Assembly (NCBI RefSeq): GCF_030055635.1
Contig: NZ_JASFYM010000002.1
Location: forward strand, 31,290-95,289
Source: Methanothrix sp.
GTDB lineage: Archaea; Halobacteriota; Methanosarcinia; Methanotrichales; Methanotrichaceae
DNA length: 64,000 nt
Direction of reading: 5' to 3'
Below the pieces are notes generated by a model. That model searched no databases. It worked only from the letters and a program-made list of their open reading frames with translations, and had not been told where the DNA came from. Positions 1 through 64,000 of this stretch are shown piece by piece (within the stretch, counting starts at the first letter, position 1; each line of letters begins with the position of its first letter). The position numbers and the translations under genes are program-made.

Positions 1-906
1 CCTCTCCTCGTATACTGTCCTGTAATGGAGCGCGAAGTTTGCTCCTGCCAGGAACATGAATAAAACTACTATGTATTCGATCACAGGGCTTCCGTAAGCC
101 TCGATGCTCATGGACTGAGGAGAGAATCCGCCTGTGGCCATCGTGGCAAATGTGTTGCATACGGCGTCGTAAAGCGGCATTCCGGCCACTTTGAGGAGAA
201 CGACCTCGATGATGGATAGAGCGATGTATATACCCCAGAGCAGCTCTGCGGTCTGTCTTATCCTTGGCCTCAGCGACTCCTTATCAGGTCCCGGAACCTC
301 TGCCCTGTAAAGCTGCCGGCCTGCAACCCCGAGCCTGGGGAGTATCGCGACGAACAGCAGGATGATGCCCATTCCGCCCAGCCACTGGGAGAAAGACCTC
401 CAGAAGAGGAGGCCATAGTAAGTGGGTTGTTCGGGTAGCATCGCAGATACAGTTGTGTTCGTTGTCGCCCAGAGGAGGTACTCGACGGCTCCAGCAACTG
501 CGAATGCAATGCTCTGGTTTGCCAGCTCTCCATCTATGATCCAGTACCCATCGCTGTTGCTCTCAGTGAGCACAGATGCGCCGGTCGTGGTGAATCCGGA
601 CATCGATTCGAAGAGCGAGTCTGTGAGCCCCATCCCCAGCAGCATGTATGGTATCGCGCCTATCATCGCAGCGGCCAGCCAGCCGAATGCCACCAGCGCG
701 AACCCATCCTTTATGCCGAGATCTCCCATCTCGCCGCGCCTTCTGAGAAAAGAGCTGGATCCCATCGCGATTATCGATGTGAATGCGAAGGCCACCACGC
801 CCTCAGGCTCTCTGTAGTAGGCTGCGACCATGCCAGGAAAGAGCATAAGTATGCCTATTATCCTGAGCAGGTCCCCGAATGAGTACAGGAGGACTTTTAC
901 ATTCAT
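1..906 (-). CDS. trkH: TrkH-family potassium uptake protein, C-terminus cut by window edge
   Basis: Translating the minus strand from the ATG at 906 gives about 302 residues open to base 1, so only the N-terminal part is present. The protein is a polytopic membrane protein of the Trk/Ktr/HKT cation transporter family, which takes up K+ with a cytosolic TrkA partner. Family motifs are visible: the first selectivity-filter loop reads SMSGFTTTGAS, followed by FWRSFSQWLGGMG, then the second pore loop TMATGGFSPQSMS. No trkA is seen here; it may lie beyond the left edge. The start is the first in-frame ATG; no strong ribosome binding site precedes it. Confidence 0.9.
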   Translation of the reverse strand, partial: MNVKVLLYSFGDLLRIIGILMLFPGMVAAYYREPEGVVAFAFTSIIAMGSSSFLRRRGEMGDLGIKDGFALVAFGWLAAAMIGAIPYMLLGMGLTDSLFESMSGFTTTGASVLTESNSDGYWIIDGELANQSIAFAVAGAVEYLLWATTNTTVSAMLPEQPTYYGLLFWRSFSQWLGGMGIILLFVAILPRLGVAGRQLYRAEVPGPDKESLRPRIRQTAELLWGIYIALSIIEVVLLKVAGMPLYDAVCNTFATMATGGFSPQSMSIEAYGSPVIEYIVVLFMFLAGANFALHYRTVYEER

Positions 907-1085
907 GCAGATGCCACTTGATCCAGAGCTACCGGAGCCATCCCAGCGGCTCCAGCACCTCACATCAGGTCCTGGGACATATCATGTTCTTGATCTTATA
1001 GCTTACCATTGCAGCATCAGGTGATGATCAAAGGCAGAGCTCAAACACATGTCCACCAGACGGAGCCTGTCATCCAGTTGGCTCG

Positions 1086-1213
1086 CGTGCTTGAATCACT
1101 GAATAGAATTTCAGGAATCAGCACTGACTAGCACAGCAGATCACAAATCCTTAGATGTCACTTGCTGCTGGGTTCGATGATCTGAGCATACAACCTGCGA
1201 GCCGTATCCTGAA
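1086..1213 (+). repeat. Degenerate dispersed repeat, copy 1
   Basis: This non-coding stretch between trkH and tRNA-Glu aligns by eye with 49660-49791 on the same strand at roughly three quarters identity. Shared blocks include CTTGAATCA.TGAAT, TTCAGG.ATC, AGATCACAA.TCC and TGCTGCTGGG.TCG.TGATCTGAG. No reading frame is conserved. It is probably an old mobile-element remnant. The rest of 907-1265 shows nothing else. Confidence 0.6.
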
Positions 1214-1265
1214 GCACAGATCCGGCCAAAAAGGTTAAATGATTGAAGGACTACCATTGCTCCGC

Positions 1266-1343
1266 GCTCCGGTAGTGTAGCTCGGCCAATCATGAAGGAC
1301 TCTCACTCCTTCGACTAGGGTTCAAATCCCTACCGGAGCACCA
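1266..1343 (+). tRNA. tRNA-Glu (anticodon CTC), CCA encoded
   Basis: The sequence folds as a standard cloverleaf. The acceptor arm GCTCCGG (1266-1272) pairs with CCGGAGC (1333-1339), and the anticodon stem AAGGA/TCCTT encloses the loop CTCTCAC with anticodon CTC, reading GAG. The T-arm has GGTTCAAATCC. The discriminator A is followed by an encoded CCA at 1341-1343. No intron is seen. Diverged repeats flank the gene on both sides in opposite orientation. Confidence 0.97.
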
Positions 1344-1356
1344 TTCTTCTGGCAGG

Positions 1357-1490
1357 GCTGCAGTTGTGGTAGTTGGTTCATGCGGTCGGATCGTTGGATA
1401 TGCGAATTCTGGTAGTTCCAATCAATGGCATTAGACTCTGTCTCTTTCTACGAGATCACCAGTCCGCTGAATCACCGGGATGAGCCTCCG
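1357..1490 (-). repeat. Degenerate dispersed repeat, copy 2 (inverted)
   Basis: The reverse strand of this segment aligns with 50988-51122. The best shared block is TGAATCAC.GGGATGAGCC, with weaker matches across about 130 bp. With copy 1 it brackets the tRNA-Glu gene. The remaining bases up to 1672 hold no recognisable gene. Confidence 0.5.
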
Positions 1491-1672
1491 CCATATTTAG
1501 GCAGTCTACCCCTTACTTGTTTCTGGTATTGCCAAGTCACAAGTTCGCAGGGTATCCTGGATTCGGCCAGCCCGGCGGCCATGGTTGGCTGTGGATCCGG
1601 GCTGCCAGGACATTCTCGATAAAGATCCTGGACAGCCTGCGGACAGGTGCCTAAAAATTTGCAGGTGCGTGC

Positions 1673-2461
1673 TCACTGTGTGAGCCCGACCCGCCATCTG
1701 AGAAGCCGGTCCTCGATTATGCCCCTGAACGCCTTGTCGATGAAGAGGCCGAGCAGGCCCAGAACGATCATGTAGAGCAGCACATGATCCATCTTGTGCA
1801 GATAGTAGTAGGACCATATCCTGTATCCGAGACCGCTCGTGCTGACGCCGAACATCTCGGCTGCAACAAGACACATCCAGGCGATTCCCATCGCGATTCT
1901 TATTCCAGCGGCTATGGATGGGAGCGCATAGGGAAGCGCCACATACCGTATCAGATCCCTGTCCCTCGTCGCTCCCAGGACCATCGCAGATTCCACATAG
2001 ACCCTGGGCAGGTTCCTGAACCCGACATATGTGTTTATCAGTATTGGGAAAACAGCGCCCACGAATACTATGAATCCCGCCGATTCATGTGTGAGCCCGA
2101 ACCAGACGATCGCGAATGGTATCCAGGCCAGGGGTGGTATCGGCCTGACCACCTCCACTATGGGATCAACGATCCTGTCCAGTGACCTGGACCATCCCAT
2201 GCCCATGCCAAGAGGCATTGCTATGACCATGCCTGAGAATATCCCCAGGAAGAAGTGCAGAAGACTTACAGGCAGATCCTGAAACAATATGTCCCCCCAG
2301 CTGGAGCTGAAGGCGCTCACCACATCGAGAAAGCTTGGAAGCACAAGCGAGTCGTTCACGAGCATGGCAGAGATCTGCCACACTGCCAGCATTCCTATGA
2401 GGGAGAGGGGCTGAGCCCACTCCCTTCTGAGCTTACCGGATCCGCTGCTTATCTCACTCAC
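1673..2461 (-). CDS. ABC transporter permease, SsuC/TauC type
   Basis: 262 residues, a polytopic inner-membrane permease of the nitrate/sulfonate/taurine group (binding-protein-dependent transport superfamily). The coupling region reads EVVRPIPPLAWIPFAIVWFG and the protein has about six membrane segments, the usual size for the family. It starts with GTG at 2461, overlapping the end of the upstream substrate-binding gene by 8 nt, so the two are translationally coupled. No ATPase gene follows within the window, so the nucleotide-binding subunit must come from elsewhere. The substrate cannot be told from sequence. Confidence 0.9.
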   Translation of the reverse strand: MSEISSGSGKLRREWAQPLSLIGMLAVWQISAMLVNDSLVLPSFLDVVSAFSSSWGDILFQDLPVSLLHFFLGIFSGMVIAMPLGMGMGWSRSLDRIVDPIVEVVRPIPPLAWIPFAIVWFGLTHESAGFIVFVGAVFPILINTYVGFRNLPRVYVESAMVLGATRDRDLIRYVALPYALPSIAAGIRIAMGIAWMCLVAAEMFGVSTSGLGYRIWSYYYLHKMDHVLLYMIVLGLLGLFIDKAFRGIIEDRLLRWRVGLTQ

Positions 2462-3425
2462 CCCTTGCCTTTTCGTAGAAGCTCACATCGAAGAGCTCCT
2501 CTTCAGATGGCATTCTGCTTATGTACTTCAGCTCGTAGTTGACTCTGGCGTACTCCATCGTCGATGGAATCTGCACATGAGGATCGCTTATCCAGGTGCC
2601 ATCCCAGTGCCTCATCGAATACTCCACAACGCTCAGATCCTGCTTCGTGCGGTTGGCGTAGATCCTGGCCGCCTCCTCAGGATGCTCGTACACATACTCT
2701 GTGGCCTTGATGTGCGTCTTTACGATCTGCTCAACAAGCTCCGGATGCTCCCTGATGAGCTTGCCGCTGACGACCAGGCTGCAGCAGGCATGGTTCGGCC
2801 ACATCTCTCCGGAGTACACAACGACCTTCCCTTTGTTTGCCATCTCAATCACCGATGGCGATGGCTCTGGCAGGAATGTGCCATCGACCTGGCCGGCGAA
2901 AATCGCTGTGACAGCATCACCCGGCCCCATCGGAAGCACCTTCACCTCAGACGGATCGACGCCGTTCTCCTTCAGCCACTTTTTGAGGACTGTATCCTGA
3001 ATCGAGCCTGGCGGGAACGTCGCTATGCTCATGCCCTTCAGCGACTGGGGGCCCCTGTATTCCTTATCGGGAGCAAGTGCAAGCGCAGAGCCGTTGGTGT
3101 TGACTCCGGCGACTATCTTCGCATCGAGACCTCCAGCGATCGCAGATATCGGCGGGGCAGTGCCCACATAGGCCACGTCCAGGCTGCCGGCCAGCATCGC
3201 CTGCATCTCTGGCGGTCCTGATGGAAACTCGTACTCCTCAACTGCTGTAACTCCAAAAGGCCTGAGATCCTCGAGCCACCAGCCCTTCTCCATCGCGACC
3301 ATCTCCGCTATCTGATGGGTGCTCGGCTGGTAGCCGATTCTGAGTGTTATGTTCTCGGAGGGTGTTTTTGTTATGCAGCCAAGCGAGGCCACAACCACCA
3401 CCCCGACGATCAGTAAGACAAGCAT
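2454..3425 (-). CDS. ABC transporter substrate-binding lipoprotein, SsuA/TauA (NMT1-like)
   Basis: The chosen ATG at 3425 gives a protein beginning with a hydrophobic segment and the lipobox-like VVASLGC, so the mature protein is probably lipid-anchored outside the cell. A longer frame reaching 3536 would add residues ahead of the signal peptide and is less likely. The body resembles periplasmic-type binding proteins for nitrate, sulfonate or taurine (RIGYQPSTHQIAEMVAMEKGW, then the AMLAGSLDVAYVGTAPP region). It pairs with the permease just downstream. The region upstream carries TATA-like and repeated elements. The ligand is unknown; MobB nearby is suggestive but not proof of an oxyanion. 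Confidence 0.88.
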   Translation of the reverse strand: MLVLLIVGVVVVASLGCITKTPSENITLRIGYQPSTHQIAEMVAMEKGWWLEDLRPFGVTAVEEYEFPSGPPEMQAMLAGSLDVAYVGTAPPISAIAGGLDAKIVAGVNTNGSALALAPDKEYRGPQSLKGMSIATFPPGSIQDTVLKKWLKENGVDPSEVKVLPMGPGDAVTAIFAGQVDGTFLPEPSPSVIEMANKGKVVVYSGEMWPNHACCSLVVSGKLIREHPELVEQIVKTHIKATEYVYEHPEEAARIYANRTKQDLSVVEYSMRHWDGTWISDPHVQIPSTMEYARVNYELKYISRMPSEEELFDVSFYEKARGE

Positions 3426-3468
3426 GTACCTCAATATCCTCACCGCTCTACTCAGGAGATCGCTCGCT

Positions 3469-3521
3469 ATAAAGTGTTTTCCATAAAGTGGAAAAAGGTT
3501 TCCTGATTTGGAGAAAACACT
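3469..3521 (-). promoter_or_regulatory. Candidate promoter/operator upstream of the binding-protein gene
   Basis: An inverted pair AGTGTTTTC (3473-3481) and GAAAACACT (3513-3521) surrounds a direct repeat of ATAAAGTG (3469-3476 and 3483-3490). The reverse strand reads CACTTTATAGC, a TATA-like element, about 45 nt ahead of the chosen start. The arrangement suits an operator overlapping a promoter. No experiment supports it. Confidence 0.4.
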
Positions 3522-3646
3522 ATAATGTTTATACAAAAATGAAAAATTGCTGCGTGAACCGGCAGAGCAACTCCACGCACATCATCAGGGATCGTGTAAA
3601 AACGCATCCTATGGAAGATCTGCGTCTGAATGTGCCACTGACGGCA

Positions 3647-4051
3647 TCACAGCGAGAGAATCATTCTCACCAGATGATTCACAGTGGAATCGCTCACATC
3701 ATGCACATCGCATATCTTGTTTGGTACATCTATCCCGCCGATGGCTATCTTCGGGTACCGGCTGCTCTTGAACCCCTCGAGTATGACGAAATCGATACCT
3801 CTGGTTTTCATCTCCTCTAGAGCAGACTCGAGGCTCCCGTCTGGGGTCACCACGATCTGACCCAGCCCGATGCCAACGACAACATCTGCTCCGGCCATGA
3901 GATGCCTGTGCGTGTCGCCGTGGTCGACATGGTGCCCCGGCATGTGCTTCACAGTCCCGACGCGGCCATGCTTCTTGAGGGCTTTTACGAGAGCCTCGAT
4001 CAGCGTGGTCTTCCCTGATTTGTGGTGACCGACAACAGCCACTACCTTCAA
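3647..4051 (-). CDS. mobB: Molybdopterin-guanine dinucleotide biosynthesis protein MobB
   Basis: 134 residues. The N-terminus carries the P-loop GHHKSGKTT and the next conserved block is VGTVKHMPGHHVDHGDTHRH, both typical of the MobB GTP-binding protein that assists attachment of GMP to molybdopterin or tungstopterin. ILEGFKSSRYPKI is the family's third signature. The length is short, as in archaeal forms. It follows the M20 peptidase gene by 11 nt. The enzymes served are probably formylmethanofuran or formate dehydrogenases elsewhere in the genome. Confidence 0.92.
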   Translation of the reverse strand: MKVVAVVGHHKSGKTTLIEALVKALKKHGRVGTVKHMPGHHVDHGDTHRHLMAGADVVVGIGLGQIVVTPDGSLESALEEMKTRGIDFVILEGFKSSRYPKIAIGGIDVPNKICDVHDVSDSTVNHLVRMILSL

Positions 4052-4062
4052 CCCATCATCAC

Positions 4063-5286
4063 CTAAAGAAGAAGCTCCCCGATGAACCGCATGTAGCTCA
4101 CGAGATCCTCGATCCTGACGTTCTCATCGATTCCATGCGCGTTGCTCTCGAGCTGCCTCCCGACACCGTAGACCGCTGCAGGGATCTTTGTGACCTCTGT
4201 CGCATACGCCTGATCAAGGCTCCCCTGTGCTCCCGACAGATGCGGCTCTGATCCCGTTGCTCTTCTCACCGCCTCCCTCACCTCAAGAACCCACGGGTGC
4301 TCCGGATCTATCCTCATGGGAGGATAACCCGGCCACATTCTAATGCTGATATCCGGGCCGAAGCGTTTGACGATATCCTCAAGCTCATTCATCGCATCCT
4401 CCATCCTCTCCTCCGGAATCACCCGCCTGTCCCCACGGAAGACGCATCTGTCAGGCACGATGTTCTCCTTTATGCCGCCATGTATCACGTTTATGTTCAG
4501 TATCGCCATCATGCGATCTATACCCTTACCCCTCAGCACAGAGCTTGCGGGAAGCGAGGATCTCTTCTTCTCGACCTCACGCTTGTGTTTGAGTATCGCG
4601 TCGATCACGGGAAGCGACTTCTCGATCGCATTGTCTCCGAGAAAGCTGGATCCGCTGTGCGCCGCTCTTCCTGTCACAGTGACCTCCCATGTGATTATGC
4701 CGTTCGAGCCTATCACGACATCATCAGAGAACCCATCCATGCAGAGCATCTTGTCTCCCCGGACCAGTCCGGAATCAGCGAGATAGCACAGCCCGGAGTA
4801 GCCACCGACCTCCTCGTCAGTGGTCAGAAGCAGGCGAAGGTTGTACTTCGGCTTTCTGTTTCTCAGAATACCTCTGAGGGAGGCGATCAGCGCTGCAACA
4901 GCCCCCTTCGAGTCCGAGACGCCCCTGCCGTACGCTCTGCCGTTACTGACCGTCAGGGAGAACGGATCTGTGGACCAGCCGTCTCCAGGAGGCACGACAT
5001 CGAGGTGAGTGTATATCACAAGCCACTCTGGCCTGCCGAGATCCATATCTGCGATCAGATTGACCCTGTCCCCTGAGAGCCTGGGATCAGAGCATCTGGA
5101 CTCGAAGACATCTGAAGGCATTACAAGCTTCTTCGTCGCAAACCCCATCTCACTGAGCAGCGGAACAAGGTAATCCACTATCTCATGGTAGAAGCTGCCA
5201 GGTGGTGCAACAGTCCTGAAGGCCACGAGATCTCTGAGGAGATCCAGCATGTATCCAGAGTCGAACATCTCGTCAGCTGCGCTCAT
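4063..5286 (-). CDS. M20-family metallopeptidase (ArgE/DapE/CPG2 type)
   Basis: About 407 residues from the ATG at 5286, which has AGGGA upstream; a longer frame to 5409 is open but unlikely. The zinc-site motifs are clear: VIYTHLDVVPPGDGW, then GRGVSDSKGAVAA, then LTTDEEVGG with the catalytic Glu, and later GAQGSLDQAYA. A dimerisation domain lies between. Members hydrolyse amide bonds of acyl-amino acids or dipeptides, and substrate choice (succinyl-diaminopimelate, acetylornithine, peptides) cannot be settled here. It lies upstream of mobB and is divergent from the MFS gene. Confidence 0.88.
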   Translation of the reverse strand: MSAADEMFDSGYMLDLLRDLVAFRTVAPPGSFYHEIVDYLVPLLSEMGFATKKLVMPSDVFESRCSDPRLSGDRVNLIADMDLGRPEWLVIYTHLDVVPPGDGWSTDPFSLTVSNGRAYGRGVSDSKGAVAALIASLRGILRNRKPKYNLRLLLTTDEEVGGYSGLCYLADSGLVRGDKMLCMDGFSDDVVIGSNGIITWEVTVTGRAAHSGSSFLGDNAIEKSLPVIDAILKHKREVEKKRSSLPASSVLRGKGIDRMMAILNINVIHGGIKENIVPDRCVFRGDRRVIPEERMEDAMNELEDIVKRFGPDISIRMWPGYPPMRIDPEHPWVLEVREAVRRATGSEPHLSGAQGSLDQAYATEVTKIPAAVYGVGRQLESNAHGIDENVRIEDLVSYMRFIGELLL

Positions 5287-5480
5287 GTGTGTCCCTATGC
5301 CAACGCGGTTTAAAGTTTTAACTCGGCGGGATGGTGAGGTCAATCTTAACAGCGACGATTCGTAATGAAATTTATTTATGTATTGCTTAACAGCTGCACG
5401 GTGTCTCATCTGATGACATCCGCATTACCGAAAGCAATACATCCTTGCAGATGCAAATGGGCGCATGAGCAGGTATCAGC

Positions 5481-6908
5481 ATGAGTCTCTGCCGAGAGGA
5501 TAGCGAAACAGAACGCCTACAGAGCTGCGCCCTTGTTGTCTCTGTGATCGGCTCATTCCTCACAGCCTTCATGTCTTCATCCATAAACATTGCGCTGCCA
5601 GCTATCAGCAGTGAGTTCTCGATGGATGCTGTGATGCTCAGCTGGATCTCAACCGCGTTTCTTCTGGCTGCTGCTGTCTTCCTGGTCCCGTTTGGGCGTC
5701 TGGCCGACATATACGGGCGGAGGAGGATCTTCGGCTACGGGATCGCGCTCTTCACCCTGGCGTCGATACTCGCGCCCGCTTCTCGATCCGCCAGCATGAT
5801 CATAGCCGCAAGATTCGTTCAGGGAATCGGAGCTGCGATGATCTTCGGCACCGCTGTCGCGATACTGACCTGCGTATTCCCTATCCGCAAGCGCGGCAGG
5901 GTTATCGGGATCAATGCGGCCTCTGTCTATCTCGGGCTCTCACTTGGCCCCGTCCTCGGCGGGATTCTCACCCAGTATCTGGGCTGGAGAAGCCTGTTCA
6001 CAGCAACGGTTCCTCTCGGAGCTCTGGCGCTTGCACTGCTGATTCTGAAGCTGAGGGGGGAGTGGGCTGATGCGCGGGGCGAGCGGTTCGACCTTGCTGG
6101 ATCTCTCGTCTACGCCATATCCATCATGGCCCTCGTGTATGGCATGTCGCTGCTCCCCTCCAGCGCCGGTCGTTTTGTGGCAGCCGCTGGATTGGCCGGG
6201 CTGATCCTGTTCCTGTATCTGGAGATGAGAGCCGAGAGCCCTGTTCTCGAGGTCGATCTCTTCACATCCAACCGTATCTTCGCCTTCTCGAACCTCGCGG
6301 CGCTGATAAACTACAGCGCGACCTTCGCGACAGGGTTCCTCCTGAGCCTTTACCTGCAGTACATAAAGGGTCTGGATCCCAGAAGCGCGGGCCTGGTGCT
6401 CCTTGCACAGCCGCTGATGATGACGATCTTCTCCCCCTTTGCCGGCAGGCTCTCCGACAGGATGGAGCCGAGGCTTGTCGCCTCTGCTGGCATGATCATA
6501 ACGCTGCTAGGCATTCTGCCGTTTGTGTTTCTCGACGAGCGGACACCGGTGTGGCTCATCGGCGCTGTGCTTCTCCTCCTCGGATTCGGGCTGGCCCTCT
6601 TCACGTCGCCAAACACAAACGCGATAATGAGCTCTGTTGATAGAAAGTACTACGGGATAGCATCAGCGACGCTCGGAACAATGCGTCTTCTGGGCCAGAT
6701 GCTAAGCATGAGCCTGGCGATGGTGATCTTCGCCATATATATCGGAAGGGTCGAGATAACCCCTGATACCTATTCCAGCCTCATGGAGAGCTGCAGGATC
6801 GCCTTTGCGATATTCTCTGTGCTCTGCTTCATAGGCATATTCGCGTCTCTGGCCAGGGGAGAGCTTCGCAGCGGCTCTGCAGCGCGTGGAAGTGGAGAGG
6901 ATCTGTGA
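5481..6908 (+). CDS. MFS drug exporter, DHA2 (EmrB/QacA) type
   Basis: 475 residues with about 14 hydrophobic segments, as in the 14-TM DHA2 group. Motif A of the major facilitator superfamily reads GRLADIYGRRRIF between the second and third helices, and motif C-like LGLSLGPVLGG lies in helix 5. The likely role is proton-driven efflux of amphipathic compounds; the substrate is unknown. It is divergent from the M20 gene with about 190 bp between the starts. The next feature downstream is a structured repeat. Confidence 0.9.
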   Translation: MSLCREDSETERLQSCALVVSVIGSFLTAFMSSSINIALPAISSEFSMDAVMLSWISTAFLLAAAVFLVPFGRLADIYGRRRIFGYGIALFTLASILAPASRSASMIIAARFVQGIGAAMIFGTAVAILTCVFPIRKRGRVIGINAASVYLGLSLGPVLGGILTQYLGWRSLFTATVPLGALALALLILKLRGEWADARGERFDLAGSLVYAISIMALVYGMSLLPSSAGRFVAAAGLAGLILFLYLEMRAESPVLEVDLFTSNRIFAFSNLAALINYSATFATGFLLSLYLQYIKGLDPRSAGLVLLAQPLMMTIFSPFAGRLSDRMEPRLVASAGMIITLLGILPFVFLDERTPVWLIGAVLLLLGFGLALFTSPNTNAIMSSVDRKYYGIASATLGTMRLLGQMLSMSLAMVIFAIYIGRVEITPDTYSSLMESCRIAFAIFSVLCFIGIFASLARGELRSGSAARGSGEDL

Positions 6909-6929
6909 ATTCATGACGCTCTTTGAAAC

Positions 6930-7046
6930 GCTGCATGCGACATTAGAGGCGTGCCAAAAGGATGAAAGCGTTTGAGATGCGGGTTGGTTTCGTCCAAACA
7001 ACCCGACAAGGAAGGTCAACCCTCCATGTCGTGCTTTCATGGTAAA
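6930..7046 (+). repeat. 117-bp structured repeat, copy 1 (possible small RNA or MITE)
   Basis: Identical to 46223-46339 except for one base. It can fold as a leading hairpin GCATGC/GCGTGC (6933-6938 with 6949-6954), then an outer helix ATGAAAGC/GCTTTCAT (6962-6969 with 7033-7040) enclosing two hairpins: GGGTTGGTTT with AAACAACCC, and CGACAAGGAAGG with CCCTCCATGTCG around a TCAA loop. Short open frames across it are unconvincing. The rest of 6909-7246 shows no gene. Confidence 0.75.
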
Positions 7047-7246
7047 TGATCTGTTCTGCTGTGAGCTTCGCCGCACACCAGCATGTTTGATGCAGCTGAG
7101 TCGCCTCGAAACTGCATCAGCAATGAACTGCGATCTGTGATCTCAGCGCCTCGGTGATCCAGACCCGTCATGAAATCCATGTATGGCTGCTGGCTGTTTG
7201 AGCAAGGCTTGCGTAAAAAGTGAATGCGGAGGCGAGGACATCGCCT

Positions 7247-9193
7247 CTACACCACCCGCACGACGTTGCTGGCGCCCATGTGCTTCCTGTAGACGTTGTT
7301 CTCGAAGAGCCTGAAGTCGTAGTTGCCCTTGCCGTATGGAGCCCTGAATGTCAGGGTCCCGCATGACGGGCCGCCGGTCGGCTGCATGTTTATCCAGAAC
7401 TTGTCCGGCCTCGTGACCCCATACATCCCTATGACGCTGTCAGGCATCGCACCCCAGAAGTGCACGTATATCGCCTGGCCTGGAGAGACCGTCTCCGGCT
7501 CAGCCACTATCCTCACTCCTGCGTTCGGCTTCACCGTGACAGAGTCGCTGATAGCTAGAAGCCTGTAGCCATCATCCGCGAACATCCGCACGTTGTATGT
7601 TCCAGGTGTGCTTGGCGTGTACAGCACAAACGAGCCGTTTGTGCTCCCATCGAGGTACTTTCTGGAAAGCGGCGAGCGATCGCCTGCACCCACAGAGAAC
7701 ATCCCTATCCAGTCACCCTCGTAGCCCGGAGCCCCTGAGTAAGTCACGTTGATCGGCTCGCATGCCTTCACCTCTGCAGGTGCGATATGAACCTCAGGGA
7801 TCTCAACGCTTATCGGGAGAGATACCAGCTCCTCCGTGGAATACATCCGTATCTCGTAGGATCCCACCATCCTAGGAGCCTCGAGTGTTATTTCCCTCAG
7901 AGTGCTGTTCGCGGTGGTGTAGGATATTGCCTTCGCCCTGTCGGGAGCGCCATGGGGCTCGCCGGCAGGCAGTATTCCTATCCAGGCGGTGATGTTCTCA
8001 GGAACAGAGAGCCTGAGATCTATCCTCTCACCGGGCATGAAGACCATCCTGTCCAGGCCGAGGTACGCGCCGTTCTTCTTTGACATGAACCTCGCCTTCA
8101 TCGGATCCTTCGGCGAGAGCGGATGCCTGTCTGTGGACATCCCGCCTTCGATCTCGTGAGCAGAATCGCACATACCATCGCGGTTTCTGTCCCTGCACCC
8201 CTCCTCGGGCTCATCGAAATCGCTGTAGTGGTTCCCGAGTATGCCGTTGTCCCACTGGTTGTTCCCATCGTCGATGGCGTTCACCTCGTTGTCGATGAGC
8301 GTGTTGTTGTAGATTGTGTTGGTCGTGTACGCGCTCAGATCCTTGTCCCTGACGTCGTAGCTCTCGATATCGCTGTTCGGCTTGTACTTTATCGAGACGC
8401 CACCGTACTTGCCCGGATTCTCAATGGGACGGATGGATTCCGTGTCATTGCGGTTTGCTATTTTTATCCCTATGCTGTTGTTGCTGGCGAGGTTCCTGGT
8501 TATGTTGTTCCCTCTGGAGGTCTCCAAAAAGACGCCTATCTGGTTGAATCTGATTATATTATCGGAGATGAGATTCCTGTTGCTTGATCTCTCCACAGAG
8601 ATGGCTTCAAGGGTGGTATTCGATATGCTGTTTTCTCTTATAGTGTTCGACTCAGATGATACCAGTCTTATGCCGCGGATGTTGTTCTCCAGCCTGCTTC
8701 TGATGATGTTATTGCCCGTGGAGTTGTCGAGGAGTATTCCCGCCTCGCTGCTTGCCTCAGCCAGTATGTTCTCAAGCGTGCAGCCCTCCGCGAAAGAGAG
8801 CACTATCCCGTATCTGTTGCCTGAGACCTGGCAGTCAATCACGCGGTTGTTCTTTCCCGTTACGAGTATCCCCGCGTCCATCGAGGCCATCCCCGAGCCG
8901 GTCGCCCTGATCCCAGTGATCACAACATCGCTTCCAGAGATCGTGACAGCCGTTCCGGATCCGCCTGCGTTCACCTCAGGATACCCGGATGTGGTGTTGC
9001 CTCTTATGATCAGGCTCTTATCCACCGCTATTCTCTCCGAGTATATGCCACCCTGAATCTCTACTGTGTCTCCGGATGATGCTGAGTTTATAGCTGCCTG
9101 GATGCTGCTGCCGGGCGTTACCACAATGGTTTCCGCTTCTGCTGTTGTGATCAGAAGGAGCACAAGAAGACAAGGTGCGTATCGCATGTGCAT
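7247..9193 (-). CDS. Secreted NosD-like right-handed beta-helix protein with C-terminal beta-sandwich repeats
   Basis: 648 residues. A signal peptide (about residues 1-20, ending TTAEA) is followed by the start of a parallel beta-helix (IVVTPGSSIQAAINSASSGD). Repeats of the NosD/PbH1 kind run to about residue 310, each with N-N-I or G-I steps. A calcium-loop-like CRDRNRDGMCD follows. The last ~270 residues hold three related modules with WIGI or VIGM near the start and G.Y..R.F near the end. Such proteins are exported and often bind glycans or surface structures. A TTTATA element at about 9222-9227 probably drives it. The exact ligand is unknown. Confidence 0.85.
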   Translation of the reverse strand: MHMRYAPCLLVLLLITTAEAETIVVTPGSSIQAAINSASSGDTVEIQGGIYSERIAVDKSLIIRGNTTSGYPEVNAGGSGTAVTISGSDVVITGIRATGSGMASMDAGILVTGKNNRVIDCQVSGNRYGIVLSFAEGCTLENILAEASSEAGILLDNSTGNNIIRSRLENNIRGIRLVSSESNTIRENSISNTTLEAISVERSSNRNLISDNIIRFNQIGVFLETSRGNNITRNLASNNSIGIKIANRNDTESIRPIENPGKYGGVSIKYKPNSDIESYDVRDKDLSAYTTNTIYNNTLIDNEVNAIDDGNNQWDNGILGNHYSDFDEPEEGCRDRNRDGMCDSAHEIEGGMSTDRHPLSPKDPMKARFMSKKNGAYLGLDRMVFMPGERIDLRLSVPENITAWIGILPAGEPHGAPDRAKAISYTTANSTLREITLEAPRMVGSYEIRMYSTEELVSLPISVEIPEVHIAPAEVKACEPINVTYSGAPGYEGDWIGMFSVGAGDRSPLSRKYLDGSTNGSFVLYTPSTPGTYNVRMFADDGYRLLAISDSVTVKPNAGVRIVAEPETVSPGQAIYVHFWGAMPDSVIGMYGVTRPDKFWINMQPTGGPSCGTLTFRAPYGKGNYDFRLFENNVYRKHMGASNVVRVV

Positions 9194-9349
9194 AGGTTAC
9201 GGGGAGGATTTACAGGTATAAAGAGTATCGGTGCACCGATGAGTGACAGGGCGTCCATTTCGCATCTGAAAAGCCAGGCCGCAGGATCGAATCAACTTGC
9301 CTGGCAGGCAACAGGTCCGCAGCATAAGGACAATATGAGCATGCGAGTG

Positions 9350-9404
9350 GTGACTTCCTCTCCGGCCTGAAGGCCGGAGCTTGCACCCTGTTATTCTCTG
9401 CCAC
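9350..9404 (+). repeat. IS200/IS605-like end hairpin, solo copy
   Basis: Begins GTGACTTCCT and contains a perfect 9-bp hairpin CTCCGGCCT/AGGCCGGAG with a GA loop (9360-9379), then a conserved tail TTGCACCCTG.TTATTCTCT. Closely related copies lie at 14165, 20829, 46457 and 52131. Hairpins of this shape are typical of IS200/IS605 element ends, but no transposase or TnpB frame is nearby. Confidence 0.6.
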
Positions 9405-9469
9405 ATGCGATCGATCTCGAACGCAAGATCACATCAAACACGTTCCTAATCCCCAGGTGTCCACTCCCA

Positions 9470-10690
9470 ATGGCTAATGTTAAGTTGGATGAGTGCTACC
9501 TTCAATTAAAGGTCGGGTTGGACATGATCCGAGAGATATGTAAGAACGTCTTCCAGGTGGGCGCGATCGACTGGGACAGGCGGCTCTTCGATGCGCTCAT
9601 ACCACTGCCGGAGGGCACCAGCTACAACTCGTATCTAGTAAAAGGCAGCGAAAAGACCGTGCTGATAGATGCGGTTGATCCCAGCAAGAAGGACGTGCTG
9701 CTTGAGAACCTCCAGGTGCTACATGTTGATCACATCGATTACATAATCTCCCAGCATGCGGAGCAGGACCACTCCGGCGCGATAAAGTTCCTGATCGAGA
9801 GGTACGGTTCCACAGTTCTCGGATCGCAGAAGTGCATCGAGCTTCTTCTCGACTTTGGCATCGCCTCAAAGGATCACCTGCGCTCTGTGAGCGATGGCGA
9901 GACACTCTCCCTGGGAGATATGACACTTGAGTTCATAAGCGCGCCATGGGTCCACTGGCCTGATACAATGTTCACGTATCTCCGGGAGAGGAGAGTGCTC
10001 TTCACATGCGACTTTCTAGGCGCACATCTCGCGACCAGCGATCTCTTCGCATGGAATCATGAGAGCGCAAAGAGGTACTACGCTGAGATAATGATGCCAT
10101 TCAGGGCTAACGCGAGGAGGCATCTCGAGCGTGTCAGAGCGCTGGCACCAGAGATCATCGCGCCGAGCCACGGCCCGTTACACAACAGGCCAGATATCGT
10201 GATGAATGCATATTCAGATTGGACATCTGATGATGTGAAGAATCTGGTCGTGGTCCCGTTTGTATCGATGCACGGCTCCACGGAGAAGATGGTGACCCAT
10301 CTGGTAGATGCGCTGATCGATCGAGGTGTCTCAGTAAGACGGTTCGATCTCACGAAGACCGATACCGGCGCGCTTGCAGCATCGCTTGTGGACGCTGCCA
10401 CCATAGTCTTCGGGACTCCTGCGTTCATAACAAGGCCGCATCCTCTGATCTCATACGCTGCCATCCTGGCGAATGCGCTGAGGCCGAAGGCGAGGTTCGC
10501 ATCGATAATCGGATCCTATGGATGGGGGGCAAGGATCGTTGAGGAGATGAGATCGCTCATGCCAAACCTGAAGATGGAGATCATTGAGCCTGTCATAGTT
10601 AAGGGATATCCAAAGGATGACGATCTCAGGGCGATCGAGCGGCTTGCAGATGAGATCCTGCGGAGGCACAGGGAAATCGGGCTGCTCTGA
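9470..10690 (+). CDS. fprA: A-type flavoprotein / flavodiiron protein (FprA, F420H2 oxidase type)
   Basis: Up to 406 residues; an internal ATG at 9521 would give 389 and is equally possible. The N-terminal half is a metallo-beta-lactamase-like diiron domain with the ligand motif HAEQDHSGA, the later SAPWVHWPDTMFTY with a ligand His, and a further PSHGPLH. The C-terminal half is a flavodoxin domain (VVPFVSMHGSTEKM phosphate loop). In methanogens this family reduces O2 to water with coenzyme F420H2 and protects anaerobic enzymes. It is a single gene, with the DNA glycosylase gene starting 64 nt later, which fits an oxidative-damage theme. Confidence 0.92.
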   Translation: MANVKLDECYLQLKVGLDMIREICKNVFQVGAIDWDRRLFDALIPLPEGTSYNSYLVKGSEKTVLIDAVDPSKKDVLLENLQVLHVDHIDYIISQHAEQDHSGAIKFLIERYGSTVLGSQKCIELLLDFGIASKDHLRSVSDGETLSLGDMTLEFISAPWVHWPDTMFTYLRERRVLFTCDFLGAHLATSDLFAWNHESAKRYYAEIMMPFRANARRHLERVRALAPEIIAPSHGPLHNRPDIVMNAYSDWTSDDVKNLVVVPFVSMHGSTEKMVTHLVDALIDRGVSVRRFDLTKTDTGALAASLVDAATIVFGTPAFITRPHPLISYAAILANALRPKARFASIIGSYGWGARIVEEMRSLMPNLKMEIIEPVIVKGYPKDDDLRAIERLADEILRRHREIGLL

Positions 10691-10754
10691 GCTCCTGAGC
10701 CATATGCTGAGCACCCAGATTTGACGCCGGCGATCACAACGAGATGGTTGCACC

Positions 10755-11402
10755 ATGACCACACACGAGATCGAGCAGCTGAAGGAGCTGCACGGTGAGC
10801 TGGAGGATGTCATAGAGGCCAGGCTGAAGGAGTTCGATCAGCTCTGGCTGAATGCCGATGAGGATAGGCTCTTCGAGGAGCTGGTCTTCTGTCTCCTGAC
10901 GCCACAGTCGAGAGCAAGATCATGCTGGGCAGCAGTCGAGAGACTATCATCGATGGGAAAGCTCCGCTGTCCAGCTCATGGTGAGATACAGAGGGAGCTG
11001 AGAGGAGTCAGGTTCAGCCGCAGGAAGGCAGAGTACATATGCATGGCTAGGAAGCTGTTCACAGTGGATGGAAGGCTCTCGGTGAGATCTCACGTGGATC
11101 CCAAGAATCCATTACAGACGCGCGAATGGCTCGTCGGAAACGTGAAGGGGATGGGATACAAGGAGGCGAGCCACTTCCTGAGGAACATCGGCCTTGGCAG
11201 GGATCTGGCAATACTCGACAGGCACATCCTGAAGAGCCTGGTCCGGTTTGGAGTTATACCGGACATCCCGAAATCGATGAGCAGGAGCAGGTATCTCAAG
11301 ATAGAGGCAGCGATGGCGGATTTCGCGCGCAGCATCAGCATACCGATGTCGCATCTCGATATGGTCCTGTGGTACATGGGTGCTGGGGAGGTGTTCAAGT
11401 AA
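10755..11402 (+). CDS. ogg: 8-oxoguanine DNA glycosylase/AP lyase, archaeal Ogg2 family
   Basis: 215 residues, the usual size of the archaeal Ogg2 branch of the HhH-GPD superfamily. The helix-hairpin-helix region reads GNVKGMGYKEASHFLRNIG, with the catalytic lysine at residue 136, and the conserved Asp of the family at 155 (AILDRHI). The C-terminal lysine in GEVFK is also a family feature involved in recognising 8-oxoguanine. The enzyme removes oxidised guanine and nicks the abasic site. It sits just after the flavodiiron gene and may be co-transcribed with it. Confidence 0.9.
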   Translation: MTTHEIEQLKELHGELEDVIEARLKEFDQLWLNADEDRLFEELVFCLLTPQSRARSCWAAVERLSSMGKLRCPAHGEIQRELRGVRFSRRKAEYICMARKLFTVDGRLSVRSHVDPKNPLQTREWLVGNVKGMGYKEASHFLRNIGLGRDLAILDRHILKSLVRFGVIPDIPKSMSRSRYLKIEAAMADFARSISIPMSHLDMVLWYMGAGEVFK

Positions 11403-11529
11403 AATCCAGCTGCGCACATGAATTATTGTGCGATGCTAATGCCTCATGAAACCTGGGTCATATCAGCCAATAGTTCCCGAATTTTATCCTGAACATGAAA
11501 CCAGCGCAGGCCTGCATGTAAAATTTGGG

Positions 11530-11548
11530 GATCGGCTATTTGCCGATC
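11530..11548 (-). terminator. Hairpin between convergent genes
   Basis: GATCGGC (11530-11536) pairs with GCCGATC (11542-11548) around a five-base loop. On the minus strand it is followed by CCCAAATTTT, so it may end transcripts of the TPP-enzyme operon. It lies between the convergent ogg and TPP-enzyme genes. Confidence 0.4.
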
Positions 11549-11584
11549 AATCGCCGCATTTGTTTCGCTTTGCCTGACGGCAGA

Positions 11585-13096
11585 TCAGGAGGGATGCACA
11601 TAGACATCATGTTCACCTGTCGACTCATTCGCATCCTGCGGACTGATCGATCGGCTGCACCTGCCCTTGAATATCACAAGCGATACTCCCGGGGACCTGA
11701 GCTCCTCTCTGAGAATCCGCTCGATCTCCTGCTCCGGTGCTGGCATCTCCACAACCCTCAGCCAGGGAACAAGAGCTTTGAGGATAGGCTCGAGATCGAA
11801 GACCTCCTGGAAGCCGGTCATTGCAGCGACGCGGTTCCAGATCACGCCCACAAGCACATTCTTTCTGTGCCAGATCGCATTGATCAGTCCCTGAAGGCCG
11901 GTGTGAGCGAGCGCGTAATCCCCAACGATCGCGATCCCCTTCTCCCTGAAGCCAGATGCGACTCCGATCGATGAGCCGAGGCCGTAGACCATGTCCACGG
12001 CCCCCATCCTCAGGGAGAGTATCGTGCATCCCGCATCACCCGCGATCGGGAGATACATCCTTGAGAGAACAGCGTAGAGGGGCATAAACGGACACCCCTG
12101 ACAGATGGATCTCCTTGCGGGACGGCCGGCAGCGGTCTCCATCTCCATGCTTCCTCTCAGATCGGAGATGTGGATCAGGCTGATCGCAGTTCTGAGATCC
12201 TTTTCTTTGATGGATCCATACGGCAGATGGCCTGTAAGCCGCCCGCGCACGTCTTTCAGATGAGACTCCATGAACGGCGCCGGGCCCTCTGCCACAAGGA
12301 CGAGCCGGTGCATGCGCAGGAACCGCTCGATAGCCCTCATGGGAAGCGGATGGGAGTAGAGCGTGGCCAGCAGCGACGATCCGGTCTCCTCGCAGACAGC
12401 CTCCGCCAGCGGAACCACAGAGCCAGAGGCTATCACGCCCGTATCCCCGCGTAGCTTTATGCGGGTTGATGACTCAGAGGCCTCGCTCAGAGCCGGTAGA
12501 ACCCTCACAAGGTGCCTCTGGTGGCGCCCCTTTGCTGTCAGATCCCAGATGGATCGGTCGAAGCGCCTGGGCGTCTGCTGGAGAGATGCAGGTATATTCT
12601 GCCCGGTAGCTGGCTCAGTGCTTGAGTCCTCCAGCACATCTGATGTGATTCTTAATATTGCAGGTATGGATAGCTCCTCTGATACCCGGAATGCCTCGGT
12701 AACAGCTCTGTAGAGATCTTGAGCTGATGGATCGAGAACCGGCAGCTCTGTCAGCGGGCCGTAGTACCTGCTGTCCATCTCGACCTGCGAGCCCCTCGGG
12801 CCGAGATCGTCGCCGACCAGGACCACGATACCAGCACCGGTGGTGTGGGTCGCGGAGATGACAAGCGGATCAGCGAGTATGTTCATGCCCAGCTGCTTCA
12901 CGATGACCAGAGATCTGACGCCGGTGGCGGACGCCCCCAGTGCGCACTCGAATGCGACCTTCTCGTTCACAGCGATCTCTGCGCCTAGGGACTGAGCGAG
13001 ATCTGTTACCGGATAGCCTGGCACATATGCCACGTAACCCACGCCCACATCCCTCAGGGCCTGATGTATCTGCTTCAACGCTCCTCGCATAGCCAC
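11585..13096 (-). CDS. IorA-like thiamine-diphosphate enzyme lacking the ferredoxin domain
   Basis: 503 residues resembling the alpha subunit of indolepyruvate:ferredoxin oxidoreductase. The N-terminal pyrimidine-binding domain reads YVAYVPGYPVTDL then NEKVAFECALGAS with the likely catalytic Glu. The C-terminal pyrophosphate-binding domain has CQGCPFMPLYAVL, GDAGC and GDYALAHTGLQGLINAI. True IorA is over 600 residues and ends in two 4Fe-4S motifs; here the chain stops before them. It overlaps mmp11 by 22 nt, and no iorB-like gamma subunit is adjacent. It could be a methanogen-specific oxo-acid oxidoreductase or decarboxylase. The family call is firm, the reaction is not. Confidence 0.75.
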   Translation of the reverse strand: MAMRGALKQIHQALRDVGVGYVAYVPGYPVTDLAQSLGAEIAVNEKVAFECALGASATGVRSLVIVKQLGMNILADPLVISATHTTGAGIVVLVGDDLGPRGSQVEMDSRYYGPLTELPVLDPSAQDLYRAVTEAFRVSEELSIPAILRITSDVLEDSSTEPATGQNIPASLQQTPRRFDRSIWDLTAKGRHQRHLVRVLPALSEASESSTRIKLRGDTGVIASGSVVPLAEAVCEETGSSLLATLYSHPLPMRAIERFLRMHRLVLVAEGPAPFMESHLKDVRGRLTGHLPYGSIKEKDLRTAISLIHISDLRGSMEMETAAGRPARRSICQGCPFMPLYAVLSRMYLPIAGDAGCTILSLRMGAVDMVYGLGSSIGVASGFREKGIAIVGDYALAHTGLQGLINAIWHRKNVLVGVIWNRVAAMTGFQEVFDLEPILKALVPWLRVVEMPAPEQEIERILREELRSPGVSLVIFKGRCSRSISPQDANESTGEHDVYVHPS

Positions 13097-13995
13097 TCCG
13101 GCACAACAGATCTATCAGATTCTGCAAAGTACGGAACCGCAGCGACCGCGCCGATGAGGCCCTGCCCGTCCATCACGATCTCCAGCCCCGCGCTCCTCGC
13201 AGCGTTCAGAGCGTCCTCATAGCTCACCCTTTGCAGCCTGCACCGCTTTGCGTATTCAAGCAGCATGGAGGGGTCAAAGCTTCTGCACACCACCATTCCC
13301 GTCTCATCAGAGACCGTGTATCTCTCAAGAAGCTTCCTGAAATCCTCGACCATCTCCCTCTCCCTTCCGGGGATGCAGGCGAACTCCACCGCGGTCGAGA
13401 CGCAGTTCTGGGTCTTCGTGGGCACAGGGAAGAGCTGGACCAGCGAGTGGGAGATGTACCTGGCCTCGTATCTATCAACCTTCTCTGCGATGTTGTGCAC
13501 AAGAGACCATGTCGCCCCTGTGGTCTTCGAGTCTGTGTTGTCAACCCCTATCACCAGGCGCTCCCTTCTCGGGACAACTATGGTCCCAGTCGCCACCCTC
13601 CCCCCGCCGGCCTCTGTGGTTCTCGACCTTATCACGTCTCCAGCCCTCGCCCTTGTGAATGTCGCACCGACTCCACCTCCGCCGAGGCCGGTGTAGGTTA
13701 TCTCGACCTCATCGCCCTTCACGAATACAGAAGAGATGCCAGCAGATCTCCTGGAGGATATGAGATCAAGATCCACCTCTCCCGTTCTGACAAGATACCT
13801 GAACCACTCGCCGAGGTTTCTTGAGGAGACAACAAGAGGGCCCTTGCTGTAGTGATACCTGGCCCACGCAGAGCCGCCATAGCAGCTGGACCTCTCAAGT
13901 ATCTCCACCATCTCCCCGGACGGGCTGGATATGGCATGGATCTGCCTGTATGCCACTACATAGGGATCATCCAGATCGAGGACCACCCGAAGCAC
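13075..13995 (-). CDS. mmp11: Methanogenesis marker protein 11
   Basis: 306 residues matching methanogenesis marker 11, a family found almost only in methanogens and of unknown function. The middle carries VIGVDNTDSKTTGATWSL, a nucleotide-binding motif also seen in the tRNA-Ile2 agmatinylcytidine synthetase (TiaS) group, and the N-terminus is marker-specific (EILERSSCYGGSAWARYHYSKGP). It is the first gene of a two-gene operon with the TPP enzyme, with overlapping ends. A link between the two is inferred only from the overlap. Confidence 0.88.
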   Translation of the reverse strand: MLRVVLDLDDPYVVAYRQIHAISSPSGEMVEILERSSCYGGSAWARYHYSKGPLVVSSRNLGEWFRYLVRTGEVDLDLISSRRSAGISSVFVKGDEVEITYTGLGGGGVGATFTRARAGDVIRSRTTEAGGGRVATGTIVVPRRERLVIGVDNTDSKTTGATWSLVHNIAEKVDRYEARYISHSLVQLFPVPTKTQNCVSTAVEFACIPGREREMVEDFRKLLERYTVSDETGMVVCRSFDPSMLLEYAKRCRLQRVSYEDALNAARSAGLEIVMDGQGLIGAVAAVPYFAESDRSVVPEWLCEER

Positions 13996-14164
13996 CTCTC
14001 CAGATCATGTAACCACGAAAGAGCTCATCTGCAATCATAAAAGATCCAGCAAATCGAACCCAATATCCAAATACATCAATGGGAGTGATGGCTCACCCCC
14101 ATAAAAAAGCTCCGCTGGACGAGAGCATCTCCAGCAGCGTACAATCAGCGGCACAGCTCAGAAA

Positions 14165-14220
14165 GTGACTTTCTGTCCGGCCTGAAGACCGGAGTTTGCG
14201 CCCTGTTTATTCTCTATCAC
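14165..14220 (+). repeat. IS200/IS605-like end hairpin, solo copy
   Basis: GTGACTTTCT, then a hairpin TCCGGCCT/AGACCGGA with one mismatch, then the conserved tail GTTTGCGCCCTGTTTATTCT and CTATCAC. Same orientation as the copies at 9350 and 46457. No transposase gene adjoins. Confidence 0.6.
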
Positions 14221-14271
14221 ACTGCTCTCAGCCGGTGAATCTCCACGGGCAGGGGGATGGCGGATCATTGT

Positions 14272-14661
14272 TCACGAGGATCCGCTCTGGCTGAGCAGGG
14301 CTCTGAGCTTCTGTATCCGCTCCATGGCTCTGTTCGCCTCCTTGAGCTTCTCCTCCTCGTAGTACTTCAGTATCTCGTCTATCGATGCTCTGAGCCTGTA
14401 AACCTTCACCGGCCTGCCTGTGCCGTCGTTCCTGCGCACGCTCTCCTCGATCCAGTTGTGCTTTCTCAGGGTCCGCAGGGCTATGCTCACCTCTGGCTGC
14501 CTCAGATCAGATCCCCTCTCGATGTCTCGAGACGTGGCCTCCTCCACGTTTGCCAGGTAAGCAAGCATGTTCGAGACCTTTCTTGGAACCCCCAAGCTCC
14601 GAAGGATCTCGACCACCTGCATATCCCTAGAGTCGAACTTCATCACATATGACTCCTTCAT
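14272..14661 (-). CDS. Winged-helix transcriptional regulator (paralogue of the 50132 gene)
   Basis: 129 residues. A winged helix-turn-helix occupies about residues 20-100 (LAYLANVEEATSRDIERGSD, then LRQPEVSIALRTL as recognition helix), followed by a charged helix probably for dimerisation (EILKYYEEEKLKEANRAME). It is closely similar throughout to the protein at 50132-50548. The start ATG at 14661 has GAGGGAG four bases ahead. The region upstream (14700-14790) is very AT-rich and may hold its own binding site. It is a single gene. Target genes are unknown. Confidence 0.85.
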   Translation of the reverse strand: MKESYVMKFDSRDMQVVEILRSLGVPRKVSNMLAYLANVEEATSRDIERGSDLRQPEVSIALRTLRKHNWIEESVRRNDGTGRPVKVYRLRASIDEILKYYEEEKLKEANRAMERIQKLRALLSQSGSS

Positions 14662-15057
14662 GCTACTCCCTCAAGATTGTACCCTTCAGGATGTAAGGTG
14701 GAGTTTATACTATAAATAGTTTATTTCTGTTAAATAATTCTAATCAATCTTTGATACTTTGGTACATGATATTAATAGTAAACAGCATATGCGCAGCCAC
14801 TTGAGAATGAATTTTTGAGCTTTCATGAATACATAACATACGATCAAATCTCGGCATGTCTGTGGAGCGTTCTGATTATGCCAGGAGATGCTATCGCATT
14901 CGATTGCTTACGAACGCCACCTTCCTGTTTTGTTCATCGCCCGGTCGCCAGGCAACCGTAAGAGGATGCGATTTGTCTGCGATCACCCCATGCGACCGCA
15001 GCCGGACGATCCTGCTGGACGTCGCAGTTATATATGATGCTGGTGAGAGTGACTGCA
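14662..15057 (+). promoter_or_regulatory. Intergenic control region with TATA box for the PstS-like gene
   Basis: The left half is AT-rich (TTTATACTATAAATAG at about 14705) and faces the regulator gene. At 15028-15035 the plus strand has GTTATATA, a TATA box placed about 25 nt before the ATG at 15058. No gene is seen inside. Confidence 0.5.
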
Positions 15058-15897
15058 ATGGTGGCCTCTAAGTCAGTGGTTTCAGTCAGCATGCTCATCC
15101 TCATGCTCATCCTGCTCGCCATTCCATCAGACGGTGTGGGGCGGGTTCGAGTATCCGGATCCACCACCGTCATGCCCCTCGCAGAGCTCTGCGCCGAGGA
15201 GTTCAACTTCATGTGCAGGGAGTACATGGTGACCGTCACAGCTGGCGGATCCGGAGTGGGGATAATCGACGCTGCCGAGGGAAGAGCGGATATAGCAATG
15301 TCCTCCAGGGAGATTAAGCCCTCGGAAAGGGCGCGTTACGAGCGGCCTGACCGCAAGTTCCGGGAGATTGTGGTCGGATACGATGCGATAATAATAGTCG
15401 TGAGCCCGCAGATATATAACAGCGGTGTGCAGAGCCTCACATCGACAGATGTCAGAAGGATATATTCCGGGGAGATAAGAAACTGGAAGTCCGTCGGAGG
15501 GCCTGATAGAGAGATCATGGTGGTTGGAAGGAAGGCGGGCTCCGGTACTAGGGACACATTCAATGAGATCATCATGGGATCCGCGGCTGCTGAGACGCCA
15601 GGCGTGAGCATCGAGGCCATGGACAGCTCGGAGGTCAAGACCGCGATAGTCGGGAGCGACAGGGCCATAGGCTACCTGGGATACAGCTACGTCAGGGCCG
15701 GCGGGGTTATGCCAGTAGCTCTGAATGGTATTCATCCAACTATGGACAACATAAGGAGCGGAAACTACACGCTCGCGAGGAAGCTGTACTTCTACACATT
15801 CGGCGAGCCGACCGCCGGAGCGAGGACATTCATAGACTTCGTTCTCGGCCCGGAGGGCCGCAGGATAGCGGAGATGAACGGATTCATACCGCCATGA
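15058..15897 (+). CDS. Phosphate-binding protein, PstS-like
   Basis: About 279 residues from the ATG at 15058, chosen because a TATA box sits 25 nt upstream and GGTGAG lies 10 nt ahead; earlier ATGs at 15034 and 15037 overlap the TATA box. A signal peptide (MLILMLILLAIP) is followed by RVSGSTTVMPLAELCAEEF and TAGGSGVGI, the phosphate-loop motifs of PstS-type binding proteins, and later GRKAGSGTRDTF. The mature protein should bind phosphate or a similar oxyanion outside the cell. No pstCAB genes follow, so it is either a stand-alone sensor/binder or works with a distant transporter. Confidence 0.85.
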   Translation: MVASKSVVSVSMLILMLILLAIPSDGVGRVRVSGSTTVMPLAELCAEEFNFMCREYMVTVTAGGSGVGIIDAAEGRADIAMSSREIKPSERARYERPDRKFREIVVGYDAIIIVVSPQIYNSGVQSLTSTDVRRIYSGEIRNWKSVGGPDREIMVVGRKAGSGTRDTFNEIIMGSAAAETPGVSIEAMDSSEVKTAIVGSDRAIGYLGYSYVRAGGVMPVALNGIHPTMDNIRSGNYTLARKLYFYTFGEPTAGARTFIDFVLGPEGRRIAEMNGFIPP

Positions 15898-16047
15898 GCT
15901 GAATCACCTGAGGATAAAGGGGTGACTTACGGAGATATCGGTTATACACGATAACTCTCCCTGAGCAGAGCATGTTGCGGATGGAGGAAGCACGAAACGG
16001 ATCATCTGTAAAATTATGGGATGCCAGAATGCTCCGGGGATGGTAGC

Positions 16048-16896
16048 TTGGCGAGATTTGGAGTGCATATATCGATAGCTGGTGGCCTGCACCTCTCTGT
16101 GGGAAGGGCGGTCGAGCTGGGCTGCGAGACATATCAGATATTCACATCGAATCCGAGAGGATGGCGCAAGAAGAGGCTTTCAGAGGACATCATAGAATCT
16201 TTTAAAAGCCAGCTCAGCAGCTCGGGAATATGGCCTGTGGTTGGTCACATGCCGTATCTTCCGAATCTATCCTCCCCAAAAGAGAGCGTTTACTCCAGAT
16301 CCGTACAGGCGCTGAGGGATGAGCTTGTGAGATGCAGCGCCCTGGGGATTCCGTATCTGGTAACGCACATGGGAAGCCACCTTGGATCTGGAAGGGATTC
16401 TGGCATATCTCGCATAGTCAGCGCGATCGAGGCTGCCCTCTCTAATTCAGATGGCACGAAGATCCTGCTTGAGACCACATCCGGATCGAGGAACAGCATC
16501 GGTGGCAGGTTCGAGGATATCGCAGATGTCCTGGAGAGGGCTGGCTCCGATCTCCTCGGCATCTGTCTGGATACATGCCATGTATTCGCTGCTGGCTACG
16601 ATCTCAGAGATGAGAAAAGCCTGGATGAAACTCTAAGGGCATTTGACCACACTGCTGGACTGAAAAATCTCGTGCTGATCCATCTCAACGATTCCGTGGG
16701 CGATCTCGGATCCGGCCTGGACAGGCACGAGCATATCGGCATGGGGAAGATCGGACTGAACGGGTTCGCAGCTGTGATAAACGATCGCCGTCTGAGAGAG
16801 CTCCCCATGATAATGGAGACGCCTGTCGATGATAGGAGGGACGACCGCGGGAACCTGGAGGTTGTCCGTGGACTCAGCCGAAGAGGGCCCTCATGA
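16048..16896 (+). CDS. nfo: Endonuclease IV (AP endonuclease)
   Basis: About 282 residues from a TTG at 16048 preceded by GGGGATGG, giving the usual N-terminus (ARFGVHISIAGGLHLSVGRA); an ATG at 16021 would add nine residues. Zinc-ligand signatures of the AP endonuclease 2 family are present: VTHMGSHLGSG, LLETTSGSRNSIGGRFEDI, GICLDTCHVFAAGYD, LIHLNDSVGDLGSGLDRHEHIG and MIMETP near the end. The enzyme cleaves DNA 5' to abasic sites in base-excision repair. The 3' end overlaps the convergent receiver gene by 23 nt. Confidence 0.93.
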   Translation: MARFGVHISIAGGLHLSVGRAVELGCETYQIFTSNPRGWRKKRLSEDIIESFKSQLSSSGIWPVVGHMPYLPNLSSPKESVYSRSVQALRDELVRCSALGIPYLVTHMGSHLGSGRDSGISRIVSAIEAALSNSDGTKILLETTSGSRNSIGGRFEDIADVLERAGSDLLGICLDTCHVFAAGYDLRDEKSLDETLRAFDHTAGLKNLVLIHLNDSVGDLGSGLDRHEHIGMGKIGLNGFAAVINDRRLRELPMIMETPVDDRRDDRGNLEVVRGLSRRGPS

Positions 16897-17302
16897 CCAG
16901 CATCATCGCGTCCCTTGAGACCGGCTTAACGAGATATGTGCTCGCTCCAAGGTCGTAGCTCCGCTGGATGTCAGAATCCGCGTTGGAGCATGTCAGCATC
17001 ACCACAGGTATCCTGGAGAAACGCGCATCGCCCTTGATGCTCTTCAGCACCGTCATGCCGCCCATGTCCGGCAGGTTGATGTCGAGAAGAATCAGATCCG
17101 GAAGGTGCTCTCCCGCTCTGAACATATCCTCAAGAATGCGCAGAGCCTCCGCGCCGTCTCCTGTGATCTGCATGTCTCCATCGAGACCGCTCTTCCTCAG
17201 AACCTTTCTTGTGAGGAAAACATCCTCCGGGTTGTCCTCCACAAGGAGTATCCTGAGCTTTCTTGTATCTTCAACCATAACGCAAGCACTTCTTGAGCCC
17301 AT
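16874..17302 (-). CDS. Stand-alone response-regulator receiver domain
   Basis: 142 residues made of one CheY-like receiver domain. Acidic pocket LLVEDNPED, the phospho-acceptor Asp in LILLDINLPDMGG, the Thr in VVMLTCSN and the Lys in YLVKPVS are all present. The insertion of charged residues before the acceptor resembles the Rcp1 group that partners phytochrome-like or PAS histidine kinases. AGGTG five bases before the ATG at 17302 supports this start. No kinase is nearby. Confidence 0.9.
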   Translation of the reverse strand: MGSRSACVMVEDTRKLRILLVEDNPEDVFLTRKVLRKSGLDGDMQITGDGAEALRILEDMFRAGEHLPDLILLDINLPDMGGMTVLKSIKGDARFSRIPVVMLTCSNADSDIQRSYDLGASTYLVKPVSRDAMMLVMRALFG

Positions 17303-17352
17303 ACTGCACCTGAGCTTTCTGAATCTTTTTAGCAGGCCCTTGGTCCTTCACC

Positions 17353-18279
17353 TCAGGGTTTATCTAGTTTTCTATGGATATCTCCTCTCGATAAAAGCGC
17401 AACCCTGCTGAGGCTCACCTGATCCTCCAGGGAGTATCCGATGGATTCGGAGAGCTCTGATGCGAAGCTCACGACCTCCTCATGTGATGGCATCGCGTCT
17501 CTCTGTAACCTGTATCTTGATCTGCCGAGATGCATGTAGGCCTTGACCTCTATGAAGTCCGGCTCTGCGTCATCCAGAAGTTTGGCGTATGCCTCAGGAG
17601 CAAACATGTTCAAGCCTCTTACGAGCGTGATCCTGATCACGGTCCTGCACCTCAGATCGTGCATTATGGAGAGGCTCTCCAGGATGCGACCCCAGTATCT
17701 TCCACCAGAGACCTTCCTGTAGGTATCCTCGTCTGGGGCGTTCAGGCTGATGTAAAGCTGTGTCGGCTCCAGATCGTCCAGAGCATCCGGATTGGTGCCG
17801 TTTGTGACCAGGAAGGATGTCATACCCTTCGCCTTTATTGCCTTGATCAGTCCTCTGAGATGCGGGTAGAATGTGGGCTCCCCCATGAGCGATATCGCCA
17901 CATGTTTTGGTGTGGACGCCTCGTGGAGCCTCGCGCGGTCGACGAGATCAGAGCCCCAGTAGCCTGAGAGTATCCTCCGCTGCTCCCTGAGCACCTGCTC
18001 GAGAAGATCCTCCGGCTCGGTCCACCTCTCAGGCAGTGGGATCGCCTCATCCACAGGCCGCCAGCAGTGGAGGCAGAGGTGGTTGCAGTGGAGCACCGGC
18101 GTCATCTGCACGCACCGATGGCTCTCAATCCCGTAGAAGTGATGCTTGTAGCACTGCTCCCCTCCTCTAAGACTTCTCTTCAGCCACAGGCAGGGTTTCA
18201 CAGCGCCCTCTCCCACAAGATGGTAACCCTGTCGCTCAAGCACCGCGGGATCCATACCGTCTCCGTTCAGCTCGCGCAT
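17353..18279 (-). CDS. taw1: tRNA 4-demethylwyosine synthase Taw1 (TYW1), radical SAM
   Basis: 308 residues. The radical-SAM cluster motif is CNHLCLHCWRP, preceded by a KHHFYGIESHRCVQMTP block that provides the extra cysteine used for the second Fe-S cluster in this family. GEPTFYPHL and SLNAPDEDTYRKVSGG are further family signatures. The enzyme builds the tricyclic imidazopurine ring on N1-methylguanosine-37 of tRNA-Phe using pyruvate. It is encoded alone, on the minus strand between the receiver and malic enzyme genes. Confidence 0.93.
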   Translation of the reverse strand: MRELNGDGMDPAVLERQGYHLVGEGAVKPCLWLKRSLRGGEQCYKHHFYGIESHRCVQMTPVLHCNHLCLHCWRPVDEAIPLPERWTEPEDLLEQVLREQRRILSGYWGSDLVDRARLHEASTPKHVAISLMGEPTFYPHLRGLIKAIKAKGMTSFLVTNGTNPDALDDLEPTQLYISLNAPDEDTYRKVSGGRYWGRILESLSIMHDLRCRTVIRITLVRGLNMFAPEAYAKLLDDAEPDFIEVKAYMHLGRSRYRLQRDAMPSHEEVVSFASELSESIGYSLEDQVSLSRVALLSRGDIHRKLDKP

Positions 18280-18330
18280 ATCTCTTCAGATCACTCGCTG
18301 TCCTGATTCTAAATACTATCTGAGTTATCA

Positions 18331-19560
18331 CTACAGCGATCGACCCCACTCCTTCGATACAAGCTCTACCGTATGAGCCCTCACCTCCGAGGGGTCGAGA
18401 GGCACGCGCGCCACGCCGCTCTCAATTGCGGCCTCTGCCACCGCCTCTGCCACCGCAGGAACAACTCTTTGATCCAATGGGGATGGGATTATGCGGTCCT
18501 CACCGATCTGATCCACCAGGGACGCTATGGCCATGGCGGCAGCCTTCTTCATGCTCTCGTTTATATCGCTGGCCCTGACATCTAGCGCGCCGCGGAATAT
18601 GCCCGGGAAGCCGAGAGCGTTGTTCACCTGGTTTGGATAGTCGGACCTTCCGGTGGCGACTATCCTGGCGCCCGCCCTCTTCGCCTCGTCAGGCATTATC
18701 TCAGGCACGGGATTGGCCATTGCAAACACTATCGGATCCCTTGCCATACCCTCGACCATATCCCTGGTGACTATTCCACCGGCAGAGAGCCCTATGAAGA
18801 CATCCGCGCCCCTCATCGCATCTCTCAGTGAGCCGGTCATTCCTCCTGGATTCGTGAGCTCGGCCAGCATTCTCTTTATGGGGCTGAGATCTTCCCGCTC
18901 TCTATGGATTATGCCCTTCCGGTCGCAGACCCTGATGTCCCTGACGCCGAAGTCCAGGAGAAACTTCGTCACAGCGACCCCTGCGGCACCGGCTCCTGAT
19001 ACAGCGACCGATATCTCCTCAAAGCTCTTGCCGACGAGCTTCAGCGCGTTTATGAGGGCTGCAACCGCAACAACGGCGGTTCCATGCTGGTCGTCATGGA
19101 ATACGGGAATGTCCAGCATCTTCTTGAGCTCATTTTCTATCTCAAAGCACCTCGGCGCGCTGATATCCTCCAGGTTTATGCCGCCGAAGACCGGAGAGAT
19201 CCTCACCACGGTCTCCACGATCTCTGATGGATCTGTGGTGCTCAGAGCGATCGGAAATGCATCGATACCCGCAAGCCTCTTGAATAGAAGCGCCTTGCCC
19301 TCCATGACGGGTATCGCCGCCAGCGGACCTATGTCACCGAGTCCCAGAACCGCGGTGCCGTCTGTGACGACCGCCACCATGTTTCCCTTCGATGTGTAAA
19401 GATACACATCATCCGGGTTCCTGCTTATCGCGAGGGACGGCTCTGCCACACCGGGTGTGTAGGCGAGGCTGAGATCGTCAGCATCTTTCAAAACGACTCT
19501 GCTGCAGATGGCAATCTTGCCCATCCTGTGGTACCTGAGAGCATCATCTTGAAGCGACAT
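18331..19560 (-). CDS. Malic enzyme (NAD(P)-dependent malate dehydrogenase, decarboxylating)
   Basis: 409 residues, the short prokaryotic form. Landmarks are YTPGVAEPS near the N-terminus, VTDGTAVLGLGDIGPLA, VFHDDQHGTAVV at the metal/substrate site, and the Rossmann motif VSGAGAAGVAVTKFL. It converts malate to pyruvate and CO2 with reduction of NAD(P). It stands alone, with no phosphotransacetylase domain. In a methanogen it probably serves anabolic pyruvate/C4 balance. Confidence 0.92.
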   Translation of the reverse strand: MSLQDDALRYHRMGKIAICSRVVLKDADDLSLAYTPGVAEPSLAISRNPDDVYLYTSKGNMVAVVTDGTAVLGLGDIGPLAAIPVMEGKALLFKRLAGIDAFPIALSTTDPSEIVETVVRISPVFGGINLEDISAPRCFEIENELKKMLDIPVFHDDQHGTAVVAVAALINALKLVGKSFEEISVAVSGAGAAGVAVTKFLLDFGVRDIRVCDRKGIIHREREDLSPIKRMLAELTNPGGMTGSLRDAMRGADVFIGLSAGGIVTRDMVEGMARDPIVFAMANPVPEIMPDEAKRAGARIVATGRSDYPNQVNNALGFPGIFRGALDVRASDINESMKKAAAMAIASLVDQIGEDRIIPSPLDQRVVPAVAEAVAEAAIESGVARVPLDPSEVRAHTVELVSKEWGRSL

Positions 19561-19881
19561 CGCTGGGCATCTGGATGCATTTGAGATAAATATTGCTGTG
19601 AATTCTGATGGTGCCAGGGCCGGGGGTTAGATTTACCGGAAATTGGTACGAAAATGGTCATTGAATGCGGACCATTTTTCATCCACAGGGGTGACACTGC
19701 GTCATGTGCGCTGGAACTGGTATCCAGTGGCAGAATACCGAGTTCTGGGAGCCAACATAGTGTCGATCCCATGGTTCGAGTGCACATTGTGGGCAAACAA
19801 CAAGGTATGGCTCCGGGTCACACTCATATGCAAAAGCCCGACCAGCAATTTGATCTACGATCACTTTAAGAGAAACCTGGG
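19561..19881. other. 321-bp intergenic region without a supported gene
   Basis: Short open frames exist on both strands. One minus-strand frame encodes a Cys-Pro-X-Cys stretch (VCPQCAL), which hints at a decayed zinc-ribbon gene, but it lacks a full second Cys pair and a convincing start. It probably contains the promoters of the flanking divergent malic enzyme and Gate-protein genes. Confidence 0.4.
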
Positions 19882-20820
19882 ATGCTCGACCTGCTGCTCA
19901 GAGCTCTGGACACCGCGATACCTGTGCTGGTGACCATATTCCTCGGGCTGTTTCTAGCGGGCATGCTCATGGAGCTTGGCATTCTCGATCGACTCTCAGT
20001 CCTATCAAAACCGCTCGTGTCCATGGCGAACCTGCCACCGATATCCGCATCATCTTTCCTGGTCTCTCTCGGCTCAGCGGTCGCAGCAAACTCGATGATC
20101 GCAGAGTTCAAGATGCGTGGCGCCCTCGACGACCGCGAGACAGTGCTATGCGCAATGATGAACAGCATACCTGTGTACATCCGAGAGATACTCACATACC
20201 AGATACCGGTGGTTGTCCCGCTTCTGGGACCGGTGGTCGGTGTTTTCTATGCTGGCGTGTTCATAACAACGGCAATCGTCAAGATCATCATAGTGATAGT
20301 GCTCGGCAGGCTGATGCTGAGAGGGAGAAACGGTGCGGAGATCCACTGGCAGCCACCAGAAAGAAACGGGAACCCGATTGAGGCCACGCTGAAGATCCTT
20401 CGCACACAGATGAGGCCTTTCGCCAGGATCTCCATAACATACATGACCATGACTCTGCTGGTCCTCTCGCTGAACGATCATGGATTCTTCGAGAGGCTGA
20501 GTGTTCTCCCGATAGCCCAGACATTCGGCCTCTCCCCTGAGGCTATAGTGCCCCTTACGACATACGTCGCGAGCCCGCTCATCGGGATATCCCTGCTCAG
20601 CCCGATGATCCAGAGCGGTTCCCTGACAGAGATACAGGCAGCGACCGTGCTCATGCTTGGCAGCATCTTCATGCTCCCGATCTTCGCCATGAAGAGCATG
20701 GTGCCGAACTACACCGCGATATTCGGCGCTCGGGTCGGCCTCATGATCGTCACGATATCAACAGGCCTGAGCGTCATGGTGCGCGCCATCTTCCTGCTGG
20801 CGCTTCTGAGCATCGGATGA
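19882..20820 (+). CDS. Nucleoside-recognition (Gate) domain membrane protein
   Basis: 312 residues, about eight membrane segments. The N-terminal half matches the nucleoside-recognition/Gate domain (ALDTAIPVLVTIFLGLFLAGMLMELG, then SLGSAVAANSMIAEFKMRGAL) and the C-terminal half repeats the pattern (GLSPEAIVPLTTYVASPLIG). Such proteins occur in spore-maturation (SpmA/B) and ferrous-iron transporter families; in archaea the substrate is not known. It ends just before an IS605-like hairpin at 20829. Confidence 0.8.
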   Translation: MLDLLLRALDTAIPVLVTIFLGLFLAGMLMELGILDRLSVLSKPLVSMANLPPISASSFLVSLGSAVAANSMIAEFKMRGALDDRETVLCAMMNSIPVYIREILTYQIPVVVPLLGPVVGVFYAGVFITTAIVKIIIVIVLGRLMLRGRNGAEIHWQPPERNGNPIEATLKILRTQMRPFARISITYMTMTLLVLSLNDHGFFERLSVLPIAQTFGLSPEAIVPLTTYVASPLIGISLLSPMIQSGSLTEIQAATVLMLGSIFMLPIFAMKSMVPNYTAIFGARVGLMIVTISTGLSVMVRAIFLLALLSIG

Positions 20821-20828
20821 TCTTGTTC

Positions 20829-20880
20829 GTGACATCCTCGCCGGCCTGGAGACCGGAGTCTGCGTCATTCTGTTCTTCGA
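20829..20880 (+). repeat. IS200/IS605-like end hairpin, diverged solo copy
   Basis: GTGACATCCTCGCCGGCCTGG, then AGACCGGAG pairs back, followed by a weakened tail (TCTGCGTCATTCTGTTCTTC). It separates two convergent genes and might also act as a terminator. Confidence 0.5.
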
Positions 20881-21867
20881 TCAGTCGGCACTGACCGCTC
20901 TCATCCCACGTGCAGACCCCTCGATCTCTCTTCTCTCATCCTCGCTCAGGATGCATCCCTCAACACATCCCGGGTCACAGCAAAGCCTGCACGGCTCCAC
21001 ATGTATTGTGACGAAAGAGCACGGGTACTGCTCGCGTATGGCCCTGGTGAGCATATCTGTCAGCTGATGCGATTCCTCAACAGTCATGTCCGAGTCCACC
21101 AGGATGTGGAACTCAGCAAACCTGTACGAGCCGGAGCGCCTAGTTCTGAAGGCGTGAAAGCCACGAACGTCCGGCTTCATGGAGACGATCTTCTCCTTTA
21201 TGAGGGTCTTCTCATCCTCAGGCAGGCTCGAGTCGAGGAGATCGCGCGCAGAGGCGATTGTGAGATGGAGAGCAGCCTTCAGGATCAGCAGGGATACTAA
21301 GATTGCGGCAAGCGGATCCAGAATCCTCAGGTCCATGGATATTCTCTCGCCCATCCAGATAGCCACGAGCCCCAGCATCACGCCCAGGGATGTGTATACA
21401 TCGGTTCGAAGATGCCACGCGTCCGCCTGGAGGGCAACAGACTCAGTTTCACGTCCTACAGAGAAAAGCCTGCGGGAGACGAGTGTGTTTACAATCGCAG
21501 AGACGAGCATGACGCCAGCGCCGAGCCACACCGTCTCGATCTCCGTGGGGTTCATGATCTTCGACCAGGCCTCGGAGAGTATCCAGTAGGCGGCGAGAAA
21601 GATCAGCAGCGCCTCCACGGTGCCTGAGATGTTCTCGACCTTCCCGTGGCCGAAGGGATGGTCATCGTCCGCAGGCCTGCCGGCGATCCTGACGGAGAGA
21701 TATGCCATGAGGGCTGCGATGAGATCCACTGCAGAGTGTGCGGCCTCCGAGATGATCGAGACCGAGCCGATCATCAGCCCGACGGCCAGCTTGAGGGCCA
21801 CAAGAAATGTGCAGGCTACAACGGAGAGCCTGGCCGCCCTTCCCTTTACCTCTGCTCTGCTAATCAT
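20881..21867 (-). CDS. Cation diffusion facilitator (CDF) metal transporter
   Basis: 328 residues. Six membrane segments carry the CDF metal-site motifs (SEAAHSAVDLIAA and LQADAWHLRTDVYTSLGV) with the conserved His/Asp residues, plus DDDHPFGHGKVENISG in the loop. The cytosolic domain (FHAFRTRRSGSYRFAEFHI) is typical. It ends with a Cys-rich tail (CRLCCDPGCVEGC) that may bind metal and is unusual in length. It likely exports Zn, Mn or Fe. Its ATG overlaps the prs stop (ATGA), so it is the last gene of the large minus-strand operon. Confidence 0.92.
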   Translation of the reverse strand: MISRAEVKGRAARLSVVACTFLVALKLAVGLMIGSVSIISEAAHSAVDLIAALMAYLSVRIAGRPADDDHPFGHGKVENISGTVEALLIFLAAYWILSEAWSKIMNPTEIETVWLGAGVMLVSAIVNTLVSRRLFSVGRETESVALQADAWHLRTDVYTSLGVMLGLVAIWMGERISMDLRILDPLAAILVSLLILKAALHLTIASARDLLDSSLPEDEKTLIKEKIVSMKPDVRGFHAFRTRRSGSYRFAEFHILVDSDMTVEESHQLTDMLTRAIREQYPCSFVTIHVEPCRLCCDPGCVEGCILSEDERREIEGSARGMRAVSAD

Positions 21868-22712
21868 TTCGCTCCGGCGATCAGCGGCGCTACAGAGACG
21901 GTGCTCACCCCGCGATCGAGCGTGTCTGTGGCTATGACCCTGTCAACGCCGGCGTGATAGAGCTTTAAGAGCGCGTTCCCAGTGAGCACAGGATGGACCG
22001 CTGCCAGATGAACGCTCTGAGCGCCCTGCCTGCGGAGCATCGAGATCGCAGTGGCCATCGTGCCTCCTGTCGCTATCATGTCATCCATTATCACGACATC
22101 CCTGCCCCTGACATCGATCTCCTTCGGCGCGATCGAGACCTCTGTGCCGCTGTGTCTGGTCTTCTCCAGATGATCGAACTCGCATCCAAGGATCTCAGAT
22201 GCCCTGGATGCCATCGCTATCGCGCCTTTGTCCGGCGAGATCACAACAGGATCCCTCAGATCGAGCCTGCGGATCTCCTCTGCGAGAAGAGGAGTCGCAT
22301 CCAGGCTCTCTGCTCTGCACCTGAAGTGCGAGAGCACAGACTGCGCGTGAATGTTCACCGTGAAGACCCTGGAGCCGGCATCAAGGAACGGGTTCAGGGC
22401 GCCTGCGATCGCCCTCGCGGTCAGCGGCTCCCCGGGCTTGAATATCTTGTCCTGCCTTGCGTACCCGAAGTAGGGTATGACCAGCGTCACATTCCTTCCT
22501 CTGACTATATCGAGGAGCTGGAGAAGATAAACGATATCCCTGTCCGACGGGGTGCTCTGTATGACAACAACATCATCATCGATCTCGGACTGGAGCTGCG
22601 TGTATGCTTCCCCATCCGGGAACGTCCTGTACTCGCAGAGCGCCACCCTCTCACCGAGGATCGAGGCGACCCGCCCGGCGAGCAGCTGCGAAGATGGACC
22701 TCCTATGATCAT
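21864..22712 (-). CDS. prs: Ribose-phosphate pyrophosphokinase
   Basis: About 282 residues from the ATG at 22712, which is preceded by a strong GGGAGG site; a longer frame to 22784 is open but has no support. Motifs: RTFPDGEAYTQL, VIPYFGYARQDK, the PRPP loop VVIMDDMIATGGTM, and SPDKGAI. The enzyme makes PRPP from ribose 5-phosphate and ATP for nucleotide, His and Trp synthesis. It is short, as in the archaeal class. It lies 65 nt downstream of the TldD/PmbA gene. Confidence 0.95.
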   Translation of the reverse strand: MIIGGPSSQLLAGRVASILGERVALCEYRTFPDGEAYTQLQSEIDDDVVVIQSTPSDRDIVYLLQLLDIVRGRNVTLVIPYFGYARQDKIFKPGEPLTARAIAGALNPFLDAGSRVFTVNIHAQSVLSHFRCRAESLDATPLLAEEIRRLDLRDPVVISPDKGAIAMASRASEILGCEFDHLEKTRHSGTEVSIAPKEIDVRGRDVVIMDDMIATGGTMATAISMLRRQGAQSVHLAAVHPVLTGNALLKLYHAGVDRVIATDTLDRGVSTVSVAPLIAGAK

Positions 22713-22777
22713 GATAACCTCCCACGGCGCAGGTGCAGCGAACCCCGGTGATAGCGGGTATGACCACCTGGCCGGTG

Positions 22778-23974
22778 TCAGCACACCACTCTCATCCGCA
22801 CCCTGACGAATGGAGTCAGGATCGGGCCGACAGCTCTCGCGTCTCCTCCGACATCCATATGCTTCATGAGGTCGAATATGTTCCCTGCGATCATGGCAGA
22901 TCGAACAGGCTCTGCGACCTCACCGGCGCGGATGCGAAATGCGTTTCTTGCCTCAACTGAGAAGTCTCCGGATATGGGGTTTGCGGTGTGCGCCCCTATC
23001 ACGCTGTTCACAAGAACGCCCTCGTGCACACCCTCCAGCACATCCACAGGCTCCTTTGAGGATACGATCAGGTTTCGGATCCCGATCCTGGGCATCTCCG
23101 AGTAGCCTGATCTGACGGAGTTTCCTGTGCTCGCCCTCCCCTCCTTTCCGGCTGTGTAGGTATCATAGAGGTAGCACCTCAGGATTCCGTCCTCAAGGAG
23201 CACATTTCTCTGTGATGGTACACCCTCTCCGTCGAACGCAGAGCTCCCCATGCCCGCGGGGAGCGCTCCATCATCAATCAGCTGTATCCTGGGATCGGCT
23301 ATGCTCTTGCCCAGCATGCCGGCAAGCGCTGACCTTCCCTTCTGGACGTTCTCTGCGGAGACCGACGGAGCAAGCGTGTTTTCAAGGATCTCCGCAAACG
23401 CAACCGGCGAGAGCACAACATCGTAGGTATCGGTCTTTATAGATATGCCATCAATAGAGCGTCTTGCGAGATCCGCGGCTCTCTCACCCACAGCTCTTGC
23501 ATTTACGCTGAAACTGCGCGAGTTATCGAACTCGCTCCCGGTCGCAACCTCAGAGCCCTTTCTGGTGATCGTCTCCAGTGCGATATGTATCGATGTGCCC
23601 TCATCAGAGAGGTCAACACCTCTGGAGTTGATCAGGATCTCCAGGCTGTGCGTGCATGATATGCCGCCTGATACCGGCTCGACCCCCTCAACAGAACTGC
23701 ATCCGCTGAGAAGCTCCTCCGCGATCTCCAGCAGCGCATCCGCCTGGACCTCTGCGATCCTCCTGTCGAAGACGCCCTCCACAGGGGTGACCGGCGATCT
23801 TCCTGGGAGACCCTTCCAGAGGCTGTCCGGCCCGAGGATGCGGGCAGCGCTCACCGCAGCTTTAGCAACATCATCGATCCTGCTCAGATCTGATGTGCTT
23901 GAAAAACCAACGCCGCCATCGATAACAGCGCGCAGCCCCAGTCCCCTGAGAACGCTCTCGCTGACGCTCTCCAC
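22778..23974 (-). CDS. TldD/PmbA-family protein, N-terminus uncertain
   Basis: 398 residues from a GTG at 23974 with AGGAGG six bases before it. Similarity to the TldD/PmbA family, however, extends upstream in the same frame to about 24094 (ALRLGADEAEVFGVWSRN, LTLELRREKVES), where there is no ATG, GTG or TTG. The only ATG there (24091-24093, overlapping the PAC2 stop) is in another frame and meets TGA two codons later. Either a CTG starts the protein, a frameshift is present, or a shortened form is made. Family members form metal-dependent proteases that process peptides and modified proteins. The usual TldD HExxxH site is not seen, so it is closer to PmbA (TldE). Confidence 0.8.
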   Translation of the reverse strand: MESVSESVLRGLGLRAVIDGGVGFSSTSDLSRIDDVAKAAVSAARILGPDSLWKGLPGRSPVTPVEGVFDRRIAEVQADALLEIAEELLSGCSSVEGVEPVSGGISCTHSLEILINSRGVDLSDEGTSIHIALETITRKGSEVATGSEFDNSRSFSVNARAVGERAADLARRSIDGISIKTDTYDVVLSPVAFAEILENTLAPSVSAENVQKGRSALAGMLGKSIADPRIQLIDDGALPAGMGSSAFDGEGVPSQRNVLLEDGILRCYLYDTYTAGKEGRASTGNSVRSGYSEMPRIGIRNLIVSSKEPVDVLEGVHEGVLVNSVIGAHTANPISGDFSVEARNAFRIRAGEVAEPVRSAMIAGNIFDLMKHMDVGGDARAVGPILTPFVRVRMRVVC

Positions 23975-24089
23975 TTTCTCCCTCCTGAGCTCGAGCGTCA
24001 GGTTCCTGCTCCAGACCCCGAAGACCTCGGCCTCATCAGCCCCCAGGCGCAGAGCCTTCTCGAGCAGCCTCTCCGCAGCTGTTCTCAGA

Positions 24090-24857
24090 TCATCCGATGT
24101 ACCTGAGATCCTCCTCGCCCCCGCTCTCGTAAGGTACCTGTGCCCTCTCCATCTCCTGGAGCTTGCTCACTATCCGCTCCATCTCGCCCGCCCGCTCCTC
24201 GAGCGCCTGCATGCTGACCTCGATCCCGAGCGCCCTGCAGAGTATCTTGAGGACAGCATGCGCAGACTTCGGATCAACCAGATACCCGCTCGTGGTGCCC
24301 ATGAGACAGATGGCATCGATGCCCCTCAGGCCGCCAAGCCCCACAAGGAGACCGCTGACCCCGATGATCCCTCCGCCAGGCTCGTTCTCGTGGAAGACCA
24401 CCCCCAGCCCCTTCATTTCCTCAACAAGCTCCGGCCGGTTCGTTGCTCCGATCACCTGCGGCTCCACGAACTGGCCTGTCCCGTAGCCCCCGAGTGTGTA
24501 AATCCTCCGGACGCCGAACTCCTCTGCTATGTCAAGAAATATTCCGGTGAGCTCGTAATGCCCCTCATTCGTGGCGCTCTGGTAATCTCCCACAAGGATC
24601 AGCAGATCCGGCTCTCCGTCAGCACCCTTGTATGCGTAGATCTCGTTCCTGACCTGCCGGACTGTGCCATCGGCCTGGACAAGGACCTGCGGAGGGAAGT
24701 GCGGCGAGTATATCTCGATGATCTTCTCAGCTTTGAGCTCCTCTATGAGATGCTCAGCGACAAGCTTTCCAACGTGCCCGACCCCGGGCAGGCCCTCCAC
24801 CAGAATGGGGCTATCAAGAGATACTTCCTTGAGCCTTCGAACAAGAGTCTTCTTCAT
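24090..24857 (-). CDS. PAC2-family protein (proteasome assembly chaperone-like)
   Basis: 255 residues of the archaeal PAC2 family. Characteristic parts are VEGLPGVGHVGKLVAEHLI at the start, ILVGDYQSATNEGHYELT and YTLGGYGTGQ in the middle, and a GVSGLLVGLGGLRGIDAICLMG block. The C-terminal 40 residues are helical and charged. Eukaryotic relatives help assemble the 20S proteasome; the archaeal role is uncertain. Its start overlaps nop10 by 4 nt (ATGA), and it belongs to the translation/replication operon. Confidence 0.88.
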   Translation of the reverse strand: MKKTLVRRLKEVSLDSPILVEGLPGVGHVGKLVAEHLIEELKAEKIIEIYSPHFPPQVLVQADGTVRQVRNEIYAYKGADGEPDLLILVGDYQSATNEGHYELTGIFLDIAEEFGVRRIYTLGGYGTGQFVEPQVIGATNRPELVEEMKGLGVVFHENEPGGGIIGVSGLLVGLGGLRGIDAICLMGTTSGYLVDPKSAHAVLKILCRALGIEVSMQALEERAGEMERIVSKLQEMERAQVPYESGGEEDLRYIG

Positions 24858-25036
24858 GTTTTTCCCTCTTCACGCCCGCTTTCGGAGAACAGAGCACGCC
24901 GGTACCTGCCGTACCGGTCCTCAGGCGAGAACCTGGCCGGCTTCGTGCCGCTTGTGCGGGATCCACATCTCGGGCAGGTCTCCTTGAGGGTGTAGAGCCT
25001 GCACCGCTCGCATCTCAGTATCTTTGATCTGACCAA
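24854..25036 (-). CDS. nop10: H/ACA RNP protein Nop10
   Basis: 60 residues, the standard size. It begins with the zinc ribbon ILRCERCRLYTLKETCPRCG, which has four cysteines, and continues with the linear segment KPARFSPEDRYGRYRR that wraps around Cbf5. It is a core part of the box H/ACA pseudouridylation complex for rRNA. It starts 2 nt after the end of the aIF2-alpha gene, an order that is conserved in Euryarchaeota. Confidence 0.96.
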   Translation of the reverse strand: MVRSKILRCERCRLYTLKETCPRCGSRTSGTKPARFSPEDRYGRYRRALFSESGREEGKT

Positions 25037-25038
25037 TG

Positions 25039-25812
25039 CTAGGCCTCTCTCACGAATGCGCCCTCTCCACCGTGCTGCTCAATGTACTTTATCGCAGCCT
25101 GTGCCGACTTTTTCAGGGCAGCCTCAGCATGCTTGTAATCGGGGGCGATCACCTTTATCCTGTACCTCGGCGCGCCGACGTACCTTATCTCGAGCGTCGC
25201 ATCCTTGTCCCGTATACGCTTTGCCTGCTTCAGAGCCTTTTTGATGATCTCCACACCATCCGGCGCGAAGGATCTAAGATCCACATATCCGGAGATCTCG
25301 ACCGTCGGTATCTTGACGTTCTCCTTTGCTAGGCGGGAGATTATCTTTATGTCCTCCTCTGTGAGGCCACTCTCGGAGAGGCTCTCCTCGCCGCTCATCG
25401 CGGCCTCCTCCAGGGCCCCGTACAGGCTGCTGTAGTTTTTCATCAGCGTATCCTTGACGCGCTTCAGATCCTCCTCCCGCCCCTCATACGCCATCTGAAG
25501 CCATTTCCAGGCCTTGAGGTCGGCCTTCCAAGCCTGGATCTTCTCCCTCCGCTGGTGCTCGTTGACGTCCTTCAGGGAGAGATCGATGTGATGCTTCGAT
25601 TTATCGACATTCAGGACCTTGCAGACGATCTTCTGCCCCTCCCTGACGTGATCGCGGATGTACTTGATCCAGCCGCTCGCCACCTCTGAGATGTGGATGA
25701 ATCCCTTTCTATCGACATACTCATCCAGCGTGACGAACGCACCAAAATCCAGGACCTGATCAACGGTGCATACAACCAGATCCCCAGGCTCCGGCCAACC
25801 TTCGCGCTGCAT
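25039..25812 (-). CDS. eif2a: Translation initiation factor aIF2 alpha subunit
   Basis: 257 residues with the three usual domains: an N-terminal S1/OB fold (GDLVVCTVDQVLDFGAFVTLDEY, then GFIHISEVASGWIKYIRDHVREGQ), a central helical domain, and a C-terminal alpha/beta domain (YRIKVIAPDYKHAEAALKK) that binds the gamma subunit. It delivers Met-tRNAi to the ribosome as part of aIF2. It lies 5 nt after rps27e in the operon. Confidence 0.97.
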   Translation of the reverse strand: MQREGWPEPGDLVVCTVDQVLDFGAFVTLDEYVDRKGFIHISEVASGWIKYIRDHVREGQKIVCKVLNVDKSKHHIDLSLKDVNEHQRREKIQAWKADLKAWKWLQMAYEGREEDLKRVKDTLMKNYSSLYGALEEAAMSGEESLSESGLTEEDIKIISRLAKENVKIPTVEISGYVDLRSFAPDGVEIIKKALKQAKRIRDKDATLEIRYVGAPRYRIKVIAPDYKHAEAALKKSAQAAIKYIEQHGGEGAFVREA

Positions 25813-25817
25813 TCAGA

Positions 25818-25988
25818 TCACTCTAAGACCTCGAGAACCTCTGTCTTGATGTCAGCCTTGCCGCCTCTCGGCTCAGCAAGCGTCCTTCCGCAGACTAGGC
25901 ACTTCACCACAGTGGCCGCCCTGCTGAATATCACCTGCACGTTCTCGCAGTCGTTGCACTTGACCCTGAGAAACTTCGACAGACTCAT
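25818..25988 (-). CDS. rps27e: Ribosomal protein S27e
   Basis: 56 residues read on the minus strand from the ATG at 25988 to TGA at 25818-25820. The zinc finger has C-x2-C ([15 protein letters not shown]) and a second pair ([15 protein letters not shown]), exactly as in S27e. Its start overlaps the stop of L44e (ATGA). It is a small-subunit ribosomal protein. Confidence 0.97.
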
Positions 25989-26266
25989 CCCTCCACAAGC
26001 TCGAATCTTCCGAGGCGTATTCCCTTCCTGTTATGAGCCTTCTTGCACAGGCCGCACCTGTATCTGAGGTTGACCCTCTTGGTCGGCTTGTCGCCGCCAG
26101 GCACCTTTGAGAACTTGCCCTGGTTGCCCGTACCATTCGCCCTGGCCTTCTGCCTCGCGATACGCGTCATGGAGCGCGCCTGTCCCCTTCTGACCCTCTC
26201 CACAGTATGGGTTGTGTGCTTGTTGCAGAAAGGACAGTGAGCCTCAATCTCCTTTGGCATCTTCAT
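25985..26266 (-). CDS. rpl44e: Ribosomal protein L44e
   Basis: 93 residues. It has the first Cys pair in [14 protein letters not shown], a basic middle ([21 protein letters not shown]) and the second Cys pair in [14 protein letters not shown], all diagnostic of L44e near the ribosomal E site. The ATG at 26266 has GAGG ahead. It overlaps the end of gins51 by 23 nt and the start of rps27e by 4 nt. Confidence 0.97.
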
Positions 26267-26840
26267 GATTCATCCTCACTTCCACAGCAATCTTTTTGCT
26301 ACACAGGTTCCTCGCATGGATCTCCGGGAGCATAACAACATCATCTTTCCTCAGAGCATACCGCTTCCCGTCGACCCCTACAAACATCGGGACTGTCTCC
26401 AGCAACCTCACAGCGATGTATTCCTTGGCTATATCTTTTTTGCCCGTTAAAGGTCTTTCGGTGCCGGGACGCGCGAGATGCGAGAGTATGTTCTCCCTGC
26501 ATCTTGTCAGCGCCTCCAGTATGGTCTTGTAGAGCTCGACCTCCTCCTCTGTCATGCCGTCCGGGGGCTTTGAAGGCGTCGAGGAGCTGGCCTGCATCAT
26601 CGCCTTCTTTGCTATCTTTTTTATCCTGAGATCTATGAGCTTGCTGATGCTCTTCCTGCTGGACTTCAGCTCATCCTCTATTATCTGAGCCTCCACGCTG
26701 AAGTGGTCCTCGAGCTTCTCCAGATCCTTCTCGAGAGACGCTATGTGCTCTCCAGCAATCCTGTAGAAATCGCCCTCGAGATGCTGGAGCTCTGCCGACC
26801 GTCTCTCTCCCCTCAGGAGGTTTGCCAGGTCAAGCTCCAT
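26244..26840 (-). CDS. gins51: GINS complex subunit Gins51
   Basis: About 198 residues from the ATG at 26840 (MELDLANLL). The N-terminal part is a helical A-domain and the C-terminal ~50 residues form the small B-domain ([29 protein letters not shown]), with the A-then-B order of the Sld5/Psf1 class. It is part of the CMG-like replicative helicase with MCM and GAN/RecJ. The gene sits directly between priS and the ribosomal protein genes; a priS-gins51 pairing is common in archaea. Confidence 0.9.
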
Positions 26841-26882
26841 GATAACCCGCATTAGTTCTCTCAGACCAGCACTTAACCTTTA

Positions 26883-28070
26883 TCAGCCCAGCTCACCGAG
26901 ACCTCTTGCCATGAGGAAGACAGCGGCATACTCCGGAATCTCTGTATTTCCCTCGATGAGATCGAAGCGCTCGCCCATCAGCTCCAGGGTTGCAGGGCGG
27001 ATGATCCTCACGGAAACAGGATCATCTCCGAAGACGACCGCATCATTCAGCGGGTCAAACGCGCGCAGCGAATCGATGCTCAGCTTCGTGACCCTGAGAC
27101 CCGTGCCGCCATGCAGGCTCTCCGGGAAACGTATGAGACGGTGCACATCTGCTGTCACAGGCTCATCTGTCTCGCCGCTCAGAGCGCGAACAGACTCCTC
27201 CATGAGGTAAGGTATTATCAGCTTCCATATACCTGAGGCGTGCTTGAAGAAGTCGAGGTTTCCGGCGCGGATGCTCTTTATCGCGTTCTCCTCTCTGATC
27301 TGCGAGAGGAACAGCCTGGCCTTCTGAGATCCTATACCCTTCACGTTTTTCAACAAACTCAGCGCCTCCTCATCATCAAGCTCTCTGAGATGCACGACCA
27401 TCGACTCGATCGCTTTGTTGATCCTTCCGCCCCACCCAGGAGTGTCGGATGCAGGCCCACGCAGGGATCTCGCCCTCTCGACTCCGGCGTCACCATCGAC
27501 ATCGATCTTGTGGATGAACCTCTCCGGATCCAGGCCTCTTCCTGTGAGGTAATCCACGATCTCGCGCCTGGCATCGCTTTTCATCTTTAAGACCGAACCA
27601 TCGCGGACGTGTATGTGGTAGCCCCTGCCTCCGGAGAAGACCACACTTATCGTCCTCTCATCAAAACCGAAATCGCCCAGCAGGAACTCCAGGAGCTTCA
27701 TGGTCTCTCTTTTAACACGCTCCAGCATCTCCCCGTAGTCTCTTCTCCCAGAGTCCCTGTACTCTGCGAGGTGATCAGCATCCAGATCGAAGATCAGATC
27801 CGCGCCCCTCCAGATCTTCTCCTTCATCGTGGGAGCATCCGGCTTTAGGTAGTACGCAGCTGAGTGATATACATGTGCAGGCACAGTGCTCCTGATGTAA
27901 TCGACCAGCTCCTTCCTGCTGCTGAAAGACCTGTGCCGCCGCATCCCAGGCATGTCGTAGAATATGAACCCCCATTCCCTGGCCTCCATTCCAGGCGGAG
28001 CATCCATCGATGCTGTAAGATAGTATTCCCTGAACCTGGCGCGCAGGTAGCTTGCGGTCCTGCTCTCCAA
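26883..28070 (-). CDS. priS: DNA primase small (catalytic) subunit PriS
   Basis: 395 residues. The catalytic aspartates lie in DLIFDLDADHL, and the nucleotide site has VFSGGRGYHIHV with the conserved Ser-Gly-Gly-Arg-Gly-x-His. The N-terminal REYYLTA and the late HRLIRFPESLHGGTGL block also match archaeo-eukaryotic primases. It starts with TTG at 28070, preceded by GAGGTGGTGA. It makes RNA/DNA primers with PriL, which is not in this window. It is upstream of gins51 by 42 nt. Confidence 0.95.
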   Translation of the reverse strand: MESRTASYLRARFREYYLTASMDAPPGMEAREWGFIFYDMPGMRRHRSFSSRKELVDYIRSTVPAHVYHSAAYYLKPDAPTMKEKIWRGADLIFDLDADHLAEYRDSGRRDYGEMLERVKRETMKLLEFLLGDFGFDERTISVVFSGGRGYHIHVRDGSVLKMKSDARREIVDYLTGRGLDPERFIHKIDVDGDAGVERARSLRGPASDTPGWGGRINKAIESMVVHLRELDDEEALSLLKNVKGIGSQKARLFLSQIREENAIKSIRAGNLDFFKHASGIWKLIIPYLMEESVRALSGETDEPVTADVHRLIRFPESLHGGTGLRVTKLSIDSLRAFDPLNDAVVFGDDPVSVRIIRPATLELMGERFDLIEGNTEIPEYAAVFLMARGLGELG

Positions 28071-28093
28071 ATCACCACCTCAGCAGATGCCAC

Positions 28094-28831
28094 TCAGTAT
28101 AGCTCTGGCCTTCTGTCCTCCCAGCATGTGATGGATCTCCTCAAGCGATCCCTCTCCCCCGGATCGATATCCGCGATTATGACACATTCCTCATCGTCTG
28201 CCTCTGCAAGCACCTCACCTCCGGGTCCAACTATCATGCTCGATCCTCCTGCTGATCCGCAGGCGTTGCACGCGATATGGTGTATCTGGTTCTCTATAGC
28301 TCGCGCGATAACGAGAGACCTCCAGTGGTGGATCCTCTCAGCAGGGAACTGAGCGATCGTGACAAGCAGATCCGCTCCCGATTCGCAGAGCTTTCGGGCG
28401 ACCTCAGGGAACCTCATGTCGTAACAGATCTCGAGCCCGATCGATAATCCGGAGATCTTCACAGGCGCGATGATCCCCCCGGGAATGAAGTGCTTCTTCT
28501 CGTCACCAAATGGATGCGTCTTGGAGTAAAACCCCATCTCAGCTCCGGCCAGGCAGAAACCCATATTGTGGGTCCCGCGGTCCGATGATGACATGATGGA
28601 GCCCACAAAGATCGCGCCTGAATCGACGGACAGTGCTCTGAAGGGTATCAGCGATGGATACGGATATCTCTCCGGCTCTATATCGTAGCAGAAGCCCGTG
28701 AGGAACAGCTCTGGAAGGACTATGATATCAGCGCCACTGTCGGCTGCATCAGATGACAGCTGTAGAGCTCGCCTCTTGTTATTGAACACATCACACTCTC
28801 TCACGGAGAGCTGCACGCAGGCAGCACGCAT
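28094..28831 (-). CDS. Carbon-nitrogen hydrolase, nitrilase superfamily
   Basis: 245 residues with the complete catalytic set: Glu41 (VLPELFLTG), Lys104 (YSKTHPFGDEK) and Cys136 (LEICYDMRFPE). The superfamily hydrolyses amides or nitriles. The size and the KTHPFGDEK pattern resemble omega-amidase/YafV-like members that deaminate alpha-keto-glutaramate or similar compounds, but the substrate is not certain. The gene lies 23 nt upstream of priS on the same strand and may begin that operon. Confidence 0.9.
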   Translation of the reverse strand: MRAACVQLSVRECDVFNNKRRALQLSSDAADSGADIIVLPELFLTGFCYDIEPERYPYPSLIPFRALSVDSGAIFVGSIMSSSDRGTHNMGFCLAGAEMGFYSKTHPFGDEKKHFIPGGIIAPVKISGLSIGLEICYDMRFPEVARKLCESGADLLVTIAQFPAERIHHWRSLVIARAIENQIHHIACNACGSAGGSSMIVGPGGEVLAEADDEECVIIADIDPGERDRLRRSITCWEDRRPELY

Positions 28832-29029
28832 GAGTGCTCATACTCGCTCCATGTATATAGAGCAAGGGTAGCCAAGGACGCAATTCTCTGTCTATAGTGT
28901 TAAGTCCAGGGTAGCGGAGGCTTCATCGCAAAGTTCATCGCGCTGCTGGTTAACACAGAGCATGCAGAACCGCTTTTCTACGGATAGGCTTTTAGCTGAG
29001 GCATGCCAAGAGAGCTCAGGTGAATCCAG

Positions 29030-29929
29030 ATGGAAGAATACCCGACGGCCGTTGTAGCTGACAGGGAGGTCCCCTACGATCCGGAACAGCTCAGGAGGAT
29101 CCGGGAGCATCCGTGCTTCAGCGAGAAGGCATGCCATGCCTTCGGGAGGATGCATCTTCCGGTCGCTCCGAAGTGCAACATTCAGTGCAAGTACTGCATA
29201 AGAGATTTTGATTGCGTTAACGAATCGAGACCAGGTGTGACGAGCAGGGTTCTGACCCCGCAGGAGGCGCTGGAGCGTGTCGATGAGGTTCTCTCTAAAT
29301 ATCATTATATAAAGGTCGTGGCTGTCGCAGGACCCGGGGAACCTCTCGCAAACGAGGAGACCTTCGAGACGCTGAGGCTCGTCGGGGAGAAGTACCCGCA
29401 TCTCATACTCTGCATAAGCACGAACGGCCTCCTACTTCCGGACAGGATCGAGGATCTCGACCGTATCGGGGTGACAAACATCACTGTAACGCTGAACGCG
29501 GTCGATCCAGCGATTGGGGAGCAGATATACGATTACGTCATCTACAAGGGAAAGCGGTATGAGGGGCTGGAGGCCGCGAAGATCCTGCTCGAGAACCAGC
29601 TCAGGGGGATCGAGGAGGCTGTGCGACGGAAGAAGATAGTCAAGGTGAACACAGTCCTGATCCCGGGAATAAACGACAGGCATGTCTTTGATATCGCGAG
29701 AAAGATAAAGTCGATGGGTGTGTTCATTCACAACGTGATGCCGCTCATACCCCAGTACAAGTTCGCTCACATTAAGCCTCCAACGCCGGAGGAGAAGAGG
29801 GCGATACAGGATGAGCTGAACAAGATAATAAAGCAGATGCGCCACTGCAGGCAGTGCAGGTCTGATGCAATCGGCCGGCTGGGATGCGACATACAGCAGG
29901 AGCTCGAGAAGGGCAAAAAGATATCCTGA
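29030..29929 (+). CDS. nifB: NifB, nitrogenase cofactor radical SAM enzyme (short archaeal form)
   Basis: 299 residues. N-terminal HPCFSEKACHAFGRMHLPVAP precedes the radical-SAM motif CNIQCKYCIRDFDCVNESRPG, and the C-terminal CRQCRSDAIGRLG supplies cysteines for the K2 cluster precursor. It lacks the NifX-like extension of bacterial NifB, as known for methanogens. It makes the 8Fe-9S-C NifB-cofactor from two 4Fe-4S clusters and SAM. AGGTGA lies ahead of the start. No other nif gene is nearby. Confidence 0.95.
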   Translation: MEEYPTAVVADREVPYDPEQLRRIREHPCFSEKACHAFGRMHLPVAPKCNIQCKYCIRDFDCVNESRPGVTSRVLTPQEALERVDEVLSKYHYIKVVAVAGPGEPLANEETFETLRLVGEKYPHLILCISTNGLLLPDRIEDLDRIGVTNITVTLNAVDPAIGEQIYDYVIYKGKRYEGLEAAKILLENQLRGIEEAVRRKKIVKVNTVLIPGINDRHVFDIARKIKSMGVFIHNVMPLIPQYKFAHIKPPTPEEKRAIQDELNKIIKQMRHCRQCRSDAIGRLGCDIQQELEKGKKIS

Positions 29930-30016
29930 GATGCTCTCATCCGCCTGGCGTCCGCCGGACACATTCACCAGGGCGCATGGCCGGAGAGCTACCGATGCAG
30001 CAATCAAATGAGCGTT

Positions 30017-30904
30017 CTAGGATTCTGCATCACGCGCGGCACGCACCCTGGCCAGGCGCTCCTTTGCTGCGGCGACCCTCCCCTTGACGCTGTTCTCATT
30101 TACAGCACACCTGTTGCACTCCCCGGATGAGTTCTGCTCTGCAGATGTCTCTGTCGTGTTCTCGCACCTCCCCTCGGTTATCACTATTATACCATCCCCG
30201 TATGAGAGGTTGTAGAGCAAAAGCGATGGAATGCTTGATGGCGCGAGGTACCTGAAACGCACCACTCCCCGGATGCTCTCGTTGGCGCTCAGCGTTTTTG
30301 GTTCAAATCCATCAGTCGCCCTGTAGCCCCAGCCCCACTGGTCCACGAGGGTATAGTTCTCAGGGGAGACCTTCAGAGGAGATGTGGAGTTGTTTCTTAC
30401 AGATACATCTATATCCAGCACCTTCCGGCTGTAATCAAGCCTGGATCCAACGATGCCATAGTATGTGACCGTGATGTTCTCATCCGAGTAGTTCAGCGGC
30501 TCTCCGAAATCCACCTTGAACACCTCCCCGATTCCGGAATCCACCACCAGGCTCTTCGGGATCGCCTCTCTGGGAACTGCGAATGCGAGAAGCTCCCGTC
30601 CCGGAGAGATTGGCCTGCTTGATGCCGCATCTCTGATATAGCTCCTGTCGTTTCCGTCGATCAGAACATACCTGACGCGGGGAAGCACCGCATAGCTCCC
30701 GTTGCTCCATCTCAGGCCCGCATCCAGGTACAGAACCATCCTGTCAGCATCGTAAGAGCCTCCCTGATACAGAGGCCCCTTGAACATGTCGAAGACGGTG
30801 CAGCAGAGCGCTCCGTTGCCACCCGTCACAGGCAGTCCGGATGCGGAATTCAACACAGAGAGCATCAGTATGAGCATGACCCCCAGGGCTGCTGTTCGTA
30901 TCAT
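30017..30904 (-). CDS. Secreted protein of unknown function with charged C-terminus
   Basis: About 295 residues from the ATG at 30904 (GGTGG ahead; an upstream GTG at 30916 is possible). A signal peptide (ALGVMLILMLSVLNSASG) is followed by a beta-rich body with many N-glycosylation sequons (NYSDENIT, NNST, NYT, NES, NLS). The segment SRKVLDIDVSVRNNSTSPLKVSPENYTLVDQWGWGY resembles the immunoglobulin-like fold of DUF4352-type proteins. The C-terminal ~50 residues contain three cysteines (CENTT, CNRC) and a basic helix. It follows the tubulin-like gene on the same strand, with its own palindromic promoter. Membership of that cluster is uncertain. Confidence 0.65.
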   Translation of the reverse strand: MIRTAALGVMLILMLSVLNSASGLPVTGGNGALCCTVFDMFKGPLYQGGSYDADRMVLYLDAGLRWSNGSYAVLPRVRYVLIDGNDRSYIRDAASSRPISPGRELLAFAVPREAIPKSLVVDSGIGEVFKVDFGEPLNYSDENITVTYYGIVGSRLDYSRKVLDIDVSVRNNSTSPLKVSPENYTLVDQWGWGYRATDGFEPKTLSANESIRGVVRFRYLAPSSIPSLLLYNLSYGDGIIVITEGRCENTTETSAEQNSSGECNRCAVNENSVKGRVAAAKERLARVRAARDAES

Positions 30905-30939
30905 CTCAGCCACCACAGGTTTTATGAATTACTTCCAAG

Positions 30940-30958
30940 ATATATTGTAACAATATAT
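30940..30958. promoter_or_regulatory. Perfect AT-rich palindrome in the promoter of the 30017-30904 gene
   Basis: ATATATTGT and ACAATATAT flank a single central base. The palindrome lies about 40 nt before the start codon, where the TATA box is expected. It may therefore be both the core promoter and a repressor site. Confidence 0.5.
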
Positions 30959-31027
30959 TTACTTTTCCGGTGGGCTGCAGGAGAGCCGCAGCTCGCCTGG
31001 CTTAAATCAGAAGGAGGCAGGAGAGCA

Positions 31028-32575
31028 TCACACAGCCGCTGGAAGCAGCTTCCTGAGCTCCTCGCGCACGATTCTTCTGATCGCCTCCTCCGAGAGCGCG
31101 TGGTTGTTCTGAGTATTGTTATCCTGTACCGGTCGGTTCTCAGGCAGATCCTCAAATATCCTGAGCTCATTCACAAAGAATGGCTTCTCTCCCTTCCTGA
31201 GCCTGGACTTCGCCGCGTTCAGCTCTATAACCAGGCGATCGAAGTACCTGCTCAGAGCCTCTGTAGTCAGATATGTCAGGCTCTGATCATCGCTCTGCTT
31301 CATGTGAATAAGCTCTTGCCTGTTCTCCTCTATGTAATTCAGGGCGAATGATACCACCCTGTGCATCCTTTTTTCAAACGGCCCGCTGCAGCCTGAGCCA
31401 TACGGGTTTCTCAGCAGTATCAGAACCTCGCTCTCCCTGTTTTCTCCTAGCTTCCTCCATGTGAATATATGGTTCGTATCGAGTCCGGTGATGCTCTTTA
31501 CAGACGACTCCAGCTTCTCAGCGGAGAGGTATCCTCTCGAGAAGACGAACGCCCTGTCTGCCATTGAAGGATCGCATGGGAAAAGCGGGCCGCATCCATC
31601 ATTCTGCACGCTTCCTGTGAGAGCCTTTGAGACCAGCTCCTCTTCAACGGATTTCTTGCTGTTCAACGATGCGTAGCATGGAACCATGACAGGGGGCCTG
31701 TTCAGGCCCTCAGTGAAGTTCTGCGCCAGGGAGAGAGACGGTGGGTCCTCCTGTGGAAATGCGCGGTCTGCCAGGAATGGTTTCATTACCTTAAATATGT
31801 AATTATTTATACTTGTGTAGTCCTGTTTGAACCTCTCAACGAGGATCTGGTTATCCACGAGAATCAGTGCATCAACGCCCTCTTTTGCGCTTTTGGTGAG
31901 CAGATCGTACATGGAGATCGTTGCGCCGAGATCTCTCCGCGCCTCCTTCGACTGCTGCTCCCTGTCTGCCTCATCACCCTGCTCTGTGAGAACGCCAAGT
32001 ACGAAGACCGGGTAGTCCTGGCTACCTCCGGATCTTATGTAGCGCAGGATCGGATTTATGAACCCCGTTCCGGTGCCGCCGCCCAGAGATACTATGAAAA
32101 GTATGTTATCGCATCTGCCCCCGCTGAGGGTTGTGAATCCCTTTATGGCATTCCAGGCGTTCTCGAGGATGGGATTGTCCTCCCCGAACTCCTCTCTGGC
32201 AACATTTCTAACCTCATCATCGTTATCGAATATCTCGAATATCGCCTTTAGGTACTGAGCCTCCCTGAAGAACCCCTGCTTCTTGACATCATATCCGTAC
32301 TTGCGCATGACGAGGGAGTGCGTCTTCGATCCCACATCTATTGAGTCATGTGGTATGACATACCCCGGGTACCCTTCCCTCAGGTTCTTGAAAAAGCTCT
32401 GCTTGTTAACCGCGGCGTTGACATCTGCCTCCAGCCATACACCCTCGATTCCGCCGAACGCAACATGCACGGCATTTGTTAATTTTGACAGGATCTTTAT
32501 TACATCCATGGAATTGAGAAAGACCATGAGCAGATTGCCGCCACATCCACCTATGCCAACACAGCATGATCTCAT
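31028..32575 (-). CDS. Divergent tubulin/FtsZ-superfamily protein
   Basis: 515 residues, longer than archaeal FtsZ (~370-400). Residues 7-13 (GIGGCGG) form the N-terminal glycine-rich loop and residues 165-171 (GGGTGTG) are the tubulin signature. VDALILVDNQILVERF (about 235-250) matches the FtsZ strand and helix that end in the base-contacting Asn, and SINNYI fits the next helix. I could not find the FtsZ catalytic T7 loop (N-x-D-x-x-D), so filament-coupled GTP hydrolysis may differ or be lost. The C-terminal ~120 residues are extended and charged, ending in a short helix (SEEAIRRIVREELRKLL). It overlaps the upstream membrane-protein gene by 4 nt (ATGA). Bacterial and archaeal tubulin-like proteins linked to VWA proteins have been described before; this protein may belong with them. 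Confidence 0.8.
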   Translation of the reverse strand: MRSCCVGIGGCGGNLLMVFLNSMDVIKILSKLTNAVHVAFGGIEGVWLEADVNAAVNKQSFFKNLREGYPGYVIPHDSIDVGSKTHSLVMRKYGYDVKKQGFFREAQYLKAIFEIFDNDDEVRNVAREEFGEDNPILENAWNAIKGFTTLSGGRCDNILFIVSLGGGTGTGFINPILRYIRSGGSQDYPVFVLGVLTEQGDEADREQQSKEARRDLGATISMYDLLTKSAKEGVDALILVDNQILVERFKQDYTSINNYIFKVMKPFLADRAFPQEDPPSLSLAQNFTEGLNRPPVMVPCYASLNSKKSVEEELVSKALTGSVQNDGCGPLFPCDPSMADRAFVFSRGYLSAEKLESSVKSITGLDTNHIFTWRKLGENRESEVLILLRNPYGSGCSGPFEKRMHRVVSFALNYIEENRQELIHMKQSDDQSLTYLTTEALSRYFDRLVIELNAAKSRLRKGEKPFFVNELRIFEDLPENRPVQDNNTQNNHALSEEAIRRIVREELRKLLPAAV

Positions 32576-33153
32576 CGACTGGCCTCCACGAACTCCTTAA
32601 ACACGGGGATGAAAAGCAAAATCAGGGCTGCCAGAAGCAGCAGCCAGGATAGAGTCTCAAGCGTCCTGTTCACGAAGGGATAATTGACAAAATTGTAGAT
32701 TGACAGTCCTGCCGAGCCCACAAGCACAAGCACCGTGGCTGCGCACAGAGACTTCTCGTTCCTCGATATTGGGTATATTCTGTAGATCTCAGAGAGCCTC
32801 AGCCATACAGGAAAGTTTCTGCTTGCCCATAGCAGGATCGATGCCAGTGATGCAGCGATCACAGCGAAAAGGACCAATCCGTAGTTGCTGGCAATTGGAA
32901 ACCCCAATCGAAGCAGCCAAGGGATCATTTTTGGAAGAAGGTAATACATGAACGCTACGAAGAACGCGACCCAGGAGGAAAAGACCATGGCAGAGAAGTT
33001 GGCTCCGTGATCTATGGACAGCAGCTCATACAGCTTATCCCTGGAGACGCTAGATGAGAGATCGGAGAGCCTCCGGTATATGCGCTCGAGGTTCATCCGG
33101 TGAATCACCAGTCCTATGAGCAGCAGGATGAGCAGCACCGCAGCCCAGATCAT
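32572..33153 (-). CDS. Polytopic membrane protein of the tubulin-like cluster
   Basis: 193 residues, no recognised family. A first membrane helix (residues 1-18) is followed by a basic amphipathic stretch (HRMNLERIYRRLSDLSSSVSRDKLYELL). Further membrane segments lie at about 58-75, 90-110, 138-158 and 168-185. Its ends overlap both neighbours by 4 nt, so the three genes are almost certainly translated together. It is a good candidate for the membrane anchor of the tubulin-like filament. Confidence 0.75.
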   Translation of the reverse strand: MIWAAVLLILLLIGLVIHRMNLERIYRRLSDLSSSVSRDKLYELLSIDHGANFSAMVFSSWVAFFVAFMYYLLPKMIPWLLRLGFPIASNYGLVLFAVIAASLASILLWASRNFPVWLRLSEIYRIYPISRNEKSLCAATVLVLVGSAGLSIYNFVNYPFVNRTLETLSWLLLLAALILLFIPVFKEFVEASR

Positions 33154-34604
33154 CTACTCCCCTCCTGGTTGCCCTTAATCTCCTTTTTCCTTCCTCTGCT
33201 GTTGCTCACGCGTTCCACGAGCACGCCGGCAGAGAGGAACATTATCAGGGGCAGGATCACATTTGCGATGCCCACTGGTGAGAGTATCGAGTAACTCACG
33301 ATCTTCGGGTTTATCGGTTTGTCACCTATGAGATCCATGCTCGTCCTGCCGTTCTGATCCGGCTCTGAGTATGAGAACCTGTACGCGAATGTCTTGTTAC
33401 TGTAAGATACGTCAAAGCTCGTCTCAAACGAGACCGTCTGTTTCTCAGGCGTCACTGTGATCGGCTTCGAGCCGCGGAGCTTCCACGGGCTGGACGGTGT
33501 GCTGGTGTAGAGGTACACCGTCAGCGGGAACGAGTTCTCATCCTGGCTCTTCACGTCTATGCTGAAGTTGTACCTGCCCCACCAGTAGTAGTTCTCATCC
33601 TCTGCAACCATCCTCGGGCTCTCGACGAGGAGCTTCGGGGTGGGCCTTATCTCAGGGCCATCTGCGATCTTCGTTGAGGTCACATTGATCCCATCGCCCA
33701 CAGTGTAGTAGTAGCGGAATGTCTTCCCTGCATCTTCCTTTCCGAAGAAACCGTACTCGCTGTTCCTGAACCTCACCGTCCCGCTGCCACGTAGCTCCTG
33801 GGTGACGTTCATCCGCTCAGTGCTGTTATCCTCATTCAGTATGTGGAGCGTCACATTCAGAGTATCACCATCGGGATCCATGATATCAGCTACATACTCT
33901 ATCGGATCGCTGTATCTCGGTCTGTACGTGACATTCGTGTAATTCACCTGCGGAGGATTGTTGATCACATCCAGCACAAGCACAGGGAAGAGCTGTGGGG
34001 ATGAGATCGACCAGTTGGATGAGTACATCTTGTACAGGCTATCAGTGTATTTTATCCTGAAGCGGACCTTGCCCACCTCTTTCAGGCTGCGCAGATCTGC
34101 TATCTCTGGGAAGCTCCTGTATGTGTAATTGATACCATCCGTGGAGAAGTATTCATTTACCTGCACGATCTGGGTCTGGCTGCTGACCTTCCTGAAATCC
34201 TCCCCTGGCGCGGCCATCTCGAGGTCTATGTAAATAGGCCGTCTTATCTCAAGCTCGTTCTCATTTGTCACATACGCCTGTATCTCCAAGGGATCGCTCC
34301 TGCGAACCGTTGTGTTTCCCCTGTAGTAGATGAGCACCGCAGGAAGCTTGTACTCTCCGGGAGGCGTGTACTCCTTCCAGAGCAAAGTCTGGAGATACTC
34401 AAACCTCTTCGGATTCTGCTTCTTCCCCTGCTCGAGCGCCTTTATTATCTTCTCCATATCTGTCTGCCTGTGGCTGCTCCCGCCTCCTCCGCCCCCTTCA
34501 GATGGGGTGGGAGGGGGAATGTCTATTACCGGACCTTCCGCAAATGCTGATACCAAAAACATGATGAGAACGATGAAGAGCAGAGCGAATCTCCCGTGTA
34601 TCAT
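33150..34604 (-). CDS. Exported single-span protein with extracellular beta domains and basic cytoplasmic tail
   Basis: 484 residues. Signal peptide (residues 1-22), then a Pro/Gly-rich linker (PPPTPSEG followed by glycines), a helical segment, and several beta-sandwich-like modules (DPLEIQAYVTNENELEIRRP; DPDGDTLNVTLHILNEDN; FSIDVKSQDENSFPLTVYL), rich in N-x-T/S. A membrane helix at about 445-467 is followed by a basic tail (RGRKKEIKG) that faces the cytosol. The topology could link an outside structure to the cytosolic tubulin-like protein. It lies 4 nt after the upstream gene and overlaps the next by 4 nt. Confidence 0.75.
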   Translation of the reverse strand: MIHGRFALLFIVLIMFLVSAFAEGPVIDIPPPTPSEGGGGGGSSHRQTDMEKIIKALEQGKKQNPKRFEYLQTLLWKEYTPPGEYKLPAVLIYYRGNTTVRRSDPLEIQAYVTNENELEIRRPIYIDLEMAAPGEDFRKVSSQTQIVQVNEYFSTDGINYTYRSFPEIADLRSLKEVGKVRFRIKYTDSLYKMYSSNWSISSPQLFPVLVLDVINNPPQVNYTNVTYRPRYSDPIEYVADIMDPDGDTLNVTLHILNEDNSTERMNVTQELRGSGTVRFRNSEYGFFGKEDAGKTFRYYYTVGDGINVTSTKIADGPEIRPTPKLLVESPRMVAEDENYYWWGRYNFSIDVKSQDENSFPLTVYLYTSTPSSPWKLRGSKPITVTPEKQTVSFETSFDVSYSNKTFAYRFSYSEPDQNGRTSMDLIGDKPINPKIVSYSILSPVGIANVILPLIMFLSAGVLVERVSNSRGRKKEIKGNQEGSR

Positions 34605-34608
34605 TAAC

Positions 34609-36222
34609 CTATCTCCTCACGTCGAACTGGACGCTTTTATACCAGGGGAGGTTGTTCCACGATAGCTCAGTCCAATTACCTGGTGTGTTGTAATTATGGA
34701 GGAGCCCTGAGCGTATCCAAGTTTTTCCGTCATGTGTGTAGACTAGCTCGACGTCAATCGGCCTCAGAGCTTTGACCCAGACTTTGTAGTTGAATCTGTC
34801 CGTGTTGCCTATCTTGCTATATGTCATGTCTTTAAAGCCAACATCGAACTCAGGCCCGAGAAACTCACCGAGCACATTGTTGTCGAGAACGAACCTGTAC
34901 ATGGCTGTTCCAAGGAGACTTGCATCATTGACATCGAATGTGACGTTCCTCCACACAAGTGTGCTGTTGGAGCCCGTGTATGTCACCATCCCCCTGGAGA
35001 CCCAGAGGTCAGATTCCGGAGGCTTTATCTGAAGCTCCAGATCGCATCTCGGTTTAGTGGTCTCGATCTCTGCTGTGTAGGTGTATGATGTGTAGGCGCT
35101 GCCCCTCTCTGGCGATACAGTCGTGTTCTTCACCCACACCACAACCAAATCAGGACCCGCGTAGTATCTTCCGATCATGTCCTTTGTTGTGGCGAAGGGG
35201 GACTCTGCATCGATGTAGTGGAAACCGTAGTAGTGCTGAGACGATCCATATGCTTCAGGCGTCGCTGTAACACGCACATCATCCCACTCCAGCCTCTCCC
35301 AGGTGGAGACGTTCCTGTACGTCCGCCTTCCCGCTGAAACGAAGCTCTTCGATCCGACATCCCACACATTCAGCGAGACCTCTATCTCCTTGGATGAGTT
35401 GACCTCGAGAGCGTACCTGAACGGGGTGTCAGAGAGCCCTCTATCCGGAGAGAGGCTCGCGTTTCTGAACTCGACCGAGACAGGCCAGAAGGGGCCGTCG
35501 AAGGTCTTCTCCTTTCTCCCCACAAATCTGTAGTAGGCAGAGCTGAAGTCGAAGTCCAGGGACACGTTCTGCCATCTCAGCACCCTCCAGCTCCCAGGTG
35601 TGGTGTACTCCTGTGTTCCCACGGGCGTCCAGGGACCGTTCTTCGATGGAGCGACCTCAAGCGTTATGTTGTCAGGTGCCGTGGAGAAGACGCTCACCTC
35701 GTATGTGTAGAGGTCCTCCCTGGTGCCCTTTCGTGGGGTCACAGAGGCGTCCCTGAACTCCTCGAAGACCTTCACCAGCGTCGGATGGCCGGTGTAGTCC
35801 TCCCTGACCACCGGCTTCTCAAAGGGGTCAAGCGATGTGACTGTTGCCTTGTACCATGTCCTGTCCCATATGCTCGTGTCGTTTTTGTCCGATAACCATC
35901 TCCCGAAATCGCCCTTTCTGAGATCCGGAGACTGGAAGTTGACCTCGAATCTGAGCACGCCCGTGGCACCTGGATTCAGATTCAGCTTCTCCGTGAAGCT
36001 CTTCGAGATCGAGGTATCAGATGAATCCGGACCGACCGTGAGCTCCACGGTGTACATCATCGAGTTCTTCGCGCCGGAGAGCTCCACAACGTAGACCAGG
36101 CTCTTGCCGACATCCAGAGGCTCTCTGGGCGTGCCCTCCTGAGAGAAGTAGATCGATGCATCTATTCCACGGGAAGATGTGATGGCAAACACAAGCAGTA
36201 TGAGACACAGCAATCTTCTCAA
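34609..36222 (-). CDS. Secreted protein with four tandem beta-sandwich repeats
   Basis: 537 residues with a signal peptide (residues 1-19) and no C-terminal membrane helix. After an N-terminal domain (20-150) come four related units at about 155-252, 253-365, 366-461 and 462-537. Each has a start like VTPRKG or LSPDRG, a middle with Y.YEV or Y.AEI, and an end like W..L.W.NV. These resemble extracellular adhesion modules. It is the first gene of the four-gene tubulin-like operon; a TTTAAA box lies at about 36330. No enzyme motif is seen. Confidence 0.75.
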   Translation of the reverse strand: MRRLLCLILLVFAITSSRGIDASIYFSQEGTPREPLDVGKSLVYVVELSGAKNSMMYTVELTVGPDSSDTSISKSFTEKLNLNPGATGVLRFEVNFQSPDLRKGDFGRWLSDKNDTSIWDRTWYKATVTSLDPFEKPVVREDYTGHPTLVKVFEEFRDASVTPRKGTREDLYTYEVSVFSTAPDNITLEVAPSKNGPWTPVGTQEYTTPGSWRVLRWQNVSLDFDFSSAYYRFVGRKEKTFDGPFWPVSVEFRNASLSPDRGLSDTPFRYALEVNSSKEIEVSLNVWDVGSKSFVSAGRRTYRNVSTWERLEWDDVRVTATPEAYGSSQHYYGFHYIDAESPFATTKDMIGRYYAGPDLVVVWVKNTTVSPERGSAYTSYTYTAEIETTKPRCDLELQIKPPESDLWVSRGMVTYTGSNSTLVWRNVTFDVNDASLLGTAMYRFVLDNNVLGEFLGPEFDVGFKDMTYSKIGNTDRFNYKVWVKALRPIDVELVYTHDGKTWIRSGLLHNYNTPGNWTELSWNNLPWYKSVQFDVRR

Positions 36223-36480
36223 TCACCTAACCCCCATGCCCACACACTCACCCGACCGCTATGATTCGCATCTGCACTCGCTGCCCCTATCCGAGGGCCT
36301 GCTCTCACATCCCTTACACGATAATAACATTTAAAGCCTTCTGCAGGTGATGGATCGCGATTGTCACTCTCATGTATTCAGAAACCCATGCAGGCGTGAA
36401 TATCAGGAGAAACAAATAAAAACCGCGCCAAGCAATCCATTGCGGTACAAGTGATTCTGTAGCGCCTATAGAATAAAACT

Positions 36481-36499
36481 GCCGGGAATCGATCCCGGC
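36481..36499 (-). terminator. Terminator-like hairpin after the VWA gene
   Basis: GCCGGGA and TCCCGGC pair around a five-base loop directly behind the stop codon of the VWA gene. On the minus strand the hairpin is followed by AGTTTTATTC. It would separate the VWA transcript from the downstream four-gene operon. Confidence 0.55.
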
Positions 36500-36500
36500 C

Positions 36501-38846
36501 TCAGGAACGTCTCGTGTACAGATATATCGCCATCAGGGAGAGCACACCCAGCAGCACCTCGAATCCGGGCTGTGTCCTCTTACCCGCCGGTGCCTCTGGT
36601 GTCTCGCTCGCCTCTCTGCTCTGCTGCGTCTGTTCAGCCACTGCTGACGTCTTGCATGGCGCTCCGCAGGTTATCCACATTCTGCCCTCTGCAAGTGGCA
36701 GCTCGTAGTGCTGCCTCCGCGGTGCTGCGCATGATAGCGCCGGCCAGTCGAAGTCCACTCTGGAGTAAGGCGTGCTGGAGCTGATGTTGCCGCCGAATCC
36801 GGATCTCCTCTCCGCGACATCCACAGGCAGCTTCATCTGTACCGATGTGTCGATCGTGGCGCTCCACCGCTCTCCGGTGTTCAGGGTCCCGATGTTCCAT
36901 CTGAGCGTCGTCGAGCCATCTCTGTTATGGGTAACCGCAGATGGCACTGGATCGGCGCCGGTGTACCTGAGATACGGGTAAAGCGTCTCGGTGAGTGTGA
37001 CGTTGTTGACCCACGGCCCCTGTGCGCATCCACCCATCCTCTCCAGCACCGTAGATAGTAGGTTCCCGGCGGTGAGGCTCTCCGGCGCCGCTGTGCCACG
37101 CTGCAGGGGATCGCCGTACATCGCAATCTCAGTCAGGTCCTTCAGCTCCAGAGGATAACCGTTCAGATCTGTGCCGATGTAGAACGGGAAGATGCCCTCG
37201 AACCCTCCGCGGATCAGTGTGCTGTTCCTTGGGATCGTATAAAGCACGCTGGATTTCGAAATCCCCTTGAACTCGCTGCGGCATGTTATGAATATTATGA
37301 ACCGCCGGCTGTCACAGCTCAGCGGATCGTCCGCCTGCGAATTTATGCGGCTGTGCATGATACGCATCGCTTTCTGCAGCCCTGCCTCGTAGAACGTAAG
37401 ATCCGTCTCCTTGCATGTGCGTTCGTTGTACTCCTGGATCGTCGCCGCTATTCTTGGATCTCCGATCGTGAGCCACTGCGGGTCAAGTGTTGTAATCCTG
37501 TCGTAATCATCAGTAACATTCAGGTCGTCCCAGCTCACGATGGCGATCCTCGCATTCCTGAGCTCAGGAGTGCTCGCTGCCGCATTGAGCATCTCATAAA
37601 GCGCATCCTGCATGATCTCGAAGTTCGCTCTGCCGCTGCTATCGCGATCCCTCATGCTACCGGATTTGTCTATGGCAAAAAGGATATCCGCGTTGCATGA
37701 TCTCTCTGGTGTATCAAGCGTTATCCTCAGCCTCGGGCAGTCAGGGCAGGGTGCATTTCCGTTCGGCAGGACTTCTTTGCTCACGCTCAGCACGCTGATG
37801 TTCTGTACCACAGATGCATTGCTTCCGCCGATGCCGCTGCCCTCCAGGCTGAACGATCCGGGCGGGCTGACCCTCAGGGTCGCGGGAGGAATTGCAACCG
37901 CTGAGCGTGTGTTGTCGCATTCGGTGTAGCTGACCGCTGTATCGGGAGCTGTGCCGAGGACGAACGTGCCGGGATCCGGCGAGCTCACATCAAATGAGAG
38001 GGTCCTGCTCTGGTTTGCCAGAACCGTCCCGATCTGCCAGGTCAGAACAGTCAAGTCACCCTCCTTCCTCAGGGATGCCACAGGCTGTGTTCCAGTGTAC
38101 GGGGAGAGATTCACACTCAGGGACGATGGCAGCACATAGCTTACAATCACATCCCTCGCCGCGATGCCGGTGATGCTGCTCCTGATCCTCTGGTATATTC
38201 CGGCCAGAGCGCTCGCATCGGGTGCGCTGTAGAACTCCCCACCGGTGCTGTGTGCGATCTCCGTGAGGTTTCTCGCATCAGCATCAGGACCGAGAGCTAT
38301 GGTGAAGACCATGATCCCCTTCGCTCTGGCCTCATCCACAGGAGATCCCGGAATGCCGGGAGGTGTGTAATGGCCACCATCTGTGCTGATGCCATCTGTG
38401 AGAAGCACTATCACCTTTGATCCGCTGCTCTCCGAGAGCAGATCGATCGCAGACTCCAGGCCTGTATCCAGAGATGTATATCCATCAGCACCGATGCTCT
38501 CTATCGACGATTCGATATCTCTGAGGTTGTTCGTGAGCGGCCAGGATACTGCTGATGTGTTCCAGCTGACTACACCGACCCTGTCCATGCTCAGATCCAG
38601 GCCTGAGACGAACTCCCTGGCAGCAGATTTTCTCAGATCATGAGGATCGCTTGTCGTCATGCTGCCAGAGCTGTCTATCGAGAGAACAACATCTATCGGA
38701 CTGGCGCAGGGCGCCTCCCCTCCTTTGAGGGTTATGCTCACAGTGGTGGTCTCAGAGGGGGAAATGACATTCCTGCTCAGATGCTGTTCAGCATTCACCG
38801 CTGAACCCAATGCCCCGTCAGTCAGGACTAAAACAAGGATCACCAA
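36501..38846 (-). CDS. Large surface protein with two VWA domains and a PGF-CTERM-like anchor
   Basis: 781 residues from the TTG at 38846. VWA domain 1 (about 49-225) has a full MIDAS set: DSSGS at 58-62, Thr125, and Asp152 in LLTDG. VWA domain 2 starts near 386 with DKSGS (394-398), but the later Asp position reads TCRSEF, so metal binding may be weakened. Beta-sandwich modules follow each domain. The C-terminus is QPGFEVLLG, a membrane helix and RRS, which matches the archaeosortase PGF-CTERM pattern. The frame extends upstream to an ideal signal-peptide n-region (IIRRKVVL) behind AGGAGGT, where the start would be ATC at 38864 or 38867. It lies 278 bp upstream of the tubulin-like operon. 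Confidence 0.85.
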   Translation of the reverse strand: MVILVLVLTDGALGSAVNAEQHLSRNVISPSETTTVSITLKGGEAPCASPIDVVLSIDSSGSMTTSDPHDLRKSAAREFVSGLDLSMDRVGVVSWNTSAVSWPLTNNLRDIESSIESIGADGYTSLDTGLESAIDLLSESSGSKVIVLLTDGISTDGGHYTPPGIPGSPVDEARAKGIMVFTIALGPDADARNLTEIAHSTGGEFYSAPDASALAGIYQRIRSSITGIAARDVIVSYVLPSSLSVNLSPYTGTQPVASLRKEGDLTVLTWQIGTVLANQSRTLSFDVSSPDPGTFVLGTAPDTAVSYTECDNTRSAVAIPPATLRVSPPGSFSLEGSGIGGSNASVVQNISVLSVSKEVLPNGNAPCPDCPRLRITLDTPERSCNADILFAIDKSGSMRDRDSSGRANFEIMQDALYEMLNAAASTPELRNARIAIVSWDDLNVTDDYDRITTLDPQWLTIGDPRIAATIQEYNERTCKETDLTFYEAGLQKAMRIMHSRINSQADDPLSCDSRRFIIFITCRSEFKGISKSSVLYTIPRNSTLIRGGFEGIFPFYIGTDLNGYPLELKDLTEIAMYGDPLQRGTAAPESLTAGNLLSTVLERMGGCAQGPWVNNVTLTETLYPYLRYTGADPVPSAVTHNRDGSTTLRWNIGTLNTGERWSATIDTSVQMKLPVDVAERRSGFGGNISSSTPYSRVDFDWPALSCAAPRRQHYELPLAEGRMWITCGAPCKTSAVAEQTQQSREASETPEAPAGKRTQPGFEVLLGVLSLMAIYLYTRRS

Positions 38847-39010
38847 AACGACCTTCCGTCTGATGATTTTACCTCCTACATCTCAACTGTATGCAAAAAT
38901 ATCATCTCAAACTATTTTATCCTATCCACACTCTAAAAATATCTTTTTATATATTCACATCAGTATCTCTGCCAACATCCTTTTATCCTACCCTTTACGT
39001 CCTCAGGCTC

Positions 39011-39361
39011 ATGAATGGATGCAGGAGATTTGCAGCTGCGCTGCTTCTCATCCTCTCGCTACAGTGCGCCATGGCAGAGATCCAGGGAAACGTGAGCTCT
39101 GGGGATAGATTCCAGAGCGTCAGCGGGGATTTTGGCAGGGCATGGCTGATGAGCAACGTAAACACGACAAGCAATGTGACCCTGAGCAATGACCTCTGGA
39201 GCTGGGGTGGTGTGCCAAGGGGATGGAAGATCGTCAACGGCGTGCTCGTGAGGGACATGAACTCGACTCAGATGCAGATCGGCTCAGACTGGCTGGGGAG
39301 CACATCAGACAGCCTGTACACGATGGCGTACAACGAAAGCAGCTGGGTCCCACCATTCTGA
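39011..39361 (+). CDS. Small secreted protein, unknown family
   Basis: 116 residues from the ATG at 39011. The n-region MNGCRRF and hydrophobic core AALLLILSLQCAMA form a signal peptide. The mature 90 residues are rich in Ser, Asn and Trp (NTTSNVTLSNDLWSWGGVPRGWK) with two N-glycosylation sites and no Cys. I recognise no family. It is divergent from the VWA gene, sharing an AT-rich intergenic region (TTTTTATATATT near 38945), and lies 17 nt before the SemiSWEET gene. Confidence 0.6.
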   Translation: MNGCRRFAAALLLILSLQCAMAEIQGNVSSGDRFQSVSGDFGRAWLMSNVNTTSNVTLSNDLWSWGGVPRGWKIVNGVLVRDMNSTQMQIGSDWLGSTSDSLYTMAYNESSWVPPF

Positions 39362-39378
39362 CATCAGAGGCTGGTTTG

Positions 39379-39663
39379 ATGGAATCATGGGATCTGGTTG
39401 GCATCGCAGCGGGATCCCTCACGATGTTCGGTTTTTACCCTCAGATAATCAAGATGTACAGGACCAAGCTCGTCGGAGATCTGAGCCTGCCGATGCTTCT
39501 GCAGTACACAACAGGCATCTTCCTGTGGCTGCTCTATGGGATATATCTTAAGAACAGCATCCTCATAGTATCAAATGCAGTGTCGCTGGCAAGCTTTTTA
39601 TGCGGAATTGCGCTATATTTAAAATATAATAATAAGAGTCGTGGGATGCCGGGAAAGAGATGA
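39379..39663 (+). CDS. SemiSWEET-like / PQ-loop membrane protein
   Basis: 94 residues with three membrane helices, the size of a SemiSWEET half-transporter. The PQ motif reads FGFYPQIIKMYRTK in helix 1, with WLLYGIYLKN in helix 2 and NAVSLASFLCGIALYLKY in helix 3. Relatives dimerise and carry sugars. Whether this one transports sugar in a methanogen is unknown. The ATG at 39379 is chosen by alignment to the family's start. Confidence 0.85.
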   Translation: MESWDLVGIAAGSLTMFGFYPQIIKMYRTKLVGDLSLPMLLQYTTGIFLWLLYGIYLKNSILIVSNAVSLASFLCGIALYLKYNNKSRGMPGKR

Positions 39664-39733
39664 TCGTGTCCTGGAAGCGCTCTCAGCAATCCACGGTGCA
39701 GCTTTTCTGCCTCCATCACGCGGACGATGTGTA

Positions 39734-39766
39734 CTCGAATAGCTGAACGATTCAGCTCTATTCGAG
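39734..39766. repeat. Strong hairpin between the SemiSWEET-like gene and trpB
   Basis: CTCGAATAGCTGAA (39734-39747) pairs with TTCAGCTCTATTCGAG (39751-39766) around a CGA loop with a two-base bulge. No T-run follows on the plus strand, so it may be a processing or regulatory structure rather than a simple terminator. The rest of 39664-39900 holds only a short inverted motif AGTCC/GGACT near 39788. Confidence 0.5.
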
Positions 39767-39902
39767 AGCCATGAACAAGATATCCATGAGTCCGGCTGGA
39801 CTGGTGATGCGGATTTCAATGATGCAAGTACAAAACCCAAGCGAACGATCTGGCGCTGTTATTCATGCTCGTCCTCAAAGTCACCCTTCGTCTGCCGGCA
39901 GT

Positions 39903-39939
39903 TTTAAATATAATGTACTATTAAGTTCAACAATGTACT
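39903..39939 (+). promoter_or_regulatory. trp promoter with paired TRP-box-like operator
   Basis: TTTAAATA (39903-39910) is the TATA box. AATGTACT occurs at 39912-39919 and again at 39932-39939, exactly 20 bp apart, between TATA box and likely start site. The TGTAC core resembles the TRP box (TGTACA) bound by TrpY in Methanothermobacter. Repression by tryptophan is inferred. Confidence 0.55.
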
Positions 39940-39969
39940 TTGTTATACATCAAACTGGTGGCGTGATTT

Positions 39970-41154
39970 ATGGGTGAGATATCCTGCGAGGTCAGGTTCG
40001 GCAGATACGGTGGCAGGTTCGTTCCCGAGACTCTTGTGCAGCCGCTCGCCGAGCTTGCAGAGGCGTTCGAGAGGCTCCGGGCGGATCCGGGGTTTCTGGG
40101 GGAGCTCTCGGGGCTCATGAGAAATTTCGCCGGCAGACCGACTCCTCTCTACAGAGCTGAGAATCTCAGCAGAGCTCTTGGAAGGACTGTGTACCTGAAA
40201 AGGGAGGACCTGCTCCACGGCGGGGCGCACAAGATCAACAACACCCTCGGGCAGGGCCTTCTGGCTAAATACATGAAGAAGAAAAGACTGATCGCCGAGA
40301 CTGGCGCCGGCCAGCACGGAGTCGCCACAGCGATCGTGGGCGCCCTTCTGGGATTTGAGACGGAGATATACATGGGCGAGGTGGATATCGAGCGGCAGCG
40401 CATGAATGTCTTCAGGATGGAGCTTCTGGGCGCCAGGGTGATACCTGTGAGATCCGGCTCTAGAACGCTGAAGGATGCAATAAACGAGGCGCTCAGGGAC
40501 TGGGCTGCCAGCTACGAGAGCACGCACTATCTGCTCGGAACCGTCGCCGGTCCTCACCCGTATCCATCGATGGTGCGGGAGTTCCAGAGGGTCATAGGTG
40601 ATGAGACTAGATCGCAGATCCTCGCAGAGGAGAAGCGGCTTCCGGACTCGATCGTCGCATGCGTCGGCGGAGGATCGAATGCGATGGGAATATTCACGCC
40701 GTTTCTGATGGATGACGTGCGGCTCATTGCAGTCGAGGCTGGTGGGAAAGGCCCCTCCGTGGGGGCTCGGAGCGCGGAGCACGGGGCATCGCTCGGACTG
40801 GGGGAGCCAGGGGTGCTTCACGGGGCCATGACAAAGGTGCTGCAGGATCCCTACGGCCAGATTCTGGAGTCGTACTCGATAGCTGCGGGCCTGGACTATC
40901 CGGGGGTGGGGCCTGAGCTCGCTCATCTTGCGGAGACGGGAAGGGTCAAGACGGTGATGGCATGCGATGAAACCGCGATCGTGGGGTTCAAAACTCTATC
41001 AAAGCTGGAGGGCATAATACCGGCTCTCGAATCTGCCCATGCTGTCGGATATGCGATAGAGCACCCTGAGATGCTGGGGGAGCTGAGCGTGATAAACATC
41101 TCCGGCAGAGGCGACAAGGATCTCCACACGGTGATGGCATATGAATCTGTCTGA
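39970..41154 (+). CDS. trpB: Tryptophan synthase beta subunit
   Basis: 394 residues, the standard TrpB1 length. The PLP lysine is Lys88 in [12 protein letters not shown], and the phosphate loop is [21 protein letters not shown] and [12 protein letters not shown] are N-terminal signatures. It joins indole and serine to make tryptophan, in a complex with TrpA. The ATG has GGTGGCG a few bases ahead. It overlaps trpA by 14 nt. Confidence 0.98.
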
Positions 41155-41929
41155 TACGTTCAGGAGATGCAAACCCCTCATAGTCTACATCTGCTCTGGA
41201 GATCCGTCGCCGGATCAGACCGTGGAGATCGCAGAGAGAATAATACGCGCAGGTGCCGATGTGCTTGAGCTCGGCCTCCCTCACTCGGATCCGATCGCTG
41301 ACGGTCCGGTGATACAGGCTGCATCCCAGAGGGCAATAGCATCTGGCATGAACACAGACCTGTACTTCGATACCGCATCAAGAATTGAGGGCGTGCCAAA
41401 GGTATTCATGGGATACTACAACATGGTTTACCGGCGTGGCCTTGAGAGGTTTGTGTCTGACTGCAGGGCCTCCGGGATATGCGGGATGATTGTGCCAGAT
41501 CTGCCGATGGAGGAATCGGGTCCCCTCAGAGAGGTGGCGAGCCGCCATGGCATAGATCTCATAAACATGATAGCTCCGAACACCCCTGATGAACGCATCC
41601 GTGAGATCGTCTCTCTGAGCTCAGGTTTTGTGTACCTCGTCGCCAGGGCAGGGGTCACAGGCGCGCGCGCCGATCTCCAGGAGTCGACAAAGCATCTGAT
41701 TGACAGGGTTCCTCCCGTCATTCCAAGAGCCGTTGGCTTTGGGGTCTCGAGGCCGGAGCATGCCGCTGAGCTCATCCGCGCCGGCGCAGACGGCGTCATA
41801 GTCGGATCCGCGTGTGTTGATCTTATCGGGAGAAACGAGCTCGATCAGCTCGAGGATCTCATAAGACGGATGAAAAGAGCGATGACCGAGGCAAGAGTTA
41901 AGTCCACTCCCGCCATTCAACGTTCATGA
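41141..41929 (+). CDS. trpA: Tryptophan synthase alpha subunit
   Basis: 262 residues, a TIM barrel. The catalytic Glu lies in [17 protein letters not shown], which also has the conserved Asp. [13 protein letters not shown] and [14 protein letters not shown] are family motifs, and [26 protein letters not shown] binds the phosphate. It splits indole-glycerol phosphate to indole and passes it to TrpB. The gene order is trpB-trpA, with no other trp genes here. Confidence 0.97.
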
Positions 41930-42531
41930 GCCGATTCACGAGACGCACAGTCGATGCACTGAGATCTGGATGTGATGTTGTGATTGTCGCATTCGGCGAC
42001 TCGATCACAGCGGGGTATGCGGTGAGGCATGGCTTTCCGTACTTCTGGAAGCAGGCGCTTCAGGAGAGGTACCCTGACGCCAGGATAGAGATGCACAACG
42101 AGGGCGTCTCGGGGGATACGAGCAGGGACGGACTGGCACGGCTGGAGCTCTCGGTTCTCTACCACAGGCCTGATCTGGTCACGATAAACTTCGGCATCAA
42201 CGACGCGGCCTACGGAATATCTTTGGATGAGTTCAGATCGAACATCTCGAGGATGGTGGATATCATACTCTCAGAGTGCCGCAGCGAGATAATCCTCCTG
42301 AGCTCACAGCCTCTGCTCACTCCGTATTATGATAAGCTCGTGCTCGATTACTACCGTGCCATGGGTGAGATCGCAGCCGCGATGGGTGTGGGGTTTGTGG
42401 ATGTCCATGCGGCCTGGATGGAGCGCGTGAGATCCGGCATGCCTCTCGACTCGCTTGTGATTCCCGGACTCGATCACCCCAACGAGGACGGATACAGAAT
42501 AATAGCAGAGGAGCTCATGAAGCTCTTCTGA
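41926..42531 (+). CDS. SGNH/GDSL-family esterase or lipase
   Basis: 201 residues. All four blocks of the family are present: AFGDSITAGY (nucleophile Ser), NEGVSGDTS (Gly), INFGINDAAYG (Asn) and the late GLDHPNEDGY (Asp/His). There is no signal peptide, so it is cytosolic. Its start overlaps the trpA stop (ATGA), placing it in the trp operon, which is unusual. The substrate, perhaps an acyl or aminoacyl ester, is unknown. Confidence 0.9.
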   Translation: MSRFTRRTVDALRSGCDVVIVAFGDSITAGYAVRHGFPYFWKQALQERYPDARIEMHNEGVSGDTSRDGLARLELSVLYHRPDLVTINFGINDAAYGISLDEFRSNISRMVDIILSECRSEIILLSSQPLLTPYYDKLVLDYYRAMGEIAAAMGVGFVDVHAAWMERVRSGMPLDSLVIPGLDHPNEDGYRIIAEELMKLF

Positions 42532-42767
42532 TCGCATGTCCTGTGCTCAGCCCAGCCAGACTCATGGGATATCCCGCACACGGCTCTCTAATCCAGCAGG
42601 ATCATTCAGCTGTTCGAGCGCACGACCGATCCACCGGAGGCATCAGGAAACGGGCTTGGGACCGGTGCGCCGTCGGGCAGGTCCCAGGCATCCTGCGCGG
42701 CGAACGGAAAGGTTTATCTCTTTTTATAGGCCACCAATTACCTCCAGTTCTGAATGGAGTTCTGAAG

Positions 42768-44045
42768 ATGGGTTCCGAGATACCCGGTTCTGTAGAGGTG
42801 ACCGAGCTCCTGCTTACGGCAGAGATATACAACAGGTTCGAGAGTCTCACAGAGGATGACCTGCCCTCAAGGATAAGAAAGCACTACTTCGACCCGGAGC
42901 ACAGGGGAGTGAGACGCCCCATATACGTCACCATCTCTGATGTCGAGAAGATCTACAGCATAGAGGACGTGAGGAGCATCGCGAAGCGCCTCCCGTTCAT
43001 CGATATAGAGGAGTTCGGATCCCAGCTGAGGCTCACAGTATTCGATCTCGGTGCCAGGTGGTTCGCCAGGGAGGGCATCGAGCGGGTGAGATCGAACCCC
43101 GTACTCGCTTACTACTACGAGAACTACGATCATCTCGATGTAAGCTACGCAGAGGCGAGGCGCGCGAACAAGCCGAGGTTCGCGGACCGCGAGTGGATCG
43201 AGGCCAAGATCAAGGAGCTTCAGGAGTCGGTACAGAACTCAGAGGATATGCTGAAGCTCGTCCAGATAAGATCTCCCGAGGATATCAGAGAGCGCATCGA
43301 GGATCTTGTGCTGACCGATGAGCAGAGGGCCGAGATATCAAAGATAGAGAAGGCGATAGAGCACAGGGAATACCTTAGAAAGGTCGGGCTGAGGGAGATA
43401 GGAAAGAGCCTCTTCGTCGGATCTCCCGGCACGGGTAAGACGACGACCGCGAGGGCGATCGCAGAGTGGCTTGGCATACCGCTCATCGAGGTCCGGCTAT
43501 CTATGATCACCAGCCAGTACCTGGGCGAGACATCGAAGAACATCGACAAGGTCTTCGAGCTGGCCAAGCGGCTCAGCCCCTGCGTCCTCTTTGTGGACGA
43601 GTTCGACTTCGTGGCGAAGACAAGAACCTCAGATGAGCATGGCGCTATCAAGCGGGCGGTCAACACGCTCCTCAAGGCGATCGATGAGATAAGCCTGGTC
43701 GAGGATGGGGTTCTCTTCATAGCTGCAACAAATCATCCACAGCTTCTGGATTACGCTGCGTGGCGCAGGTTCGATAAGGTCCTGGACTTCCCGCTGCCTG
43801 ATGAGATGATGCGCCGCAGGATTCTGGAGAAGATACTGTCCAGGATCGATGCTGAGGTGGATATCGATGAGATCGCAGGCCTGACCGATGGTTACTCCGG
43901 CTCAGATCTGCGCCTGGTTGTCCGTGAGGCGGTGCTGAACGCACTTCTGGAGGATCGCAAAACCCTAAGGCATATAGATCTCCTGCGCGCCATAGAGGAC
44001 TTCGAGCACAGGATCAGGGAGCACAGAGGCAGAGTGGCTTTATGA
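42768..44045 (+). CDS. AAA-family ATPase with N-terminal archaeal domain
   Basis: 425 residues from the ATG at 42768, chosen because a TATA box (TTTTTATAGG, 42721) and GGAGT (42755) precede it. The N-terminal ~170 residues are of unknown family, mixed alpha/beta, with a long helix before the motor. The AAA module has Walker A GSPGTGKTT (about 218), Walker B VLFVDEFDF, sensor 1 AATNHP and an arginine-finger-like AAWRRFDK, then the small helical lid (GYSGSDLRLVVREAV). It resembles single-module Cdc48/FtsH-like ATPases that act on proteins. It overlaps the MBL gene by 4 nt. Confidence 0.85.
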   Translation: MGSEIPGSVEVTELLLTAEIYNRFESLTEDDLPSRIRKHYFDPEHRGVRRPIYVTISDVEKIYSIEDVRSIAKRLPFIDIEEFGSQLRLTVFDLGARWFAREGIERVRSNPVLAYYYENYDHLDVSYAEARRANKPRFADREWIEAKIKELQESVQNSEDMLKLVQIRSPEDIRERIEDLVLTDEQRAEISKIEKAIEHREYLRKVGLREIGKSLFVGSPGTGKTTTARAIAEWLGIPLIEVRLSMITSQYLGETSKNIDKVFELAKRLSPCVLFVDEFDFVAKTRTSDEHGAIKRAVNTLLKAIDEISLVEDGVLFIAATNHPQLLDYAAWRRFDKVLDFPLPDEMMRRRILEKILSRIDAEVDIDEIAGLTDGYSGSDLRLVVREAVLNALLEDRKTLRHIDLLRAIEDFEHRIREHRGRVAL

Positions 44046-44779
44046 GAGTCGTGATGCTCGGGACCGGCGATGCGATAGGCACTCCGAAGATAGGATGCAG
44101 ATGTCCAGCATGTGTCGATGCTCTCAACGGCGGAAGGAGCCGGAGGCTCAGGTTCTCGATACTTCTGGAGAGTGAAGACGGCAGGGTGCTCATCGATACG
44201 AGCCCGGATCTGAGGTGGCAGCTCATCAAGATGGGCATAAGCAAGGTGGATGCTGTCATCTGGACGCATGCGCATTACGATCACTACGCCGGCTTCGGCG
44301 ACTTTCACAGGGTGCAGAACCATGTGCCTGTATACGCGACCCGCAGCACGATGGACTACATAATCAGCTATCTCTACTTCCTCAGGCCAGAGCGGCATGA
44401 TGTGAAACCCCTGGAGCCATTCGAGATCGCAGGCATGGAGTTCACGCTCTTCGAGGTGAACCATCCGCCGGTCGAGACTATGGGGGTGCTGGTCTCCGAT
44501 GGTGGCAAAAGGGTCGTCATAACGAGCGATACGAGCGATGCTCTCCCAGAGGAGAGCCTGGATCTCATGAGAGACGCAGATCTTTTAATCGCGGATGCAA
44601 TAATGCCACCCGGATACAAGCTAAACAAGCACATGAACGCTGAGGAGGCTATGTCTCTGGCGAGGAGGGTGAAAGCTAGGCAGACGGTGCTGACGCATCT
44701 GAGCCACCTGTATCCGCCGCATGATGAGGCAGTGAAGAGATGGCCGCTCGCACATGACATGATGCCCATCACGCTGTGA
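44042..44779 (+). CDS. Metallo-beta-lactamase-fold hydrolase, PhnP-like
   Basis: 245 residues. The N-terminal GTGDAIGTPKIGCRCPACVDAL is the hallmark of the PhnP group, with cysteines for a structural zinc. The metal site reads THAHYDHYAGFGD, later EVNHPPVETMGVL, ITSDTSDA and LTHLSHLYPPH. Relatives hydrolyse cyclic phosphodiesters of ribose or nucleotides. Translational coupling to the AAA gene suggests a shared process that I cannot name. Confidence 0.85.
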   Translation: MRVVMLGTGDAIGTPKIGCRCPACVDALNGGRSRRLRFSILLESEDGRVLIDTSPDLRWQLIKMGISKVDAVIWTHAHYDHYAGFGDFHRVQNHVPVYATRSTMDYIISYLYFLRPERHDVKPLEPFEIAGMEFTLFEVNHPPVETMGVLVSDGGKRVVITSDTSDALPEESLDLMRDADLLIADAIMPPGYKLNKHMNAEEAMSLARRVKARQTVLTHLSHLYPPHDEAVKRWPLAHDMMPITL

Positions 44780-44939
44780 AAGGAGCAGATCGCGCTGGCA
44801 TCCGGGCGATGAACTTGTATCCGTGTGCATTGTTGATAACGTCCTTAGCACTTTAATGTCTTAGCAATGAATTGCACCAGCAACATTGCTGGCGAGAAGA
44901 AATGCTTTCAGCAGTTTGCTTGAAAGCTGGAGAGCGACC

Positions 44940-45614
44940 ATGATAAGCATGCTGCTTGCGGATTCCGAGCTTGAGCTCGTTCCGAAAGAGATCGTGGGGT
45001 ATCCAGCGGTGCGGCTCAACGCCAAGAAGAGGAACAAATCTCCGGCGAAGAGCCTTCTGGATGCCAGCCTCCATCACTCAGCGATGCGGGCTCTCCCCAT
45101 GGGAGATCGCCGCGGTAGGCCGGATATAGTCCACATCTTCCTTCTTGTGGCGCTGGAATCTGTGCTGAACAGGATGGGCCAGCTCAGGGTCTGCATCCAC
45201 ACTAGGAATAACGAGATGATAACAATCGACCCAGCGACAAGAATACCAAAGAACTATCCCCGCTTCGTTGGCCTGATGGAGAGCCTCTTCGAGGCCGGGA
45301 GTGTGCCGGATAGGGAGCCGCTTCTTGTGATGCATAGGGATCGTGATATAGACGCATGCATACGCGAGATGCCTCACGAAAAGGTCGTCCTTCTATCTCC
45401 TGATGGGAGGAGGGTCAGGCTAAGTGATCATGTGAGGGGATGCGATGGCGCTCTCTTCATACTTGGTGGCTTTCCGAAGGGGGATTTCATAAGCGATGTT
45501 CGCTCCCAGGCAGACGATACGATATCGATCTACGAAGAGAGCCTGCCGGTATGGACTGTGGCATCTGAGATACTTGTAAACTACGAGAACCACGTTCTGG
45601 AGACGGAGCAATAA
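44940..45614 (+). CDS. nep1: rRNA N1-pseudouridine methyltransferase Nep1
   Basis: 224 residues from the ATG at 44940. The Nep1/Emg1 signatures are LLDASLHHSAMRAL, RRGRPDIVHIFLLVALES and the C-terminal SAM-binding knot LFILGGFPKGDF. It methylates N1 of pseudouridine 914 (archaeal numbering) of 16S rRNA and helps small-subunit assembly. It is a single gene, 160 nt after the MBL gene. Confidence 0.95.
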   Translation: MISMLLADSELELVPKEIVGYPAVRLNAKKRNKSPAKSLLDASLHHSAMRALPMGDRRGRPDIVHIFLLVALESVLNRMGQLRVCIHTRNNEMITIDPATRIPKNYPRFVGLMESLFEAGSVPDREPLLVMHRDRDIDACIREMPHEKVVLLSPDGRRVRLSDHVRGCDGALFILGGFPKGDFISDVRSQADDTISIYEESLPVWTVASEILVNYENHVLETEQ

Positions 45615-45695
45615 ATTGCCATCTCCAAATCTGCTGCAAAATGCAATTGGATGTTGATGGCATGCCGCCATCACGCAGTTCTTGCAGGGTCCCTG

Positions 45696-45962
45696 TTAAT
45701 CCTGCTCAGGTGTCTCCTTCAGAACGTCATGCACCCTCTTCAGGTCCTCGAGGAGCTTGACGCCCTTCTCTGTAGTTGTATATGTAACAGTTGAGCCCTG
45801 AGAGACCTCAAGGAGACCACGGGCGATCAGAAGATCCAGGTACGGGTTGACAGTCTTGAAGTTCAGGTTCACCTGATAGACTATGGCGGTCTTCGTGGCA
45901 CCGCCAATGCATTTCTGAAGTATCTCTGATATTATGCTCAGCTTGTCTCTTTTCAGCACCAT
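45696..45962 (-). CDS. Small winged-helix protein, archaeal HTH_45 type
   Basis: 88 residues from the ATG at 45962; a TTG at 45989 is possible, but a TATA-like GTTAAATT lies there and would make a leaderless mRNA starting near the ATG. The winged helix (IISEILQKCIGGATKTAIVYQVNLNFKTVNPYLDLLIARGLLEV) and the wing strand (TYTTTEKGVKLLEDL) match the archaeal HTH_45 family of small DNA-binding regulators. Targets are unknown. It is convergent with nep1. Confidence 0.8.
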   Translation of the reverse strand: MVLKRDKLSIISEILQKCIGGATKTAIVYQVNLNFKTVNPYLDLLIARGLLEVSQGSTVTYTTTEKGVKLLEDLKRVHDVLKETPEQD

Positions 45963-46029
45963 CTTCTCATATCCAGGATACGAGATCAATTTAACATTAT
46001 GACTTTGAGCCCCTCTTGCTGTGGGCTTA

Positions 46030-46076
46030 ACTCACACATGAAGACATGAGTTTACGCCCTGGAACTCTCTATCATA
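46030..46076 (+). repeat. Decayed IS200/IS605-like end
   Basis: CATGAAGACATGAG then TTTACGCCCTGGAACTCTCT and ATCAT follow the pattern of the intact copy at 46457, but the hairpin is broken. It is the weakest copy of the family. Confidence 0.35.
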
Positions 46077-46222
46077 AATGTATCAGTCATCTCTAGCAGA
46101 TGTTATATAAAGATTTTATCGCTGCTCAGACCCGCTGTTTAGTCCCGAAACCTTTGACATTATATAGGCCGGCGTTTTGGCTGTGGGGGTCGTATTAGAC
46201 CGTGTACTCGCATCATTGAAAG

Positions 46223-46339
46223 GCTGCATGCGACGTTAGAGGCGTGCCAAAAGGATGAAAGCGTTTGAGATGCGGGTTGGTTTCGTCCAAACAACCCGAC
46301 AAGGAAGGTCAACCCTCCATGTCGTGCTTTCATGGTAAA
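46223..46339 (+). repeat. 117-bp structured repeat, copy 2
   Basis: One base differs from 6930-7046 (gacGtta instead of gacAtta). All helices described for copy 1 are kept. A degenerate partial third copy (46341-46379) follows immediately, covering only the first ~40 nt, as if a tandem array had decayed. Confidence 0.75.
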
Positions 46340-46340
46340 C

Positions 46341-46379
46341 GCTGGCATACGACATTAGAGGCTGCCAAAAGGATGAAAT
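46341..46379 (+). repeat. Partial third copy of the 117-bp repeat
   Basis: GCTGGCATACGACATTAGAG then GCTGCCAAAAGGATGAAA matches the 5' part of the element with a few indels, then diverges. It contains only the leading hairpin region and the left arm of the outer helix. Confidence 0.6.
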
Positions 46380-46456
46380 CGCAGCACTCAGTCCAGCCGG
46401 ACTCATGATCTATCTTCGGATGTGCAGATCCCAGCATCTATACACAAAACAGCATG

Positions 46457-46512
46457 GTGACTTCCTCTCCGGCCTGAAGGCCGGAGTTTGCGCCCTGTTT
46501 ATTCTCTATCAC
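46457..46512 (+). repeat. IS200/IS605-like end hairpin, solo copy
   Basis: GTGACTTCCTCTCCGGCCTG, AAGGCCGGAG, then GTTTGCGCCCTGTTTATTCT and CTATCAC. The hairpin core equals that at 9350 and the tail equals that at 14165. No transposase or TnpB frame is present. The surrounding 45990-46641 region contains only repeats. Confidence 0.6.
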
Positions 46513-46641
46513 CATTAAGGCATATCCATGTGATTCAGCAGATCGGTGATCTCAGAAAGAGAGCCTACTGCCGCTGATTGAATCTACCAAGCCCCTCCGA
46601 CGATTCTACCTTATGGGCCAAGACAAAAATGGCACCGTCAT

Positions 46642-47109
46642 TCAGAGCTTTCTTATGCGCATCCTGCATCCGTTCTCAGAGAGCTCCGTATCCAGGCTCA
46701 TGCCCATCTCCCGGAATGCGGATTTCCAGTGAACCTCTGAGCATGTCCTGCAGTGCTCCTTTGCGACAAGTGACGCTCCGAGCCTTGAGAAGGCCTTTGC
46801 ACCCTCGAGAATCGCACACCGCTCTCTATTTATACCCACACATCCGTCGCTCTCCACCACCTCTATCTCGGAGCCGAACATGTTCTTCTCATTCGTCGCT
46901 ATCGCAACCGCCACATCCAGCGGCTCTGTGAGATCGAGCCGCTTGAATGTCGCCGCCACCTGCCTGGCGCCAAGCTCCAGGAACTCCCTGACGCCCTTCT
47001 TTCCGAGCCTCTTTCCCACGTAGCCTATACTACCGTAGTAGTTTCCGAGCCACCATCCGACAACGCGCTGCTGTATCTCCGACAAAGTCAGTAGTGGTAT
47101 GTCTGTCAT
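46642..47109 (-). CDS. Cysteine-containing soluble protein, unknown function
   Basis: 155 residues, not recognised with confidence. It has a helical N-terminus (LTLSEIQQRVVGWWLGNYYGSIGYVGKRLGKKGVREF) and an alpha/beta core (VAVAIATNEKNMFGSEIEVVESDGCVGINRERCAILEGAKAF). The Cys pair in KEHCRTCSEVHWKSAFREMG may bind metal or an Fe-S cluster. This pattern recalls small hydrolase-like or V4R-like proteins of anaerobes, but that is a guess. It lies 177 nt downstream of hdrD on the same strand. Confidence 0.7.
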   Translation of the reverse strand: MTDIPLLTLSEIQQRVVGWWLGNYYGSIGYVGKRLGKKGVREFLELGARQVAATFKRLDLTEPLDVAVAIATNEKNMFGSEIEVVESDGCVGINRERCAILEGAKAFSRLGASLVAKEHCRTCSEVHWKSAFREMGMSLDTELSENGCRMRIRKL

Positions 47110-47286
47110 TTTGCTCTACCAAACTCTAGATCTTTGGATATAAGAGGACCTCGGTGAGTCTCGGTTCAACCCACATGTTGAGGATCCCGGCGATTATACA
47201 AATGCGGACAGCGTATACACAGATCTCTCGCAGAAACCCTGGCGATGCAGAATCCGAATCTGTGCGATAAATTTGTGGCAGGAGGC

Positions 47287-48657
47287 CTAATGGGCCTCGC
47301 CGACGATGTCCTTTCCTGCTTCCTTGCCCATCACTGTCTCCAGCTTGCAGACATCCTTGCAGACGATCGTATCCTGCTCCTGGTACTTGGTATAGGGGTT
47401 CTCCGGAATCGTCACATCGAGACCCATCGCAGCTGCCACGAGCTCCACGACATCCAGCACCTTTATTGGAGATTTAACCGAGTTCCTGCCGTCCATTATG
47501 TTGCGCCTGCAGAACGGGCACGTGCTCGCTATGATATCAGCTCCAACCTGCTCAGCATCCCTGAGCCTGTTGACGGCGCAGTCCAGCGCCAGGTCTGGAA
47601 GCCCTGCCTTCACGCCGCCTCCGGCGCCGCAGCACCTCTGGAACTCCCTGCTCCTCTCCATATCGATGAACTTCAGGCCTGGAATGGACTGAAGAACCTC
47701 TCTCGGAGCCTCGAACGACCAGTCCCTGCCGTTTATGTGCATCAGGTGGCGACCGTTGTGGCAGGGGTCGTGGTATGTGACCTTGTAATCCACTGTTCTC
47801 TTGTAATCGACCGCACCCTCCCTTATCTTGTCTCTGAGGAATACCGACAGTGGCATGTTCTTGTACGGTATGTATCCCTCATACCACCTGGGCCAGTCGA
47901 TCGTCGCTGCCCTGAGACATCCAGCACATGCGTAGAGGACGGTCTCGACGCCTCTGTCCTTCAGAGCGTCTATGTTGTGAACAGCATGCTCCTTCATCAC
48001 AGGCCTCTGCCCTGTCCTGACCAGCGCTGAGGCGCAGCACCACTCATCCTTGCCGAGCATGCAGAAGTCCACACCGAGCGCATTCAGAACCCTCACCGTC
48101 GCAACACCGAGCGCCTGCTGTCTGTATGCCGCTGTGCATCCTGCGAAGTAGGCGATCTTCCCCGACTCATCGACCTTGGCGTCCTTCGGGACCCAGCAGA
48201 GCCTCTCCTCCTGCTTTGCCTGATACGGGTTTCTATCGGTCTTGAGCAGCTTCGGGAAGAATGACTGCTTTCCGTATGGGCCGTTGCCTCTGGCCACTAG
48301 ATTCGGCCTTATCGCCTCCCAGAGCTCCACGGTGAGTATCGCGGACTCACAGACTGTCCCACAGACGCCGCACGTGGTGCACATGTATGTGTCTTCTGTG
48401 TACCTGTTCACCTCATCCTCATGGATCGGCTTTGGACCGAAGAGCTTCGCTCTGAGACCGTACTGGCTGTCGAGCATCTCCCTGAACTTGGCGATCTTGT
48501 ACATCGGGGTTATCTCAGGCCTGTCCGGCCTCACAGCGTAAGTCGGGCACCAGTTCATGCACTCCTTGCATCTCGTACAGGCGTTCAGCTCCATGAGCTG
48601 TGTTGACATCAGGAAACCTGATATGAGAGGCTTATTGTTGGGCTTGTTATCTGCCAC
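47287..48657 (-). CDS. hdrD: Heterodisulfide reductase subunit D
   Basis: 456 residues. Two ferredoxin-type clusters are bound by CTRCKECMNWCP (Cys27, 30, 33, 37) and CTTCGVCGTVCE (93, 96, 99, 103). Two CCG domains follow (GCTAAYRQQALG, EWCCASALVRTG, CAGCLRA; then DPCHNGRH, QRCCGAGGG and CPFCRRN), housing the special 4Fe-4S clusters that cleave CoM-S-S-CoB. HdrD receives electrons from HdrE and methanophenazine in the last step of methanogenesis. It starts with GTG two bases after the hdrE stop. Confidence 0.97.
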   Translation of the reverse strand: MADNKPNNKPLISGFLMSTQLMELNACTRCKECMNWCPTYAVRPDRPEITPMYKIAKFREMLDSQYGLRAKLFGPKPIHEDEVNRYTEDTYMCTTCGVCGTVCESAILTVELWEAIRPNLVARGNGPYGKQSFFPKLLKTDRNPYQAKQEERLCWVPKDAKVDESGKIAYFAGCTAAYRQQALGVATVRVLNALGVDFCMLGKDEWCCASALVRTGQRPVMKEHAVHNIDALKDRGVETVLYACAGCLRAATIDWPRWYEGYIPYKNMPLSVFLRDKIREGAVDYKRTVDYKVTYHDPCHNGRHLMHINGRDWSFEAPREVLQSIPGLKFIDMERSREFQRCCGAGGGVKAGLPDLALDCAVNRLRDAEQVGADIIASTCPFCRRNIMDGRNSVKSPIKVLDVVELVAAAMGLDVTIPENPYTKYQEQDTIVCKDVCKLETVMGKEAGKDIVGEAH

Positions 48658-48658
48658 T

Positions 48659-49411
48659 TTACTCGCCTCCTCTGTTTGCGAGGATCGTCATCGGCGCTGC
48701 TATGACGTGAAGGTACCTGCTCCACGGGAGTATGAATGCAAAGAGGCAGAGCGCCAGGATCGTGTGTATCAGTGCGAAGTGCGGAGCGTAAACAGGATTT
48801 GCGAAGACATTTCCTACAAGGAACGCGTTTCCGCGCATCCACTCTGCATAGAATCCAGTTATCGTTATCAGGAAAACGCCTCCGATGAGCACCACATCGT
48901 AACCTGTTGTTGCATCCCTGACCTCCTTGAGCAGGATCCTGCGAAGTATCGAGATCGTTGAGCCGAAGAGCAGCAGATACCCGAAGATGTCAAAGGGCAG
49001 CTCCATAGCCTTCTTCACCATCTCAGCCTGATGGGCCATGCCAAGAATGTTATAGTGCTCTATAATATCCATGAAAAGACCGAGACCCGAAAGCGCAGCA
49101 AGTGTCACAAATCCATAAAAGATGGCCATATGCATGACCCATCGGACCGGGCTTCTTCGCAGCGTTCTCCTGAGAAGAAGCACGTCCAGTATAAGTGTTC
49201 TTATAAAGACCCATACTCCGTCCTTGAATGCCTCATGAATCCAGGTGGCAATGAACAGCCAGAAGCTGTGGGCGAGCGGCTCTTGGTATCCTGTGGAGCC
49301 AATGCCCCACTTTTTGAAGTTGAAATACATGCCGTAGAGCCAGACCGCCAGCACAACGACTGTCAAAGCTATCACGATGGAGAAGGTGAGGCCCAGTGTG
49401 TAAAACGCCAT
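48659..49411 (-). CDS. hdrE: Heterodisulfide reductase subunit E (b-type cytochrome)
   Basis: 250 residues with five to six membrane helices and the His residues expected for two b hemes (SFWLFIATWIHEAF, VRWVMHMAIFYGF, FALIHTILALCLFAFILPWSRYLHV). It carries electrons from reduced methanophenazine to HdrD, which helps build the proton gradient. AGGAGG lies ahead of the ATG, and TTTAAGTA at about 49482 is the likely TATA box. The order hdrE-hdrD is as in Methanosarcina. Confidence 0.96.
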   Translation of the reverse strand: MAFYTLGLTFSIVIALTVVVLAVWLYGMYFNFKKWGIGSTGYQEPLAHSFWLFIATWIHEAFKDGVWVFIRTLILDVLLLRRTLRRSPVRWVMHMAIFYGFVTLAALSGLGLFMDIIEHYNILGMAHQAEMVKKAMELPFDIFGYLLLFGSTISILRRILLKEVRDATTGYDVVLIGGVFLITITGFYAEWMRGNAFLVGNVFANPVYAPHFALIHTILALCLFAFILPWSRYLHVIAAPMTILANRGGE

Positions 49412-49659
49412 CTGATTTCCTCCTACGCCAAATCTGTTTTACGAGCAGCCGTTATCGGCGAAATAGTTACCTGTCACTAATACTTAAACATTCCTCCAAG
49501 CGGGCTCTGATGATCCCCGGGTACAGCCAGTGATTCCAGATTGCTGCAATCAACAGCTTCAGACATCATGCAGATGCACCATTCAGGGTGTGCAGGCCTC
49601 TTTAGGGAGACTGTCAGCGCTCCGGTCTTGGGTTCGAATAACTGAGTGTGCTCGAAGGT

Positions 49660-49791
49660 GTCGTGTACTTGAATCAGTGAATGGAAATTCAGGTATCTGC
49701 ATTCACAGGCAGAAAAGATCACAAGTCCAGCAATGCCAGATGCTGCTGGGCTCGGTGATCTGAGTACATGACCCTCTGAGGAACCAGCCTG
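49660..49791 (+). repeat. Degenerate dispersed repeat, copy 3
   Basis: Aligns with 1086-1213 in the same orientation across its whole length, with the same blocks around TGCTGCTGGG and TGATCTGAG. The rest of 49412-50131 holds the hdrE promoter and an AT-rich promoter (TATTTATATTATAAC at about 50080) for the following regulator; no gene is seen. Confidence 0.6.
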
Positions 49792-50131
49792 AACCGGCAT
49801 AATGCCAGATGACTCCCACATGGTCACGTGCTGATTTAAGCAGTCGCTCTTATGTATCCGGCAGCGTGGAGGCCGTGCAGGGAGGTTGCTGGAGGCACGC
49901 ATTCAATCGCCACGAACGCATAGCACCGCCACTATCTCTCCGAGCAAGTTATCAGATGGATAAGAGAGTAAGCAGTATGAGTACACAGCCTGTGGCAGAC
50001 CACAATAGCCGTTATTCTACAGAGGATCATGGATGAGATTAATATTACTAACATATAGATTATGATTGCACAAAATAAAGTATTTATATTATAACAACAA
50101 TACACAATGCTAAAAGAAGATTGTGATGTGC

Positions 50132-50548
50132 ATGAGACAGTTCTCAGTAAGGGTTCTTGATGAGAGGGACGCTGAGTTTGTGGAAACCCTGGTATCCGTG
50201 GGCATACCCAGAAATGTGGCTGCCATGATAACATATCTCTCCAACGTTGAGGAGGCCACATCCAGGGAGATCGAGATAGGCTCAAACCTGAGACAGCCTG
50301 AGGTCTCAGTTGCGATGAGAGTGCTCAGAGCGAACAACTGGGTTGAGGAGAGGGAGCTCAAGAAGGACGGCAAGGGCAGGCCCATGAAGGTTTACAGGCT
50401 GACCGTGAGCCTTGATGAGATCATAAAGCACTTTGAGGAGGAGAAGAAGAGAGAGGCTGCAAAAATAATGGAAAGCATACAGAGGCTGAGGGAGCTGAGC
50501 ACGAAGATCAGCCCGAAAGGATCTAGCCAGCAGATACAACCCGGATGA
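50132..50548 (+). CDS. Winged-helix transcriptional regulator (paralogue of the 14272 gene)
   Basis: 138 residues from the ATG at 50132; other starts lie 6-9 nt upstream. It is closely similar throughout to the 14272-14661 protein: ITYLSNVEEATSREIEIGSN, LRQPEVSVAMRVLRANNWVEE and KGRPMKVYRLTVSLDEIIKHFEEE. The winged helix is followed by a coiled helix. A TATA element about 45 nt ahead suggests a short leader. Its 3' end overlaps the convergent ThiS-like gene by 26 nt. Targets are unknown; hdrED is the nearest upstream operon. Confidence 0.85.
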   Translation: MRQFSVRVLDERDAEFVETLVSVGIPRNVAAMITYLSNVEEATSREIEIGSNLRQPEVSVAMRVLRANNWVEERELKKDGKGRPMKVYRLTVSLDEIIKHFEEEKKREAAKIMESIQRLRELSTKISPKGSSQQIQPG

Positions 50549-50732
50549 TCTCGATCTCGCCTGGAATAACCACGTCGTTAAATGGAACAGGGACCCCGTC
50601 CCTAGTGATCACCACGGTCTCCGGGTTTATGCCAAGGAGATCCAGAAGCTCATAGTACGAGGTCCCCTCAGGCAGCATGATCTGCCTCTCAGCCTCGACA
50701 TCGGCGAATATCCTCACAGATACAGATATCAA
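50523..50732 (-). CDS. ThiS/MoaD-like ubiquitin-fold protein with Ala-Gly tail
   Basis: 69 residues with the beta-grasp pattern of sulfur carriers (VSVRIFADVEAERQIMLPEG, YYELLDLLGINPETVVITRDG, VPVPFNDVVIPGEIEIIRVVS). The family normally ends in Gly-Gly, but here the last residues are Ser-Ala-Gly, so activation by an E1-like enzyme might still use the final Gly or might be lost. It starts with TTG, eight bases after GAGGAG in the tail of the upstream small gene. Confidence 0.8.
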   Translation of the reverse strand: MISVSVRIFADVEAERQIMLPEGTSYYELLDLLGINPETVVITRDGVPVPFNDVVIPGEIEIIRVVSAG

Positions 50733-50737
50733 AACCT

Positions 50738-50884
50738 CTACTCCTCACCGCCTGCGCCCTTCAGCTCATCCAGGTGTGTCTTCAGCAGCTTCTCCTCAAG
50801 GCTCTCCATCTTCTTGCCGCCCTTCCTCTCGGTCTCGCGCTTCTTGAACTTAGGCACAAGCACCACCAGAAAGTAGGATGTCAT
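50738..50884 (-). CDS. Small charged protein upstream of the ThiS-like gene
   Basis: 48 residues from the ATG at 50884 to TAG at 50738-50740. A short hydrophobic start (SYFLVVLVPKF) is followed by a lysine/glutamate-rich helix (KKRETERKGGKKMESLEEKL). It ends GAGGEE. Its stop lies 5 nt before the ThiS-like start, and its last codons carry that gene's ribosome binding site, which argues for real translation. No family is recognised; a short GTG-started version is possible. Confidence 0.5.
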   Translation of the reverse strand: MTSYFLVVLVPKFKKRETERKGGKKMESLEEKLLKTHLDELKGAGGEE

Positions 50885-50987
50885 CAACTGTATTAAGTTT
50901 TATCCTTATTTTTAAGGACGGACAGGATAATGGATTTGATGTGAATTATAAAGCATATCGTTATATCTAGATTCCAATTGATTCCAT

Positions 50988-51122
50988 GGCTCATCCCAGT
51001 GATTCAACGGATCGGTAGTCTTGCAGAAAGGCGAGGTCGAATGCTGCTGGTTGTGGTTATCAGGTCTCGCCTCTCCAACAATTTGACCGTTATGACCTTG
51101 AGAGCACTGCAACTGCATCATG
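50988..51122 (+). repeat. Degenerate dispersed repeat, copy 4
   Basis: Matches the reverse strand of 1357-1490 (GGCTCATCCC.GTGATTCA as best block) and shares AATGCTGCTGG and the following bases weakly with copies 1 and 3. It lies in the 293-bp space before the presenilin-like gene. Confidence 0.45.
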
Positions 51123-51177
51123 CTTCCGGGCAGATCCAGGGAGAGCCTTTTTAAAATATGAGCTGCATCTTTTCACC

Positions 51178-52029
51178 ATGGGAAGACGAGCAGAGCGTCC
51201 CATGCTGTGGATGCTGCTTCTGATAGTCGTGGTTCAGATCCTCTCGCTTGGCATGATGCCCGCGCTCTCGGCGAGCGAGGTCCGGGTATTTGAGGACCCC
51301 TCCGCGACGTCTAACGCCGTACTCTACATAGTTCTGGTGCTGATATTCACAGGATTCCTGCTCCTGGCTACTAAGCTCGGCTGGGTCTGGCTCATCTCGG
51401 GGACGATCCAGCTCTGCCTCTTCCTCAGCGTCTTTTATGTTCTCGGCGTATACCTGCCATGGCTGCTGGCATTCTCGATCTCCATTGTCCTGATGCTTGC
51501 GATGATATACTATCCGGAGTGGTACGTGGTGGACTCGCTGGGGATTCTGGTGAGCGCAGGAGTCAGCGTTCTCTTCGGGATCAGCATGGAGACCCTGCCC
51601 GTGCTCGTTCTCCTCTCCATTCTTGCTGTTTATGATGCGATATCTGTCTACAAAACAAAGCACATGGTCACGCTGGCTGAGAGCGTGATAAAGATAAGAG
51701 CGCCTCTGCTCTTCGTCATCCCGAAGAGCAGAAGCTACAGCTTCCGTATCCAGGGAGCAGATGGAAGGGGGGCGTACTTCCTGGGTCTGGGGGACGCGAT
51801 AATGCCATCGGTGCTGGTCGTCTCCGCGAACTGGTCTCTACCAGCGAATCATGCCATCTTCGGCGTCACTCTGCCGGCGATCGGCGCGATGCTCGGGACA
51901 TACATAGGGTTCATGGTTCTCGCGGCGACCTCGGGCGAGAAACCGCAGGCTGGACTGCCCTTCCTCAACGGCGGAGCTGTGATCGGATTCCTCACAGGAT
52001 GCATGCTATCGGGCGTGCGGCCGTTCTGA
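51178..52029 (+). CDS. Presenilin/signal-peptide-peptidase-like aspartyl protease
   Basis: 283 residues with about nine membrane helices. The two catalytic aspartates are Asp153 in VYDAISVYK and Asp206 in LGLGDAIMPS, and the third family motif, normally PAL, reads AGLPFLN. The protein therefore belongs to the archaeal presenilin homologue group that cleaves peptides inside the membrane. It is a single gene. Its natural substrates are unknown; remnants of signal peptides are a fair guess. Confidence 0.92.
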   Translation: MGRRAERPMLWMLLLIVVVQILSLGMMPALSASEVRVFEDPSATSNAVLYIVLVLIFTGFLLLATKLGWVWLISGTIQLCLFLSVFYVLGVYLPWLLAFSISIVLMLAMIYYPEWYVVDSLGILVSAGVSVLFGISMETLPVLVLLSILAVYDAISVYKTKHMVTLAESVIKIRAPLLFVIPKSRSYSFRIQGADGRGAYFLGLGDAIMPSVLVVSANWSLPANHAIFGVTLPAIGAMLGTYIGFMVLAATSGEKPQAGLPFLNGGAVIGFLTGCMLSGVRPF

Positions 52030-52130
52030 GCGAGACGCAGCTGGTTCTCTGGGTTCAGAGTGGTACGGCACTGCGCTGCGGGGCCCACTGAGTCCCAGGA
52101 TGTTCTCGCCGCCTCTGGAATGCTGATGCG

Positions 52131-52172
52131 GTGAATTCCCCTCAGGCCTGAAGACCGGAGTTGGCGGCCTGC
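52131..52172 (+). repeat. IS200/IS605-like end hairpin, diverged copy
   Basis: GTGAATTCCCCTCAGGCCTG, AAGACCGGAG and TTGGCGGCCTG keep the general layout, but the hairpin has mismatches. It sits between two convergent genes. Confidence 0.45.
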
Positions 52173-52181
52173 AGATCTCCA

Positions 52182-53339
52182 TCATCGAGGTGCAACCTGA
52201 AAGTCCACCCTGCTCCTCCTTCCCAGGAGATATGGGGCAGATGAGTAGCGCACCATGAATTTAAGACCGCTATGAAGCGCCTCTGCAGGGTCCAGGGGTT
52301 CCACGACGGAGATGTCGATATGCTCGCCGTCCATCTTCCGCACGACCTCTGATGCCATCTGGAGCCTCTCCGAGTACTTCAGATCGATTATCTCACCGCC
52401 ATCGATAAAGACCGCATCCCAGATGACGATCATGGGCTGGATTGACGACCGCCTCGAGCTCCTTCTACGGTTTATCAGCCGGGTGATCTGAGCGCGACCC
52501 CCCTCTGCATGCATCTCTCCCTCGAGCATTGCAGGTCCGATCATATCTGTTTCGAGCCCGCTGACAAGATGGCTGACATCCCTCCGCCTGGTGGTGAAGA
52601 GCCTGGAGCTCTCCTCGGATACATGGAGCTGGACCCTGATGCCTCTTCTCGCATAGCAGATGTGATCCGATCCGGTAACGAAACCATGCGCAGATGTGGG
52701 CTCCACCGTAGGGATATCCATCATGACGAAAGGAATACCGGGGGCGAGCCTTATCCCATCCAGAGAACCGGAGGATGCAGCCTCAGCGACCAGCCCCATC
52801 TCCGGCAGCCTCGAGTATGCATCCCATACCTTCTCGACATCCACCCCAAAGGCTCTTGATATCGCCGTCGCGATCGTCCTCGGCCCGATACCGGATCTGA
52901 GCCCTGCTGCTGTTAGCGCTATGCACCTTCCCTCAAGCGGCTCTGAGGAGAGCAGGAGACCTGTCAGCATCGACCTGCGCCTCCCCTCAGAGCCACGCCC
53001 CTTTGACTTCATGACCCTGTTGAGCACGCTGTGGACATAGCATATGTCGAGAGATGCTTCGCCTATGCCGGTCTGGCGCCTGTGGCGGATCGCATGCTCG
53101 GCCATCTCCCCGAGGTCGCCACCCTCGATCTGGTCGGAGATCGAGAATAGTACATCCATCATCACATCCCTTCCGGTGAGCTCCCCCGGACTCCAGCTCG
53201 GCCTTATATCCCCAGTCAGGAGCCGCACCGCCGGGCATATCTCCTCTCTGGATAACGATCTCAGCAGAGATGTCAGGGCGCCGATCCTGTCTCTGCTCCT
53301 GGAACTCAGGAGCTCCGCGATTCTCCTGTATTCAGTCAT
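52182..53339 (-). CDS. DNA-ligase-like protein lacking the catalytic lysine
   Basis: About 385 residues from the ATG at 53339 (GGAGGG ahead; an alternative ATG at 53414 abuts the preceding stop). Residues ~1-190 resemble the DNA-binding N-terminal domain of archaeal ATP-dependent ligase (LLTGDIRPSWSPGELTG, and SLDICYVHSVLNRVMKSKGRGSEGRR). The following part resembles the adenylation domain (RVQLH, RLFTTRRRDVSHL, EGEMHA), but the site normally reading K-x-D-G-x-R is YARRGIR, so no AMP-lysine can form. The OB-fold domain is missing. It may be a DNA-binding relic with a new role. Confidence 0.7.
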   Translation of the reverse strand: MTEYRRIAELLSSRSRDRIGALTSLLRSLSREEICPAVRLLTGDIRPSWSPGELTGRDVMMDVLFSISDQIEGGDLGEMAEHAIRHRRQTGIGEASLDICYVHSVLNRVMKSKGRGSEGRRRSMLTGLLLSSEPLEGRCIALTAAGLRSGIGPRTIATAISRAFGVDVEKVWDAYSRLPEMGLVAEAASSGSLDGIRLAPGIPFVMMDIPTVEPTSAHGFVTGSDHICYARRGIRVQLHVSEESSRLFTTRRRDVSHLVSGLETDMIGPAMLEGEMHAEGGRAQITRLINRRRSSRRSSIQPMIVIWDAVFIDGGEIIDLKYSERLQMASEVVRKMDGEHIDISVVEPLDPAEALHSGLKFMVRYSSAPYLLGRRSRVDFQVAPR

Positions 53340-53414
53340 AACCCTCCAGGGCGCCGGGACGGCAGAAGCGTCAGGCAGCGGGCTGGATTTACTGTCCCGA
53401 CCCATCGATGGCAT

Positions 53415-54695
53415 TCATCGTCTGAGCAGCCTCAATATCACGGCGATCCCACACACGTTTATGGCCAGTATCAGGAGAGAGCCCAGGAGCCATCTCGGAA
53501 CAACCCCTGAGCTGGACTCACGCAGGTCCACAGTGGTGTCATCGGAGAGCACGATGGATCTCAGATGGCCGTTGAGATACAGATCGTAAACTCCCCGCTC
53601 CAGCCCCCGGAATGTATAGCTTGAGGATCCACTCTCTCCTGCAATAACAGAGCCGTTTCTGCGAACCTCCACGCTGCCCGGCCGCGGCAGCTCCACACGC
53701 AGGGTGTATGTCCTTCGTATGGGCAGACTCCTTCCATCGCTCATCGCCAGATCTCCCTCGATGCCGAGCAGCGCCAGAAGCGTCGGAGCGATATCAGCCT
53801 GCGACCACTTTCCGCCGAGGACAACATCGTCGACGCCAGGACCGATTGCTATCAGAGGTATCCTGAGGCTCTCCAGGCAGTTCGAGTAGTTCTCTCCGGC
53901 ATGCCCACCGCGTGATCCCTTGAAGGACATGCCGTGATCCGCGGTAACAATGAGAAGCACACCCCTCTCCCTGCATGCGCGAACTAGCTCTCCCAGCCCC
54001 ACATCCAGGGCCCTCACCGCCCTGATGTACTCATCGAACCCCCTGTAATGACCTGCGGAGTCGATGCCGCCGAGGTTAACGATCAGCAGAAACGGCCGGT
54101 CCAGCCTTCTCACCATGTCTGAGGCCGCATCGAGCCCCCAGCGATTGTATCTGGAGTAGCCTGAGCTGTAAAAGCGGTAGGCGTGCATCCACTCCTCCAT
54201 GATCTCCCTCACATCCTCCGGCAGATCGCCTCTCGATCCCATCGTAGGATCCCCCGAGAGGGAGTTGTTCTCGAAGAAAAGAACACCATCCTGCTCCAGG
54301 AGCAAGTTCATGAAGTCGCCCCTCTGGAGCAACGCGAGGCAGATGTACCCGCTGCGTCGAGCTGCATCGAATATCGTGGCGTTATCTATTCCCACCAGGA
54401 TCTCATCCGCAACCGAGCATCCTGTGACAATCGTGCTGTGCCCCGGGACGGTGGACGGCGCCGGCGCCCGGATGTCGAGAACCCTGGCGCCATCGCTGAG
54501 GTTGAACAGCACCGCCTGCTCCAGCGGTCTTCCCTCCACTGAGTACGGCATGTGCTCAGGGTAGATGTAGCTCGACCCGAGCCCATCGACGATGAGAAGA
54601 ACAGCTCCCCTAGGCAGCGCTTCACCGCCCGTGTACACGCCATCACTGGCGCAGATTGCTGGAGATATGAGAAGAAAAAGTATGAGCGAAAGCAT
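53415..54695 (-). CDS. Exported alkaline-phosphatase-superfamily phosphohydrolase, membrane-anchored
   Basis: 426 residues. Signal peptide (LSLILFLLISPAICA), a metal site starting LLIVDGLGSSYI, the nucleophile region RAPAPSTVPGHSTIVTG, VNLGGIDSAGHYRGFDEY, and TADHGMSFKGSRGGH, all matching the alkaline phosphatase/phosphodiesterase superfamily. A small beta domain and a C-terminal membrane helix (LLGSLLILAINVCGIAVIL) place the enzyme outside the cell. The substrate, possibly a phosphodiester or sulfate, is unknown. It overlaps the end of Fae-Hps by 1 nt. Confidence 0.88.
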   Translation of the reverse strand: MLSLILFLLISPAICASDGVYTGGEALPRGAVLLIVDGLGSSYIYPEHMPYSVEGRPLEQAVLFNLSDGARVLDIRAPAPSTVPGHSTIVTGCSVADEILVGIDNATIFDAARRSGYICLALLQRGDFMNLLLEQDGVLFFENNSLSGDPTMGSRGDLPEDVREIMEEWMHAYRFYSSGYSRYNRWGLDAASDMVRRLDRPFLLIVNLGGIDSAGHYRGFDEYIRAVRALDVGLGELVRACRERGVLLIVTADHGMSFKGSRGGHAGENYSNCLESLRIPLIAIGPGVDDVVLGGKWSQADIAPTLLALLGIEGDLAMSDGRSLPIRRTYTLRVELPRPGSVEVRRNGSVIAGESGSSSYTFRGLERGVYDLYLNGHLRSIVLSDDTTVDLRESSSGVVPRWLLGSLLILAINVCGIAVILRLLRR

Positions 54696-55888
54696 CAGAA
54701 GTCTGTCATGATCCTGTACTGATCGATCTCGCTCTTCTTCAGCTGGCTCAGGAACTGCTCCGTCATATCCCTGACATCCTTCGATCTCGTTATCGCCCTG
54801 CCGACCACGATTATGTCAGCTCCAGCCCTGAGCGCATCCCTGACGTTATCAACCCTGATCCCGCCAGCAACCGCAACCAGAAGTCTCTTCCCGAGAGATT
54901 TGATCTCAGGGATGCTCTGCCAGGCATGCTCGCTGTTCTCCATATCGATCGCCCTGTGGAGCTCAACGACATCAGGAAGCACCGAAAGGCTCCTTAGAAC
55001 CTCAACAGGATCGCTCACGTTGAGCATGTCCACTATGGAGTATATGCCGGTCTTCCTGGCCTCCCTGATCGCAAGCTCTATGGTCTTCCTGGGCGCCAGT
55101 CCGGATATGACAACAGCATCAGCGGACGCATCAGCAGCGAGCCTGACCTCGAGATTCCCCGTGTCCAGGGTCTTCAGATCGAGTATGACGAACGATCCTG
55201 GCCTTGCTCTCCGCACCTCCCTCACGACCTGAACACCGTGCATCTTCACCAGCGGCGTGCCGATCTCAATCAGCACATGATCGCTTCCTGGGATCTCAGA
55301 CAGAACCCTCTTCACCTCGGCGAGATCGACGATATCGAATGCTATCTGCAGGTACGGCGGATCCCAGAGCCTCATTACCCTGTAGCCCATCACAGGATGC
55401 ACGGATCTGTCCTTCTCGTAGAGAACCTTATCGACATCCGGGAATCCCTCCATTGCCCTCTGTATGGCGAGCTTCGTCGCGCCGTAGTTGTATCTGTAGA
55501 TCGCATCGTAGTCCTTAGCATCCGGATGAATGAACACTGATACTATTATCACCAGCTCCTCGGCACGCTCCTTTGGGATCACACCCTCCTCCACCGAGTC
55601 TGCAACTGCCTTTGCCACAGCACTCTGAGCTGGACCGAATATGATGGCTGCCTGCTCCATGTTCTTCACGGTGACCTTCGGAACTATCAGCGTCGATGGC
55701 TTTGCCGGCAGGTTCGGCCTTATGACAGATAGAAGCGGTGTATGCCCGGCTGATAGCTGCGTGAGTCCATTCGCAAACGCAATGCCCACCGGACCGTCCT
55801 TATCCCCGATAAGCAGATCGATGTGAGCTACCTCGGGCTCCTTCCCGATAAGAGCCTCTCCTACTAAAAACAATCCTACACCTCTCAT
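54695..55888 (-). CDS. fae-hps: Fused formaldehyde-activating enzyme / hexulose-6-phosphate synthase
   Basis: About 397 residues from the ATG at 55888. The N-terminal ~160 residues are Fae ([49 protein letters not shown]), which joins formaldehyde to tetrahydromethanopterin. The C-terminal ~230 residues are Hps, a TIM barrel ([32 protein letters not shown]). In methanogens this fusion makes ribulose 5-phosphate by the reverse ribulose-monophosphate route, supplying pentoses. GCTTTATC at about 55935 may be the TATA box. Confidence 0.97.
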
Positions 55889-56232
55889 CCCGATCAAGGC
55901 TGCTGACGTATTAATCTTTCCGCCTGTCTGATAAAGCATGAGATGCTGGATTCCGGTCCAGGCGGCACTCTCAGATTCCACACGCTCCACCCCGGACCTG
56001 CCTGCCATTTCAGGAGGTCTGACGGTGACAGGAGAGCTGCTCTTACCAGAATCTCTGAGATTCTACACATGAGCCTGATGGGGCGGACTCTCTGAAGAAT
56101 GCTCATCTCCGCGAATTATCGGAGGTCTGGATTGAGCCGGGTTTCCGGGATCGCTGGAGGCTATTTTTCCATCAATCCGCAGTTCGACCGGATGAGCCCT
56201 GAAGAAACCTCCAGCTCTGTCTCCATGTGCTG
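55889..56232. other. 344-bp intergenic region
   Basis: It holds the Fae-Hps promoter on the minus strand. An open frame continues upstream of that gene to 56008, but it lacks family similarity. Nothing else is recognisable. Confidence 0.5.
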
Positions 56233-57036
56233 TCAGGAGATGTCTCTCATCTGCCAGAGCATCTCCTGGACGACTCCGGTCATCGCCGCTCTCCTTCTTG
56301 CCTCACTGATGAGCATCCTTGAGACGCGCTGCTTCGTGTAGAGATCCTCCTCCCACTCCAGATCACTGTAGCCGACGTCCATCAGCATCAGCCCCTCCGG
56401 CGGTGCGGTGGGAGCGCCGTGCGGGGTCGATGGATCGAGAAGCTCCTGGATCCAGCCCGCAGGTTTCTCGCCCGTGCCGATCAGCTCGAGGGCTCCGACG
56501 ATACGCCGGACCATGTTCCAGAGAAACCCATCAGCTCTTATATCGAATACTACGATCCCTCCACGCTCGTTCACATCTATGGACATAACCCTGCGAACCG
56601 TGTCCACCTTCGAAGTGGAGAAGTTCCTGAAGTCATGGGTGCCGACAAGATGCTCTGCAGCCTCTCTCACTGAGCTCAGGTCCAGATCCGGAGAGAACAG
56701 AAAGTACCTGTACTCCCTCCATAAGGCGCTCCACCTGGCGCTGAAACCGACCGGCGCGACAGCCCTGGCCCATGCCCACACATCGGATGGCAGGAAACCG
56801 TTGATCACCCTGGGATATGAAAGATGCGCGCTCTCCTCATCAATCCAGAAGTCGATGACCTGGCCGAGCGCGCTGACGCCTCTGTCTGTCCTTCCCGCAT
56901 AGCAGAAGTCCCCGTTTGCAACCCCGATTCTCAGGAGAGCATCTCTTATGACGGATTCCACCGTCCGGAGACCCGGCTGCCTCTGGAATCCGTAGTAACG
57001 ATCTCCGAGATACGCGATCTTCAGTGCAACCTTCAT
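56233..57036 (-). CDS. truA: tRNA pseudouridine synthase A
   Basis: 267 residues. The catalytic Asp lies in CYAGRTDRGVSALGQVI, and YLGDRYYGFQRQPGLRTVE is the N-terminal signature. VGTHDFRNFSTSKVDTVRRV and FLWNMVRRIVGAL are typical further blocks. It makes pseudouridine at positions 38-40 of tRNA anticodon stems. It is a single gene; the start is the first ATG. Confidence 0.96.
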   Translation of the reverse strand: MKVALKIAYLGDRYYGFQRQPGLRTVESVIRDALLRIGVANGDFCYAGRTDRGVSALGQVIDFWIDEESAHLSYPRVINGFLPSDVWAWARAVAPVGFSARWSALWREYRYFLFSPDLDLSSVREAAEHLVGTHDFRNFSTSKVDTVRRVMSIDVNERGGIVVFDIRADGFLWNMVRRIVGALELIGTGEKPAGWIQELLDPSTPHGAPTAPPEGLMLMDVGYSDLEWEEDLYTKQRVSRMLISEARRRAAMTGVVQEMLWQMRDIS

Positions 57037-57120
57037 CGCATAAGAGATGGATTTGCCGCGGCGGCTATCTGCAGCCGCCTGCAGCCTGGTGCATAAAATT
57101 TTTGCTCATCTCAGCCGCTA

Positions 57121-58371
57121 TCAGATCTCCCTCGGATCGGTGATCTCTCCTGTTATGGCGCTCGCCCCAGCGACCGCGGGTGAGCAGAGGTAGACCTTGC
57201 CCTGCGGGCTCCCCTGCCTTCCGACGAAGTTTCTGTTGGACGTTGAGAGAGAAACCTCTCCAGGACCGATCAGTCCGAAGCTTCCGCCCATGCACGGACC
57301 GCAGCATGGAGATTCGACGATCGCGCCCGCCTCCATGAACCTCTCTATGAGCCCTGCCCTGAGCGCCCTCATGTACTCCTTCCTGCTCGCGGGGATGACG
57401 ATCATCCTGACGCCCCTTGCGACAGGCTCATCGTTCATCACCTCTGCAGCGAGCTTCAGGTCCTCGAACCGGCCGTTAGTGCAAGATCCCAGGAAGACCT
57501 GATCGATCTTCACATGAGAAAGCCTGCTGACGGGCACCACGTTGTCAACGCGATGGGGCATGGCCACCTGTGGCTCGAGATCGTCCACGTTCCAGTGTTT
57601 TTCTGTGAACACTGCGTCCTCATCCCCTTTAATCGGATCCTCGGTGATCCATTCCTTCAGGTATGTCATGGTCACCCTGTCAGGCTCCACGAGTCCAGCC
57701 TTCGCGCCCATCTCTATCGACATGTTGGTCATGGTCATCCGCTCTGCGACGCTCATCCTCTCGACCGCGGATCCAGCGAACTCGCATGCGAGGTAGTTCG
57801 CGCCATCCGCGCCGATATCCCCGATTATTCTGAGGATTACATCCTTTGATGTGACTCTCCTCGGCAGGCGCCCGTCTATCACAAGCCTGAGGGTCTGAGG
57901 GACCATGAACCAGAGCTTACCTGTAGCGAAGACGCTGGCCATGTCCGTCGAGCCGATGCCGGTCGCGAATGCGCCCAGCGCGCCGTAGGTGCACGTGTGG
58001 GAGTCGGTGCCGACTATCAGCTGCCCTGGAAGCACATGGCCGTTCTCAGGCATGACCTGATGGCAGATTCCGCTGAACACATCGTAGTTTATGATGCCCT
58101 GCTCCTTTGCAAATGCCCGCAGCATCTGGTGGTTCTCAGCCGCCTTTATGCTGTCTGCAGGCACCTGGTGATCGAAGAGGATCACGATCCTGGATGGGTC
58201 CCAGACCCTTGCTCCCCTGCCTGCTATCTCGTAGAAGCCCCTGACAGCAAGTGGCCCGGTTATGTCATGTATCATCGCGCGATCTATCGAGGCCATGACG
58301 AACTCGCCAGCTCTGGCCTCCCTGTTCGCGGCCCTTGAGAATATCTTCTCCGAGAGGGTTTGACCAGCCAT
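57121..58371 (-). CDS. Aconitase-family large subunit (isopropylmalate or homoaconitate isomerase)
   Basis: About 416 residues from an ATG at 58371 ([11 protein letters not shown]); ATGs at 58383 and 58392 are also in frame. The Fe-S cysteines lie in FLGSCTNGR and [10 protein letters not shown], with [19 protein letters not shown] and [20 protein letters not shown] as family motifs. Large subunits of LeuC and of methanogen homoaconitase (HacA) look alike, and no small subunit is next to it, so leucine versus coenzyme-B/2-oxosuberate synthesis cannot be decided. Confidence 0.9.
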
Positions 58372-58571
58372 GCTCAGGCCCATCACGCCCATGATAGATA
58401 AATCTTGACCCTGAAGCCAGTTCGAATCCCCCTGACGGCAGAGCCGCCACAAAAAGTCAGATAGCTGGCTGAGTACACTCCAGCCAGCGTCTTCCAAAGA
58501 CAGTGATATCATCAGCTTGGCTTATGCCCCTGGAGAGCACAGGAGCTGGTAAATTTTGAGCCGCTACAGGA

Positions 58572-61500
58572 TCACAGCGCCCTGTAGCGCACCTCCCTGT
58601 GATACTCGTCGAGCGCCTTTATCGTCAGCTCTCCCTTCAGGGCCTTCTCGATCGCCTCGGCTGCTGCCCTGGCCGCCTGGACAGTTGTTATGTACGGCAC
58701 ATGGTAGTCGACCGCGCTCCTGCGTATCTGGAAGCCGTCCTTCACAGACTGCTTTGTCGTGGGCGTGTTTATTATCAGCTTCACCTCGCCCCGCCTGATG
58801 TAATCCAGAACGTTCGGGCTGCCGTTGTAGATCTTCCTGACGCGCTCCGCAGGCACACCAGCCCTTCTCAGATACTCGGATGTTCCTTCGGTCGCTATTA
58901 TCTTGAGACCTGCATTTGCAAGCCTTCTGGCCACCTCTGCCATCTCAGCCTTGTCCTCGTCCCTCACAGAGATGAAGACGATCCCATCAAGCGGCAGGCT
59001 GTTCTCAGCGCTCATCTCCGCCTTGAAGAACGAGAGGCCCATGTTGTAGTCGATCCCCATGACCTCTCCTGTGGACCTCATCTCAGGGCCGAGGAGGACG
59101 TCTGCGCCGGGGAGCTTGTCGAACGGCAGGAGAACCTCCTTGACAGCGACATACGGTATCTCAGGCTCGACATTGAGGTCCATCTCCCTCAGAGTCATTC
59201 CTGCCATCACCTTCGCAGCGATCTTCGCCAGTGGCAGCCCCACAGCCTTTGAAACGAACGGTATCGTCCTAGATGACCTGGGGTTCGCCTCGAGGACATA
59301 GACGACGCCATCCTTGTAGGCCATCTGGATGTTGATTATCCCCCTGACCTCCAGCGCCAGAGCTATGCGCCTGACGTAATCCTTCACTGTTGCGATGACA
59401 TCCTCTGGAAGCGTCTGCGGCGGGATCATGCATGCGCTGTCTCCCGAGTGTATCCCCGCCTCCTCTATGTGCTCCATGATCGCTCCGATGAGAACATCAC
59501 GACCGTCGCATACCGCGTCGACATCTATCTCGACAGCGTTCTGGAGGAAGTCGTCTATGAGCACAGGATGCTCATGAGACACGCGCACAGCCTCACGCAT
59601 GTAGAGCTCCAGCCCGGACTCATCGTAGACGATCTCCATCGCCCTGCCGCCGAGGACGTAGCTCGGCCTGACCAAGACTGGGTAGCCGATCTCCTTCGCG
59701 ACCCTCTTCGCCTCCTCAGGCGAGTATGCTATCCCCGCCCTCGGCTGCGGTATCCCAAGTGTGTTCAGGAGCCTGTTGAAGCGCTCCCTGTCCTCCGCAA
59801 TGTCTATGCTGTCAGGAGATGTCCCCAGGATCACGGTCTTAAGGCCGCGCCGCTTCAGCTCTTTCTCCAGAGGGACCGCGAGGTTCACAGCAGTCTGGCC
59901 GCCGAACTGCACCATCACCCCCCAGTAGTTCTCCTTCTCGATTACGTTCATCACATCCTCGAGAGTGACCGGCTCGAAGAAGAGCTTGTCAGAGGTGTCG
60001 TAATCTGTGGAGACCGTCTCGGGGTTGTTGTTGATTATGTGCGCCTCAATCCCCATCTCCCTCAGGGCTGTGACCGCATGGACTGTGCAGTAATCGAACT
60101 CTATGCCCTGGCCTATCCTTATCGGACCCGACCCCAGGATCAGAACCTTTCTCTTATCAGATGGATTCAGCTCGCACTCCTCATCGTATGTCGAGTAGTA
60201 GTACGGAGTCGATGCCGCGAACTCCGCTGCGCACGTGTCCACCATCTTGTACGTGGGTATGATCCCCAGAGATAGCCTGTAATCCGTGACCTCCTCCCTG
60301 GTCATCCCCACAAGCTCTGCGATTCTGCTGTCCAGGAAGCCCATCTTCTTCGCGCGCCTTAGCCTGTCCGGCGTGAGACCCTTCTTCAGCTCGTCCTCCA
60401 TCTCGATTATGTTCTGGATTCTCTCGATGAAGTACGGGTCGATCATGCTCAGCTGCGAGATCTCATCCACAGAGAAACCACGCCTTAGAGCCTGATATAT
60501 CGCAAATAGCCTCTCATCTGTCGGCGTTCTGAGAAGCTCTCTCACATCTTCATCTGTCCACGGTGTGTACTTGCCGTTGTATCCCAGATCTATGTCTATG
60601 TCAAGAGACCTGATGGCCTTCATGAGCGCCTCCTCGTAGCTCCTGCCTATGGCCATCACCTCTCCAGTGGACTTCATCGATGTTGTGAGCGTTCTATCTG
60701 CTTTGACGAACTTGTCAAACGGCCATCTCGGGATCTTTATGACAACATAATCGACGGTCGGCTCGAAGGATGCCGGGGTCTCCTTCGTCACATCATTTCT
60801 GATCTCGTCGAGGGTGAGGCCGATGGCTATCTTGGCAGTGACACGCGCTATCGGATAGCCTGTGGCCTTTGATGCAAGAGCTGAGGATCTTGAGACGCGC
60901 GGGTTGACCTCGATAACCCTGTACTCGCCGTTTCTGACCGCGAACTGTATGTTGCATCCTCCTTCGATCCCCAGAGCCCTTATGATGTTTATCGCAGCAG
61001 ATCTCAGCATCTGTATCTCATGATCCGAGAGCGTCTGTATGGGCGTGACGACTATCGACTCTCCGGTGTGAATCCCCATGGGATCCATGTTCTCCATGTT
61101 GCAGATTGTGATGCAGGTGTTGTTCGAGTCCCTCATCACCTCGTACTCCACCTCTGTCCACCCTATCACGCTCTCCTCGAGGAGCACCTGATGTATGCGG
61201 GACCTCTTCAGGCCCATCTCGCATATCCGCATCAGATCCTCGCGGGTCCTTGCGATCCCTCCGCCGCTGCCTCCAAGTGTGTACGCGGGCCTTACGATCA
61301 GAGGAAGGCCGAGCTCCTTCATCGCCTCCTCCGCCTCCTCGAGGCTTGTGACAGCAACGCTCCTGGGCACAGGCTCTCCGATGCGCTCCATCGCCTTCTT
61401 GAAGAGATCCCTGTCCTCGGCCTCCTGGATCGATCTCACCTTCGTGCCGAGCACCTCGACACCGTATCTCTCCAGAACGCCCATCTCCGCGAGCTCGCTC

Positions 61501-61796
61501 GTTATGTTCAGACCTGTCTGTCCGCCTATTCCAGCTATTATTCCATCAGGGCGCTCCTTCTCTATGATCTTCGCAACGATCTCCGGCACCAGGGGCTCGA
61601 TGTAGACCTTGTCCGCCATATCCGGATCGGTCATTATCGTTGCCGGGTTTGAGTTGACGAGGACAACCTCCACGCCCTCCTCGCGGAGGGACTTGCACGC
61701 CTGCGAGCCCGAGAAATCGAACTCCGCTGCCTGTCCGATCTGGATAGGCCCGGACCCTATGAGGAGGACCTTCTTGATGTCTGGGCGCTTCGGCAT
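58572..61796 (-). CDS. carB: Carbamoyl-phosphate synthase large subunit
   Basis: 1074 residues, full length. Two homologous ATP-grasp halves are present ([19 protein letters not shown] and [16 protein letters not shown] mark the N-termini of each), with [11 protein letters not shown] and [11 protein letters not shown] as matching loops and a C-terminal methylglyoxal-synthase-like allosteric domain. It makes carbamoyl phosphate from bicarbonate, two ATP and glutamine-derived ammonia for arginine and pyrimidines. It starts one base after the carA stop. Confidence 0.98.
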
Positions 61797-61797
61797 C

Positions 61798-62883
61798 TCA
61801 ATCGCCTCCGGACGCTATCTTTAAAACAGAGCTGAAGAACGGATCCTCGGTGCACATCGGTCCTGGATGCGCCTCGGGATGATACTGCACTGCCAGGATC
61901 CTCAGGTACCTGCTCCTTATCCCCTCAACAGTCCCATCGTTCGCATTCAGCTGGGTTATCTCAAGATCTGTACCCTCAACAGACTCTGGAACAACTGCAA
62001 AGTTGTGGTTCTGCGATGTTATGTAGACAATCCTTTTCTCGAGATCCTTCACCGGCTGGTTGCCTCCGTGATGGCCGAACTTCAGCTTGAAGGTCCTCGC
62101 GCCCAGCGCCAGCGAGATTACCTGATGACCCAGGCATATGCCGAATATCGGCATCGATCCTGCGAAATGCCTGACGGCCTCTATGGCGCCCACCGCCCTC
62201 TCAGGGTCTCCGGGTCCGTTTGATATGAAGAGACCATCTGGCTCAACCGCCTCTATCTCCGAGATGCTCGAATGCGCGGGAAGAACGTGAAGATCGAAGC
62301 CGCGACACTCCAGGCTCTTGAGTATGTGCCGCTTTATCCCGAGGTCTATCACCGCCAGCCTGGGGCCATCTCCTTTTATTCTATACGAACTTCCGCATGT
62401 GACCTCGCTCAGCAGATCCAGTGACGATATCGAGGGCTGATCCCTGGCGAGCTGCACCACATCAATACCCCTCACCTCAGACTCCCCAACAGCGAGAGCC
62501 GCCTTCATGGCGCCCAGCCTTCTTATCTTGACCGTGAGCATCCTGGTGTCCACGCCGTGGATCCCGGGCCTTCCCTCATCCACAAGAAACTCCTCGAGTG
62601 TTCTGCTCGACCTGTGATGCCTCGGGCTCGGCCAGATGTGCCTGCAGACCATCCCCCTGGGCCACATGCGATCCGACTGAAACTCATCACCGCTCACGCC
62701 GTAGTTGCCCTGCAGCGGGTATGTGAAGAGCAGGATCTGCCCGTTGTATGAGGGATCTGTGAGCGCCTCCTCATATCCAGACATCACCGTGGTGAAAACG
62801 ATCTCTCCGGTTACGATCCCTGGGGCACCAAAACCGTAGCCCTCTACCAGCGTGCCATCCTCTAACCCTAAGACCCCAATCAT
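61798..62883 (-). CDS. carA: Carbamoyl-phosphate synthase small (glutaminase) subunit
   Basis: About 361 residues from the ATG at 62883, GGTGG ahead; an open frame to 63000 is not needed. The class-I amidotransferase nucleophile Cys is in [16 protein letters not shown], with the catalytic His/Glu pair in [10 protein letters not shown]. The N-terminal [25 protein letters not shown] is CarA-specific. It supplies ammonia to CarB. The promoter has TATA at 62964-62972. Confidence 0.97.
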
Positions 62884-62963
62884 AGTATCGCCACCACAAG
62901 CAATGAGGTGATCTAAATATGTTTCGATGATCTGTAGATCATACGGAGCCCCGAAAGTCCTGA

Positions 62964-62972
62964 CTTTATATA
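62964..62972 (-). promoter_or_regulatory. TATA box of carAB
   Basis: The minus strand reads GTATATAAAGTC, a near-perfect archaeal TATA element, about 80 nt upstream of the carA ATG. The transcript would have a leader of about 60 nt that contains GATCTACAGATC, a small inverted repeat. Confidence 0.55.
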
Positions 62973-63140
62973 CCCAATCATCCTGGGTGAGAAACTGCAA
63001 CAGGGCAGCAGAGCTGAACGATCACATGACTCTGCATATCGTTCAAAAGAAAATCAAAAACAGAAGCAAAAACTGATGAGACGGATGCGAGCGTCCCTGC
63101 AGCTGAGCATTTATGGAGACATCATCTGAGAGCGGATCAT

Positions 63141-63180
63141 CAAAATAGAAAGCGCAAAGGAGATCCGGATCGGATCTCCC
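63141..63180 (-). terminator. Terminator-like hairpin after dnaG
   Basis: GGAGATCCG (63159-63167) pairs with CGGATCTCC (63171-63179) around three bases. On the minus strand it is followed by TTTGCGCTTTCTATTTT. It directly follows the dnaG stop codon. Confidence 0.55.
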
Positions 63181-63184
63181 AGCA

Positions 63185-64000
63185 TCACTGACCGCTTGTT
63201 ATGACCTTTATCCCGACAGGAGTCTTCGCTATGCTCCCCATCTTCGCTCCTATCAGGTAGTCCAGGCCCTTCTCAGCCGCGATATCGAGAAGCCTCTGGG
63301 TGATCACTCCATCGAATATCACGCCATGAACGCTGCCATTTGACTCCTTCAGCTCCCTCGCAAGGTCCCTCACGGCCACGTCCCTTATCGGGTTGTTGTT
63401 CCTGTCGAAGAGCCTTGCAGTGAGCGTTCCATCGAGCTCTTCGACGTGATGCTTGAACCAGTCCTCAGGCTCCTCGGCCTCGATCTCCGGCTCCTCGTAG
63501 TGCTCATGGGCCTCCTTCTGGACCACTCTTGTCTGGATCTCAGGCGGTGGGGCTATCTCAGCACGATGCGCTATGGGGACCACCTGGGCGACGGTCCTGA
63601 CAGAGACGGGCCTCTCCCTTATCAGGCTCTTCCGCTTGGCCACAATCTCCCGCTTCTTCCTCGCAATCGGCTTGATCTTGTACATGTCCATGACCTGCTC
63701 GACCGGGATCTTCTGGCGGAGTGCGCGTATGATCTCCTTCTGCGTCAGCTCCTCCACGCATTTGCCCTCGGGCGCACGGGCGACGTAGTCTATATCCGCG
63801 ACCTGGAGGAGTTCCTTGACGATGAGCTCACCGCCGCGGTCGCCATCTGTGAATGCCGTGGCGATCTTCTTCGAGCAGAGCTCTGTGATCGTGGGCGGTA
63901 TGTTCGTCCCGCCAACAGCGACAGCGTTCTTTATGCCGTACTTGAGAAGGTTCAGGACATCTGCCCGGCCCTCCACAACAAGAATCGCATCCGAGTCAAG
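63185..64000 (-). CDS. dnaG: Archaeal DnaG-type primase, N-terminus beyond window
   Basis: The C-terminal ~271 residues are present; the frame runs through base 64000 (LDSDAILVVEGRAD). The TOPRIM acidic motif is VEGRADVLNLL and DGDRGGE is the second acidic cluster, with GTNIPPTI between, as in archaeal DnaG. The C-terminal part (WFKHHVEELDGTLTARLFDRNN, GIKVITSG) is conserved among archaea, where the protein acts with the exosome and may also prime DNA. Confidence 0.93.
   Translation of the reverse strand, partial: LDSDAILVVEGRADVLNLLKYGIKNAVAVGGTNIPPTITELCSKKIATAFTDGDRGGELIVKELLQVADIDYVARAPEGKCVEELTQKEIIRALRQKIPVEQVMDMYKIKPIARKKREIVAKRKSLIRERPVSVRTVAQVVPIAHRAEIAPPPEIQTRVVQKEAHEHYEEPEIEAEEPEDWFKHHVEELDGTLTARLFDRNNNPIRDVAVRDLARELKESNGSVHGVIFDGVITQRLLDIAAEKGLDYLIGAKMGSIAKTPVGIKVITSGQ

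Follow-up and report, generated by a model that had tools for sequence, protein, structure and literature searches.

In FtsZ and tubulin the catalytic acids are given to the next subunit by the T7 loop, whose motif NxDxxD contains the acidic residues. Among the archaeal members of this superfamily is CetZ, which governs the shape of Haloferax cells (PMC9856176). In the FtsZl1 systems (Tubulin_2, PF13809), which occur in many bacteria and archaea, VWA and membrane proteins are encoded near an FtsZ-like protein of diverged sequence (Makarova and Koonin, 2010; PMC2875224). Other non-canonical archaeal proteins of the superfamily, including Halo.Tub, are CetZ-like outliers, some of them in Halobacteriota (PMC9871819, PMC9856176). 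We have studied a locus of Methanothrix sp. in which a tubulin-like gene lies among genes for membrane and exported proteins. For this purpose we analyzed a stretch of DNA of 64,000 nucleotides, referred to as the window.

The genes follow one another in a single orientation, that of the minus strand, between 31.0 and 38.9 kb, and are transcribed in the order VWA, REP4, EXP, TM, TUB (Table 1). A preliminary description of this DNA had placed five open reading frames here, with a glycine loop and a GGGTGTG signature in TUB, and all were recovered as described. The TM and TUB frames overlap by ATGA, as do those of EXP and TM, and only 4 bp separate the REP4 stop from EXP, while the gap between VWA and REP4 is 278 bp. 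The short spacing and the overlaps thus indicate that REP4, EXP, TM and TUB form a tightly coupled operon, with VWA set apart. The DUF4352-like gene downstream probably lies outside the operon; it was seen beside it only in the genus of the window and in genome G006. A NifB-like radical SAM protein, recognized by eye, is encoded on the opposite strand at 29030-29929 of the window. PADLOC and PHROGs assigned REP4, EXP, TM and TUB to no family; VWA gave matches of the VWA type, all of them weak. A defence or phage origin of the operon was dropped on this result.

Table 1. Features of the locus, in positions of the window
Feature	Position	Strand	Description
TUB	31028..32575	-	515 aa; diverged CetZ-like predicted GTPase of the tubulin/FtsZ superfamily; GTP-binding loops kept, T7 aspartate lost; linker and conserved terminal helix
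TM	32572..33153	-	193 aa; polytopic, ~5 spans; basic cytosolic loops; conserved (H/Q)GxNF motif
EXP	33150..34604	-	484 aa; exported; Ig-like (Big_9-like) ectodomain, one C-terminal span, cytosolic tail with ER start
REP4	34609..36222	-	537 aa; secreted; N-terminal domain and four Ig/Fn3-like repeats, without membrane anchor
REP4 four repeats	34612..35778 (35482-35778, 35149-35481, 34846-35148, 34612-34845)	-	Self-alignment; AF2 model pLDDT 94
VWA	36501..38846	-	781 aa; exported; two VWA domains, MIDAS-like DxSxS motifs, PGF-CTERM-like end
DUF4352-like exported protein	30017..30916	-	Directly downstream of the operon

The assignment of the 515-residue protein to the tubulin superfamily, proposed in the preliminary description, was upheld by profile-profile comparison. 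TUB matched CetZ with a probability of 99.2% and E = 5.7e-19 over 452 residues (1-452), the C-terminal domain included, and FtsZ with E = 6e-8; controls with unrelated proteins of the operon gave no match. The Pfam profile PF00091 gave only 25.6 bits for the window TUB alone, under its curated cut-off of 33 bits, but it matched all 33 TUB relatives, the best at 4.3e-9. When the TUB family profile was searched against the PDB, the top entries were the CetZ-type 4b45 (4.8e-5) and 3zid (1e-4), which we take to be CetZ structures, together with eukaryotic tubulins. By these comparisons of sequence TUB is a true member of the FtsZ/tubulin superfamily, of its own kind, and its best profile match points to CetZ as its nearest relative. 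TUB has neither the CetZ-type T7 sequence (TDLGD) nor the CetZ length of ~370-400 aa, and the same genome encodes FtsZ1 and CetZ of the ordinary kind elsewhere. AF2 modelling of TUB with four close sequences gave a pLDDT of 35.

The window TUB has the glycine loop GIGGCGG and the T4 signature GGGTGTG. In an alignment of 33 members (A1), T1 (GIGGxG; G7, G9, G10, G12), T4 (GGGTGTG; G165-G171) and the T6 asparagine (D241, N242) are invariant. Aligned with CetZ and, separately, with FtsZ, TUB has residues 279 and 282 at the positions of the T7 aspartates. The first position is Pro in 20 of the 33 sequences and Asp in 10, while the second is Ala in 28, Gly in three and Ser in two, and Asp in none. 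With T1, T4 and T6 invariant and the T7 acid gone, GTP binding by TUB is likely and hydrolysis of the FtsZ type doubtful. An acidic residue adjoining T7, E276 (acidic in 85% of members), could restore hydrolysis. The loss at T7 lowers the likelihood that TUB works like FtsZ, and leaves the homology unaffected. TUB also has long inserts before T4, which could block filament contacts. Beyond the core there is a variable linker followed by a conserved terminal helix, an arrangement that may be compared with the C-terminal peptide of FtsZ.

The other operon proteins are predicted to lie in or outside the membrane. Sequence prediction gave ~5 spans for TM, a signal segment and one C-terminal span for EXP, and a signal segment only for REP4, in keeping with the polytopic, single-span and secreted proteins of the preliminary description. 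The basic tail which that description gave EXP, a long one, is not a conserved feature; many members have a short tail of the ER(R)FYR type. TM matched no transport or secretion family, and the Big_9-like match of EXP was under the cut-off (E = 0.0026). The four repeats of REP4 are real, with a self-alignment score of 118 against a maximum of 56 for shuffled sequences. A model of one repeat, built on 16 repeat sequences, is a seven-strand sandwich (pLDDT 94) whose nearest solved structures are Fn3/Ig-like domains; the best matches were large GH3 enzymes, over one domain. REP4 relatives span 537-1460 aa, and no anchor was seen in them.

By tblastn, TUB was found in 45 of 50 Methanotrichaceae genomes (32 of the 33 good ones; 10 of 11 genera). 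M. thermoacetophila PT (G046) and M. harundinacea 6Ac (G011) have the operon. When 394 genomes of the phylum were searched with a profile, full-length relatives were returned only from Methanotrichaceae and from one contig of G085, a genome of another archaeal family; the other matches were partial and weak, and nearly all were ordinary frames of FtsZ or CetZ size. Outside the phylum the genomes were scanned for close TUB relatives only. No TUB relative was found in the viral_contigs scan with the TUB alignment, or in phage and plasmid collections. The G085 copy might be taken as a sign of wider distribution, but this was rejected, since it nests within the Methanotrichaceae tree (support 99/99), is the only one in the five genomes of its own family, and comes from a genome without a match to the SH sheath proteins. 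Either the contig was mis-binned or the copy was transferred once. A 1271-aa surface protein with SdrD_B/SpaA repeats, VWA and a CTERM-like end adjoins the operon on this contig (L099, 457-4272). In G005 the TUB frame is broken by an in-frame TAG (L057, 8721-10478), through sequencing error, pseudogene formation or another cause. In M. thermoacetophila PT, L104 1-852 holds open reading frames of a short repeated peptide, VSILVFLELALRP, apparently read-through of a CRISPR array. The literature searched, within which few subscription-journal papers fell, contained no description of the TUB family or its operon, and this is not proof of novelty.

Wherever the locus is not truncated by the end of a contig, EXP, TM and TUB are direct neighbours in one orientation; this holds in 10 genera, and REP4-like genes stand upstream in nearly all loci. 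Thus four genes of the five-gene order suggested in the preliminary description are consistent neighbours, and the fifth, VWA, falls outside the fixed operon. EXP follows TUB in its distribution: the two coincide in 10 of 10 carriers in a sample of 247 genomes of the phylum, and both are missing from M. concilii GP6. The gene trees are correlated in their distances (0.88 for TUB-TM, 0.75 for TUB-EXP and 0.53 for TUB-REP4, against permuted maxima of 0.20-0.31, that for TUB-TM being 0.20), with a contribution from shared species history. Three genomes (G010, G012, G001) have two operons each. In eight genera the operon follows rnhB and an aminotransferase gene of class V; in the genus of the window it lies elsewhere. 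Upstream of rnhB near the operon, several genera encode one to three copies of secreted proteins of 210-270 aa without a Pfam match (L038, L039, L041, L046, L054, L060, L061, L166), with the pattern FGSKV...YlD...NdvRL.

We also examined the association with VWA proteins. The upstream gene of the window does contain two VWA domains, and its PGF-CTERM end is near threshold (18.5 bits against 18.8), much as first described. In 27 genomes and that of the window, 13 of 31 operons have a VWA gene at a distance of 13 kb or less, where 1.1 would be expected (94 VWA genes in 66.6 Mb), a figure that overstates independence between related genomes, yet one to which four genera of Methanotrichaceae contribute. 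In 100,000 simulations the number of operons never exceeded seven. Our first view, that VWA is a chance neighbour, was overturned by this count, and the link to VWA surface proteins drawn in the preliminary description is sustained. The ortholog of the window VWA is upstream of the operon in most genomes of that genus, elsewhere in G046 and not seen beside the operon in G044. Other VWA genes, 13 kb or less from the operon, are present in G009, G010, G011, G012, G003, G017, G031, G040 and G085; neither their position nor their strand is constant. VWA is a frequent neighbour, not a fixed member of the operon, and lies outside the overlapping block.

These features lead us to propose that TUB may polymerize, be tethered and join a complex with the products of its neighbours. 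On our best reading, held with a probability of about 0.4, TUB would be a membrane-tethered CetZ derivative, hydrolyzing GTP slowly or not at all, that organizes an adhesin-like surface complex. The operon would encode a trans-envelope complex, in which TUB, a GTP binder, forms filaments or oligomers beneath the membrane. With the catalytic aspartate of T7 lost, these assemblies would turn over slowly or never. TM would tether TUB to the membrane, perhaps through the linker and C-terminal helix of TUB, and would be partnered by EXP, whose Ig-like ectodomain might hold the anchorless REP4 outside the cell, often with VWA surface proteins. The assembly of TUB inside could thereby cluster or position the complex at the surface. 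The pairing, in a fixed cluster, of a diverged internal tubulin relative with membrane and exported Ig-like proteins suggests, without proving it, that structures outside the cell are arranged by a filament or switch within; a role in adhesion or in organizing the surface is our most economical guess. A bolder form, in which TUB without its hydrolysis loop makes a stable track inside the cell, mechanically linked through a dedicated membrane pair to Ig-repeat and VWA adhesins, as a tubulin-based counterpart of an adhesion junction, is unlikely. If the best reading is true, the fixed genetic link of a tubulin relative with exported Ig-like proteins would be a concrete candidate for the way in which an archaeon couples its interior to its surface.

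The absence of the operon from M. concilii GP6 offers a ready natural comparison. This organism has a sheath and spacer plugs (PMC6242892, citing Patel et al., 1986; PMC4243693). In its complete genome (G016) no TUB was found by tblastn or profile search, and no EXP even at E = 1. At L165 6184-9816, rnhB and the class V aminotransferase gene are intact and are followed by unrelated genes, so that the operon site is empty, a case of natural loss or of a gene set never gained. Since the complete genome of this growing isolate is without it, the function of the operon is accessory.

That function might be in cell shape or division, with TUB doing the work of a CetZ or an FtsZ at midcell or at the poles, and EXP and REP4 serving as envelope proteins of septum or wall, partners in growth, not adhesion. 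The role of CetZ, the closest relative of TUB, in Haloferax (PMC9856176) fits this, as does the near-universal presence of the operon in the rod- and filament-forming Methanotrichaceae. However, GP6 still forms sheathed filaments (PMC6242892, PMC4243693), division proper is already covered by FtsZ1 and CetZ in the same genome, and no division genes are found among the conserved neighbours. We regard this explanation as unlikely.

It is distinctly unlikely that TUB is a non-polymerizing GTP switch, gating an export or assembly unit of TM and EXP that delivers REP4. The lost T7 aspartate and the large inserts would suit a switch, and TUB co-varies most tightly with TM; yet TM resembles no transport or secretion family, and the signal segments of REP4 and EXP suggest ordinary Sec export.

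A part in building the Methanothrix sheath or spacer plugs is less probable still. The operon is restricted to the family, and SH-like genes, sought with a presumptive SH sequence from the region of M. thermoacetophila where gene numbering puts Mthe_0667/0668, occur in 12 of 12 Methanotrichaceae genomes examined. SH proteins also carry Ig-like domains, and the assembly and plug proteins are unknown (PMC11576556). SH-like genes were seen ~2.4 kb from the operon in G018 (L047, 13987-14802) and 6-7 kb away in G011 (C2, 1803097-1803897). Such proximity, in 2 of 11 genomes with the operon, is about what chance predicts from the number of SH genes. Moreover GP6, with its sheath, its plugs and 12 SH-like matches, lacks TUB and EXP. 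As GP6 is sheathed and plugged without the operon, neither structure requires it; the role in the sheath raised in the preliminary description is, as a requirement, largely refuted.

PF13809 gave 15.5 bits for the window TUB (cut-off 27) and weak matches in 6 of 33 members (best 4.3e-4), and the profile-profile probability against archaeal FtsZl1 was 0.05%, with an FtsZl1 alignment that failed to match FtsZ too, so that this comparison has little power. An archaeal version of the FtsZl1/VWA membrane-remodelling system, a comparison opened by the preliminary description, is highly improbable: the general set of diverged FtsZ-like, VWA and membrane proteins is shared (PMC2875224), but the profile match is missing, the conserved neighbours include no kinase or P-loop GTPase, and the T6-H7 region is alignable in TUB, unlike that of FtsZl1 as described (PMC2875224).

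Comparison with the known systems brings out what is particular to this locus. The SH sheath proteins (PMC11576556) are, like EXP and REP4, exported beta-rich proteins with Ig-like domains in the same organisms; REP4 and EXP were compared with SH-like proteins and showed no similarity to them. FtsZl1 systems share the kinds of neighbour, whereas TUB has no detectable sequence relation to FtsZl1, is without the kinase and P-loop GTPase partners, and is confined to a single archaeal family. By its published description Halo.Tub occurs in quasi-tandem copies beside coiled-coil proteins, in contrast with the TUB operon. CetZ comes nearest. Its GTPase core and C-terminal domain are alignable with TUB over nearly the whole protein, and T1, T4 and T6 are kept in both. 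TUB differs in the missing T7 aspartate, in the inserts before T4 and in the additional C-terminal linker and helix, and it belongs to a fixed operon with exported proteins, while a separate, ordinary CetZ is retained in the same genome.
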